Notes under the pieces: generated by a model
What the model saw: the letters and a program-made list of their open reading frames with translations, nothing else
Told to the model about the DNA's origin: nothing
Databases searched by the model: none
Shown: one piece after another, positions 1 to 64,000 of the stretch
How positions within the stretch are numbered: the first letter of the stretch is position 1
How the letters are laid out: the number at the start of each line of letters is the position of its first letter
Made by a program: the position numbers and the translations under genes
DNA from: Gigantopelta aegis
Lineage: Eukaryota > Mollusca > Gastropoda > Neomphalida > Peltospiridae
Length of the DNA stretch: 64,000 nt
Assembly: GCF_016097555.1 (NCBI RefSeq)
Contig: NC_054702.1
Location: forward strand, 86,694,525 to 86,758,524
Direction of reading: 5' to 3'

Positions 1-699
1 GTTTTACATTACAAATTATTTATTTTATAAAATAAAACATGTTTTAAGGCATTCGTAATTCACACGAAACATGTCGTATACCCTCAGGATAATTCGGAAT
101 GTTTTCAAATTATTTTTAAATCACTGGCAGGATTCTGCAAGTAAGGTTTTGATTGGTGGACATGAGCTCCAACTGGCTGTCTTTAGATCCACATGTAATA
201 GTGGAGCTAATTTTAATTAGATTGTATACCGTATATACAGTTCGGTAGCGGTATTATGTCAATACCGATTTACCATACCGAGCAAATTTCAAAATACCGA
301 AATTTCGGTATTAAAAAATATTTCCCGGAAAGCACTAATAATGTATCTGACAAACGCAAAATGGGTTGGTATAAATCAGACGAGAGCCTTGTGTATGGAA
401 TTTAATTGTATTTAGATGAAATTAGCGGGTGAGCCTTAAGACAGGCATGCATGAGTATACCAAAAACAGCGCTCGATACCGCCCTGCTCTAATAACGATC
501 AAATTTGATGTGGATGGTACAAAGCCTACTTTCGTTGTATACAATTTGTATAACCTAATTCAAACTCATTCATCCACTGACAAATATAACATTCAAAATA
601 TTTGCTAAAACATTTATTTTTCTTATTAAAACAATTCCATACCAAAGATATTTTTAAATTTTTCCAATGACTTAAATGTCTGTGTATACATGTTTACAG
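1..699. other. Upstream intron/intergenic sequence with TACCG palindromes
   Basis: No coding sequence is recognisable. Positions about 235-310 carry several inverted TACCG/CGGTA words, and a related block near 470-485 again reads GATACCGCC. This suggests a worn MITE-like repeat of about 250 bp. The stretch is probably the intron before the first visible exon of the upstream countin-like gene, because a good acceptor (TTTACAG) ends at 699. Confidence 0.45.
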
Positions 700-3600
700 A
701 CATACGACTTTTCAACGAAGCCGCAAAACCAGGCGCCTACTCCTTTAGATTTATGCTGGACGCCGAGAAATCGGACGACTGCCACCCCGAGAAATTCCCG
801 TGCGAAACGTGGAAGAAAGGAAACTACACGCTCGTAATATGTTAGTATACACTGCCACTTTATTGACTAGTTAAATTTTGATTAGAGAAAACTGGCTAAA
901 GTGTTTTTCATAAGCAGAAAGGGATCTTTTATATGCTTTTTCAAACAGATGTGATAATACACCCACTGCATTTGATATTCAAGGACGTTGCCCAGTGGTA
1001 AAGCGTTCGATTGATGCGCAGTCGGTCTGGGATCGATCCCCGTCGGTGGACCCATTGGGTTATTTCTCGTTCATGTACTATCCTGTCTGTGGGATGGTGC
1101 ATATAAAAGATCCCTGGCTGGTAATTGAAAAGAGTAGCACATGAAGTGGCCACAGCGAGTTTCCTCTCTTAACCATGTCTCTGACGCCATATAACCGTAA
1201 ATAAAATGTGTTGAGTGCGTCGTTGTTCATGAGTCATGTTATGGGGCTACAGGAAAATATATATCGTGGTTGGTGAAGATGTGGATACCCCCCCCCCCCA
1301 CACACACACACACGCACACCGCTCTCAATCAGAGAAGTTCAGCCTGCGAACATTTCGCTAACGTTCGCGAACTATTTGATTGGTTTCCGACGTGGCCATT
1401 TGGTTTAATGTGAAGCGCATAGACCAGTCTAGCGGACGATTTTCTGCTCTGTCTAGCTGAACGTAGCCCTAGTGACTAGTTACAATTCTATTCTGCAAAA
1501 GAAGAATCAGCAACTTTATGTACATACATATATATAGCCTCTATTAGAAATTCGAAAAAAAAGGCAGAGTTACGTCCCCTAACCACTCTTTACTTCTGGC
1601 GCGTTCCGGTTTGAACAAACATGGACGATCATGATATAAATTCCTGTATCAGCGATGAAAATGTGCCTGCAAAAAAGATTACAAAGGTTAGGTTGCAGGA
1701 ATATTTACGTATAAGGGAGCTTCCAACAACGGAACAAAACCAATGCTGGAAAAACGAAGGTCACAGTTGTTTGTGAATCTCCAGCTGAGATTTATGCATG
1801 CCAATCCCTGGCATCATAAATGTCCCCACCTATGCTTTAAAAATAAAGAATGATACAGGTAAAAATTTAGTTGATGAAATTGCGTTTTGTTATAACTGAT
1901 CATGTGATAAATATAGGAGATGAATCTAGCAAGCTGTCACACACCCTGATTGTTTTGGTTTTCTTGCATGGAAATTATTATTTTTTTTTTTTTGCTTCAA
2001 AGCTGCAATCTCGCCTCACATTAATGATTATAATTTCATTTAAACATACAAACACACTTGCAGTTTTAATTAATTGTGTGTGACAGTAACACCGTTGTAA
2101 TAGATAACAGAAACATTATGTTTATAGTGCGTCCCACGGGGAACGCATTTTTTCATACTATGGAATTTACAAGTTATTTATTTCTGAGCCGCTTGTTTTC
2201 TAAATTAGACACAAAAATTGTATATTTTTGTTATTTCCAAAACACTTTTATTTTTATTTTTACGTCAAACCAAACTTAAATTATTTACAAAAACAACTTT
2301 TTTGTAGGATGGGACGGACTATATGTAATATTCCGATCAGAACAGTTACCTTCACCATGTGCTATATTATGTTTGTTTTGTTTTTTTCAGTGTATTTCTG
2401 ATGATGATGATGATGATAACTAGTTTAACGTGCCCATATACCACTAGGGTTTCGAACACGCCCATCCCGAGTCCGACCTCCGATAAGATCGGTGGCCCGA
2501 CTCAGGGGGGGGGGGGGGGGGAGGGGAAGGGGGGTTGAAAATAGGCAGAATTTTGAAAATAGCAATTAGTAAAAAAGTTAATAGAATAAAAAAAAAAAAA
2601 AAAAAAAGGTTACAAGCCAAAAATAAAAAAGAATTGACTGCTCGGCCGAATATTTATATAATTTGGAGCATTTTTAGAAGGACAGTCCAAAATTAAATAA
2701 GAGAAAGAAGAGAGGATCGGACTATTTAATAATATTATATAAAAAAAGAAGTAATTTCGACATAAAATTTTGAACGCAGATCTAAAAATGTGGCCTCGTT
2801 AAGGCCGTTTGGGTGCACAGCTTAAAGGGACGAGATGGGTTGCATCCCGTCAAGAAAACCCCTAGATTGACAGTCGATAGGCGTTGGAGGTGTAGTGCTG
2901 TGCTGAAATACAGATCTTGAGAAGCCGGATCCGACTGAATGAGAGAAAGTACCAGACTAGGGTATAGTCCAGTCGTCATGGGTTGGTCTAGTGGTGCGGA
3001 CGGGCCCGACTCCGGAGGATAAGAGATGGTATCGCTATAAGGCAAGGTATCGCTATAAGGCAAGGTAAAGTCTAGAAAAAGAGTAGTAGGGACCGACCCC
3101 GCTTCCTATTTCTTCATAGAGTTGGGCGGTCAATCTTCCAGTACTGCTAGGACAGGCTCGGACATGTAGAGACTAAACGCAAACAACTGTGGCGTTCTGC
3201 AGAATGGCCGTCATACGAGTCACGAAAAAAACACAGAGTCGACAGTCAGACGGAGAAATAACGTGAAGGCAAGGAATCTCGCTAAAAAAGAATCCAACCT
3301 GGTGATGCAGGCTGTCGAAACGAGAAGCGTTCCAGCGTTCAATCAGTTCCAATGGCCGCATACATCCCAGTAGAAAACTTCATTTCGCTGACAAAAACAA
3401 CGAAATGAAGGACCCTCAAGTCGAGCACACGAAAGCACGTGCAGTGTGCACAAGCGAAACAAATACGTCTTACCGCGTGGAGCTCCAGACTGGGAATGGT
3501 ATTTCTGAGGACGCATGACCCGACCCTAAAAACACCACCAGCCAGTTATACAATTTCCTGCACATGCGCCTGTTTGACTAAATATTTCGTTTGCTGTAAA

Positions 3601-3798
3601 TTGATTAGGCCTATATACATTGCATTATAAAGGGGGATGTAGGCATACACACACACACACACACACACACACAGCCAAAAAGTGTGGGGAGGGGCCACAC
3701 TTTTATATTTACACACTTTTACACTATTATAAAGCAAAATATATGAAAAGTGGGGGGGGGGGGGGCACTTCCCTCCCCCCCCCTGCTTCCTACGCCAG

Positions 3799-3872
<74 letters not shown>

Positions 3873-5415
3873 TATATACTGAACAAAAAAAGAAACTTCC
3901 GATTTGTACATATAGTATTCGTTGTGTTAAAGAATTCATTGTGTAATGAAATTATATAGGTAGTATTAGCCTTGAGCTGTATTATCAGGATTCATGAATT
4001 TTATCGATTATTTTTGCACTGTTAATCGTCGACAACGTGAAATTCAATTTGCACGTGCATGCATGGTTCGACATGTCCCGTGTAGTATTCGGTCAATTTG
4101 TTTTACTTGTCTTACTGACATTGTTGTCAAGTGAACGAAAACGCTTCAAAATTTGTAAAACAATTAACGTTTTTTACATTGTAGTATTTTTAGTATGCCA
4201 AGAATACCCAATAATTTATGCGAACGGGCGATTGGCATGCTTGATGCTGGCATGTCAACAGAAGACGTTGCAAGGCATGTTGGGAGTTCTAGTCGAGCGA
4301 TACGAAATCTTCGCGTAAGATTTCGAACGACAGGAAGCACCAACGACTTGCCAAGTCGTGGACGTCCGCGTGTTACAACGCGTGGTCAAGACCGCTATAT
4401 CATGAACACGCATTTACGCAATCGATTCCAAACTGCCACTGCTACTACTGCTAACACACCTGGGCTTCATAATAACCGAATCAGTGGGCACTCGGTTCGT
4501 AATCGTCTGCGGGAGAACGGTTTACATGCACGACGTCCTTACGTCGGATGCGTTTTAACGCAACGTCATCTTCTAAATTGTCTTAATTGGGCACGTGTAC
4601 ACACTCGTTGGATACGGCGACGCTGGAATACCGTTCTTTTTTCGGATGAATCCGGATTTTCTTTACAACGTGGTGATGGCAGGGGGCGCGTCTACCGTAG
4701 GAGAAATGAACGCTATGCTGACTGTTGTGTTCTTGAACGAGATCGTTTCGGGGGTGGGGGTTCTGTCATGGTCTGGGCAGCCATTGCCCATGGTTATCGT
4801 TCACCACTAGTCGTCCTTGATGGCAATTTAAATGCTCAACGTTACCGCGATGACATTCTCGCTCATCACGTCATTCCTCTGTTCCATAACAACGCCAACA
4901 TCTCGATTTTTCAGCATGATAATGCCACCTCTCATACAGCTAGAGACACTGTAAATTTTCTTAGACAAATAACATTGATTTCATTGATGACTGGCCCGCT
5001 AAAAGTCCTGATCTCAACCACATCGAGCATGTCTGGGATAGTCTGGACAGACGATTGAGGCGTCGTCCCAACCCACCCGTTAACGTCAACGAACTTCGTC
5101 AAGCGCTCATCCAGGAATGGAACAATATTCCACAGGCAGAAATCAAGACTTTAGTCAATTCTATGCGCTTGCGATGCACTGCAGTGGTCAATTCAAGAGG
5201 TGGTCATACCCGTTATTAAGTGGGTGTTTTGTTTTTTAACCCCTACCACACTTGGTCAAAATTTCTCTCAGTTTCTGTTAACCTATGGCCATGATTTTGC
5301 ACCAAACGATGCATCATGGAACACTCTTTAAACGCATATATAACAATTATTCCCCCGGTTTGTTCTCATCAAGTTATGTTCATGCAAAGTTAGCGGAAGT
5401 TTCTTATTTTGTTCA

Positions 5416-5450
<35 letters not shown>

Positions 5451-6469
5451 CCATGGAATGCTTAATGGTTGTGCATAGTATTAATAATTGCAGGTAGATA
5501 GTCGATCGTAACTATTAAATTACACATGAAATTGTGTCCGTTACACTATGTCCGTCTGACATTGACACTGGACTCGCTGTTCCGAGTCAGACAGTAGAAA
5601 CCTTATCGTTAGGCTAGGAAGTGAATTTCTGTATCGTTGGTTTCATTATTAACTACTGCATAGGTCGTAGTTAATAATGCAGCTGGCGGTACAGAAAATC
5701 GCAGCTAGTCATTTAATAAAATTAATGTACTTCCATTTGTACACAGTGATATATGCACAAACACATGCATATTACTTGCAAATATCAAAACTTTATTAAG
5801 GTGCCGTTTTAACGTGTTCGTAAGTATTTTTGTTGAGCACAAAACATATTGTACATTTTCTTTTCTGTAAAAGAAGGAGATTGCACGCAATCTGACGAAC
5901 AATAATAGTAATAGAAAACTTTATTAACGTCAAAAAATAAAAGAACAAGTCGACAACTACTTCACAATTCAGTAGTAACAAAGGGCGTTTGTTGCAAGTT
6001 TGTTAGTGGCTAATTGGGACCGCTTAGCATGATGAAAATCAAGGGCAGATAAGTATGTTTCTAATAGAGGCTATATATACCTGTTTTGGAATCTTGGTAA
6101 AACAGGTCTATTAAAAGACAATCGGCTCAGAAAGAAATAACTTGTAGTGAATTCTATAGTATAAAAAAGACGTTCCCTGTGGGAAGGACTATAGAGAGTA
6201 TGCTCTATAGTTTATTAATTGTGAAGTCAGTCAAACCTGCGTGAAATAGTCACCTGTTATTACAGTTATCCTTTTATGTTAGGAAACCGCGTTTCGGGCC
6301 ATCCAAATTAAACGTTTCTTTTAGGAGCATGCAAAAGTATTGATATTACATTATTACTGATATTAGAACATTTGTATTTTCAGCTGTTTGCAATGGTGAA
6401 TGTGGCAGCAAACATCCACACAGCTCAGTATACGACATTCGATTAGTGGGATTCACCATCACCGAGTAG
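700..6469 (+). CDS. Countin-like saposin-B family gene, 3' part (last two exons)
   Basis: Two exons are visible: 700-840 (141 nt, acceptor CAG at 697-699, donor GT at 841) and 6384-6469 (86 nt, acceptor CAG at 6381-6383, stop TAG at 6467-6469). They encode a segment beginning DIRLFNEAAKPGAY and ending CNGECGSKHPHSSVYD...FTITE. Both exon lengths and phases equal those of exons 6 and 7 of the complete gene at 8779-20724, and the CNGECGSKHPHS motif is identical, so this is a tandem paralogue. Earlier exons, including any saposin domain, lie before the window. The family is secreted; countins in Dictyostelium are group-size factors, but the animal role is not established. The 5.5-kb intron carries a SINE, another dispersed repeat and a Tc1 transposon. 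AATAAA at 6796-6801 is a possible poly(A) signal. Confidence 0.82.
979..1229 (+). repeat. tRNA-derived SINE, family 1
   Basis: The head carries an A-box-like GCCCAGTGGTAAAGCG and a B-box-like GGATCGATCCC, followed by a body shared with copies at 9250, 23039, 25411, 38682 and 50405. The tail is type 1 (ATATAACCGTAAATAAAATG). It is inserted in the intron of the upstream countin-like gene. Class assignment rests on the pol III boxes and the repeated occurrence. Confidence 0.8.
1345..1480 (+). repeat. Dispersed repeat R1, copy 1
   Basis: The block around GTTCGCGAACTATTTGATTGG recurs in inverted orientation at about 37540-37720, including flanking words such as GTGAAGCGCATAGACCAGT. Its class is unknown; no ORF or clear terminal repeat was recognised. 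Confidence 0.6.
1621..1776 (+). other. Short ORF with SAP-like helix, probable repeat fragment
   Basis: ATG at 1621 opens a 51-codon frame that ends at TGA 1774-1776. It contains KVRLQEYLRIRELPTT, reminiscent of the first helix of a SAP DNA-binding motif, but stops before the second helix would be complete. It lies in the intron of the upstream countin-like gene among repeats, so a transposon-derived fragment is more likely than a host gene. No homologue is claimed. Confidence 0.25.
2398..3165. repeat. Unclassified GC-rich dispersed repeat with poly-G and poly-A
   Basis: Starts with a GAT triplet run and a block containing CCCGAGTCCGACCTCCGATA, then a G run at about 2506-2535, an A run near 2589-2607, and a second GC-rich block (2800-3165) containing the related words GGGCCCGACTCCGGAGG. 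The composition differs from the AT-rich intron around it. Probably a compound non-autonomous element; no coding capacity was recognised. Confidence 0.4.
3648..3876. repeat. (CA)n, poly-G and (TA)n microsatellites
   Basis: A CA run at about 3647-3674, a G run near 3751-3763 and a TA run at 3801-3854 followed by CA units. The TA tract continues on the far side of the Tc1 element at 5417-5448, so the transposon landed inside this microsatellite. Confidence 0.9.
3879..5416 (+). mobile_element. Tc1/mariner-family DNA transposon
   Basis: A 1,538-bp element with about 23-bp terminal inverted repeats (left begins CTGAACAAAAAAAG at 3879, right ends CTTATTTTGTTCAG at 5416; one mismatch between arms). 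TA dinucleotides flank it at 3877-3878 and 5417-5418, as expected for Tc1 target duplication. It encloses one transposase gene in sense orientation. Near-identical termini and a single frameshift in the transposase suggest a fairly recent insertion. It lies inside a TA microsatellite in the intron of the upstream countin-like gene. Confidence 0.92.
4195..5219 (+). pseudogene. Tc1-like transposase, one frameshift
   Basis: Cut-and-paste transposase of the DD34E Tc1 type. From ATG 4195 the frame shows an N-terminal helix-turn-helix region (residues about 5-45), a GRPR motif (56-59), a second DNA-binding segment, and catalytic aspartates D151 (FSDESG) and D242 (QHDNATSH). The original frame is lost near 4967, where one A appears to be missing; the following sequence still encodes the SPDLNHIEHVWD block with the catalytic glutamate and ends at TAA 5217-5219. 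The product as it stands would lack the third catalytic residue, so the copy is probably non-autonomous now. Overlapping frames here are shadows. Confidence 0.88.
5644..5679. repeat. Short inverted repeat (hairpin)
   Basis: ATTATTAACTAC and its near complement GTAGTTAATAAT face each other across a short loop. It lies in a non-coding stretch (5450-6380) that otherwise shows only a block (6118-6205) inverted relative to 2122-2195, which points to another dispersed repeat. Confidence 0.5.
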
Positions 6470-7184
6470 AGCGCCTCAAGTTAACAAACAACCGCTATAC
6501 GAATGTGATCAAACAACCGTTATACGAATGTGATTGTGACGTTGTCATTATGACAGTATCTGTTCCTCTTAATTTTTACAATCATATGGACACAGGGATC
6601 AATAAAATAGCAACACGAAGAAGTGGACACGAAAAACTTCTAAAAGAGAACAACATGCTAATTAGTGACAGCACTTGATAGAACAGACGTTCTTACAGTT
6701 TCTGCTTCTGTTTGTTTAGTGGGTTTTTGTTGTTGTTTTTTATTTAAAGTTTACCATTCGTAAAATGATTGTTGGATAAAATTATTGTTTCTAAAAATAA
6801 AATAACATACAAGTCAATTAGCATTCGTTATTTTGTACATAATTTAAGATATGAAGTCATTCAGTTTTGTTGGCTCCAAGTATAGGCCTATATGATATGC
6901 CTAGACAAAAACACCAAACGTTCCCTGCAAGTGGATTTTAAACACATGATAAGTATGGTATTCAAATTTTATTATTATAAAAGAAACATAAGTAATTTTC
7001 AAAGAACGACAAAATTTCGTCTCATTTTATTTTATTTTATTATCATTCTTTTCTTAGTTAGGCTTCCAGAAACACAAAATATTTCCTCTTGTTTTTTGCT
7101 CTAGTACCCTAAAATAACACCACTCTTTTGTACGACGTAATAACGCCAGCTATTCAGTGGCATGATTATGGAAGGTAACCAAGG

Positions 7185-8135
7185 TTTCTATTCATTTCCA
7201 AAAGAAGATATACACCATTGGGAGATTGCAAGCAGGGGCAATTCAACAAGCTGTGGCAAGGCAATTTGGCGTTTCTAGACATACCATCTCTGCTTTATGG
7301 ACACGGTACAACACCACTCAAAGTGTTAATGACAGACCAAGGTCAGGTCGTCCCAGAGTAACCACTGCCGCTTAAGATCGATACGTCATCTTCGAAATCG
7401 AACCACAACAGCAACAACCACAGCGACACAAATCTCTGGACTATGCAGAATTTCTGACCAGACAGTTCGTAATCGGCGGCGGGAGACAGGAATTGTCCCT
7501 AGAAGACCAGTGCGACGTAATGTTTTGACCCCACATCACTTAGCGGAGCGTCTGAAGTGGTGCCAGCAGAGGGTGAGATGGACACATGCCAGGTGGAGGA
7601 CTGTTTTGTTCTCAGATAAGTATCGTTTTCTTCTGCCACGTGCTGGTGGACGCACACGTGTGTATAGACGTTGAGGGAACGTTATGCTCTAAACTGCGTG
7701 CAACAAGTCTACCGTTTTGGTGGCGGCAGTGTCATAGTGTGGGCAGGAATCCATCGTGGTAGGACGGCTCTTGTGCATGTGGCAGGTGCACCGACGGGCA
7801 TCAGATATCGAGACGAGATCCTGCAGCATCACGTCATTCCGCACATGAACGTCAACGGTGGAATGTTTCAGCATGACAATGCCAGACCACATGTCGCACG
7901 TGTTAGTCAGGAGTTTCTGCAGCGCCACAACGTAAATTACCTTGGCCTGCCCGTTCGCCGGATTCAGCGTGTGCGCCGGAGAAATCCACCACCCCAGACA
8001 CTTTCGCAACTTCTTACGGCACTGCAGCATGAATGGCAGAACATTCCCCAGCGTGTTGTGCAACGTTTGATTGCTTCCATGCGTCGCCGTTGTCAAGCTG
8101 TCATCAGGGCTCGTGGTGGTCATAACCGATATTGA
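7185..8135 (+). pseudogene. Degraded Tc1-like transposase relic
   Basis: Conceptual translation gives Tc1 transposase pieces in order: a helix-turn-helix segment (AIQQAVARQFGVSRHTISALW, near 7233), the GRPRVTT motif near 7347, then FGGGSVIVWAGI and FQHDNARPHVA (second catalytic Asp) and a C-terminal RGGHNRY end at 8133. The HTH half has an in-frame stop near 7374, and further stops and shifts occur before 7671. The region expected to hold the catalytic Glu is eroded. The sequence is clearly different from the Tc1 copy at 3879, so it is a separate, older family. Terminal repeats were not recognised. It lies between the two countin-like genes. Confidence 0.8.
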
Positions 8136-8400
8136 CATTTTGCCCACCCATATGTCACACATATGCCTGTGTACATGTTTCAGGTGGATTCCCAGAGATA
8201 CTGTTTCGGATATGTATAGAGTAATCCCCTTCCCATGGCGTCTTGATCTTTGGTTGCTTGTATCATGTCTACCAGGTTGTTGGGTTGTTTTTTTGTGGGG
8301 TTTTTTTTTTTTTTTTTTATTAAACTTTTAAAATCAATGTCAAGTTTCTTTATATCGTTTTTAAAATGAACCTTTATTCAATATTTCTATGAAAGTTAAA

Positions 8401-8555
8401 GTATGTTTTATTTAACGACACCACTAGAGCACATTAATTTATTAATTACCGGCTATTGGATGTCAAACATTTTGTTATGTTGACATATAGTCTAAGAGAG
8501 GAAACTCATAGACAGGATAGCACATACCACAGCCTTTGATATATCGGCCAAATAC
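8401..8555 (-). repeat. SINE family 1, 3' part, type-2 tail
   Basis: Reverse-strand copy of the type-2 tail: TTTAACGACACCACTAGAG, then GGCTATTGGATGTCAAACAT and the GGATAGCACATACCACAG body. The 5' head with the pol III boxes is missing. It ends about 155 bp before the TATA box of the complete countin-like gene. Confidence 0.75.
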
Positions 8556-8709
8556 AAACTAGAAGTTAGTAATACAAAAGTTGTGATACTATGGAAATGG
8601 TTCCTTGGTTTGTGAAAACACCGTATGTTATAAATCCAGGAGTCTATTTGTTATTGTGAACGTGACTTATCGTTTATGTGTGAAACGTAACAGGTGACAC
8701 CAGAACCAC

Positions 8710-8718
8710 ATATATAAA
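8710..8718 (+). promoter_or_regulatory. TATA box of the countin-like gene
   Basis: CATATATAAAAA lies about 68 bp upstream of the ATG at 8779, leaving room for a start site near 8740 and a short 5' UTR. A TATA-type promoter fits an inducible or tissue-restricted secreted protein. The position is inferred from sequence alone. Confidence 0.6.
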
Positions 8719-8778
8719 AAACCCAGATGACATTTTTCTTTCTAAGTTTTTTCCAAAGAAATTGGATTAATCACAAAC

Positions 8779-11700
8779 ATGAAGGTAGGGTGAACTTTTT
8801 TCTTAATAATAGTACGCGTTGTTTCTAATGATTCTTTATTATTTATGTATAGACAATTATTAAGCATCGACAGTATATTTACATTTTTGTTTTGGTTTAA
8901 AGGCTAGACAGACTAACAGAACTTTTAAAAAAAAGAGAATGAAAAAGAAAACCATGATTAAAGAAAAAGAAGAAATCTTTGTAAAACAAATTATTGCTTA
9001 AAATACTTTTTTTTCTTTTTTTTTTTTATAAAAGGCGATACCATTGATATTAGCGACAGTCGTGGCTGTGAACGCCATCCCGCCTGCCTTGTTCAACATC
9101 CGACCACGTATCATGACCCAGACGTCGTTCATCTCCAAGATCACTAACAAAGTGAACGCTGTCGACACGTGTAAAATATGCGTCGATGTCTCCGGCCAAA
9201 TTATCAACCAAGTTCTCAACATAATTCTCAGTAAGTCTTCTTTACCCAGAGGGGCGAGACCTAGCCCAGTGGTAAAGCGCTCGCTTGATGCGCGGTCGGT
9301 CTGGGATCGATCCCCGTCAGTCGGCCCATTGGGCTATTTCTCGCTCCAGTCAGTGCACCACGACTGGTACATCAAAGGCCGTGGTATGTGCTATCCTGTT
9401 TATGGGATGGTGCATATAAAAGATCCCTTGCTGCTAATCGAAAAGAGTAGCCCATGAAGTGACGACAGCGGGTTTCCTCCCTCAATATCTGTGTGGTCCT
9501 TAACTATATGTCCGACGCCATATAACCAGGGAGGGGGCATGGCTCCCGTTACCTATTTACTAGCTACGTCAGTGCACGTGTTAACCAAATCTTCCTTTTA
9601 ACCAAAAACTCAATTTTTTAAACAGCGTTTTCGGGGTTTTCTAACGACCTTTCACGGTTTTGTTAAAATCATCTTGGACTCGATCCCATTTACTAACTGT
9701 ATGCCCCGTTGCCCGCACATTTGTTATCTGTTGTTTCGTGTCACGACATAAAAATATGCATGGATATGTAAGTCTGTGCATATTATAATAGCATTGTTTA
9801 TGATATCGCTACATACATTTCAGATGTCGGTGTGATTGGTTCATGTTCAAAACTCTGCACAATGGTGGAACAGAAAACTGGCTCCCAGATTATTGGAGTT
9901 GTTTGTGATATCGGTTGTGATTTTCTTGGCATTGATGAATTTGTCAAACTCATTCAAAAGTAAGTTTGGGCTTCTTATAAATATTAAGACGACCAGAAAC
10001 ACATTGAATATACTAACACTGATATTCTAAACAAGCAAATATATTAATATGTAAGTTTAATCGTAGAAATATATTTTTTTCGGAAAGATCTTACAATGCA
10101 ACAAACTCAGGAATGTCCCTTTAAATTAAAAAATATATATATATATATATGGACCGCTTGAATTTCTTTTTTATATCAATATGTGCAGGTAATTTAGACA
10201 GGAAATGCTGAATCACGAGGCCCCGCCTCAGTGGCACATTTATTTCAAATTGGTGTACACTGACGTCTTACTGTAATCCAGTTTTTTCTTTTAAATATTT
10301 GTATTACACATTTATGAATGAACTGAATGCTGGAACGTTCGGAAGTCTTGCCAATGTTGTACTCACCTAAATTAGAATAATATCCATAGGAAAAATCCAC
10401 ATACTTGTGAGAATTATTTTAGCAACTAATCTTATACGATGTAAGGCCCCACAGGCTGGGAGTCAAATTGAAATGTGATATCTGTCAGCTGTGAATCGTT
10501 TCGTTGATCCGCATCCCGGTAATCTAAACTAGGTGTGAGCCCACTTGAATTTTGTTTACTCCCCTCCCCACACACACACCACACACATCTCGATGACGAT
10601 AATATATATATATATATACATATATACACAGTGTTGGATGTAGGGAAGGGGGGGCGGATAGGGCAGGGGGGAGAGCGGTGTGCCCCTAACGTACATATTT
10701 ATTTATTTGAAATATGATTTTTTGTTTCTTAATATAATATATACTTACTTTTGAAGATACAATACATCTTTAAGTATATCCGTGTAAATGCATTTTTAAT
10801 CCACTCCTCAATACACTGTTTATCACAGTACATGGCATACACTTATGCTAACAGAGAGAAAAAATGCAATTGAAACATCCGATTCTGAATGGGATCATAT
10901 TATTATAATGTTAACGTTCCAAGACGGTCGGTAATGGAGGGGGTGCTAATATACAACGTTTGTATAAGCTGAATGGGTCGTGTTTTATGATATTCATTAC
11001 TGCTTGATGCTCTGGCCCTAATATCTGACCACTTAAAGAATTTGAGAACTGATTTACAGAGTGCGACTGAAACCGGATACGCACACTTGCGTTTGAACTC
11101 TAAACGTGATAAAAACCAGAAGCAATTCTGAAGGGTAGAAAACGAAACAAAACAAAGACCCTGTGTGCCACATTGTACGTCCGTGTATGTTTCTGCTATG
11201 ATACAATGTAAGTGTATGGGTTTTAACAGGTTATTTCGATATAAAAACCAGAAGTAATATATTGTTCACACACACACACACACACACACACGCGCTCACA
11301 CACACACACGCACACCTCCCCCATGATTTCCCCCCAAGTTGGAATTGCTTGTAGTATAAAAATGTATAATATATTCCGTCAATGAATCACGTCTTAGTAC
11401 AATGTTTGGCACCAACATTTCAAATGCAATCTGACTCCATAGTTTGTAAGTTTGCGGCGGGGGCGGCGGCGCGGCGGCGCGGCGGGACGGCTGCGGTAAG
11501 CGGCGCGCGGCAAGACCGATGGGATGTCGCGGCGGGACGGACGGGGCGGCTGCACGGAGTGGGGACGACGCAATGGCGCGGGCGGGACGGCGGGGGCGGG
11601 ACGGAAGGGGCGGGTCGTGGCGGAGGCGGAGGCGGCGATCAGCAAACATACATGAGATTGCTTTTGAAAACTGGGACGTCTACATCTATACATCTCTGTG

Positions 11701-14572
11701 TGAACCTTCGCACATCGTGGGTGAAACCAAAGAACCCCTACTGCGTCGTCTTTGTCTAAAGGGTAACAAGCAAGAGCGCTCTTTGTGTTTCCACACTATC
11801 ATTATCTAACAGTCAGAGTAGAAAAACACCGATGTCATTCACGTCTATATAAAGAGCCCCACGGGACAACCTGCTTCATTCATTACGGGAGCCGTCGTCG
11901 TGACACTTCATCTCAAACCTATGCCTTTCGGGGTTCTGATCATCATCATGAACTACAAACTGTACGTTCCCGACACAGAGAAATGGACTCGCTATTATCA
12001 GTTGCAAGCTCAAGGCAAATGTATGATTTCTCCTCGGACGGGTGAAAGGATGGACTTGGATAGCTTCTTGGAACTGTACGATAAAGATTACAAGAATGAC
12101 AAGAAGATGAAGACCGAAGAGTCACACAACATCAACCCTCCGGTCCTTATGACTTCTCCCACCCAGCAGGTGGTGGAACAGGCTAAAGCTCAACTCAAAC
12201 GCCAAAGGCAACATAATCAACAACTACAAAGTGGTGGGGGATACAAGCGTAACGCCTCGAAACGGCAGAGGCAATTTTAAAACTGTATAAAAGGAGCCAC
12301 GGAAGACGGACATCGCCATTTCAATTTGAATCGGCGGCGCTGTCACAATGTATCAGAGCTCGTGTCCTGAGTGTGAAAAGATATTTTCCAGGAGAGATGC
12401 CATGATGCGACATCTAAACACCAGTCATCCACCACCACCACTGCCACCACCACCACCACCACCACCACCACCACTGCCCCCACCACCACCACCACCACAA
12501 CTGCCACCACCACTACTGCCCCCACCAACACCACCACTACTGCCACCACCACTACCACCACCACCACCACTGCCACCACCACCACCACCACCACCACCCC
12601 CACCACTGCCACCACCACCACCACCACCACCACTACTGCCCCCACCACCACCACCACTACTGCCACCACCACCACTACCACCACCACCACCACTGCCACC
12701 ACCACCACCACCACCACCACCACCACCACCACTTGAATTGCTACATCCTTTCACGATGATCGTGTCGGGACCCACGTCGTGTGGGAAAACATTTTTGGTG
12801 TACAAACTACTGAAGAATGATAGAATCAATCCACCTCCCCAACGGATTATCTGGCTCTACAAAAGATGGCAACCGCTTTAAAAACGACATCATTGGGGCA
12901 ACGGTTTCGAGTGGAATTCGTCCAAGGCATACCTACGAATTTGGAAAACGACCATTATTTGGATCCCAGAATTAGAAATCTCATCGTGTTAGATGACCTG
13001 ATGTCTACGGCCAATAAAGATTCTCGCATCACGGACCTTTTTACAGAAGGGAGTCATCACAGAAACCTCTCCGTGATTGCCATCAATCAGAATCTCTATC
13101 AGAGTAAAGACCCGACGCAGAGAAGAAATTGTCACATTACCTGGCGCTGTTCACACAATCCCATCGACAAGCAACACGTTCTGACATTGGCACGACAGAT
13201 GTATCCAGAAACACTCGTCATTTCATGAAATATTTCGAGGGAGCTACCCGTAGGCCCTTTGGACACCTCATGGTGGACCTCAAACCTACCACGCCCGAAA
13301 TGTTACGCCTTCGGCCTAACGGCCTAGAGACGGGAACCTGTGTGCCTGAACGATATAAAAGCGTAGACGCAACAGCAAACATTCCAGAACGACTTGTCAC
13401 TAGCATCGGAAAAACAGCTCTGCGAGTGCAGCTACTACAGTGGATCCAAAATCATGCAAAACGGTGCATTTAAGAGGAAATTACAGGCATACCCGCCTAC
13501 GAAAGTGCTGACGACGAAGACGATGATGTAGAGCCATTTTTGAAAAAGGTCAAGAAACTGCAGTCCTGCGATACGTGTGGGGTCGTCTTTAAAGACGGGA
13601 GAAACTTGCAGCGACACCTGCGCTTGAATACATGTGAAAATGACGAGGAGAAAAGGAGAGACCTCTAATGATCTCGAAAACGAGGGCATACGTCAGATGA
13701 TCGATCGTGAATACGATATAAATCGTGACTATTTTGAAGACAAGAAACAACGTTTTCGAAATAGGAATATGTCTCAAGATGACATCGAAAAACGACTGAA
13801 GGCTCTAAAATGGAAATTGTTTTAAAGAAACGTACTCTCGAGTTTTGACATACATGTACTACTTTGACAAAGGCATGCACTCGAGAAACATTCTACAGTC
13901 GGTGGATCCGAAGACAGATGTTAGAACACAAATTCGTTCCAGATTAAACAAATATCGTTCCTGGATCAGTGAATATCTGGACGAAGCAGACAGTGCCGAC
14001 GACGATGATGATGATGCTACCAGTGGTGATGAGGGACATTGATGATGACAATTATACTAAATAAAACAGTAACTGTATTTTGCCGTACGACCTCTGAATG
14101 TGACCTTCTGTATATGCGTATCTTATGTCCACTGATTGTGAAATAATAAAATCCAGATATGACTCTTACCTTTCTTTTTATTTTTACTCATCCTCATGTA
14201 TGTTTGCTGATCGCCGCCTCCGCCTCCGCCACGACCCGCCCCTTCCGTCCCGCCCCCGCCGTCCCGCCCGCGCCATTGCGTCGTCCCCCCCCGTGTGGGG
14301 GGGGGGTCCGTGCAGCCGCCCCGTCCGTCCCGCCGCGACATCCCATCGGTCCTTGCCGCGCGCCGCTTACCGCAGCCGTCCCGCCGCGCCGCCGCGCCGC
14401 CGCCCCCGCCGCAAACTTACAAACTATGAGTCAGATTGCCATTTGAAATGTTGGTGCCAAACATTGGTACTAAGACGTGATTCATTGACGGAATATATTA
14501 TACATTTTTATACTACAAGCAATTCCAACTTGGGGGGAAATCATGGGGGAGGTGTGCGTGTGTGTGTGTGTG

Positions 14573-14614
<42 letters not shown>

Positions 14615-16474
14615 CAATATATTACTTCTGGGTTTTTATATCGAAATAACCTGTTAAAACCCATACACTTACATTGTATCATAGCAGAAAACATACACGG
14701 ACGTACAATGTGGCACACAGGGTCTTTGTTTTGTTTCGTTTTCTACCCTTCAGAATTGCTTCTGGTTTTTATCACGTTTAGAGTTCAAACGCAAGTGTGC
14801 GTATCCGTTTTTCAGTCGCACTCTGTAAATCAGTTTCTCAAATTCTTTAAGTGGTCAGATATTAGGGCCAGAGCATCAAGCAGTAATGAATATCATAAAA
14901 CACGACCCATTCAGCTTATACAAACGTTGTATATTAGCACCCCCTCCATTACCGACCGTCTTGGAACGTTAACACTATAATAATATGATCCCATTCAGAA
15001 TCGGATGTTTCAATTGCATTTTTCTCTCTGTTAGCATAAGTGTATGCCATGTACTGTGATAAACAGTGTATTGAGGAGTGGATTAAAAATGCATTACACG
15101 GATATACTTAAAGATGTATTGTATCTTCAAAAGTAAGTATATATATATTAAGAAACAAAAATCATATTTCAAATAAATAAATATGTACGTTAGGGGCACA
15201 CCGCTCTCCCCCCTGCCCTATCCGCCCCCCCCTTCCCTACATCCAACACTGTGTATATATGTATATATATATATATATTATCGTCATCGAGATGTGTGTG
15301 TGTGTGTGTGTGGGGGAGGGGAGTAAACAAAATTCAAGTGGTGCTCACACCTAGTTTAGATTACCGGGATGCGGATCAACGAAACGATTCACAGCTGACA
15401 GATATCACATTTCAATTTGACTCCCAGCCTGTGGGGCCTTACATCGTATAAAGATTAGTTTGCTAAAATAATTCTCACAAGTATGTGGATTTTTCCTATG
15501 GATATTATCTAATTTAGGTGAGTACAACATTGGCAAGACTTCCGAACGTTCCAGCATTCAGTTCATTCATAAATGTGTAATACAAATATCAAGGTATCAT
15601 TTATTAACGTTTCACAACTCTTCATTCTTTCTTTATTTCTTCTCTCGTACACTTGTATTCAATGTTGGGTGCGACGAACGGTCTCTTTCATAAGCTGCTA
15701 TATAATAACAAAGGGGGTGGGGGATATTAATTAACATACGTCTTTTAAGTAACCATTGTCTTCAAATACACATTTGGACAAACTACTGTATTGAGCATTA
15801 CATCGGTTCTTAAAAGAAAAACTGGAATGTACAATGTAAGAGTGACGTCAGTATTACACCAATTCTTAAAATAAATGTGCCCACACCCTTCTAGAGGCGG
15901 GGCCTCGTGACGTCAGCATTGCATCATCTTTCGTCATCCCCTACGGCGCAGTTTGGCGGCCATCTTGGATGATGCAATAGTGAAATCGATATCCCCTATA
16001 GTGGGGCCCTTACTACTAACATATTGCTGGTAATAAATCATAAGGCAGAAATGAATTTTACTTGTAGATTGCATTTCAGAATATGTAGTTTTCTAAATTC
16101 TACGTGGAAGCATACCCGAACCCCTAAAAACTTTGCTGTGCGCCCTCGATCTCAGTTAGGCCCCCCATCCCCCAAAAATCTACTCGCTTCTGCCGTGCCT
16201 GCCTTGTTTTTAATTACAAACACGTACATGTATTACGGCATTTTAAGAGCACGAGGCCAGCTAAATTAATAATTACATTTTTATACGACTTATAAAACGA
16301 ATTATATAACTAAGTTGATTATGATATTTAGTTTCAGAAATAACCATGTTTTGCGCAAGACTAATGACACATTAGTTTCCTTAATTTCCAATAAAAAGAG
16401 TGTTATTTATTAAATTGTGTTTTGTATTGTTGTTTTCAAAATACAAATGATAGACGTATGGTGTGATTAGAATG

Positions 16475-16525
<51 letters not shown>

Positions 16526-17283
16526 AACATTTAAAAAAAAAGATACATACATGTATATATTTTACACTAGAGCTGACCTCGATCCTATCTACTACTGTGA
16601 GATTGTTAAAATGTGTGCAGTGAACGACCACGGTGACGCACACATCACCAAGTTTTCCATCACCCCAGTATCCGGCCCACAAGGTAATTGATTCGTTTTA
16701 ATTTACAATTACAAAGTATGAAATGTATGACGTATATTAAGTACAGGAAGAATAAAACTACGAACATTCAAATATTGGCGGTTTAAAGCTTCGGACTCAA
16801 CCCACCATCATTTACTAATACAAAATACAAACACGAGTAAAATTTCGATAAACTCGTGTTATGACTACAAAAAGGTAATATCAACCTGCTTTAATATATT
16901 TTCGAGTGTTAAAAATTAAAAATAATAGATAATAATAGATTAGCAGTTATAGCTAAAAGATATCGACGAATGGCCTGTGACGGTTTTAAAATTAATGCGG
17001 ATGATCCAATATAAACGCTTATATAATACAAACACATTCCAGATTGCAGCTTATAATACCAATGTTATAAACATTTTATTACATTTAAAAGTATAAAGAA
17101 TTAACAGCTTTAATTAACACCTAAGACAATGTATTGTGAATAAATTTCTAAAGTCGGTACCTGTAATATAATTTAAGTGCAGATTTAATCATGTGATATA
17201 TATGATTCTTTCAAAATAATGCTCGAGATAGAAATCAAAATACAAGAATTCAACTTTATTTCAGACAATTTCAAAATATCACC

Positions 17284-17316
<33 letters not shown>

Positions 17317-17980
17317 TTCAAATTTAATCATTGTTGACACATCATAATAGATTTGGTTTAAATTTAATCAAAATTGATACATCATAATAAATATGGTTCA
17401 AATGTAATCAAAGTTCATACGTCATAATAATTGGTAGTGACAGTTGTATACCCATATGATATGGACATTAAGAAACTTACTTTTACAAAACGATCGGAGA
17501 TGACCTATTACTGTGCCCGAATGGTTTTTGTACTTCCACCGCACTTAATTTAGGCTTGGTACAACAATGGACATATACTATCAAATAAATACCGTAACCT
17601 TCGTATATACGTAATAGTTAATATTTGTATTTAATAAATACCGTAACGTTCGTATATACGTAATAGTTAATATTTGTATTTAATAAATACCGTAACGTTC
17701 GTATGTACGTAATAGAGCAAATTAATGTATCTGTTCATGGCTTTACCAACGATTCTACCTCGTAATCAATACCGATTTCTTCCAGGTCCCAGGACGATTG
17801 ACCTGACCTATGTGTCTAAGAACGGAACTGGAACCGGGGAAATGGTTCTAGTTATCCACACCGTTGATGGGATCCCAGTTGGTGAGTGAGGACCATAAGC
17901 GTATTATACAGGGTGGGTGGGGTGGGGTGTGTAGCAACTGCCTCCTAGTGCTGGAACAAATACTCAAATTCGGGCAAAAA

Positions 17981-18038
<58 letters not shown>

Positions 18039-20724
18039 GTGTGTGTGTGTGTGTATATATATATTTGGGCAAAAGGTACTAATCTGAAGCCTTTTCACCG
18101 TGTATGTCCATCATTCTACACGCAAAATTAGTCGTAACCAATATAAGAATTGGTTGTGATTCGTTTGCAACCCAATATAGCTGTTAGGCAGTAATGCTAA
18201 TATAAAAAAGGTTGTTATCCAGATACGAGCATTTTCGTTTAATTGGGGCAAACACCCCCCCCCCCCCCGATAAATCCCCTCCCTCCCCAACATATTTCGT
18301 ATGTTGTTCGACCAACGGTCCAGAAGACCTGTGTCCGCTCCCCCCTGGTCGATGTCATCGCTACGTTATCTTATCTACATGTAGGTATTGTGTAACTCGG
18401 GGAGCGGTTTGTCGTATGATCGGTCTCTCGATAAATCCAATATTCCGCAGACTCAGCTAATTCCCTATGACTTATATACTAAGAAAACTTTATCTCGTGG
18501 TGCGAAATCATTTATTTATTTGTTGTTACTTTTACTATTATATTGTTATGACTATACTGTTAAACCATCGATTACTTCCATTTCTTTTATTTTTTTTTTG
18601 TTTTTTATATCCCTTTTCAGTTTTTATTCAACCGGGTCTTTTGGTTGTTTTTATATAAACGTTTACTTTCATTGATTGATTGATGGATTCCATTCATAAC
18701 AAAACAGAAAAGATTATAATATTGCCTCACAACTGACATTTATCATACAGATGATATTAAAAACCATGGAAATAAAGCATATTTAGTCTAATGTCAGAAT
18801 TCTTAATGTATATATAGCTGGCACCGTGTCCAATTACTGAATCAAATGTGCCACAGCCTTTGATCAATAGGATTAGGAGTTTTATTATTTTGTTTTAAAC
18901 ATAAAAAACACAGAATTACTGACACTTTGTTACATTTGTAGAAACTGGATTCCTGAACGAACCTGCCCCAGCTGGAACCTACCCCAACGTCTTCAACCTA
19001 AAGGCTCAACCAGATCCCGACTGCGACCCCACTCAACAAGTCTGTGAACAGTGGCTCCCAGGAGACTACACCATGCGTATCGGTCAGTAATCGTGTTCAA
19101 AACGTTTAGTAGGGAATGTTTCAATTCAAGTCTCGACATTATCAGAGTCAGGCAATGTCAACGACATCCCAGACATTTTTCACTTTGGCGCGGCGCTATC
19201 CTAATGCACACATGGATAGAATATGATTCTCCAAACTGCCATCGTGCGTTCGATGTAGAGCACAATGAGCGTGACATTGTTACGGGTTGACGCACGTTGA
19301 CGCGGATTGGTCTTATGGGCTATTAATGTGTTGATCGTCAACTTAAATTCCACAAGCTCTTCTGTGGGTCTGATCTGGGCAAACTTCTTGATCCCGAAAT
19401 AAATATGTGATGAAAACTGTCGTTCACTATTACTATAACATGTTACATTGGACTTGAAAGCATGGCGCTATGAATTTTGTTTGTATGTTTGTAAATCTTT
19501 ATATAATCATGTATGCCATTTACAGATTTTTAGGAACCTTTCTGCTCTTTTATTCTAATGAGTTAAACATTATTTTGATGATGCATGCATTTGTTTTTGA
19601 CATCAATATTTTAAAGATAACTACATTTTAAAAATTATCGTTTTCAAGAATGGTAAACTCATTCGAATGAATTAAATGCGTTTCTTGAATTTTTTGCTCA
19701 TGTCAAGTGGGTGATATCAAAGATGAAAATTATCAGGTATCAATATGATTAAGGATCAACTATTTGAAAATATTCGATCATTACACGTCATACCGATTTC
19801 ATTCACCGATATTTAATTTTATGTACACATCTAACAGAAACGTTTTTTTTTAGTATGTTGAATGTATAGAATTCCTTGAATTTTTTATTATTATTTAAAA
19901 AAAAATTCTTGATTTTTCTTTTTATTAGCAAAGGTACAGTTTATAAAACATTCGAATGAAATAAATGCATTTCATGAATTGTTTACTCACGTCAAGTGGG
20001 CGATATAAAAGATGAAAATTATCAGGTATCAATATGATTAAGGATCAACTATTTGAAAATATACATATCAGCATTAACAAAAGACCTACGTTTTGGTCAT
20101 TACACGTCATACTGATTTCATTCACCGATATTTAATTTTCATGTACACATCTAAAAGAAACTTTTGTTTGTTTATTTTTCTTTCTTTTTTTTAGTATGTT
20201 GAATGTATAAAATTTCTTGATGACAAACATTTTGTGCCATTGATAATCTAGGTCCCCTCCCTTGCAAAACTCCCTGCTCTGGGTATGTTATTAAAGCCTA
20301 TTAACACACAGATAATTATATTTACTTAACGGCCTAGGTGTGGGCGTGGTTAAACCATCGGACACAGGGCTGGTAGGTACAGGGTTCGCAGCCCGGTACA
20401 GTCTCCCACCCAGAGCGAGTTTTAGTAACTCAATGGGTAGGTGTAAGACCACTTCACCCTCTTCTTTCTCACTAACCACTAATAACTAACAACTAACCCA
20501 CTGACCTGGACAGAGAGCCTAAGTAGCTAAAGTGTGTGCCCATGACAGTGTGCTTGAACCTTAATTGGATATAAGCACGAAAATAGAAAATAAGTTTAAA
20601 TGAATGAAAGTATATTTACAGTGCTTCTTTTTTTTCAGACCTCTGCAACGGCGAATGTGGAAGCAAACACCCACACAGTAAACTATACGACACTCGTAAT
20701 ATTACATTCACCATCACCAAATGA
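8779..20724 (+). CDS. Secreted saposin-B domain protein, countin-like (7 exons)
   Basis: Exons 8779-8784, 9035-9230, 9824-9959, 16571-16683, 17786-17881, 18942-19082 and 20639-20724 join in frame at GT-AG borders to give 257 aa. Residues 1-16 are a signal peptide; exon 1 codes only Met-Lys. A saposin-B type domain spans about 46-130 with Cys 48, 51, 75, 79, 95, 99, 122 and 128, disulphide pairs being expected for this lipid-interacting fold. The second half carries the countin-like block (SKNGTGTGE, HTVDG, QPDPDCDPT, CEQWLPGDY, CNGECGSKHPHS) and an N-glycosylation candidate at NGT. Family role is secretory or lysosomal lipid or signalling binding; the exact function is unknown. A tandem paralogue lies upstream. 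Intron 3 (6.6 kb) holds a Polinton-like fossil, intron 2 a SINE, intron 6 a direct duplication and a SINE. The small Met-Lys exon is the least certain part, though TATA box and splice sites agree. Confidence 0.9.
9250..9535 (+). repeat. SINE family 1, near complete, type-1 tail
   Basis: A box region CCTAGCCCAGTGGTAAAGCG, B box GGATCGATCCC, long shared body (GTGCATATAAAAGATCCC) and a type-1 tail ending in ACGCCATATAACC. It starts 20 bp after exon 2 of the countin-like gene, in intron 2. This is one of the best copies in the window. Confidence 0.85.
10204..11656 (+). repeat. Left inverted arm of element 1
   Basis: About 1.45 kb that reappears as its reverse complement in 14193-15920. Landmarks are CACGAGGCCCCGCC near the outer end, the word CAGGCTGGGAGTCAAATTG at 10450, a TATA microsatellite, a CA/CG run at 11270-11313 and a strongly GC-rich CGGCGG block at 11454-11640 against the inner border. 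The GC-rich inner part could act as a promoter for the interior genes; that is inference. Confidence 0.88.
11948..12280 (+). CDS. Small conserved protein of the Polinton-like elements (copy 1)
   Basis: ATG 11948 opens a 110-aa frame starting MNYKLYVPDTEKWTRYYQLQ. It matches the 113-aa product at 27382-27723 in the N-terminal YVPDxxKWTRxYxLQAxGK block, the central LELYD motif and the SPTQQVVEQAKA motif before a basic, Gln/Arg-rich tail ending near RQRQF. TATATAAA at 11846-11853 lies about 100 bp upstream, so it has its own promoter. The ATG at 11948 was chosen over the in-frame one at 11900 because homology begins here. The family is not recognised; the basic tail would suit nucleic-acid binding, but that is a guess. 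It is followed 67 bp later by the ATPase gene. Confidence 0.7.
   Translation: MNYKLYVPDTEKWTRYYQLQAQGKCMISPRTGERMDLDSFLELYDKDYKNDKKMKTEESHNINPPVLMTSPTQQVVEQAKAQLKRQRQHNQQLQSGGGYKRNASKRQRQF
12348..14041 (+). pseudogene. Packaging-type ATPase gene of element 1, broken
   Basis: Fossil gene with its own TATA box (12286-12293) and a poly(A) signal at 14060-14065. Recognisable parts in order: an N-terminal C2H2 zinc finger (CPECEKIFSRRDAMMRH), a proline-only linker, the Walker A motif GPTSCGKT, the Walker B region LIVLDDL, a C-terminal CDTCG zinc finger and an acidic tail. The order is the same as in the ATPase at 28385-29638. Family: FtsK/HerA-type genome-packaging ATPase of Polintons and related viruses. 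The copy is degraded, with about five breaks, and is not expected to make a working product. Confidence 0.8.
12428..12735 (+). repeat. CCA/CCN trinucleotide tract encoding polyproline
   Basis: About 300 bp of nearly pure CCA, CCC and CTG triplets inside the ATPase gene of element 1, between its N-terminal zinc finger and the Walker A motif. The reverse frames give glycine- or valine-only ORFs, which are artefacts. Probably expanded by slippage. Confidence 0.9.
14193..16017 (-). repeat. Right inverted arm of element 1
   Basis: Mirror of the left arm, from CTCATGTATGTTTGCTGATC at 14193 outward. Relative to the left arm it holds about 215 extra bases (roughly 15590-15805) and about 100 extra bases at its outer end, including TGACGTCA near 15908 and the terminal TTACTACT at 16010-16017. 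The block CATCTTGGATGATGCAATAG also lies in this outer part. Confidence 0.82.
16477..16523. repeat. (TA)n microsatellites in introns 3 and 5
   Basis: A TA tract lies just before exon 4 of the countin-like gene (16477-16523). A longer one, followed by GT units, lies in intron 5 at 17981-18064. Neither has coding meaning; short ORFs there are artefacts. Confidence 0.85.
17281..17713. repeat. Poly-T and two short tandem repeats in intron 4
   Basis: A T run at 17285-17309 is followed by three roughly 50-bp units ending in CATCATAATA (17311-17432). A second array has three 53-bp units containing AAATACCGTAACGTTCGTAT (17582-17713). Both lie in intron 4 of the countin-like gene, just upstream of exon 5. 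Confidence 0.8.
19655..20225. repeat. Direct duplication of about 290-320 bp in intron 6
   Basis: Two copies (about 19655-19865 and 19945-20225) share CATTCGAATGAA, GATGAAAATTATCAGGTATC, ATTAAGGATCAACTATTTG and TTCACCGATATTTAATTTT in the same order. Small indels make the offset vary from about 290 to 320 bp. Probably a local tandem duplication; no coding content. Confidence 0.8.
20328..20600 (+). repeat. tRNA-derived SINE, family 2
   Basis: Head with GTGGTTAAACCATCGGA (A-box region) and GGGTTCGCAGCCCGG (B box), then a body with CACTAACCACTAATAACTAA, and a tail CTTAATTGGATATAAGCACG with ATGAATGA-type 3' units. Other copies are at 21597, 39207 and (minus) 59437. It lies in intron 6 of the countin-like gene, 40 bp before exon 7. 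Confidence 0.85.
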
Positions 20725-20751
20725 GTAAAAACAACTGTCGTTGTGGAACAT

Positions 20752-20757
20752 AATAAA
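20752..20757 (+). terminator. Poly(A) signal of the countin-like gene
   Basis: Canonical AATAAA 28 bp after the stop codon at 20724, followed by a T-rich stretch. It implies a very short 3' UTR. Confidence 0.7.
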
Positions 20758-20944
20758 TTGTTTTATCTATTGTTAATTGTGGATTGTTTTTCATACTACC
20801 AAAATCACAGTTATTTAACATAACAAAAGAACTGAAAATGTAGTAAACAAATCTACAGTAGTTTATGGTTCTGCTGAAATTAAACATGAAATTATTTTGT
20901 TTTGTTCTTTTATTTTATGATTTATATCAATTGATAAGGAAGAT

Positions 20945-21385
20945 AAGGCCCAGACAAGGATTTACGTTAATGTGCAGTAATATATGAAAAGTAGGTCATA
21001 GTAACCCATCACGGTATCCGACACACCGTCATCCCATTTCTGGTGATCCTACATGCCTGACATAACAAGAGTACCGGTGAGGTACATGATACGCCCGTCA
21101 GTAGTTTGATGGAAAACCATATGATGTTCAGAATATAGACAAATTATTTGATTTATTTGTATCACAGAGACCTAGTAATTGTATGTGACAAACCATCATC
21201 CCAAGTTGTATGCATCTGTATGCAAGGATTTACTGTTATGTGCAGTAGACCGTGAAAAGTAGGTCACAATGACCTAGTAATAGTTCGCAACACACCACCA
21301 TCCCATGTTGTTCCTACATGTGAGGTTTGATGATCCAATATGCATCTGTGTGTAAGATATGGTACGAACAAGAAAAAGTTAACAG
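20945..21385 (-). repeat. Dispersed repeat R2 with internal tandem units, copy 1
   Basis: Two or three related units of about 140-180 bp, each with GGATTTAC..TTATGTGCAGTA, GTGAAAAGTAGGTCA, CACACCACCATCCCATG and CTACATG words. The same words occur in the opposite orientation at 40755-41065. Class unknown, no ORF. The rest of 20760-21600 shows nothing coding. Confidence 0.7.
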
Positions 21386-21596
21386 ACTGACGCACGTACG
21401 GACAACGCCATACCATAATACGATCAATCATAGACGGGCATATAAAAATTACTCAAAACCATGTACATAATATGTTGCTAGTAACTTAAATAACATGAAT
21501 ATTATAATATGACCTGAGCAGAATTAAAGCCAATATTTTAAGACAATAACCCTGCAATCCTACATAATACGAAAAATAAATCAAATACACAGTTGA

Positions 21597-21790
21597 TCGG
21601 CCTCGGTGGCGCAGTGGTTAAGCCATCGGACTACAGGAGTGGGTCCACACATATTGAGTTCTTGTCTAGGTCAAGGCCACTACAGAATATCTAACCACTA
21701 ACATCAACTAAACACTGTCCTGGAAGCCCAGATAGCTGAGGTGTATGCCCAACAGCGTGCTTACCTTAATTTGAACGAAAATAAATATGA
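21597..21790 (+). repeat. SINE family 2, internally deleted
   Basis: CGGCCTCGGTGGCGCAGTGG at the start gives a perfect A box; the tail GTGTATGCCCAACAGCGTGC..CCTTAATTTGAACG is present. The middle, including the B box, is shortened compared with the copies at 20328 and 39207. Confidence 0.8.
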
Positions 21791-21954
21791 AAATACACAG
21801 TTTTGCTTGTGTTACATTAGTAGGTAACAGTCTTATACCTAGTATTCAAAATAATAGTTCTATTCCAATAATATATTTTAGCACCAATAGCATTATTTTT
21901 GTATGCACTGTATTAGTGTAGGATCAAAGGTCAACATTTCCTTTGCCGATATGG

Positions 21955-22725
21955 GCCCCGTTTTACGAAGCGATATTTTAACGCTAAGATCTCCTTAAGT
22001 GCATACCCTAGCTCAGAAGTACATGTAGTTTCATCTCCAAAAGATTTATTTTGGGGGGCCAGTGACCAAATATATATAGAAAATACTAAACAAGCTTGCT
22101 TGTCATACCATTTTTATGAAATGAGTGAACAGGTTTGGTATCTGACGAGCGATAGCTCGTCTTACTGTTCAAGTTTCATAAAAATGGTATGACAGGAAAT
22201 AGTTTAGTGCGAACAAGCCGCAACGCAGAAGTAAGCAGATATCCGGACCTACTACACGTTAGATTTTACGGTCAGCAAGTGATCTTTATCTCGCCTTCTA
22301 AAATTCTTTAATCTCATTGGTTGTTTGCCGTTGGCTTAGTACCCCGTCTGTAAAACAGTTTGGCCTAGTTAACTCAATAATTAGTACATTGTAGTTACAC
22401 ATTTCAATACTTTTAAAAGCTGCAATGTTGAAGATACGGTCGTTGTGTTATTGTATTAAGCGCGATTAGTACTACATACATTTTTTTTTTAATTTTTATT
22501 AATATCTGTTTCAGACAATATAAAAATCTGAAGTTACTCGTTTATCGATGGAACTATTTTTCGTCACTATCTTCGCGTCCGCGTGGTACGGCTCCGTTAA
22601 TATTGTTATTATTGTCTTTATTTTATATTTGGATATGGTTTAACATGTCGGCATGATAAATTCGTTGTAGAAGCATCTCTCGGGGTATATGGCTTTTTAT
22701 GTACCCCTCGTGATGCTTCTACAAC
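21955..22725. repeat. MITE fragment and two foldback hairpin elements
   Basis: 21955-22015 (CCCGTTTTACGAAGCGATAT..) matches a small palindromic element at 58047-58127. 22084-22206 is a hairpin with arms around CATACCATTTTTATG and its complement, and a loop containing ACGAGCGATAGCTCGT. 22664-22725 is a second hairpin with GTTGTAGAAGCATC arms. The remaining sequence up to 23039 is AT-rich with no coding signal. Confidence 0.7.
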
Positions 22726-23038
22726 TTATAATGTCACGCTCAAGTCACGCCAATATTACACTGGTTAGATATTGAGTGATTGTTATGACATGAGAAATAT
22801 CTTACACTGGCGTGTAATAAAGCAATTTATCTAATCGTCATATCTTGCTAATATATTATTTATATAGCGATTGCAGGATAAACTGAATTATTAGTGGACT
22901 ACTATTTTAAGTTCTAAGACCTAAGTTCTGTTGCCAAAGTTTTAAAAAAACAACTCCTGCTAGACATTCTAATATGATCCTAAGGCCATCACAACTTTTA
23001 CTCCATCCCATTTTTTAAATCACACACATTCTAGATTC

Positions 23039-23353
23039 AAGGGGCGGGATGTAGCCCAGTAGTAACTTTCTCGCTGGATGCACAGTTGGTCTGGGATCGA
23101 TCTGCGTCGGTGGGCCCATTGGGCTATTTCTCATTCCATCCCATTCACCACGACTGATACATCAAAGACCACAGTATGTGCTATCCTGTCTGTGGGATGG
23201 TGCACATAAAAGACCCCTTCCTACTAATGGGGAAAAATGTAGCGAGTTTCCTCTCTAAGACTATGTGTCAAAATTACCAAATGTTTGACATCCAATAGCC
23301 GATGATTAATAAATCAATGTGCTCTAGTGGTATCACTAAACAAAACAAACTTT
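23039..23353 (+). repeat. SINE family 1, near complete, type-2 tail
   Basis: The head has GATGTAGCCCAGTAGTAAC and B box GGATCGATCTG. The body matches the type-1 copies up to the GTAGCGAGTTTCCTCTC region, then switches to the type-2 tail (CATCCAATAGCCGATGATTA, GTGCTCTAGTGG, AAACAAAACAAAC). It shows directly that two tails are used with one head. Confidence 0.85.
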
Positions 23354-23634
23354 AAGATTCAAAATATTCCGGCGAAATAGTGAATATGTCACTTGCCTGT
23401 TAAATAAAAGTACAGTATTCCACATCTATATCAAATCATTTTTATTTATGCCACGTTTGTTTCATGCCCTCCAGCACTAAAAAATGTTCTTTAATGAACA
23501 ACTTAAAACTTTCAACCGGTTTGGTTCAGCAACTTTCTAAATTTTCCAAATCGAATAATCAAAATGTACATCATAGCATAAGATCATCTGACAACTACAG
23601 CAAAATTATTAATATAGGCCTACATACAGTGAAA

Positions 23635-23805
23635 CCTCTCAAAACCGTAATTCCTTTCAAACCGGACATTTTTCATGGTTCCTTTTTAAATATCTGTGCA
23701 AAAGAGAACCTCTCTAAACCAGATACCTCTTAAAACCAGACTTTTTACTTGATCCGGGAAGGGGGGGGGGGGGGGAGGCGTCCGGTTTAGAGGAGTTTCA
23801 CTGTA
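23635..23805. mobile_element. MITE with TACAGTGAAACCTC termini
   Basis: A 171-bp element that begins TACAGTGAAACCTCTC at 23635 and ends GAGTTTCACTGTA at 23805. It is rich in AACC/GGTT words and carries a G run (23761-23775). There is no ORF of its own. A related left end (TACAGTGAAACCTCTC) lies near 41540. Confidence 0.75.
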
Positions 23806-23870
23806 CTAGAATGTGTTTTTGCGTAACCCATAAATGTTTTATGCAAATTTTCAATTCTCAGAGGCCTGGG

Positions 23871-25130
23871 ATAATAAACACCAATGTTCGACAATGACAA
23901 GGGTTTCACAAGTATGTGAGTACTCTTCAGTCTTCACCTCCACATACATAGAGGATAATAAACACCAATGTTCGACAATGACAAGGGTTTCACAAGTATG
24001 CGAGTACTCTTCAGTCTTCACCTCCACATACATAGAGGATAATAAACACCAATGTTCGACAATGACAAGGGTTTCACAAGTATGCGAGTACTCTTCAGTT
24101 TTCACCTCCACATACAATGTATTAATGAGATTGCCTCTCAATATAATATTAATACATTTTATATGAAGGTTCATCCGATTGCNNNNNNNNNNNNNNNNNN
24201 NNNNNNNNNNNNNNNNNNNNNNNNNNNNNNNNNNNNNNNNNNNNNNNNNNNNNNNNNNNNNNNNNNNNNNNNNNNNNNNNNNNNNNNNNNNNNNNNNNNN
24301 NNNNNNNNNNNNNNNNNNNNNNNNNNNNNNNNNNNNNNNNNNNNNNNNNNNNNNNNNNNNNNNNNNNNNNNNNNNNNNNNNNGTGAGTACTCTTCAGTCT
24401 TCACCTTCACATACACAGAGGATAATAAACACCAATGTTCGACAGTGACAAGGGTTTCACAAGTATGTGAGTACTCTTCAGTCTTCACCTCCACATACAC
24501 AGAGGATAATAAACACCAATGTTCGACAGTGACAAGGGTTTCACAAGCATGTGAGTACTCTTCAGTCTTCACCTCCACATACACAGAGGATAATAAACAC
24601 CAATGTTCGACAGTGACAAGGGTTTCACAAGCATGTGAGTACTCTTCAGTCTTCACCTCCACATACACAGAGGATAATAAACACCAATGTTCGACAGTGA
24701 CAAGGGTTTCACAAGCATGTGAGTACTCTTCAGTCTTCACCTCCACATACACAGAGGATAATAAACACCAATGTTCGACAGTGACAAGGGTTTCACAAGC
24801 ATGTGAGTACTCTTCAGTCTTCACCTCCACATACACAGAGGATAATAAACACCAATGTTCGACAGTGACAAGGGTTTCACAAGCATGTGAGTACTCTTCA
24901 GTCTTCACCTCCACATACATAGAGGATAATAAACACCAATGTTCGACAGTGACAAGGGATTTCACAAGTATGCGAGTACTCTTCAGTCTTCACCTCCACA
25001 TACACAGAGGATAATAAACACCAATGTTCGACAGTGACAAGGGTTTCACAAGCATGTGAGTACTCTTCAGTCTTCACCTCCACATACATAGAGGATAATA
25101 AACACCAATGTTCGACAGTGACAAGGGTTT
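23871..25130. repeat. 84-bp minisatellite, at least 12 copies
   Basis: Unit period is 84 bp, measured from CCAATGTTCGAC at 23881, 23965 and 24049, then 24432, 24516, 24600, 24684, 24768, 24852 and 24936; one unit is 85 bp, giving 25021 and 25105. Because 84 is divisible by three, both strands give long open frames (28-residue repeats), which are not evidence of a gene. Copies before the gap read ACAATGACAAGG and those after read ACAGTGACAAGG, so two subfamilies exist. A 200-N gap and 66 bp of non-repeat sequence (24117-24182) interrupt the array. Confidence 0.92.
24183..24382. other. Assembly gap (200 N)
   Basis: Exactly 200 N, a round placeholder length, inside the 84-bp minisatellite. The true length is unknown and the array is probably collapsed here. 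Confidence 0.97.
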
Positions 25131-25310
25131 CTAATGCAACTCTATGTTCTAATGTGCGAGTGTTACCTGTACCCCAAACCCAAACAAATAAAAGTACCCC
25201 CACCACTAAAACAAGGTTTAACCCTCCCAACCTTTCAGTACCGGTAGTATATACAACATCAACATGTATATTTCATTATTAAGATAACTTACCCTTGCCA
25301 CGTGGTACCC

Positions 25311-25343
<33 letters not shown>

Positions 25344-26015
25344 GCTTCGGTGGCTTTGTCAAGGCATTTGGCGTCTATCGGAAAATAACAATTTAGCGCC
25401 CTTCCCCTCACAACTATTTCTCGTTTCAGCCAGTGCACCACAACTGGTACGTAGGCCTATATCAAGGGCCGTGGTATGTGATATCCTGTCTGTGGGATGG
25501 TGCATATAAAAGATCCCTTGCTACTAAAGGTAAATAGCCGATGATTAATAAATCAATTTGCTCTAATGGTGTCGTTAAACAAAACAAACTTTTAACTTTG
25601 TCCTCATAAAATCCCAACTCTACCTGTATTTAACACAGGTGTAATTTTTTACTTTTTTCTTATGCAAATGTTTCCTACCATCTCCCACCGTATTGGACTC
25701 TCGTGGCTAAATGCGCCTCTTGGTCAAACCCTGCATATCCTCACTATGCACTGTATAACAAAACTATTACTCGTGATAAAGGTGCAATATCATTCTCCCA
25801 TCCTTTAACATCCTTTACGTTTGTTTTTGCTGTGAACTGTTTTGATACAAAACATAAGTACCGGAGCCATTTCGTTTTGTATTTGTACAACTAAACAGTA
25901 CTGTTCAGAAGCATCAACTTCTAAATGATTCAGCAACAGGCACTTTTATGTGACCTATATAGCATCTAAGGTTAATATAATAAAGGGCACGTTTCAGGAA
26001 ACCCCCCACAAAATA
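25131..26015. other. Non-coding spacer with SINE fragment
   Basis: Holds a poly-C/CA run (25310-25341) and a 5'-truncated family-1 SINE with type-2 tail (25411-25591: body GTGGTATGTGATATCCTGTC, end GTTAAACAAAACAAAC). The sequence up to the start of Polinton-like element 2 at 26022 is AT-rich with no recognisable gene. Confidence 0.7.
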
Positions 26016-26021
26016 AACACC

Positions 26022-26385
26022 AGTAGTAACCAGGCCTGTATGGGGCCATGACCTACTTTCCGTGACCTTGACCTTGATGACGTCACGGCCTTGTGCCGTG
26101 ACCTCGTCCTACTGGCCCTGGCCTACTTAGACTGGCCTTGACCTTGATGACGTCACGGACTACTGTGCCGTGTGCAACATCCTACTGACCCGGCCTTGAC
26201 ATACTTAGACTGGCCTACTGTACCGTGTGCAACGTCCTACTGACCCGGCCTTGATCTACTTAGACCGGCCCTGGCCTACTTAGACTGACCTTGACCTACT
26301 TAGACTGGCCTACTGTACCGTGTGCAACGTCCTACTGACCCGGCCCTGACCTACTTAGACCGGCCCCTGACCTACTTAGACTGGT
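26022..26385 (+). repeat. Left terminal inverted repeat of element 2
   Basis: About 365 bp. After the AGTAGTAA end come repeated words: TGACCTTGACCTTGATGACG (TGACGTCA at 26078-26085 and 26148-26155), GTGTGCAACGTCCTACTGAC and CCTACTTAGACTGGCC, each present several times. The TATA box of the BIR gene follows within 10 bp. Motifs TCAAGGTCA (complement strand) and TGACGTCA match known ERR/SF-1 and CREB/ATF half sites. Confidence 0.9.
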
Positions 26386-26394
26386 ACGAAAGAG

Positions 26395-26402
26395 TATAAA
26401 AA
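26395..26402 (+). promoter_or_regulatory. TATA box of the BIR gene
   Basis: TATAAAAA 139 bp upstream of the chosen ATG and directly inside the left inverted repeat border. Each gene of the element has such a box (27321-27327 for the small protein), as do both genes of element 1. Confidence 0.65.
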
Positions 26403-26533
26403 GGCTAGATACGAGTTAATTGTCATTCGCTAGCCGAAAACGACCAGATCTGCGTTCGTTTTACTAGAGAACAGACGTGTTTTATGATTCTAGCATTCTT
26501 GTGTCTTGTTGCACTCTATCTGGAACGAAGAAG

Positions 26534-27049
26534 ATGGCATCGGGATATTCGAGCAGTGTTAGTAGCAGCAGTAGCGACGAGGACGACATCTTGGTCTGCA
26601 AATGTTCAGAAAGACATACGATCAAAAGAGTGGCTACCAAACAAGAAGAACATTTCATGGATCAAACGGATGCTACATGTGAAATTGGGGTTGGAACTGA
26701 AGATGGCGAACTCGTGGATGAACCCACAGATCAGACGGATGCTGCCTGTGAAACAGGTGCTGCCTGTGAGGAAGACTGCTATTCGAGACGTTACTTGTTC
26801 TGTCATCGTCCCGAAATGAGACATTTCTATGCCCGGATGCTGACGTATGCTCGGTGGCCCATACAATTACGTCAAAAACCAAAAGAACTTGCCACGGCCA
26901 GTTTCTACTACACGGGAGACCACGATGCCGTCGTCTGTTACTGTTGCGGACTTCGCATCTACCGGTGGAAGAAGACAGACGACCCAGTGATGGAACATTA
27001 CAGACTCTCTCCAAGATGTCCCTATGTGAACAACATGTTCAGACATTAA
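26534..27049 (+). CDS. BIR-domain (IAP-like) protein carried by element 2
   Basis: 171 aa from ATG 26534 (context AAGATGG; an upstream in-frame ATG at 26477 has a weaker context and would add 19 residues). Residues 1-80 are Ser- and acidic-rich with a short imperfect repeat (DQTDATCE / DQTDAACE). Residues about 95-167 form a BIR domain: RMLTYARWP, then Cys135-x2-Cys138-x16-His155-x6-Cys162, the exact zinc ligand spacing of the family, with the W and DDP motifs between. There is no RING finger, unlike many cellular IAPs. BIR proteins bind caspases or their activators and block apoptosis; several large DNA viruses of invertebrates carry them. Here an anti-death role for the element is inference. 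AATAAA at 27095-27100 closes the unit. The BIR gene is absent from element 1. Confidence 0.9.
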   Translation: MASGYSSSVSSSSSDEDDILVCKCSERHTIKRVATKQEEHFMDQTDATCEIGVGTEDGELVDEPTDQTDAACETGAACEEDCYSRRYLFCHRPEMRHFYARMLTYARWPIQLRQKPKELATASFYYTGDHDAVVCYCCGLRIYRWKKTDDPVMEHYRLSPRCPYVNNMFRH

Positions 27050-27381
27050 ATATTTCAGACACTTGTGTGCTATGTTTTCATGTTGTATGTTGTGAATAAA
27101 ACCGTGAATAACATGTTTTGCTTTCTTATTTATGTCCTGCGTCCATGAGTGTGTCTCTGGACGTGTCCCTATGGTAGTGACACTGGTAAAGGGTAATATT
27201 TTGGTAACGATGTTTTTTGGGAGCTCGCACGATGAGATTTGTGCTTGGGAGGAGGGGCACTGGTCATACGTATCACACACATTCAAACATTCCTGTACCA
27301 TATCTTTATGCGTCATAAGGTATATAAGTAAAATAGTTTTGGAAAACTCGTCATTTGAGGTAAAACCTTCAGAGGAGCAAC

Positions 27382-27723
27382 ATGTCAGACCAGTACAAGT
27401 TATATGTACCCGACGTGGATAAGTGGACCCGTTTCTATAAACTGCAGGCAGAAGGTAAACTTCAACCTCACTTCGAAATTCAACGTGGTGGGGAAAGTCA
27501 GATCATGTACAGTGTGGATCGATGTCTAGAACTCTACGATCCCACATGGAAAAAAGAAAAAGAGGAACAGAACAAGTCCCCGACACCCAAAGTCGTCATG
27601 GTCTCCCCAACACAACAAGTGGTAGAGCAAGCTAAGGCCGAGCAGAAACGGAAACGTCAAGAGAGTGGCGTGGAACAGAAACAACGAGAGCAGACTGGGC
27701 AAAAACGGCACAAGCATTTCTGA
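27382..27723 (+). CDS. Small conserved protein of the Polinton-like elements (copy 2)
   Basis: 113 aa, starting MSDQYKLYVPDVDKWTRFY, with its own TATATAA at 27321-27327. It shares the YVPDxxKWTRxYxLQAxGK block (residues about 6-26), LELYDPTW, SPTQQVVEQAKAE and a Lys/Arg/Gln-rich tail with the 110-aa protein of element 1. The conserved N-terminal half with a variable basic tail suggests a DNA- or protein-binding factor; no known family is recognised. Conservation across two elements whose inverted repeats differ shows it is a core gene of this element type. It sits between the BIR and ATPase genes on the same strand. Confidence 0.8.
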   Translation: MSDQYKLYVPDVDKWTRFYKLQAEGKLQPHFEIQRGGESQIMYSVDRCLELYDPTWKKEKEEQNKSPTPKVVMVSPTQQVVEQAKAEQKRKRQESGVEQKQREQTGQKRHKHF

Positions 27724-27794
27724 GAAGGCTATTAAAGGGGGCATGGCAGTTTCAACATCGTCAGTTCACGTCGAACACTTCAACAATCAACATC

Positions 27795-28384
27795 ATGAAT
27801 CAGAATTGGTTTATTCCGGAACATGTCATGAACAAAAGATCGTGTCCTGTATGTCCAGACTTTTTCAAAACCATCAAATATGCTACGTCATTGGAAGACC
27901 TTCCATTCAGCTCAACTCCAGGCTCCTATGTCTCCTATAGCTCCTGCTCCGGCTCCTATGGCTCTTACTCCTCTGGCTCCTATAGCTCCGGCTCCTCTGG
28001 CTCCTATAGCTCTGGCTCCTATAGCTCCTGCTCCGGCTCCTCTGGCTCGTATAGCTCCTGCTCCGGCTCCTAGGGCTCATATAGCTCCTCTGGCTCCTAT
28101 AGCTCCTGCTCCTATGGCTCCTATAGCTCCTGCTCCTCTGGCTCCTATAGCTCCTGCTCCGGCTCCTATAGCTCGTATAGCTCCGGCTCCTCTGGCTCCT
28201 GCTCCTCTGGCTCCTATAGCTCCTGCTCTTCTGGCTCCTATAGCTCCTGCTCCGGCTCCTATAGCTCCTCTGGCTCCTCTAGCTCATATAGCTCCTGCTC
28301 CTCTGGCTCCTATAGCTCCTGCTCATAGGGCTCCTATAGCTTCTGCTCATAGGGCTCCTATAGCTCCTGCTCCTGCCCCTAAGA
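27795..28384 (+). repeat. Low-complexity coding-like segment before the ATPase
   Basis: Opens with a short stretch containing a CPVCPDFF cysteine pair (27795-27900), then about 450 bp of repeated GGCTCCTATAGCTCCTGCTC hexamer-type units (27925-28380). One frame reads Ala/Pro/Ile, another Gly/Ser/Tyr/Cys. It occupies the same place as the zinc finger plus polyproline segment in element 1, though the repeat unit is unrelated. Whether it is part of the ATPase protein cannot be told from the sequence. Confidence 0.6.
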
Positions 28385-29638
28385 TTGTTACATCCGTTCA
28401 CCATGATCGTGTCGGGACCCACGTCGTGTGGAAAGACAGTTTTGTTGTACAAACTGCTAAGGGATGGTAAAATCCAGCCGCCTCCCCAGCGCATCATCTG
28501 GCTCTACAAACGATGGCAACCCCTCTATGATACGATCAAAATGGTTGCTCGAGTGAAATTTGTTCAAGGCATACCCGAGAATTTGGAAAAGGATCGTTAT
28601 TTGGATTCGAGAGTCAGAAATCTCATCGTGTTGGACGACCTGATGTCTACAGCTGGAAAAGACCCTCGCATCACCGACCTGTTCACGGAAGGAAGTCACC
28701 ACAGAAACCTCTTTGTGATTGCCATCAACCAGAACCTGTATCACAGCAAGGACCCGACACAGAGAAGAAACTGTCATTACCTGGCACTGTTCAACAACCC
28801 CATCGACAAGCAGCAAGTCCTAACCTTGGCACAGCAGATGTATCCTGGAAATACTCGTCATTTCATGCTGCGGTTTGAGGAAGCTACCCACAGGCCCTAC
28901 GGATATCTCTTGGTGGACTTGAAACCGACCACGCCCGAACATTGGCGTCTTCGGCCTAATGGTTTAGAGACGGGGCCGTCCGAATGGTATAAAAGCACGA
29001 ACGTAATGGCGAATGTCTCAGAAGAGTTGCAACCACCGACGAAGAAAGAGCTCTACATGCTAATCATGCAAAGAAACGCATTCAAGAGAAAACTACCAGG
29101 CATACCCGCCTACGAAAGTGACGACGAAGAAGAAGATGAGGTAGAACCCTATCTGAAAAAAGTCAAGAGGATGCAGTCTTGCGATACGTGTGGTCTGGTC
29201 TTTAAAGACGGAAGCGACTTGCAACGACACGTGAAAACGTGCGAGGAGGAATCTGAAGAGCCGTCGCCCGACTTGGAAAACGAAGGCATTCGTCTCATGG
29301 TGGAACGTGAATTCGACATCAATCATGACTATCTCCAAAGCAAGAGGAAACGCTACGAAGAAAAAAACATGTCCCAAGATGCCATCGAAAGAAACATGAA
29401 GACATTGCAATGGAAGTTATTTAAAGACACGTACTCTCGCTTTCTGACCTATATGCATTACTTTGACAAAGGTCCCAACACCAGAAAAAGTTTACAGTTT
29501 GTGAATCCAGACAAAGATGTGAGACCACAGATTCGTTCTAAATTAAATCAGTATCGTTCCTGGATCGGCGAATATTTGGATGAACAAGACGACGACGATA
29601 CCGACGATGAGGAGGACGACGACGATGAAGAGAAATGA
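28385..29638 (+). CDS. Polinton-type packaging ATPase with C-terminal zinc finger
   Basis: Open frame of 417 aa. Walker A is GPTSCGKT (11-18), Walker B LIVLDD (80-85), with a conserved AINQNLY strand (113-119) in the sensor position; this is the FtsK/HerA-type (A32-like) genome-packaging ATPase of Polintons, adintoviruses and relatives. After the ATPase core (to about 190) come an acidic stretch (245-255), a zinc-finger-like Cys266-x2-Cys269-x12-His282-x3-Cys286, a helical region (295-395) and a very acidic tail. The zinc finger and tail are unusual additions for this ATPase family and also occur in element 1, so they are original. The family normally pumps DNA into capsids, yet no capsid gene is present here. 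AATAAA at 29733-29738. Confidence 0.9.
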   Translation: MLHPFTMIVSGPTSCGKTVLLYKLLRDGKIQPPPQRIIWLYKRWQPLYDTIKMVARVKFVQGIPENLEKDRYLDSRVRNLIVLDDLMSTAGKDPRITDLFTEGSHHRNLFVIAINQNLYHSKDPTQRRNCHYLALFNNPIDKQQVLTLAQQMYPGNTRHFMLRFEEATHRPYGYLLVDLKPTTPEHWRLRPNGLETGPSEWYKSTNVMANVSEELQPPTKKELYMLIMQRNAFKRKLPGIPAYESDDEEEDEVEPYLKKVKRMQSCDTCGLVFKDGSDLQRHVKTCEEESEEPSPDLENEGIRLMVEREFDINHDYLQSKRKRYEEKNMSQDAIERNMKTLQWKLFKDTYSRFLTYMHYFDKGPNTRKSLQFVNPDKDVRPQIRSKLNQYRSWIGEYLDEQDDDDTDDEEDDDDEEK

Positions 29639-29759
29639 ACACTCATATTATTCACATGTCGCCCTTAAGGCCTTTCGATGTAACCCAGTGTGTGCCCATT
29701 TTATATATGTGTCAGTGATTTGTAATTTTAGAAATAAATGAAAAACCAAACCATTGCGT

Positions 29760-30097
29760 TTGTTTTTTGTGTTTCTTACTCTATGACTAGATTTGTGACT
29801 GGATATTTCTACCGCTACTTTATAGTAGCAAGAGCTGTGTGTACAAGACAGAACATACCACGATCTTTGATATGCCAGACATAATACACTAGTTGGCTAT
29901 AGCTTAATGGGCCACCGACGGAGATCGATCCTAGATCGACCACTGTATTTACCTATTTGGTAATTAAAAAAGCCCTGTAAAAAGGCTTGTACTCTAGGGA
30001 AATACTTGTGTTTAAAATGCAGCTAAAAGATCATAGTTTAGGTCGGAGCGTTGAGTTGCAGCCATACGTTCTTTCTTCAAAGCAATGGGCTGGGGAT

Positions 30098-30174
<77 letters not shown>

Positions 30175-31304
30175 TCCTTTCTTCCTTTAACAAACATTCC
30201 TTTCTTCTCCTTAACACATATGCCTTTCTTTTTAACAAACATTCCTTTTTTCGAGACAAATGTCTTTCTTTTCCTATGACTAAAACAAAATACTAAAAAT
30301 TTGTATTCAATTAATCTTTATTTTACGAGGAAGGAAATGTTTTATTTACTCAATATATTTTATTTTACGGTTATACGGACATATGGCTAAGGACCAAACA
30401 TATATTGAGGGAGGAAACCTGCTGTCGCCACTTCATGGGCTACTCTTTTGAATAACAGCAATGGATCCTACACCATCCCACAGACAAGATAGTACATACC
30501 GTTGTCCAGTTGTGAAGCATTGGCTGGATATAGCCCAATGGGCCCACCTACGGGGATCGACCCCAGACCGACCGCACATCAAGGGAACACTGAGCTTCGT
30601 CCCGTCCCCACAGGGTTATTAGAGGCTGCTTGAAAAAAAAACTCGTAACATAATAAATAAATAAACAAATAAATAAGTAAGTAAATAAGTAAAATAAAAA
30701 CAAACTATAAATTATTATTTTGTTTTAAAAATAATAGAAAAACTTTAATTTCTCCACATGAGATACGAACGACGTACCCTCAGCGCTGGACGCGAAGTCG
30801 TTCGCAGCTAACTACTTCACGCATGTTAACAATACCTGTCATTTAAACCGTTATATGTGCGAGCGGCGAAGCGCGGAAGGACGTGACGAAATAGGTCAGT
30901 TAATAATAATCTTGTGAATGCGCTATCAGATAGCGGGAACCAGATAGCGTAGAACGAAAATTCTGTTTTACACCTATTTAAATCATTTCTTATTTCACGT
31001 CTTTAAGAATGTAACTTCTAGTTCAGTATTGTCACCGACAATAAAATAGAATACCACCGCTTCCCGGATGTAAACAGTGATAACCATTCATCATTGAATC
31101 AGTGCGCTAAAAATAAATACACTACGGTCACTACCTGGCGTCGGGCTGAGTCCTTAGACGTGGTAGGTTAACGACACCACTAGAGCACCTCGATTTATGA
31201 ATCATTGGCTATTGGATGTCAAACATACTTTTGGCAGTTTTAGAGAGGAAAACCCCCCTGCAGGTTCCCATTAGTAGCAAGGGATCCCACAGACAGGATA
31301 GCAC
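29760..31304. repeat. SINE debris, CA run and unassigned sequence in element 2
   Basis: Reverse-strand family-1 SINE pieces lie at about 29850-29942, 30325-30590 (with complement of GGATCGATCCC-like B box and type-1 tail) and 31165-31304 (type-2 tail, cut at the inverted repeat). A CA run spans 30103-30171. Sequence 30640-31160 has no recognised gene or repeat. These insertions may have replaced a part of the element, since no fourth gene is visible here. Confidence 0.7.
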
Positions 31305-31695
31305 GGGCGTTGCTAAGTACGACGGATAGGGGTCGGGCTAAATAGGTCAGGGGCCGGTCTAAGTAGGTCAGGGCCGGGTCAGTAGGACGTTGCACACTGC
31401 ACAGTAGGCCAGTCTAAGTAGGTCAGGGGCCGGCCTAAGTAGGTCAGGGCCGGGTCAGTAGGACGTTGCACACGGCACAGTAGTCCGTGACGTCATCAAG
31501 GTCAAGGCCAGTCTAAGTAGGTCAGGGCCAGTAGGACGAGTCACGGCACAAGGCCGTGACGTCATCACGGTCAAGGTCACGGAAAGTAGGTCAGGGCCGG
31601 GTCATTAGGACGAGGTCACGTGACAAGGCCGTGACGTCATCAAGGTCAAGGTCACGGAAAGTAGGCCATGACTCTATACAGGCCCCCTTACTACT
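31305..31695 (-). repeat. Right terminal inverted repeat of element 2
   Basis: Mirror of the left repeat, about 390 bp, with the same subrepeats in a different copy number (one additional AAGTAGGTCAGGGCCGGGTC block). The inner edge abuts a truncated SINE at 31304. The outer end is TTACTACT, then the AACACC target duplication. Confidence 0.9.
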
Positions 31696-31818
31696 AACAC
31701 CAGCCTCCCCCTCCTCAATATATATAAATATTTAAATGTGTGGTGTATTCTATTAGAGATAGTGGATATATCTATATATAGTATGTACTATTTAATATAT
31801 GTGTCTACATACAGCACA

Positions 31819-32816
31819 TTAGCCACATGACTCGGTGCCATTATTGAACCTGTTACAGGCCAACTGTTCCTCGAGATAGGATATTTTTTCTTTTAGTTGA
31901 AAATTTTCATATTCCAATTCCAAGGCACGTTTGTAGAAATTTCTTTCTTTCTCTTTTTTGGCTTCGCGTGATCGTCGAGCCGAATCGTTGTTTTTGCGTC
32001 TCTTGTCCCAGTACCCATGATTTCTGCTTTCATTTGGAGTTTTCGTCTTCTTCCTCTTCTGAATCATCCGCCGTGGTTTGTATCCCGCTACAGTGACTCC
32101 GTTACTTAACATCTCATCGACGTTTATCTCAACAAGCGACACTACACTGGATTCACTAGCAATATCAGCACCCGCATAATCTTCTGATACGGAACTGCCT
32201 GCGAAATCTGATTGGCTGTTGTTCTCCACGTGATTATTGTCGTTACGGACATATTGGTCACTGCTGGGGGGCATTGGGTATTCGTTGACGCACGGCTTAT
32301 TTTCAGGCATTCCATACTGGAGTTCATTGTAGTTGTACATTTGCATGCGCGGATCATTATTTTGGTCGTAAAATCCATGTTCTTGCCTTTCGCAGCAACC
32401 AACGACGTCGCTGTCTGCGTAATGTGGAACCATCTGTGTCGCTGAATTGGAGAGGTAATGGTTGGGGTCGTCCACTATTACACTACACGAGGCTGAAATT
32501 ACGGCGGAAATGCTGATGTTAGGCTCTTGTCGCAGCGACGAGTAACCTAAAATAAACAAACGTTAATTTTAATTCACCACAATTTGGATACTGAATTTTT
32601 ATTAAAAATAATTATTGGTGGTAGTGGTGTTACTACTGACTGTAGTAATAGGCATACTTCTCTTTTGGGACATAAAATATTATGGATGTGTGCGTGTGTG
32701 CGTGTGTGCGTGCGGGTTTGATGTATAACGACTCTCTAAACGTATTGCATCCATGGGCGGCGCAAATGGCACGGCCAGTACGACCATGATCGCACCACTT
32801 TTCAAAGAGGTACGGC

Positions 32817-32862
<46 letters not shown>

Positions 32863-33241
32863 ATTTGTTGTCTCTGTGAAAATATCCTTCGCATATGAAT
32901 TTGAAAGGATAGTCTGGCAACCTCAAGCCGTAGCACTGAAAAACATTTACACTGTGTCGCCCCTGCCATCTGCCATGAAATGACAACCATTGATATTTAT
33001 ATTTATTTCCACAATTTTGCATTTTAGAAGATCAGACAAGATCAGTTTAAAAATATGTATTGAATAATATATGGTGATGATCTTAATTTATCCATTATTG
33101 AATCCATTTAAATTACAAAGTGCAGAGTAAAATAGAAAAAACCAGATAGACAGATAGATAAATAATAGAAGCACCTGACAATTCCATTTCTCTTCCGTTG
33201 TAAGGATAGTTGTAGTTTCCCTCGTTCATTTGAGGAGGCAT
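31819..33241 (-). CDS. bZIP transcription factor, PAR/CES-2/NFIL3-like
   Basis: Two exons on the minus strand: 33241-33175 and 32546-31819, joined in frame across a GT-AG intron. From ATG 33241 this gives 264 aa. A long Ser/Asn/acidic region precedes the bZIP: YWDKRRKNNDSARRSREAKK (from residue 201) is the basic region, with KNN..ARRSR contacts typical of the PAR, NFIL3 and CES-2 group, followed by a short zipper with Leu233, Leu240 and Leu247. It binds DNA as a dimer in the nucleus. The ATG falls directly after a 3' splice signal (CAG at 33244-33242), so a 5' UTR exon lies upstream or the protein is longer. A possible upstream exon at about 35252 has no in-phase donor and was not joined. The stop codon is 123 bp from the Polinton-like element. 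Confidence 0.85.
32821..32859. repeat. (GT)n microsatellite in bZIP intron
   Basis: A GT run of about 38 bp in the intron, with a second GTGTGC run at 32690-32715. They produce His/Thr-rich false ORFs. Confidence 0.85.
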
Positions 33242-36200
33242 CTGACAAAAAGTAATTAATAACAATGTCATTTAAATTGTTATTCAGAGGTTCGATTATA
33301 CTCTTCGTGTAACTAAGTTAATATACTGTGTCAAAGGATATGGAATAACAAGTTTCACATTTTTGCAGATAAAATTAGATTCCTAACCTGTGTAAAATAT
33401 ATTTATGATATTGATTAATGGCTTCTATGTTTCCATTCATCAGTCCAGATATTGTTAGCACAAATAATGGTGTTGCATAATTGTTGGGTTTATACACTAA
33501 TTAGTTTGGCTATGTTTATTGCATAAACTACAGTATGGTATTAGAAGTTGTAAGATGGGCGGATATTATTTTCTAAGTCTCAAAATTACAGTTGACTGAT
33601 GTTGTCATTAGGCATACGCTGTCATATTTTGTTTTTGTTTTTCTTTATGTGATGCCATTACTAGGCATTAGTTGTGCATGATTTATGCCCGTTAAAATTA
33701 TGGTGTTCAGTATAAATAATTGCATTTCATTAGTTCATTAGAGTTATGCCCCTTGCTAAGCTTTTGCAAGATGGACGACGCAGGTTACAGAAACAAAGAA
33801 ATGCTTATAAAATAGTGTTTGCGCCCGTTGTTATTAATAATAATACAAAATAAGTTAACCTAAAGAGCGAGAGAGCAATTTCTTCCATATGCAGTAAGTT
33901 TTCATCACGCTATTTGACGATACGAAGCCGGTAATACTAAATAAACGGAAGCGGGGTTATGGTAGGTACCGCAGACCAAAAATTTATATAATTTTTTTTC
34001 TTTCTTTATGGTCATAGTTTCATTAAATATGTTGCTCTTATTGAAAAAACATCACTATATTATCCAAATGAAGCAAAATAAAGTCGTAGTAGCCTTGTAC
34101 TTCTGTGACCAAACATGGCCGACATGACGATTTTAATTGTCATTTACGTCCACTTTTGTAAACCAAAAAATAACAGAGAAATTTCTGTTGTAAGCTTATA
34201 CATGTTACAAGCAGTTATCAATGTTGCATCTCTGAAAATTTCAAGTGGAAATATAAAGGGTTACTATTATTTCTGATAACATATGTATTCTTGGGGTAGG
34301 TTCGAAACCGCTCCAAAATGACAAAAAAACACAAAAATCTTGGAATACGTAATTTAATGACATAATAATTGATGCAAATGTTACATCAGAATAACATTTT
34401 CAGTTCACATTTATTTACGCTTATACAATAATGTACATCCAGACCAATAATAAAAAGGAAAACATAAAGGTTTAGATCGCAGATGGAAAGTGGATACACG
34501 TTACATAAAAAATAAGCTTCTTGTTTCAAAATATTTTTATTTTTTTTACCTAGACTCATAATAATATTGAATACTTGAAGATTTCAATAAAAGATGCAAT
34601 AAAACTTATCATATGTACCAGTCTTTTAACTCAAACCAGTAAAAACTTATCACACGACGAATGCCAATGATTGGCCAATATGTTTAATCAATTTCTTACA
34701 AAAATATTTACATACTTTACACCTTCAATATCATTATTAGAAACAAAGCAATATAAGTAGCCATATTTCACCTTTGAAAGGAATGTCCAAACACTCGTAC
34801 AATATCAGAAAGGTAAATTTCTATCCAGAAAAAATATCCCCAAAACATATTTTAGCAGCTGAAACACTTAAGGCATGAGACAGCAGTCACACGTGTGCTA
34901 AATACTTTACTAAATGCAGCTATGATTATTTTAGTTCAATAAAGTGCTTTATAAAAACAAATTCAAACAATGAATTATTATAAATATAACTATATACCAC
35001 TTTGAATTATAATAAAACATTTATGGCTAGATCTACCAAATTTAGCATCCATGAAAGAGTATTAATTTGTCTATGAATTATTGTCACACACTTCATTTCT
35101 GTTCTAGGTTCTGTCACAGTTGGAAACAGAAAACATAACAGCATCAAGCTTGAAGTATAATTGAATCTACTGAAAGTTGTCTCATAACCACGTGTACTCT
35201 CCCACTCCGTTTCCATTTCAGGTTTCTCCATAGACGCACAGAGACTACACATTTCCTGAATAAAGAAAAATACCCATTATGACCATGGTTATTTATCTTT
35301 TTGTTTCAAATATTGTAATTAGTTTGACATAATATTTGTAAACAGAAATATTCATTACATCAGATGAAACACACCTCCAAAATTTTAATGTTTTTTCTGT
35401 ATGTAGTTATTTTCACTTTACTTTTAGTATCTTTTACAAATAATTAATTCTTTACCATTTTTAACAGTAATATTCATTGATGAAGTGATGAAAAAGTATA
35501 ATTATACTTAGAATTTAATGTTACTTGGTTACCAAAAAATTTAAGTTTGTGTCACAATGTTAGAAGTTATGGTACCTGAAACATTTTCTTTCAAAAAGGT
35601 ATTTACAAATATAACAGACTTAAAAAGTACAAATTCTGTTTAATTTATTTCCATTGCATTAATACTATTCTTTTGTATAAAACTGATCCAGTCATATGCT
35701 AAACTCATTCAAATGATTTACATAAAAATAGATTTACGTCTATATTTGAATAGTTATGCATAATCAAAATGTTTTTTAAAATCAACTTCAGCTATCAGAA
35801 ACTGCTGAGTCATCATGATAAGCAAAACATTATTTTAAGTTATTTTGAATTAAATATGCATTGTCTTCTAAAAATAATGCTTCAGTATGATATATATTCT
35901 ACCCAAAAAGTTAATAATGGGTGGATAAATAATGACAAAGCATCAAATACGTTTAATTTTATCAAAATGTGTCCCTGCTGTGAAATTCTATATTTTTGCT
36001 TTTGCGGGTCAGTGGGTCAGAGTTACCTCCCTTGAAATATTTTCGATGTCGAATTAAACTAATTTGCTTTTTTTTTTAAATTACCAAAAAATTATTTTTA
36101 TGCTGTTTTATTATATTACTATATATATATCTATCAATATCTCAGTGAAATCGCCCTTTTTGGGGCAAAATAAGACGTATTCAAAGTTTCATTTGCCTCA

Positions 36201-37539
36201 AAAAAATTCTTTTTGTAGTCGTTCAACTTCGGAAACAGGATATACATCAATCGGAAGGTGTGTACTTGTCATAACAACAAAAAAAACGTGCAAAATCGTC
36301 ATCAAAATAAGCGTATTCTGGCCTTGAACAACACTACCAATTGTGAACCAAACTCGTGACATTTCGGAATATGGGCACAGCTGCGCCCCTAGCGGCGGCT
36401 GTGGTCGCTAGTTATGGAAATTGTGGAAATTGGATTAGCTCATGATGATGAGCATTGATCCACATGACATTTTCAGGAAACCCCAGTAAATTAAAATAAG
36501 TAACTTTTTAATGTACATTTTGCATACTGAAATCATGTTTAATCAATTTGTCAATTTACACAACACATAGGCTCATTATGATTAGGCATACTTTATGGTT
36601 TGTTTAGAAAAAACATGCAAACTATTTTCATCATTTTGGAATAAATAATTGTTTCCACTAAAACCACCTAAGTTATAAAACATAACCCATGTTACATATT
36701 ACAACAATTAACAGTATTAAAAAGAAATGAATAAGTATATATTTGTGTACCCCCTTCCCTCTAAAAAAACAACAAAACTAAAAACCCCAAAACAAAACCC
36801 CTCCTAAAACACAAAAGAAAAGAAATAAGAACCTTTAATAGCATGAAGAACATGTATTACAGCAAGGGTGCACAAATCGGTTGTCCGCGTGCCCGGGACA
36901 ACCAAAATATGTTGCGGGCAACCATTCTTTGTCAAACAGTTGCCCCAACGGGCAACCAAGAAAATCAGAAAACAAGTAAAATGAAAAACAAAACTTCCCG
37001 ACACTCGGACAGTCACGGGCAATTCAAAAGTATCAAAACTGATAACTTGACTGACGGGCAATATAAATATCCACCCTAATGCTGCCATCCACTCAGCGTC
37101 CACCGTGCATGATTTTGACGAGTTCAATGCAGACAGATACGTTTCATAATGGTGGCTATTAGCAAAGGGCACAAGGCATGTGAAAGGCCACAAACTACAC
37201 CAACAAGCATCCAGTTCTGAGCTAAAAATTTGGCTAAGCCATTTTCTATCTTCCGATGTGAACAATCGGTTACATATTCTATCCGACACCTAACATATAA
37301 TAATAATACCAAATATTAACAGGGATCTCGCGACTGGTAACGAGAAGCGGTGTCATCAAGAATTCAGCATAACAATGTTTGCTTATTTTAATAATCACAG
37401 TTATTAATTTTAACGGCAACATGTATGCAAGAAAAGTCTGAAAAATCTGTAGCGTGTTATTTTAACTCTGTAAAGTCTTTGAGCCAAAGTAATAAAAACG
37501 GACCGAAATTGCGTGTCAGTTTCAATACACATGCTAGTT

Positions 37540-37720
37540 CAGGGACAAAGACAAGTAGACGAGGGCCGAGTTCAGGTAGACCGAGCAAAATAAAAACGTC
37601 CGCTAAACTGGTTTATGCACTTCACGTTAAACCCAATGTCCACGTTGGGAACCAATCGGATAGTTCGCGAACGTTTGGAAAACATTCGTTGGCTGTTCTC
37701 AGTGTGCATATAGGTCACGC
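37540..37720 (-). repeat. Dispersed repeat R1, copy 2
   Basis: Reverse complement of the block at 1345-1480: shared words include GATAGTTCGCGAACGTTTGG and GGTTTATGCACTTCACGTT. It overlaps a 99-codon frame starting at 37425 which is therefore unlikely to be a host gene. Confidence 0.6.
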
Positions 37721-38681
37721 TTGACAGTCAGCCAAGACTGTTGCACGTGTCAAAAGACATTGTTGCAGACATTAAACAATACGATTATATGCAAGTAAAT
37801 CTTGATGTAAATTTGTGAGAAAAACCCCCACCACCAAATAGTTGTTCGCATTAATGAATACTTAACTGCTGTTTCGTTTGTTTATTTCCGTTGTCTTTGT
37901 TAATTTCGCACTCATGCATTTCGTGATCGCGGGAAAAGAACATGCAGTATTTATACAAATTGCGGTTAAACATACACTGAATACCATTAGTTTACAATAA
38001 TCATGATATTTGTTCGATAAAATATATAAATTCGTTGACTGTGAGGTGACATCTCAAAAGTTAGCTAGATTTTAAAAAGACCGTAATTTTTTATAAATCA
38101 AAACCTTTTGATGTAAATGGATAGTTGTCATAACGTGAAGTCAGCATTCTTAGGCTACGTATTTTACAAGCTGAAATCAACAACAAGCTTTTAACACGAC
38201 GTGGAAATCAACAAAATGGCACAAATTACGAAATTGTTGGGGTGTGGAATAGATGGGTTATTTTAAAATACAATTAAAAGCAGTTCAAACCAAAATAAAG
38301 ATTGCTATTTTACAGAAATAATGAGCACTGTTTGAAAAAAGAAGAAGAGTATTGGCTCTCAGATTTTTATTAATGCCATAGGCCTTAGAATTTTGGGTGT
38401 GTTTGCAGAGGGCATTGGCTTCCAACTCTGCATATCTCCCCTCACCCACTGAAAAATCAAAGTAATATATTAACCTCCCCTACCCCCATTGCTGTCTTTG
38501 ATTTTGATCGGGTATAATTTTGTTATTCAGATGTATTCCAGTTTGTACATAATTAGCTGAAAAAGATACTCTATACAGTACTACACAAAACAATTTTGGC
38601 TAAAACATTTTCATTATGACAAATAAAAATGCCATTTGGCAAATTTTTTTGCAACAGGTATTTTTAATCTTGGATGAGCCC

Positions 38682-38985
38682 TGAGTTCATCAAGTATTAT
38701 GACTGTGACAGCCCAAGCGAGATCGAACCACCTCTGTGGATCCATTCAGCTGATTGGGTTGTTTTTCATTCCAACCAGTGCACAACAACCGGACAAAAGC
38801 TGTGGTATGTGCTTTCCTGTCTGTGGGAAAGTGCATATAAAAGATCCCTTGCTGCATTAGGAAAAATGTAGCGGGTTTCCTCTGATAACTACGAGTCAGA
38901 ATTACTAAATGTTTGACATCCAATAGCCAGTGATTAATTAATCAGTGTGCTCCAGTGGTGTCGTTAAACAAAACAAACTTTTTTT
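38682..38985 (+). repeat. SINE family 1, diverged, type-2 tail
   Basis: The body GTGGTATGTGCTTTCCTGTC, GTGCATATAAAAGATCCC and tail CATCCAATAGCC..GTTAAACAAAACAAAC are clear; the head is worn (AGATCGAACC in place of the B box). It ends in a short T run. Confidence 0.8.
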
Positions 38986-39206
38986 CAGCCTAAGCGAAGA
39001 TGAGCTGTAGATAAATAATGTTAAAAAAGAAATAAAACTAAACTGATAAGAAATGATAATAAAAACATTTTAAATTTCAGTTTCATTTTAAAGACTTCAA
39101 AATTATATTCATAAATCGTTTTATGAAATATGTGGGCAACCAAACCTCAGCTACTGGTTGCTCACTGGGAAACTATCACAATTTCACATTTGTGCACCCC
39201 TGTACA

Positions 39207-39490
39207 GACCGGCCTCGGTGGTGCAGTGGTTAAGCCATTGGACTACAGGCTGGTAGGTACAGGGTTCGCAGCCTGGTACCGGCTCCAACCCAGAGCGAGT
39301 TCTTAAGGGCTCAATGGGTAGGTGTAAGGCTACTACACCCTCTTCTCTCTCACTAACCACTAACCAACTAACAATTAACCCACTGTCCTAGACAGACAGC
39401 CCAGACAGCTGAGGTGTGTGCCCAGGACAGCATGCTTGAACCTTAATTGGATATAAGCACGAAAATAAGTTGAAATGAAAATTTGAAATG
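39207..39490 (+). repeat. SINE family 2, near complete
   Basis: Starts CGGCCTCGGTGGTGCAGTGG (A box), B box GGGTTCGCAGCC at about 39264, body with CACTAACCACTAACCAACTA, tail CTTAATTGGATATAAGCACG and ATGAAA units. This is the best copy of family 2 in the window. Confidence 0.88.
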
Positions 39491-40144
39491 AAATGTATTA
39501 CAGTATAAGGCTTAACACCCCTCCCCCAAACACACAACATGCACAGACAAAATTGGTAATTTTTCAATGTAGGTCCTTTGTTAAATTTATCTATTTCATT
39601 ATATTGTGTACTCATTTAGTTTTATTTCTTATTTATTTTTTCTAATTTATGTGATATTTTATAAATTAAATTAATAATTTATACTTTTAGTTTTAAAGCT
39701 TTGCAAACGTAAATAGTGATATGCAACCTGTAAATCTAATAAAAGATTGGTTACTGTTTTGCATATTATGCTTGCACTGTACTACTATTAAAATTTGAGT
39801 AACAAGTCATTGAGTTTCAGTGTAAAAAAGAAAATGGCGCCAAACAATGAACTTTTTGGGGGGGGGGGGGGGTGTTTATAACTTGAATATACATCGGTAG
39901 GTATACTGATGTCATGGATGGGTCAAAGATTACTGGTTGCCAGCTATTTGTTAATGAAATATTGTATGTGATAGCAATTGAAGTGACTTGTAGATGTTTC
40001 TTTTGTTTTCATACAATCCTAGTGTTGTAGATTTAAAAAAAAAAATTGGGACCACTTGCCATCGGGATCGCACAAAGTAACTTTTACTGGCCCGAATCCA
40101 AAAACCATGGGCATCTGACCACCATATTCTAGAACTCCTGAATT

Positions 40145-40560
40145 AATTGCCTTGTCTTGGTACCTACGAAATATACACCTGCCAATCAGGAATCACAGAT
40201 GGGTGTAATTAAAAATAATAGACCATTTAACTAAGAATACACCCCTTTCTGTACCTAGGTTAATGCATCCATGGACAAAACATGGTACAGTTATTTCGAA
40301 ATTGACAATGGTGGTTTATTTTGTATTGAAAAATAATATATAGTTATTGCTGGTTTACTGGGATGGATATTATTACAGAACATTGTGATACATGCCTGTT
40401 TCATCATCGCACAAAAACTAGGTACGTTTGTTTCTTCAGTTCTAAGACTAATTCCTGATGTAATGCATTAAGTATTACGTAACCACTGGCTCGCCAGAGG
40501 GTATATTCACTGGGATCAAATAAAATGGCTGTGCCTGTTATATATAATAGCAGTCACATT
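40145..40560 (+). repeat. Dispersed repeat R3, copy 1
   Basis: Shares, in inverted order, ACACCTGCCAATCAGGAATC, TTAAGTATTACGTAACCAC, TGGCTCGCCAG and CTGTTATATATAATAGC with 61240-61700. About 415 bp here; class unknown. Confidence 0.7.
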
Positions 40561-40754
40561 TAACTGTTTTATTAAATTTTGAGGTTTGATATGCAAAGTT
40601 TCCATAAATATATGTGTGATATCCGGCAACTCCCACTTGTGTGTGGTTTGTATGGGTGTGAACATTGTCAAAAGTGGACCCAAATTAATGCATTTTGGAC
40701 ACATTATGATGAAAATAACACAAACATTTAACTAAATATATTTAAAATAAGTCC

Positions 40755-41065
40755 TCCTTTTACGGTCTATTGTACATAACAGTTGTCCGGATCATATCTT
40801 GCGTACATGACCATCAAACCTCACATGTAGGAACAACTTGGAATGGCAGTGTGTCACATGCTATCACTAGGTTACTGTGACCTGCTTTTTACGGTCTACT
40901 GCACGTAACAGTAAATCCTTGTCCAGACCATATTTTGCATACAGATGCATACAGGACCATCAAACCTCACATGTAGGAACAACATGGGATGGTGATGTGT
41001 CACATACAGTTACTAGGTGACTGTGATACAAATGACGGGCATATCATGTACCTTACTGTTACTCT
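40755..41065 (+). repeat. Dispersed repeat R2, copy 2
   Basis: Two units with TTTTACGGTCTACTG, ACAGTAAATCCTTGTCC, CCATCAAACCTCACATGTAG and GGGATGGTGATGTGTCACAT. It is inverted relative to the copy at 20945-21385. Confidence 0.7.
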
Positions 41066-42398
41066 TGTTTTTTTAATTTGAAAAATCTAAAAGCGCTGGA
41101 TTGCAGTTCAAGAAAATAAATGATAATTAATACATGTAATTCAGTATTATATATTATGTGCTTTGCTTAGCCAAATAATTCCATTCTTCCTTTTGAAATT
41201 ATAGTTATCAAAGTTTTAACAGTATACAAATAATAGTAAACATTATTATTGAAATATATCTTAAAATATATCTTTCTATAAGTGTACATGACACCCAAAT
41301 GTACTCCAGAATGCATCTAAAAGCAACTGAATTTTCCAAAAAAATTTAAGGGGAGCATGCCTCCGAACACCCTAGCATATTTGCCCCCTTTGAGGGCTAA
41401 GACTATGTTTAACTATTTTGACAACACACTGAACTAAAATCCTGGGGGAAACACTGCATTTTATATATTGTTCATTATGCCTACCAGTCCAAAAGCCTTG
41501 CTTAATCATTCCTGTAATAGTGTAACATCATAGTGCATTTACAGTGAAACCTCTCTTAAGTGGACACCCGGAGAACCAAGTAAAAGTCTGCTTTCAGTGT
41601 TCACACTGAATCAAAAATAGCTCCAGGCAAGTGGGATGTTTGTTAGCCATAATAAAAATATTTTAGCCAAATAATATTAAGAGGGCTAGCTCTGGGTGAC
41701 AGGGCTTTAGCTTTTTGAATGCAGGAAAATCATTTTACTTCAGTACCATCATTAACAGCTGAGTTGTCAGTATTAAGAAATGCATTAAACTTTACATTTT
41801 AGTGGTTTTGAGGAGAAATATTTTAAGATCAGAAAGTTTGTACTTAATTTGGGTGTGATTACTTTGGGCACAACATTAATCGCTTCGACTTTGATGCAAT
41901 CAAAAGCCCTGGGTGAGGAGAAGATTTTGCCAAATCATGTATTTAAAAAAAAATCTACCTATCACGTTTATTGAAGTCTTATTTATACAGTAAAGAATTT
42001 TCTTTTCCATCAAAACTAACACTGGTTTCTAGTTAACTGATGCCCTACATATTATGTATGCTAAGTAGTACAATGCAAGCATAATGCAACTGGTCATGAT
42101 ATAGTTTTTACAACACAGACTCATTTTCTTTAACATTACCGGTACTTGTGTAAGTTATTTTTTTTTCATATTTAAAAAATCTTACAATTGTAGATAATAA
42201 TAAAAAAAATCTTAATAAAACAACTTTTTTTGTGTCTATAATTCTTAATAAAACAACTTTTTTGTGTGTGTATTTGTAGACAGACATGTCAGAACTTGAA
42301 ATGGGACTGTGGTAGCCAAAACAGAAGCAGAGGATTGCACTAGCATTGAAAACTAAGAGATTTGTACTCATCACCTACACAACATAAACTCTATTGTC

Positions 42399-45300
42399 AT
42401 GGATCTTGATATTAATGATCAGAAAGGTTCAGTGGACTCGGAACAAAATTCTGATGAACCTAAAGAAACGGACAAGGATCATTCTCCCAGCAAAGCAGAC
42501 CTCAAATCACACGAGGATGTTGAGATGGAATGTGACACAGATTCAACTGTTAAAGATGAAGGTTCAAAACATAAGTCACCTGTAATACTTGAAAGTGGTG
42601 ATATTGCTGTAGTGATGGACTGTGAAGAAGCTTCTACAATAGATGCCTCAAAACAACACCAAGATGTAATAATACACAAAGAATTACATGAAGAGACTAA
42701 CGTATCAACAGATAATGAGACCATAAATCCAGAATTGATGTGTACTCAAACCAAGTCTGAATCTGAATCGGTTGTGGCATCAGTTTCTTCTGTATTGCCA
42801 ATGGCAGATAATAGCAAGACAACATCCATAGAAAAAAGTGAACTCCCTGCTAAATTAGAGCATTCTGTTCCAAGCAATTCAAATACTGAAGAAAGTAATG
42901 AGGAGTTGGTACAGGATGCTGATGTTGAGCAATCTGGTCCATCTGAATCAGAATATGTTGTTACATCTGATGCAGTTATATCATCATCTGGTTCAGCTGC
43001 AGAAAACACCAAACAGCATTTAACAAATGAAAATGACTTGATCCCAGTTGAACAAGTATCTGTTGTACCTGATTCAACAATTGTGTTACCTGTGGAAGGT
43101 CATAAAGAAGAAAGTCATCCCAGCATAGCAGAAACTTGTGAATCACAAAGTGTTGATCTCAAGACAAATGAAATTGAAATACCAAGTTCAACAATTGTAT
43201 CTTCTGCAGAAGGTAGCAACAAAACAACAGAAACACCTGCAACAGAGTCAACTGACACAACACAGTTAACCAACACAACACAGTCATCTGACACAACACA
43301 GCTAACCAACACAACACAGTCATCTGACACAACACAGTCAGCTGACACAATACAGTCAGCTGACACAACACAGCTAACTGACACAACACAGTCAGCTGAC
43401 ACAACACAGCTAACTGACACAACACAGTCATCTGACACAACACAGTCAACTAACACAACACGGCCATCTGAAATAATTCACAGAGGTGAAGGGGATCACA
43501 TCACAGAGGAAGCATCAGAAAACAAGTCTGTTAAGTTGACTGATTTAGCACTTTTGTCATCTGCAGATGCTCATATATGTGACGCTGATCACACCACAGA
43601 GAAAATGTCTGGTGATGTTTCACATTCAGATGTTTTATTATATATGGCAAGTGACAAAACTGAAATTGGTGTTCCATCTACTACAACACTTGAGACTGAT
43701 CCAGAGGCTGTTGCAGATTCAGGAATGGTATCATCTGCACATGGTCTAAAAGGAGAAGATAATCTCATCTTGGATGAAACATTGGCTACAGAACAAAGTT
43801 ATACTCCCACCACAGTAGGAACATCTACTTCCAAGAGTGAAAGTAACAGCTCTACAGCTGCAACACTTAAAATGGCATCATCTGAAGTATCGGATGTCAT
43901 CACAGTGGAAGGTTCTGTGAAAGGTGATCTCATTGCAGGTGCAAATCATGAAACAGAATCAGGTTCAGGAATTGTATTATCTGAAGATCCAAAAGTTCAG
44001 ATTGCTTTTGTTGCAATTGAGGAAACAAAACCAAAAGATCCTAAAACATTAGATTGTAATATTGTGTTAGCTTCTTCAGATACACTGAAGAAACGTTCCA
44101 TGGAAGGTGATCTCACTACAGGTGAAACTCCTGAAACACAATCAGCTGAAGTATCAGATTCTGGAATTGTGTTATCTGAAGAACCAAAAGTTGATGTAAC
44201 AAAACCAACAGATCCTGAAACATTAGATTCTAATATCTTGTTAGCTTCTCCAGATACACAGGAGAAAAGTTCTGTGAAAGGTGATCTCACTTCAGGTAAA
44301 ACTCATGAAACAGAATCAGCCGAAGTACCAGCTTCAAGAATTGTGTTATCTAAAGATCCCAAAGTTGAGACTGCTCTGGTTGCAATCGAGGTGACAAAAC
44401 CAAAAGATCCTGAAACACTAGATTCTAATATTTTGTTAGCTTCTTCAGATAAACAGGAGATAGTAGCAGAGAGAACAGAAAGCATCCAGGCTGAACGATC
44501 TGGGTCCAGTGATTCACCACCAAACACAGAGTGTAGTGATATTATTAATAAGACCTCGGTTGAATATAAACTGCAAACTGATACTGAATCATGTATCAAA
44601 GTATTGCCAACTTTTATGTCAACAGTATCTAGTGAAAACACTGAGGTTGAGATGGAAATAGAAAATGTAACTATGTCTGAAAATATGAGTGTGAACCGTA
44701 GTAATTTACAAAGTGACAATGATAATAATAAATCAGATGTAATGAAATCAGTATCTTCAGATGTTGCAGAACATCCAGAATCCACACCCAACATTGATCT
44801 AACAAGTGATACATCTGATAATCAAGCAAAGGAATCTGTTGCCAAAGAAGAAACTAATTCTGTTCAAGCAGAGGAAAAGACTAATTTAGATAGAGTACTT
44901 TCCGAACAAAGTAAAGATAAAAATGATGCTTTAGCCTGTGTAGAAACAACACAAATACCTGAAAGCATTACTGAGCAAGAACCGGCTAAAGATATTGAGT
45001 CATCAAAAGATTGTGATGATGACGACAAAGCAACATCTGTTCTTCTAAAGGACGTTGATGAGGACAGTTGCCAGGTTGCATCTCATTCATCATCTGCAGT
45101 GGATGAAGACAATGACACTGCATCATCGGCTACAGACAGCAAGATTCAAGGAGTGGCAAGTTTATGCAGAGATGAGGACAGCAGAGCATCTTTTGTCAGT
45201 ACTACCAACGAAACCGATATGGAAGTGGATCTAGCAGCTGATGAAAGCAACCTTGTATCTGACTTCAATGAGGACAGCAATGCCTCTAAGACATTTGGAC

Positions 45301-48300
45301 AACAACCAAGACAGGTGGTGGGAAATGGTAAAATGTTTCCACTGCGTGATCTTATGACTGATGAAACAAGCATGAGTTCAGTGGTCACTGCTGACAGTGT
45401 AGACAGTGAAAATATCCCACTGGCCAGAATGGTTGATGACAGTGACAATTGCCCTCTGGCCAGTTTGGTTCCTTACTCTGATTCCATGCCAGGCACACCT
45501 GCATCTTGTGACACAGTTAGTGATGCTGGACCAACACCAGCCAAGCGATCAAGGCGAGATAGCTTAACAAATGCAGTGGAAGATGAATTGTAAGTCAAAT
45601 TTAATATTTTTATAAATGTAATGTCATGATCTGTTTTGCTTGTGCAGATCTCTCTTGTTCTTTGCTAATTTTATTCTTTTTCATCAGTTTTCTTTATACG
45701 CCTTTAAATCTCAATTCTTGGTGTGGACTTCGTTGTAACTGGTTTTGTAACAGTTCTTTGTGTTTTTGTTGTCAAAATATGTGACATTTTAGTATACAGT
45801 CAAACCTGTCCTTGCGGCCATCTGTAATTTGCGGTCACCTGCCTTAAGCAGCAACCTTTTTCTCTCCCAAATGAATTTTAATGTAAATGCACCTGAAATA
45901 AGCGATCACCTATCTGACATGGCCAGCGGATTCCAAATTGCTAAAATACCTATATTAAGTGACCACAGTAAATGTTTACTATTATATAAAAGGGATATTT
46001 TAACAACCTTTGACTTTTGTAGATTCACTTACTACATAGTATATGACAATACACTGATTGAAGTAGGAATTAAATTATTAAATGGAAAAAGAAAACAAAT
46101 TTATTCAATTAATACATTCCAATTATCTTATTTTTGAAGGAGGCGACATGTCGAAAGTTGATTTATAATTGATATTTATTTATACGCCACCATTAATTAG
46201 CAGTACAGATGACAGAAAAAGAAGAAACAACAAGAAACATTTTAAAGACTGTATATGTGGAAACCTGTAATCAGTGGCCACCTGTCTTAAGCGGTAATGC
46301 CGGTTGCTTATCTCTACTCGCTTGTGTGACCGCTTAAGACAGGTTTGACTGTACTTGTTGGAAAGAGAATTGAAATTGCTCAATTTAAAGAAATATTTAC
46401 AACATAAGTACAACATATTGTAGTTCATCTGTGATTATTAACACAGTTTTAATGATTTATTATTTTATTATAGTATTATTTTGACAGTATTATGTTTTGG
46501 TTTTCACAGAAATGGTTTCCCAGCAAATTTATTATTTTATTATGGTATTATTTTGACAAGATCATGTTTTGGTTTTCACAGAAATGGTTTTCCAGCAGAA
46601 AACCTGTTTGAGTACCAGTGGCCTCAGGATGGTGGAGAGTGGTATATGCTGCAGGAACAACTTAGTGAGTTTCTTGCAATCAAGTCCTTCAAGCGAAAAT
46701 ATCCAGGTATGCCAAATTTTCATTCTTTGAAATTATCCCTTGTATGTACATGTAAGGAATTGTACATAAGTACACCTTTTAATAAAAAATACAAACATTT
46801 TGCTGGGGGGTGGGGGGTTACATTTAAGAAAAAAAGCCAAAAACGTTTATAAAAATATCCTTCAAAATCTACATTTCTGATCTATACTCTTAGATAGGGG
46901 GATGGGAGATACCAATAAAAGAGTATGGTTTGTAATTTGTTTGTTTGCTGAGTATGAATGCATCCATCAGTTCTGGAGTGTGGCCGATAGGAAATTATGC
47001 AGTCATGTTTATTTGTTTACTAGCATATTCACTCACATGTCAATAAACATAGCCCAATGACCTGATTAATTTACATTAACTTGCAAAGCTATTAAATTCT
47101 GAATTTATCTGCAAAATATCACATTGGATCACATTTTATATCATCATTTGTTGGATACGCAACCTGTTATATGATAAACTGTATTATGCATGTGTTTCTG
47201 TTTGACAGATTTGTATCGTAGAACTGCTGACAAAGTGGAGAAAGACTTTCTTCGACATCGATGTGCTGTAACAGAGACTCAATCAGATCTAGGTAAACCT
47301 TGACTCTTATTATATTTGTTTAGTTTTTTGTCAGATCATGCAAAGAAGTATAAAATGTTTTTAATTTTGTACATAGTCATCTGCCGCAATTAAAGTGAGA
47401 ATACTGAACAAAAGCAGTGAGAGTACAATACTAACTAGTTAATATCCATATTTAATTATGTACCAACAACTATTCATAATACTGACATTATGTATGTTTA
47501 GTTGTTAGCAGGTTCTGATTAAGTAGGTACATTAAGTTAAGAGATAAAATATTCCATCAAATAGCATCATTATATTTCACATGATTCCATAGTCAACTGA
47601 ACCTTTTATATTATGTATACTTCAGTTGCTTAAATTCCATTCCTTTACATGTTCTAATTAAAACCTGTATTAGTATCACAGAAATAAATTTGAAAAGTTT
47701 TGTAATGATTTAGGCTTTTATCACCTATGTTTTTAGACTCCGATAATAAGCACCATTCCCCAAAGGCTATGAGTAAAAAATTCCTAATCTGAATGTAAAT
47801 AATGCAATATAGATGTATTAATTTGAATAAATAACAATACCTGTATAGTATTAGTCTTTTATATTTTACATTTTAACTTAGCTTAATGAGATGTTTTTTT
47901 TAAAATGAAACTGAAAATTCCCATTTTTCTTATAAAACAAACTAAAATCCCCAGTCAAAGCCATGAGTGTCAAGTCAAATTTGAGAAATAAAACACTGTG
48001 ATTACTCATGAACTGCAGTTTGATCTAAATATATTTTGATTTGAAATAATAATACGCTAAATCACTTTAACAATTAAAAATATACAACTTACCACATTGT
48101 TGTCCATGATTGTATAATATTGTTTTAACTCTGATCCGATTACTACTTTTACCTTTATTAATATTTCATGCCCGTCAATCATTTTTTTTAACACATTAAT
48201 ATTAATTTTATTAGTTAACCCACTCCTATCAACATCACAGAATTTATCTTGCTGGGACAATTAGCAAACAAGCATAGAAAGCTTAGCTTGATGTTGATCA

Positions 48301-51300
48301 GTTTAATGAATTCCTCATCAGCTGCTGTTTCATATTGTTTAGCCCACATGGTTTGTCTATGGCTTTTTGTTTCTGTCTGTTTAATATTGGTCTAAAATTT
48401 CCTATCCCTGTGTGGATGTTTGTGTGTTCTGCTGTGCCTCACTCGGGGCCTGATGATGTCTGACAAGCCATGATCCTGTCAAGTAGCCTGGGGCTACAGT
48501 CTCTAATGAATGTCCCTGCGAGAGAGTGGCTGTAATTAGTACCATGTCCACAGGTAATTGGCCCCTCAGCACCTCACCTGTGGAGCACCATGGGGAGATA
48601 ATTAGTCGCGCCATCTTGTTGTTGAAATTTTATACTTTACATTCCCACTGTTTTCTTGTTTTGACATTACATGCTTGAGTATCTTGTGTTAACATACCCA
48701 ACAGAACAGATAGCACAATAAATGAAACAGTGTTTTTTTCTCCATTTTTTTCTAATTTTATTTTTACCTGACTGATTTTCTTTATGATTAAACTTTCATT
48801 TATTCTTTGTGGTTTAAATATCATTATTCTTTGTTAGGCTCCTAAGGTAGTATCCTGCTGTCATGAATTTTACCATTGATGTATTTTCTCTGATATATAA
48901 ATAACTTGAACATTAGGAAACATAATAATAGAATCTATAAAACTATTAAAAATTATGTGTTCCCTATCTCTGTTTTTAAAACCCCATTATGGCTAGTAGG
49001 TACTAGCACTGCTCAGTGGTAGGCATAACATCACTATATCGATGTCTCTATCCAAAACCAGAAGTTCACCAACATGGCAGAAGTGTGTGCCCAGGACAGT
49101 CTACTTGAACCTTTATTAGATTCATTTATAAGCACAAAAATAAATTAATTTGAATGTATTGGTGGATGAATCAGGGATGGCTCAGTCATTCACCAGATTC
49201 ACCTATTACAAATTATAAGAACAATTAGTAATTTTGTTTTTAATTGGCGAAATAAATTAGTGTAATAATTGATATTTTGTTGGAGCTATGGGTTTTGCAT
49301 TTTTGAGATAATTTGGTGAAATTTTCTGATCACCCAGAGCTAGCCCTGTGAATGATTGAATGAAAACAAGAAATGTGTACTGAGGTCCTAAATCAAGTTT
49401 AAAATTATCTTGAATGTGTCCTCTAACTCTGTTTTTATGTGAGAATAGGGCTAGAATGCTCTTAATGTTACAAAACTGTCAATTAAAAAATTTCAGATAA
49501 CTAAAGTGTCATTAAAGTGTCTTAAATTTGATGCCACAGACTTCCAATTTTATTATTTTGGAGTTCATTCATAACATTAAACTTACATGTTTTGACTAGT
49601 ATAAACGTTCTAAGAAGAGACTTGACACCCATATCCAAAACACAAAGTGAGCCGGTTTTGGATAGGGAATCATGTTTCTTCTTGAAGCATTTGTACAGGT
49701 CATTACCATGTTAGTTTAATGCCATTAGTATGCTTAAAAAGGTCTGTAGTATCAGATTTAGGAAAATGTAAGAAACAGTACTTGGTAACCATTTGGCTGT
49801 CGAAAAGTATCAAACTGTTAGAGTACTCTTTAGACACTTGAGCTAATTTTAAGTTGAACTTGTTTTTAAATGTGTGTATTTTGTCAATATGTTTTATATG
49901 AAAATATATATGATCTATTATTTTTTGCAGGACTGACAGCACTGCGCAGTGAGGAAGTGTATGACTTGATGCTGAAAGACTACCCTGATAAATACCAGGT
50001 GACCATTTCTTGTTAGATAACAGTTCCTATTCAGTCACATCTCAGTGTTCTCATCTCTTCAGCTGACTCTCTTTAATTGATTTTAAATATTTATCAAGTA
50101 ACTTTCTTTTGCTGCTATGATAAATGTTTTAAAATATACGACAACAATATCAAGTCAACCTGAAATAGTTTTACATAACTGCCACTTACTAAAGACGTAA
50201 GTGCTGGTCCAGAAAGGTTATCTGTTTTACATGTTCACACTGCTTACAATTAGAAATAAATATTTGACAATTATGACACACTTAATTACTGTTAATATGC
50301 GTTATGTTTCACTACTTGAAACATTATTATTAGTGTATTGTACTTAATAATAAAACAGAGCCCTATGTTTTGGATCACTTAATAATGGTGTAATCCTTGA
50401 AATGTCAGGGCTGGATCGATCCCCTTCAGTGGCCCCATTGGGCTATTTCTCATTCCAGCCAGTGCTGTACAACTGGTATAGCAAATGCTGTGGTATGCAC
50501 TATCCTGTCTAGGATGGTGCATATAAAAGATCCCTTGCTTCTAATTGAAAAGAGTAGCCCATGAAGTGTCGACAGCGATTTCCTTTCTCTATATCTGTGT
50601 GTTTCTTAACTGTATGTCTGTCACCATATATCCGTAAATAAAATGTGCATTGTTAAATAAAACATTTCCTTCCTTCCTTCCTTGAAATGTCTTATTTAAA
50701 AATGTCTGTAAAATTAACATTTGTTTTTATCATTACCTACAGGAGTATGCCAATGTCCTCCATGAAAGGGAAAAAAAGACGATACGGGACAAACACAAAG
50801 AGTATGGTGTAGTAAGTACTTTAATATTATAAATCAAAGCAGAGTGGTGCAATGGTCATCTTCTTCAAGTATCATATTTTTAACAAGAATTTAGAATGTA
50901 TATTATCAAGCTAACCTTTTGTTTTGGAGCAAGGCAGTCATGTGGTTCCATTCAGTAACAGTGCTTTGTTAATTTTGACAATACCTTGAAAAAACCCAGC
51001 TATAGGATAATGAAATTCCTCTGTATTGGATAATGAAATTCCTCTGTATTGTTGATTATTCTTGTGTGTTGTGTCTGACACTTCACTGTTTGAAAGCCTC
51101 TTGACTCTTGATATTTTTCATGTCTAATTGTGACCACTGTTGTAAATAATGTACAACAGGTCTAATTTCAAATATATATATATACATATTATTCATCTTC
51201 TATATTCCAAACAATGCTAATGTCAGTAGCTCTTAAATAATCCAAGCCTCTCTGTTTTTCAGCCAAAATTAGACAAAGGTAAAATGGCCGATTACATTAA

Positions 51301-54300
51301 GAAGGCTGTGAGGTCAGCGGCAGAGTTCAACGCTCACTTCCAGCGAGAGAGAAAGGAAGAAAGGAGATCTTACTTTGATCTCCAGACATTTGTAAGTTCT
51401 TCATTTCTATTCATTTTTCATATCAACAACTTATTATGGGAAGTGTGATACATGGTTACGTGTGAGTTGTCATGTGACCGTCACCTGATCTTCCTAGATT
51501 ATCACACCTTCTGATGACTGTAATGATTCCAGAAAACATTACAGACAGATACGAGGTGGACACTGCTTTAAAACATTTAACTTTTATTTAATATTCACCA
51601 TGCCATGCTTTTATTATAGATGGACATGAAAACAATTAAACTTTGAATCTAAAACCTTTTAAATAATGAGTAATAGAAAAAAGCCACTCCAATTAATTTT
51701 ATTTACCAGTATTTACATATTAATTATTATGTATGGCCTGGAATGTCACAAATCAATTTTAATACACTATAATTATATTTATTTTGCTGTGATAGCAGGG
51801 CCTGTACTTTTAGAGTCTAGACTCAATCTTGAATGAAGTCACACACATACAATTTGTATGGCGTTGTCATGACATTAAAGTCTCAGACTCTTTTAAGTCC
51901 AGACTCTAAAAGTTTTATATGTACGGGGCCTGGACATGTTTTATAGTTCTTTGTAGTATTTCGTTACATAATTGTTATTTTAACTGACTAATGTAATTTG
52001 CTGAATGGTTTCTGTTACAGATGATCCATTATCCTTCAACAAAATACAAGAAGTTGGCACCAGACGTCACTAAACCAGGACCGTACCCAGTGTCCCTTAT
52101 TCCAGGACAGTTTCAGAATTTTTACAAAAGGTTGATACATTAATCAGTATTTGTATGATAGTAGCTGCATTTAACAAATTTCTATATCAGTTATTTGGAG
52201 TGTTTCTTTTTGTAGTACTTGGTTTTGGAAAATAATGGAAGTTAATGGTTTATTATTTGTACATTTAGCATATTAACATCCATTTTCATCAGTAAACTGC
52301 TATTGTCTAAACTAGTCCGTAGCAATACAAATGTAATATGATTATAACTGATTGATTGTGGAAACACTTAAGTTGTAATCTTTTATTGGAGTAACAAGTA
52401 TGAACTTTTTTTCTTTTATCCCAACAAATGCAGAATACAGTATGGCTGATGTTTTACATAATTATTAGCAACTTTGATTATTCACTAATGTGAAATTGTT
52501 TATTTCGTGCTTTTGCTACATACACATTTCATTGGGGTACTTAAATTTGTGAATCGAAATGATAATACATGTATCATGAACTCATATTATATGTATACTG
52601 GTACAGTCAAACCTGTCCTAGCGGCCACCTGTTACCAGCAGTCAACTATATTAAGCAGCCACTTTTTTCCCTCCCAAACAATTTATAATGTAAATGCACC
52701 TGTAGTAAACGGTCACCTGTCTAATGCAGCCAGCAGCCACCTAAATCGGATCCCAAATTGCTAAAATACCTGTATTAAGAGGTCACAATAAATGTTTTCT
52801 ATTAAATAAAAGGGATAGTTTAACAACAGCGATAAGGGGCAGCAAATAACCAATCTTCAAAACTTCAGGAATACTAGCTCCTATTCAATCCTGACATCAC
52901 TACTGTGTATCAGTTAATAAAGTATGACACTGGAATGCATCTGATTGCTTCTGAGTAGGCTATGCTTGACATTTGTAGATTCACTTACTATGACAATACA
53001 CTGCATGAAGTAGGAATTAAATGGAAAAAGAAAACAAACTTGTTGGGAACGGTTAATTTAATACATTCCAGTTGCATTTTTTCCGAAGGAGGCGACATGT
53101 CAAAAGTTGATTTATAATCAACTGTGAGCACACATCCGTTAATTAGCAGTACAGACGGTAAAATCAGAAACAACAAATGTTTTAAAGACACTATAAGTGG
53201 CAACCTGTAATCAGCGGCCACCTGTCTTAAGCGGCCACTTTTATCTACTCCCTTGTGTGACCACTTAAGACAGGTTTGACTGTATTATATTTTCGTTGTG
53301 TTTTTTAGTTCATTGACTGCACTAGTTCACGAATTACAGAAACATTTAGACCACCAGGACTACAGTATTCTAGCAGTGTATTATAAAACATTTTATTCTC
53401 CTTTTTCGCCAGCTACACTACAGATAAACTGAACACAAATGAAAGTGTTTTCACAGTATTCTAGCAGTGTGTTATAAAAAGTCTTATTGTTCCTTTTTGC
53501 CAGCTACACTCCAGATGAACTGAAGTACTTACCTCTGAACACAGTCATGTTTGATCCTCCAAACGACAGGGGAACCAAGCTGGCGAAGGTATCGAGCGGA
53601 GAATCATCCTCCGAGGTCGAGGATAACAATGAGGTAATGTACCGAGGTCAGCATTTGCTGTGAGTTGAACCCATGGTTTTCTTTTGTAGTTACCATCATA
53701 CTTCTCTGTAATGTAGTTTGTGTTTTCTTAATTCTTTGATTGTTGTGTCATAAACCAGATTAGTGAGAAGTAGTTATGTGCAGTATTTTACAGGGATGTT
53801 TTTCAGGACAGGTGGGGTAGGAGCTAAGAAAAAGTTCCCTTTTCAGTCTAAAAGTGACCATTTTGCTAGCTGGAGAAGACAATTTCTGTGTAATTCTTTT
53901 TTATTTTTTATTACACCATCCCAATCAATGTGTGTATTTATACACATCCGGTTTTGTATTAAAATGGGAAATTACTTTTTGTTTTAAATCCTATTTTCCT
54001 TTCCTTTTTTGTGTGTTTTGTTTGTTTGTTATCTTTGCTATAATGTAGAATATGTTTCATATGTGTTCTTAATATTTAAGACCTTTGCTATCTGTGCAGT
54101 TGTAATTTTGTTGAATTCTTGTCATTATAATAAAAAGAAACCATTTACTTTGTGTAGAATTATGATAAAAAATTAATTTGATGAAAATCAAAGTTATATG
54201 TATATATTACTTTGATTTTCATCAAAATAATTTTTTTGTCAATCTGTCAAATAAATGGGCTGATTTCAGTTACATGGTTATAGATAACTTTTAAAGTTGT

Positions 54301-57246
54301 AGGTATTGAAATTTATGCAGGGTTTTTCATTTGTTAATGCATACTGCAGGACAAAGGTGAATCTGGTTCGGACAACGAGAGTGATGATGACGACAGCAGT
54401 GATTCCGACAACAGCAGCAGTGATGAGGATCAGGATGGGAAGAGTGAAGACAAAGAGGTGACAACTCTATTCATACATGCCTTCTTAGAGCCATAGTTTG
54501 ACACCCAATAGCCGATGTATTTTTCATGTTGGGGTGTCGTTAAACATTAATTCCTTCATTCCTTCATTCATTCCTTCATTCTTAGAGTCGTTCCAGAATT
54601 AATCATGTCGGAGGCAGTGTTTTTTGTACACCAACCACTGACAAAATGAAAGTTAATTTAAATCATGTATGCAGTGGAGGAAAGCTGCAGCAAACTAACA
54701 GACATACACTAATTACAATGCCTCCGGTGTCCCCCATATGATCAAGTGGAAAACAGTATGTTCTTTACAGCATTAAGAAAGATAAATTCAATTTAAAAAT
54801 GCAAGCTTTTCAACTAATCGGGCTTTGACATTGACGTGAGTCTATCTAAGTTTCTCTATGTTAGCTATTGGAATGACATCTGTCATGTTCATGTATACAT
54901 GTAAGAAATGTTATATTGCAGAAATAATGAGTTGTTTGTTCTTCATGTTCTTTATTACTGCAGCACAATAATCCTGAATACATTATTTCTTATTTAGCCT
55001 GAAGCACCCAAACTTGAACTGTGTCGAATCTGCAAGGAGGCCGTTTTGCCAGCTCCCAGAAGAAATTCTTTACCACAGGATACCCTCATTAAATGTTCTG
55101 AGTGTGGGGCAACTGGTAAGTTGGATATGTAATTTACTATCATTAGTCCCCTACTGGTCCAACCAGAGGGAACCATGGGTTTTGTCTCCATCTGTCTGTC
55201 CATATGTGCCATATAAAGTTTTCTGGATTTTTTTTTCCGGAATGTTTTAAGACACTGAGCTAAAACTGTGTGTATAGCTTTATCATATAGTGTTACAGAT
55301 CTAGTTTGTTTTTCCATTTTTGACAGATTTGTGGCCGTTGAGCTTAGGAGATATCATTACTTTAACAGTACTATCAGAATGCTGGGGTTTTTTTTGTCAT
55401 TCATATTAAAAAAAATTATAATCACACACCGTGAAAACTACTTATTTAATGATTTGTTTGGCAGTCGTATAAATTTTTTTTTAATTAAACATTTTTCTGT
55501 CAAATTATAAAAATTAAATACAAGATAATTCTATACCAGTTTCTTGCAAATCTGTATGCACATTTACATAACATTCTAACTGCAGCCTTCAATAAATATG
55601 CATTTTTAATTTTTAAAATTTGTTAATCCCCTACCGGTCCAACTGAACGGGACTGTAGGTTGTTGAGCTAGATAGGGAACATGTTTCGCTTTAGTACTCT
55701 CAGAGTGCTGGTTTCCATTTTACTTTTAAATATTGTACATATTCAAAAACAAATTAGCCCTGGATACCTGAATTAATTAAAAATGTATTGTTTGACTATT
55801 GTAGTTTTGACCAAGTACTTTACATGCTATATGGGGAAATTGTAAAGTATATTTTTTTCTTGCTTTCAGGACATCCGTCCTGCTTAGATTTGCCGAAGAA
55901 GATGATTGCCGTTATTAAAACCTATCCCTGGCAGTGCATGGAATGCAAGACTTGTGTCGAGTGCTTAGATCCATTTGACGAGGTAATGATAACAAAACAA
56001 AGCTTATCTGTACCATTTGCATATTTATTGTAAAGTCAACATTATTATTATCAACTAGAACACATTTTTCCCACATTTAAAAAAGAAATTATTTATTGTA
56101 ACCTCTCATCTGACTGAAAATCATAATTTTGTTGACAAAACCACTATCACAACTGTACTTTGGATTATGGCAAATAAACATTTAAAGAAAACATGAATAT
56201 GGTGACTGTCAAATATTAAATTATTGGGATTTTTATTGGGGAACAATTATAGACAGATATATTGTTAAATGTAATTTAAATTGGACAGGTTAAATTTAGG
56301 TTTTGGAGAGTATGAAGGAATATAAAGGTTGAATGGATCCTGTATGTAGACATCCAACTGGCATGTGGAAGTAAAGATCATTGTGAAGGATGCATTTGAA
56401 TTATAACAATTACCCAACATAAATGGAATTCGGAGCCTAGCTAGTAGCTATGAGACCTACAAATCATGTTTTCATCCTGCTCTTTTAACCATAAGTTTTT
56501 AAAGAAATGCAGTTTGTGAAATGACATTTTGTATGATGTTTAATTTAGCATTTAGATGACCAACATTTTTGGCCTTGCATATGTTTGTTAATGGTTTGTA
56601 TTTTTTATATGAGATTTTCAAGTTTTCTTTTTTCTGTTTTAGGATAAAATGATGTTCTGTGACCGCTGTGATCGGGGTTACCACACATTTTGTGTCGGTC
56701 TGAAGGCTATTCCAACAGGCCGATGGGAATGTCGTAGTTGTAAAGGAACAGATACTCCTAAATCAAGGTATATCGTTTTTACTTGAAAATCATCAAAATA
56801 TATGGAAAAAATCTACCACCATCACATCTTGAATTCTGCATTACCGCGTCTACATATTTTTTTTTCCGCTTTGATTTCCAATTAGCACCGATTGTTCTCA
56901 ACACAGTTTCATCTCATCCATAGCATTACTTTTGTGATCTCTCTTTCTTTTCTTTTTTTCCTTGGCTTGGTAATCATTTTCAGTTAAATGGCAACATCAA
57001 ATAAAAAAACAAAACAAAAAAAATAACATAAAAAACCCCCAAGTCACTGAAAACAAATTTTATAGTGTCTTTTCTCTATGTAGCACTCCGTTAAAATTAT
57101 AGTCTATTCCATCTTGGTTTCATTTGAACACTCTTAAATATTAAATGTGAATATGCCATGTTTATTTAGATGTTCATTTTTTTTAAAACATCCATCTTGC
57201 TGACAAGGCTTCTTTATTTTTATTTTTTAGGAGAGGTCGACACTAA
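42399..57246 (+). CDS. PHF10: PHF10/SAYP (BAF45a) orthologue, PBAF subunit, 13 coding exons
   Basis: Exons 42399-45589, 46582-46706, 47209-47292, 49931-49998, 50743-50811, 51263-51391, 52021-52130, 53504-53633, 54350-54457, 54998-55115, 55870-55982, 56643-56767 and 57231-57246 join in frame (1,461 aa). Exon 1 is a 1,063-residue Ser/Thr/acidic, repeat-rich region without known domains, ending in a basic AKRSRRDS motif. Residues about 1064-1300 match the SAY module of human PHF10 ([55 protein letters not shown]). A Ser/Asp linker follows, then a double PHD finger (1347-1455: [40 protein letters not shown]). The protein acts in nuclear PBAF chromatin remodelling; the double PHD is expected to read histone H3 tails. 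Human PHF10 is about 500 aa; fly SAYP has a long N-terminus like this one. A 5' UTR acceptor probably ends at 42279. Confidence 0.93.
43249..43470 (+). repeat. 18-bp coding tandem repeat in PHF10 exon 1
   Basis: About 12 units of ACACAACACAG followed by TCA or CTA codons, encoding [18 protein letters not shown] hexads (residues about 284-358). The frame is kept throughout. A second, longer coding repeat follows at about 43900-44463: three copies of roughly 60 residues ([34 protein letters not shown]). Confidence 0.9.
45795..46353. mobile_element. MITE family with TACAGTCAAACCTGTC termini, copy 1
   Basis: 559 bp in PHF10 intron 1. Termini TACAGTCAAACCTGTC (45795) and GACAGGTTTGACTGTA (46353) are exact complements over 16 bp. 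The sequence just inside both ends is also palindromic in theme (GCGGCCA, CTTAAGC, CACCTG words). There is no transposase. The 102-codon frame at 45829 is incidental. Confidence 0.88.
46455..46598 (+). repeat. 72-bp tandem duplication over the exon-2 splice acceptor of PHF10
   Basis: Units 46455-46526 and 46527-46598 each contain the polypyrimidine stretch, GTTTTGGTTTTCACAG and the first codons of exon 2 (AAATGGTTT.CCAGCA). Using the second acceptor gives the conserved product; using the first (exon start 46510) would add exactly 24 in-frame codons with no stop. Confidence 0.9.
48405..48615. promoter_or_regulatory. Candidate intronic enhancer in PHF10 intron 3
   Basis: A block of about 210 bp of balanced base composition within a very AT-rich 2.6-kb intron. 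It has two homeodomain-type TAATTAGT sites (near 48534 and 48600), a TAATTGG site, E-box CACCTG and its complement CAGGT, and GC-containing linkers without simple repeats or SINE words. It looks selected rather than random, but conservation is not shown here. Confidence 0.4.
49000..49150 (+). repeat. SINE family 2, worn fragment
   Basis: The 3' part GTGTGTGCCCAGGACAG, CTTGAACCTT, ATAAGCACAAAAATAA matches family 2. The head is barely recognisable (GCTCAGTGGTAGGC). Located in PHF10 intron 3. A separate repeat containing AGAGCTAGCCCTGTG at 49270-49350 resembles 41640-41720 inverted. Confidence 0.6.
50405..50690 (+). repeat. SINE family 1, type-1 tail, with CTTC run
   Basis: The B box GGATCGATCCC at about 50412 marks a copy missing its first part; the body GTGCATATAAAAGATCCC and tail CATATATCCGTAAATAAAAT end in AAACATTTCCTTCCTTCC. 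Located in PHF10 intron 4. Confidence 0.8.
51797..51930. repeat. Palindromic MITE-like element
   Basis: About 134 bp with outer AGGGCCTGTACTTTTAGAGTC and inverted GACTCTAAAAGTTTTATATG ending in GGGGCCTG, plus inner GTCTAGACTC and GAGTCTGG-type words. Located in PHF10 intron 6. No ORF. Confidence 0.65.
52602..53284. mobile_element. MITE family with TACAGTCAAACCTGTC termini, copy 2
   Basis: 683 bp in PHF10 intron 7, with the same 16-bp termini as the copy at 45795 and homologous subterminal sequence. It carries about 120 bp more in the middle (around 52820-52980). There is no transposase. Confidence 0.87.
53363..53523 (+). repeat. 90-bp duplication over the exon-8 splice acceptor of PHF10
   Basis: CAGTATTCTAGCAGTGT begins at 53363 and again at 53453, and both units continue to a pyrimidine-rich acceptor and CTACACT. 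The true exon starts at 53504. The upstream copy (acceptor ending 53412) opens a frame that reaches TAG after about 17 codons, so it is a decoy or a truncating alternative site. Confidence 0.85.
54180..54592. repeat. Hairpin and SINE-tail fragment around PHF10 exon 9
   Basis: 54178-54232 is a hairpin (TTGATGAAAATCAAAGTTAT / ATTACTTTGATTTTCATCAA). 54497-54592, just after exon 9, has CACCCAATAGCCGATGTATT, GTGTCGTTAAAC and TTCATTCC units, the end of a family-1 type-2 SINE. Confidence 0.7.
55137..55750. repeat. Two copies of a CCCCTACYGGTCCAAC repeat in PHF10 intron 10
   Basis: Copy 1 at about 55143-55400 (AGTCCCCTACTGGTCCAACC, GACACTGAGCTAAAACTG, TCAGAATGCTGG) and copy 2 at 55624-55720 (ATCCCCTACCGGTCCAAC, GTTGAGCTAGATAGGGAA, TCAGAGTGCTGG) are direct and diverged. 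Class unknown. Confidence 0.65.
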
Positions 57247-57459
57247 GTCTTACAAGAGGACCCATTCATCATCCACGAAGCAGGACACTACCTAGTACTC
57301 AACATAATACTGCCCAACACATTACATTGCTCATACTGTCATGTGTATTGTCATCATCACAGCTCATACACATCATCATGGCTCATGTTAGCATCAGTTT
57401 GTATTTACATAAAAGCCTAAACATAGGAGGCAGCTATTGTTATGGCTATATAGAGTAAC

Positions 57460-57465
57460 AATAAA
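57460..57465 (+). terminator. PHF10 poly(A) signals
   Basis: AATAAA at 57460-57465, 214 bp after the stop codon, with a second AATAAA at 57601-57606. Either would give a 3' UTR of about 0.2-0.4 kb. Confidence 0.6.
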
Positions 57466-59112
57466 TCATGTAAAACAAATTTTAAAGTATTTTGTTGTAA
57501 ATAAGATATCCATCATTAAATATGTATCTTCTTGAAAATTACAATGTTATGATGAAAATCAATATGAGGGTGTTGAATTGGGTCTGTTGTATGTATGAGT
57601 AATAAAATTTAATCTTTCTATTAAATAATTATCAAAGTAACAACGATATAATTCGTGGCAAATTAAATTGTTTTATTGACTCTTAATTATTGTAATAGAT
57701 GTATATTCAGAGGCTTGAAATAACAAATGTATTAGGGTTTGTGTGCTGTCAGTTATATTGTTATTTATGACATTACATCACATTGTTATAAGTGACATCA
57801 AATTGAGGTATAAGATAAGTTAGTTATTAAAAGTTTTAAAAGTAAACTTTTCAAGTGTTGGTCGAGTATTTACAAACCTTGCTCACATGTTTCCAAAAAC
57901 AATACTCACACAATATGTTTAAAGAATACTTTATTCATATATATCACAATTAACAAGTATTTTGAGTATATTTGCATAACTATCTATAAATAGTTATAAA
58001 ATAAGTAACTACAAAACAATAACAGATATTTCTGAACACAGTGTAACGGGTCCCATTTTACAAAGCAATCTTAACACTAAGATCACCTTAAGTGCATAAG
58101 ATCGCTTCGTAAAACAGTGCCCTGGCCACAGAGCTTTTGCTCATGACCATCAGCTGTTTTGGACCTTTTACAATAAAATTAGTTCTGAGCACGGCCATAT
58201 TAAGTGTGCTTTTACTGTTGTCAACAGTCGTGTAAATACAAATAATTATAATAAAAACATTAAAATATAACTGATTACCAAATATCTCAATATCTCAAAT
58301 TAATGGTAGATTGTCAATATCACATTATGATTTTGTTTTATGCAGCAGTTTAAACAACATATGCATCTTTGGTTATTTGTCATTATACAAACACCGACAG
58401 ATATGACACACAGATGTCAGATAAAACATTTCACAGTTTAGACATCAATATATATATAGCTATTTACTTATGTACATAGGACATAACATTAAGAATACAA
58501 TATATTACATATTACATTATGCATACACTTTAAAACAAAGGTGGAATGTTTTCAAATAACAGACTGGAAATGTTATTTAAAATGAGCACATTGTAAAACA
58601 TTCTTTTCTAAAACAATAAACAGATAAAATGTATAGTATTTTAAAACTGCTTATCAAAGGCAGTAAAATATATTATTACCCCAGCGGTCACTCGTAACAG
58701 GAAAAAAAAATTCCATGTTTTCTCAGTGAGAAATATTCTGCATTGGTCTAACGAACAATACTATTGGACAATTTGACGCTTACAAACCAATGACCTTGTC
58801 GGTACTAAATATGACGTCATCACAATTTGACAAACACAAAATGACGTCATGTAGGTTAAAAAGTTTGCGTTTACGGCTGTCTGTTTTTGGTGTTAAATGT
58901 ATAACAAAATGTCATTTTAATGCAATTCATTATAGATTTTGTAGCAGAATAAAGAGAACTTGTGCTTTTGAAAATTATCTATGAACGTGATTAAATTACA
59001 AAGCTATAGTAATTCTCAGAACAGTGCGTAAAGTGGTTTACATCGTTTCTATACAGGTTGGCCTTCATGCATGTGCATCAAAAATAAAGGTTTTTAGACA
59101 AAAATAGCTGAG

Positions 59113-59270
59113 GTAATAAATAGAATAACAAACTCGGTACCAGTTATTATCAAATTTATGTCCCTCATGAAATAATTTTCATTTGTCACTCGCTAAAGCT
59201 CGTGACAACTGAAAATTATTTCACTTGGGACATAAATTTGATAACTGGTAACTCGTTTATTATCCTCTAT
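59113..59270. repeat. Long-armed hairpin element
   Basis: Arms of about 70 bp: ACTCGGTACCAGTTATTATC, AAATTTATGTCCC and AATTTTCA are mirrored by GAAAATTATTTCAC, GGGACATAAATTTGATAACT and GGTAACTCGTT. The loop centre is CACTCGCTAAAGCTCGTGAC, the same theme as the hairpin at 22084-22206. Confidence 0.75.
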
Positions 59271-59436
59271 AAAATAATTATTTATTTGAAAAATTTAATT
59301 ATCTATGAGCAATCTTAAATTATTAAACTGCTTAATGGTAAATACAAAATGTTAATAGAAAACTTAAAAGTGTTCACTAGATTCAAAGAGAATGGCATCA
59401 TCATCATCTTCTTTTTTTCAACTTATTTCCGTACTT

Positions 59437-59643
59437 ATATCCAATTAAGGTTCAAGCACAATGTCCTGGGCACACCTCAGCTATTTGGGCTGTCTGTCCA
59501 GGACAGTGGGGTGGTTAGGGAGAGAGAATGAGTGTGTAGTGGTCTTATACCTACCCACTGAGTTGTTAAAACTCACTCTGGGTGGGAGCCTGTACCTACC
59601 AGCCTTATGTTCGATGGCTTAACCATGATACCACCGAGGCCAG
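59437..59643 (-). repeat. SINE family 2, reverse copy
   Basis: On the plus strand it reads TCCAATTAAGGTTCAAGCAC at the tail and CCATGATACCACCGAGGCC at the head (complement of the A box). The B-box region is worn. Confidence 0.82.
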
Positions 59644-61239
59644 TATCATATTCTTCAACCTCTTAAACTGTGTGAACCACAATGAACAAGACCACTTCAA
59701 AAGAATGGATATTACAGTGAAGAAACAGAAAGTGAAAGAGTTACACAAGGAATATTTTACTTAAAACAGTTTTGATTAGCAGTAATTAACTGATTAAAAA
59801 TTGACATTTAGAATTGTTTAGCAATCTCGGAATCTTTCAGTAATCACAGGTGATTGCCACACAATATTGAACAAAATGTTCCCAGTTATATACAGAATTA
59901 TCTTCTTTATGAAACCTTTTATTACATTCATCTGACTGTAAGTGACCTTATTAGTACTGCCACACCACAAAAACTCTTACTTACACACTATTGCATATTA
60001 CTTTTGTAATGTATGTCACCCAAGCCTAACATTGTAATGGTCAAATGATATCCTGATATACAACTGTGTATCGATGACAAACAATGCTAAACATTAATTT
60101 AGCATCCAGCCACTATGTATGTGAAATGCCACAGACCAACATGGAAATTTGTAAAAAAAAAAAAGACATTGTTGTGCTATTTTGGACATTGCATTTGCCA
60201 GAATATCATATGTCACAGATCAGCATGGAACATTTTCTAATAAAACTTTGCTGTCCTATTTTGGACATTGCAGTTGATCAATGGTAACCCCTGATCACTT
60301 GGTAATCAGGCCTGGGAAGAGCAAACTCAAGTTGATATCGAGGCATTTGTTCAATAATTATTACTTGTGTCGGTATAAAGTGCTCCATATATACAATGGG
60401 TACTGTGCATATGCATTATATTGATAAACTTACTTGTGAAATTGCTTTAATGGAAAGGACACTAATTCTGTCATTAAATGCTGTGATAGACCTTGGTCTC
60501 ACAACCACATCAACAGTGAAAATGTATTTATTACACTGCTATGGCAGAGATACCTAAGAGATACTTTTTATTTCACACAATGAAGGTCTGGCTTCTGATA
60601 AATCATGACTTCTATCAGCATAGTGGGTCATACAAAAATTGGGCATATTGTTTTTAGTTTTTTTCGGCTCATACTTCATTGCTTGCAAGAACCAAATATA
60701 CATTCAGTCAATTTTTATAATTAAATTTAGTCACATAATTTATCAAAAATATGTGATCAAATACTTTTGTTTAGTCTTGAATATACTTATAGTATTGTGT
60801 GCACAAAATCCATTGAGACTTGTGGTGTAGGAATACAAAGGTGTTGGGATTAATTAGTCAAATAAGGTGGGCACCAAACTGATTTTTGTTCACTAATAAA
60901 CATTGTAATGGAACATTATACTGGTTCCTGTGAGATTCCCATAAAAGACCAATTATACTCATGATCTAGAACTGAAAATAAAATTCATAATATAATTTAT
61001 AGACTCATTGGAATTGTGCAACATGCAACCTATTCAAAATGGAACATAATGGGCTGAATTTACAGTGTGGTTTTGTCTGACCTGTATGTAACTACACATT
61101 TATTATGCTTAAATGTCATTTAAAGGAAGGGACAATTAAGGCAGTTGGTCTGGTATGCATATTCAACGATATATAATGCACATTATTGCTTAATATCAAC
61201 AAGTATAATCATATAGTTAATTAATAAAATGGTTAAATG

Positions 61240-61700
61240 TGACGGCTATTATATATAACAGGCGCAGCCATTTTGTACCATCTCAGTGAGTACGCCATCT
61301 GGCGAGCTGGTGGTTACGTAATACTTAATGCGTAACATCAGGAATGAGCCTTAGAACTAGAGAAACACAATTTACCTGTGTTGTGCGGCATGATAAATAG
61401 TCGTACATTGCAATGTTCTGTAATAATACACATCCCAGTAAGCCAGCAATAAGTATATCCAGCACTATATATATTATTTTTCAATACAAAATAAAATACC
61501 ATTGTCAAAGTGGCTACACAACAAGTCGAAATAATTAACAATGTTTTGTCCATGCATTAACCTACGTACTGAAATGATACATGGAGTGTTTTCTTAGTTA
61601 ATTGGTCTATGCTGTTAGTTGCTTCTACCTGTGATTCCTTATTGGCAGGTGTGTATTTGATTGGTAACCAGACGAGCCAATTAATTGACGCTGTCTAGAC
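61240..61700 (-). repeat. Dispersed repeat R3, copy 2
   Basis: Reverse complement of 40145-40560 in its outer parts (ATTATATATAACAGGCGCAG, GGCGAGCTGGTGGTTACGTA and TGTGATTCCTTATTGGCAGG). The middle has diverged or been replaced. Confidence 0.65.
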
Positions 61701-62652
61701 ACAAAAATACATACCAGTATTGTAGAATATTACCTGTCACCCCTAAAATGGTAATGGACATGGTTTATTACTGTAAATAGTTCTGTAAAACTATTGATTA
61801 TCATTAAGTAGACTTTTCCATCTAAAACCACAGAACTGACCAATTACGTAGTCCCAAAGAAAAGAAAATTATCACTTGGGTATCGTGGATTGTCCTTTTT
61901 GCTCCAACATAGCATATCAATAGGCCTAATAGTGTACATTTTTCCTTTGGATTATTTAACAGAGAAAAATACTATAACCCCATTTTGTTCCGTTAATGCA
62001 ACTTGAAATATATTTAGTTAAATAGTTTATTATATTATTACGTCATTTATGCTGTTTTCCAAGTAGGGTTGATCAAAAAGAAGTGCCTTGTCTAAAATTA
62101 CTGCTTTTGTTTACATTGTACATACAGGAGATGGTCAGGAGCTGACATCACTTTGCCCCAAGCTATCCCACCGGACGTCACACAAGCGAAACAAAATGGC
62201 TGCCCCCAGTTAGCAGGAATAATCATGTTTTTTTATTAACTCTAAAATTACGTGTTTTTCATTTGCTAAAGTATCAGTATGTGTTGGTGGTCCGGGTATG
62301 CATCTTTCCAACAGATAAGGCTCTTGTTTGAGTTGACCCTACCTTTAAGAAAAACCAGGCTTCATAAATTCGGCTCAATATTAAAAAGTGATAACATGAT
62401 GTTTCTGTATCAAGAACACCATAACTGTCCATTCCAATAGCTTCCATCATTTTTCTCGTTAAAAAGGTACTGGGTACATACAAACAGGCATTACTATAAC
62501 AACCAAAAAATGTTTGAAATAAGCGTGTAATGAAGAACACATTTGTGATTTCTCCCATTAAGTGGTTACAGCTATCCAAGAATAAACTTTTAGTACGAGT
62601 TATCTACCAGTTGTTACAGCAACCAGGAAATAAAACCTCCAGCTACACGAAC

Positions 62653-62829
62653 TCATGCAGTGGGTTGAACTGAAGCAATCTTCTGAAGATCATCGGGCCC
62701 AGATGATGCCGGTGATGCTTGTGTATCCTGCAGTTGGCCTTTAGATCGCAGTCTTCGGTTTCTCACAAAGCGCAGAATCAGTAATATCAGTTGTGCTGAC
62801 CAGACGAGGAATGTTATCCAGGAGGCTAG
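62653..62829 (-). CDS. Last exon of an unidentified membrane-protein gene
   Basis: On the minus strand a clear acceptor (TTTATTTGAACAG) precedes an open 58-codon exon ending in TGA (62655-62653). It starts LASWITFLVWSAQLILLILR, a hydrophobic transmembrane helix, then RFVRNRRLRSK (positive-inside stop-transfer) and a Ser/Pro/Asp cytoplasmic tail ending SVQPTA. The last helix plus tail arrangement fits a small multi-pass membrane protein; the family cannot be named from this part. The rest of the gene lies beyond the window or in 62830-64000, where no further exon was recognised. It converges on PHF10. Confidence 0.72.
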   Translation of the reverse strand, partial: LASWITFLVWSAQLILLILRFVRNRRLRSKGQLQDTQASPASSGPDDLQKIASVQPTA

Positions 62830-62904
62830 CTGTTCAAATAAAAATAGAAAATACTTATATACATGTAAACCATTGAATCGGTATATTGGTACATATAGAG
62901 AACA

Positions 62905-63130
62905 AAGTTAGTTTGTTTTGTTTCACGACACCACTAGAGCACATTGATTAATTAATCATCAGCTATTGGATGTCAAACATTTGGTAATTCTGACTTGTAG
63001 TCATCAGAGGAAACCCGCTACATTTTTTCATTAGCAGCAAGGATCTTTTATATGCACTTTCCCACAGACAGGAATGCACATACCACAGCCTTTGTCCAGT
63101 TGTAGTGCACTGGTTGGCGATTCGATCCTG
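62905..63130 (-). repeat. SINE family 1, reverse copy, type-2 tail
   Basis: Plus strand reads GTTTCACGACACCACTAGAG, CAGCTATTGGATGTCAAACA, GGATCTTTTATATGCAC and GATTCGATCC (worn B box). Located directly upstream of the last exon of the minus-strand membrane-protein gene, in its intron. The stretch 63131-63520 shows nothing further. Confidence 0.8.
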
Positions 63131-63523
63131 TGATGCAAGCACGTCAAGCGAGTGCTCAACTGACTGAGGTAAATCCTTCCCCCATATAGAGAACAGTAGA
63201 AATCTGTAAAGTATCCATGTAGGGACTAGGGAAGCATATAAATCCACTTTTCACGTATGTAGATCACCACATAAATCCATATAATTATACATGCAGAGAA
63301 CCATATAAATTTGATAATTGTAGAGAACGTTGGTTTATAAATCCATTTATCCTATAACTTGCCCATGATATCCATGTCATAAGCCTATATGATAATTTAG
63401 TGTATTAACCTGTGTATAATGGTATCCAAATTTAAAGGGATATGCAAATTTGCAAGGTCTCTAGGTAATAATGTGTTGCTGTCAATGGGTCATTTGTTTA
63501 CAAGCCAACAAGACCTGTATAAA

Positions 63524-64000
63524 AATGGAAACTAACTTGGGGTGAGGAAAATTTTAATCTATTAGGTGTACAATTTTCTGTTAATATTGAACAAATTAGT
63601 ATAAATAATTTTGAACAAAAAGTACTTTGGTCATCAAGGAAGTTGACTGTTTTGGGTCGAATTGTTGTTGTTAAAACTTTAATAGTACCACAAATAATTC
63701 ATTTACTTATTTCCTTACCAAGTCCACCTGAAGTAATAGCAAAACAAATAAATACAATGTTGTATACTTTTATTTGGCAGAACAAACCAGAAAGAATTAA
63801 ACGAGAAGTATTAGTACAAGACTATAAAAATGGAGGCATTAAAATGTTACATTTTTCAAATTTTATGATTGCATTAAAAGCCTCTTGGATAAGAAGACTT
63901 GTACCACAAATTCAAAATGGAAAACTCTATTCCAGGCAATAACAGGACTAAAGACAGACATTTTATTAAATTACGGTGATTATTTCCTTCAGAAAAAACA
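63524..64000 (+). mobile_element. LINE, 3' part of reverse transcriptase ORF, cut by window end
   Basis: From about 63536 the frame reads WGEENFNLLGVQFSVN, then KLTVLGRIVVVKTL, VPQIIHLLISLPSPPE, FIWQNKPERIKREVLVQDY and GGIKMLHFSNFMIALKASWI. This is the region after the catalytic core of non-LTR retrotransposon reverse transcriptases of the L1/Tx1-related kind. A frameshift near 63920 moves the continuing WKTLFQAITGL..LLNYGDYFL into the next frame. The core motifs are upstream-truncated, so the copy is dead. It may continue past the window. Confidence 0.82.

Follow-up and report, generated by a model that had tools for sequence, protein, structure and literature searches.

The window, the whole 64-kb stretch of the Gigantopelta aegis genome analysed here, contains a 5,674-bp element with AG-starting ends, matching inverted repeats, and a perfect AACACC duplication on either side, as had been reported in a preliminary description (Table 1). 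The inverted-repeat arms are each approximately 360 nt long and are made up of sub-repeats. Between the arms lie genes for a protein with an inhibitor-of-apoptosis (BIR) domain, a small protein, P113, and a packaging ATPase. This short gene list also agrees with the first account: mapping of gene pieces detected no PolB piece and no integrase piece in the window copy, and no capsid gene was recognised in it. The BIR gene matches PF00653 in Pfam at 1.1e-20. The ATPase was assigned to the A32/FtsK-HerA type by fold comparison, which was informative; a sequence search of the PDB gave mostly zinc-finger matches.

Table 1. Features of the short Polinton-like element and its surroundings, in window positions except for the first row
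Feature	Position	Strand	Remarks
G. aegis window	C4:86694525-86758524		
Left copy of 6-bp target duplication	26016..26021		AACACC
Short Polinton-like element	26022-31695		5,674 bp; ends AGTAGT//ACTACT
Left terminal inverted repeat	26022..26385	+	First bases AGTAGTAA; sub-repeats inside
PC4-less junction	26457..26464		PC4-like gene, present in many relatives, absent; same junction in L010, L025, L029
BIR open frame as listed	26477-27049		
BIR gene	26534..27049	+	Inhibitor-of-apoptosis domain; starts at in-frame ATG
BIR domain	~26834-27028		
Short-form spacer	27057..27366	+	~310 bp between BIR and P113; replaces integrase, CAPX, and 127-aa gene
P113	27382..27723	+	Small 113-aa protein, basic C terminus, no assigned function
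ATPase gene, N-terminal part	27795..28384	+	Zinc finger and Pro/Ala-rich linker, in different frames in the window copy
A32/FtsK-HerA-type packaging ATPase	28385..29638	+	C-terminal C2H2 finger, acidic tail
Tail	29639..31321		No gene recognised; CA repeat plus additional repeat-like sequence, 1.7 kb before right arm
Right terminal inverted repeat	31338..31695	-	Last bases TTACTACT
Right copy of 6-bp target duplication	31696..31701		AACACC

The arms of the window copy differ at 7 of their first 70 positions, which points to an old insertion, and this copy, with its ATPase gene broken at the N terminus, is probably inert. Its parts are found in other copies of the family, which are designated here by locus number. 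Pieces of the tail match L010, L015, L022, L025, L029, L030, and L034 and have no match in L009, L011, L018, or L039; the spacer has no match in L010, L018, or L039. Two features went unnoticed in the preliminary description: a PC4-like gene that belongs to the family, and a second short element, diverged in sequence, elsewhere in the 64-kb window. The second element keeps P113 and the ATPase, is devoid of a PolB core and of integrase, and also holds a fragment of the gene CAPX.

The same ends flank a family of copies in G. aegis. A 71-nt end piece of the window element has 67 matches in the genome with 40 of 950 candidates scored, so that the family has at least 67 end matches. Thirty loci with terminal inverted repeats (TIRs) were fetched (L009–L038). 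Both ends are present in 15 of these, and for L018 the missing part was supplied by L039; the remaining 14 loci show one end only, were excluded from the duplication counts, and have no PolB or integrase piece within the fetched stretches. Six-base duplications recur at other insertions, as the first reading of the element required: with the window copy and L018/L039 included, 16 of the 17 two-ended copies have a perfect duplication, the exception being L033. The duplication AACACC is common to the window copy and L016, that of L018/L039 is GATGCG, and in 240 pairings of flanks between copies there are two matches, both AACACC. Sixteen two-ended copies are 804–7,525 bp long and the seventeenth, L018/L039, is 12,272 bp long, in a set that is biased to short copies by construction because no fetched stretch exceeded 10 kb. 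Three copies, each with a perfect duplication, are internally palindromic, with arms formed by PC4-BIR in L009 and by the tail in L015 and L022. Such fold-back forms would be the expected product of strand switching during the copying of linear DNA, and they resemble defective viral genomes. Scans with two to six peptide patterns each confirmed no relatives outside the G. aegis genome in viral_contigs (ATPase alignment and PolB) or in genome_contigs (ATPase alignment).

Mapping of gene pieces onto all fetched loci yields a family gene order of PC4-like, BIR, (integrase, CAPX, 127-aa gene), P113, and ATPase. The PC4-like gene matches PF02229 in two stretches in Pfam. The three genes in parentheses are present only in L010 and L018, aside from the CAPX fragment in the second window element, and the PolB core (PF03175, 5e-44) is found, among the fetched loci, in L018 only. 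The longer relative for which the preliminary description proposed a search is thus represented by L018/L039, which has the same kind of ends as the window copy and carries PolB, an integrase composed of rve and Chromo domains, CAPX, and P113, with PC4 and BIR present too; no ATPase piece is among the pieces mapped on it. L010 combines integrase, CAPX, and ATPase. CAPX is predicted to be an all-β protein (mean pLDDT 73), and its best fold match in BFVD is a protein of unassigned role from Drosophila-associated adintovirus 2 (E 4.5e-8, TMq 0.73). A fold search of the PDB gave no match at E 0.001, so that the suggestion of a capsid protein comes from the single BFVD match. Protein searches returned only four relatives of CAPX and three of P113. 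Neither an adenovirus-type protease nor a hexon (double jelly-roll) was identified in two Pfam scans, of 6 and 9 proteins, for which the long copies had been read in part, and the N-terminal PolB part of L018 has no Pfam match to the OTU family.

The internal junctions of the window copy are shared with other copies. Both spacer borders, BIR-spacer and spacer-P113, are read through in 12 copies, window included, at 91–100% identity, and the ATPase-tail junction is read through in nine, window included. L010, L018, and L029 depart from the spacer sequence; L010 and L018 have integrase and CAPX at this place. The spacer-bearing copies are located at different sites, and their duplications differ where both ends are seen, except for AACACC in the window copy and L016 and the lack of a duplication in L033. 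Because copies at different sites share internal junctions, the enzyme-less short form must itself have moved, and the window copy belongs to a non-autonomous lineage that moved after losing its enzymes. The lineage keeps its TIRs and a PC4-like/BIR/P113/ATPase module and is without PolB, integrase, and CAPX. We consider it probable that the window element is an old copy of an amplified, helper-dependent, non-autonomous Polinton/Maverick lineage of the adintovirus type that keeps these four genes. Having lost the genes for copying and insertion, the short elements are probably dependent on longer relatives within the G. aegis genome. The passenger element proposed in the preliminary description is therefore borne out as a multi-copy lineage with recurrent 6-bp duplications, shared junctions, and signs of purifying selection; the proposal fits less well the window copy itself, which is old and partly broken.

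The signs of selection come from two comparisons. Pairwise dN/dS was obtained by a counting method from pieces mapped to one reference frame, for every fetched copy in which 60% or more of the codons were covered. The values are 0.27 for the ATPase (55 pairs, median dS 0.09), 0.32 for BIR (91 pairs), 0.14 pooled and 0.19 median for P113 (78 pairs), and 0.28 pooled and 0.45 median for PC4 (63 pairs); integrase (0.78) and CAPX (0.25) are represented by one pair each. In the second comparison, variants shared by at least two copies were set against singletons in the spacer-bearing copies other than L035 (11 of 12), using single-step variants only in codon columns with at least four copies. For shared variants versus singletons, omega is 0.16 (0.08–0.34) versus 0.37 (0.24–0.57) in the ATPase (10 copies), 0.29 (0.16–0.48) versus 0.47 (0.25–0.94) in BIR (11 copies), 0.23 (0.08–0.59) versus 0.31 (0.15–0.88) in P113 (10 copies), and 0.15 (0.06–0.36) versus 0.47 (0.25–1.01) in PC4 (nine copies). 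The picture is similar when all fetched copies are used, except that P113 singletons (0.15) are then as low as shared variants (0.19), so that not every gene shows the difference between singletons and shared variants. The gene trees of the ATPase, BIR, and PC4 conflict, which indicates exchange between copies, and through such exchange part of the low-omega signal may come from the long relatives. Taken as signs of purifying selection, these values suggest that selection acted while the spacer-bearing copies were being made, or before.

The same data bear on a doubtful alternative, in which the short elements are passive deletion derivatives that spread through recognition of their TIRs only, the ATPase and BIR frames being leftovers and the low dN/dS being inherited or a product of recombination. 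Several deletion forms do coexist, including L011 and L016 with N-terminal PolB remnants and L015, L022, and L038 with none of the mapped family genes, and both the conflicting gene trees and the higher omega that singletons have in all four genes of the spacer-bearing copies, as under neutral decay after insertion, are in keeping with passive spread. However, shared variants in the spacer-bearing copies still have an omega of 0.15–0.29. Moreover, the PC4-BIR-P113-ATPase set, whole or partial, recurs without a PolB core or integrase in seven copies (L011, L012, L014, L016, L030, L033, and L034), P113 and the ATPase have also been kept in the other, diverged short element of the window, and 86 of the best 100 ATPase places among 1980 candidates in the genome are free of stops over the matched part.

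These genome-wide places were ranked by likeness to one query each for ATPase, PolB, and integrase, and candidates are not equal to copies. The best 100 of the 1980 ATPase candidates all match over 402 or more of 417 residues, with 90–100% identity. For PolB, the best 44 of 264 candidates were scored, and 14 rows span at least 900 of 1039 residues, five of them stop-free; the stop-free and long rows of both genes were counted by eye. The 56 PolB rows were merged into 42 loci. For integrase, the best 110 of 1544 candidates were scored, and 115 rows were reduced to 98 places by dropping 10 rows of another family (45–48% identity) and merging seven split pieces. An integrase place lies within 15 kb at 24 of the 42 PolB loci, in further agreement with long relatives of the kind expected at the outset, and in 23 of the 24 it is downstream and convergent, as in L018 (the ends of the PolB loci are unread). 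For two of the best 100 ATPase places, an integrase place is found inside the 15-kb limit, approximately 1.8 kb away in each case, as in L010. The L010 ATPase, which adjoins an integrase, is itself absent from the best 100. Nine copies have a nearly complete ATPase piece (386 or more of 396 codons), and of these only the window copy, L012, and L030 belong to the best 100. With L010 and these two ATPase places having integrase nearby, the forms grade into each other.

No PolB locus of the 42 has any of the best 100 ATPase places within 20 kb. This separation is in line with the helper-dependent lineage. Together with the lack of an ATPase piece in the 12.3-kb PolB copy, it would also be expected of a viral genome in two required segments, a short one with ATPase, PC4, and BIR and a long one with PolB, integrase, and capsid but no ATPase. 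We regard such a genome as improbable: PC4, BIR, and P113 are repeated on the long copy, L010 has integrase, CAPX, and ATPase together, and the places compared are the best-scored part of longer candidate lists. Furthermore, the gaps between the matched PolB and integrase parts are 2.2–9.2 kb, exceeding 4 kb in 20 of 24 cases, and because ATPase and capsid genes could fit into them, the long copies may well carry a more diverged ATPase. That the window copy is the private, random internal deletion of one 15–20 kb Polinton is scarcely credible even though long relatives exist, and it was ruled out because the junctions are common to many copies, all five of the junction stretches that were checked in the window copy being read through in at least three others; accordingly, the relatives are not all 15–20 kb elements of which this copy is one random deletion. 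A chance cluster of host genes between repeats was likewise ruled out, as the same genes recur within copies that have the same ends and duplications.

In the favored reading, that of a helper-dependent lineage, the long relatives suggest how the short copies could persist. Their TIRs would be replicated by PolB supplied from longer copies in the same nucleus, and insertion would be carried out by the integrase of those copies, leaving 6-bp duplications. The retained genes may have been kept because they are useful to the short DNA in cis or to the helper with which it replicates. The PC4-like protein would be a binder of single-stranded DNA and the BIR protein a blocker of cell death. The least certain step is that of the ATPase, which we hypothesize to be a motor that loads the short DNA into a capsid made by the helper. 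Overall, the mode would be that of a satellite or of a defective but selected viral genome. A tentative extension, which we think possible though unlikely, is a germ-line satellite system within an animal, in which numerous short Polintons resembling defective genomes, some of them integrated as snap-back palindromes, persist because they supply a selected motor and the PC4-like and BIR proteins, and rarer elements with PolB and integrase do the copying and insertion, the dependence being mutual and the long elements perhaps using the ATPase of the short copies.

Polintons are thought to be transposons and viruses at once, and an enzyme-less lineage that keeps a packaging ATPase with signs of purifying selection is what would be expected if packaging matters to them. 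The family would provide a concrete, testable helper-satellite pair within one sequenced genome. In addition, some mollusc BIR gene models annotated as inhibitor of apoptosis may be element genes, with one example seen here. The kind of element, Polinton/Maverick, is known; what may be new is an amplified short lineage that is without enzymes and keeps the packaging ATPase. The accessible parts of the literature searched, with Repbase and most subscription papers lying outside it, yielded no non-autonomous or truncated Polinton or Maverick lineage, which is weak evidence of novelty, and the main text of the G. aegis genome paper contains no word beginning with Maverick or Polinton.

In vertebrate Mavericks, (AGT)2//(ACT)2 is the commonest end motif, intact copies have 6-bp duplications and eight conserved ORFs, or seven in the case of Xenopus tropicalis, and particles are reported not to have been observed (PMC8097293). 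Similar to these elements, the window copy has (AGT)2//(ACT)2 ends starting with AG, inverted repeats, a 6-bp duplication, and an FtsK/HerA-type packaging ATPase, and its longer relative L018 has PolB and integrase. The window copy differs in being 5.7 kb long and in having BIR, P113, and ATPase only, without PolB or an rve integrase. The adintovirus definition used for comparison is that of PMC11071296; three Drosophila-associated adintoviruses are 13.3–14.6 kb long, and homologues of capsid, protease, and FtsK proteins have been reported for the first of them (PMC8363768). The rve integrase of L018 with its C-terminal chromodomain, and the CAPX model, which is nearest to the Drosophila-associated adintovirus 2 protein, resemble this group. 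The window copy, in contrast, is under half the 13.3–14.6 kb size and has neither an rve-chromodomain integrase nor PolB, and thus no OTU-like PolB N terminus. Because these PolB and integrase features are absent, the window copy is classed as a non-autonomous relative and not as a complete Polinton or adintovirus.

Satellite viruses and defective interfering genomes share with the family short genomes, a dependence on helpers that is inferred here, and palindromic, snap-back-like forms such as L009, L015, and L022. Several satellite viruses bring their own capsid rather than a motor alone, and no particles are known for the family. Like non-autonomous DNA transposons and MITEs, the short elements keep the sequences needed in cis, would receive their enzymes in trans, and are smaller than their enzyme-coding relatives. 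Such transposons and MITEs are not generally known to keep selected coding genes, whereas four genes with signs of purifying selection, including that for a packaging motor, have been retained in the G. aegis lineage.

The two ends of the short Polinton-like element in the window belong to two different end variants (listed below), and the two ends of L030, a related locus in the same genome, likewise differ in variant, a mixture that suggests recombination between copies. The spacer between the BIR and P113 genes, which stands in place of the integrase and CAPX (candidate capsid-like protein) genes of L010 and L018, differs by only 2-4% from that of the window copy in six copies, whereas the median pairwise synonymous divergence of BIR among all copies is 0.23. 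These sequence differences point to either constraint on the spacer or exchange of BIR.

Coordinates of the short elements and their ends in the window
Feature	Sequence	Position
Second short element		10200-16017
Second short element, right end	GGGGCCCTTACTACT	16017
Window copy, left end	AGTAGTAACCAGG	26022-26040
Window copy, right end	AGTAGTAAGGGGG	31678-31695

The window also holds a second short Polinton-like element, which is diverged. Its inner arms of ~1.36 kb are near-identical (1352 matches, 4 mismatches and 47 gap columns), and its left tip, as judged by eye, is apparently missing. Of CAPX it holds the 3′ portion, together with P113 and an ATPase whose frame is disrupted; mapping of family pieces onto this locus revealed no PolB or integrase pieces.

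P0127, a Gigantopelta aegis gene model on a contig of 59,883,994 bases, is annotated as a predicted “putative inhibitor of apoptosis”. Because it matches P113 (90% over 35% of P113) and also contains a BIR domain, P0127 looks like an element gene pair, and mollusc IAP family counts may include element genes of this type. P0114, an ATPase of this mollusc-type family, is recorded under a Sedimenticola sp. metagenome genome and is possibly animal DNA within a bacterial bin.

Three other loci of the family, L009, L015, and L022, are palindromic (fold-back) copies, each with perfect 6-bp duplications. In this palindromic form, they resemble snap-back defective genomes.
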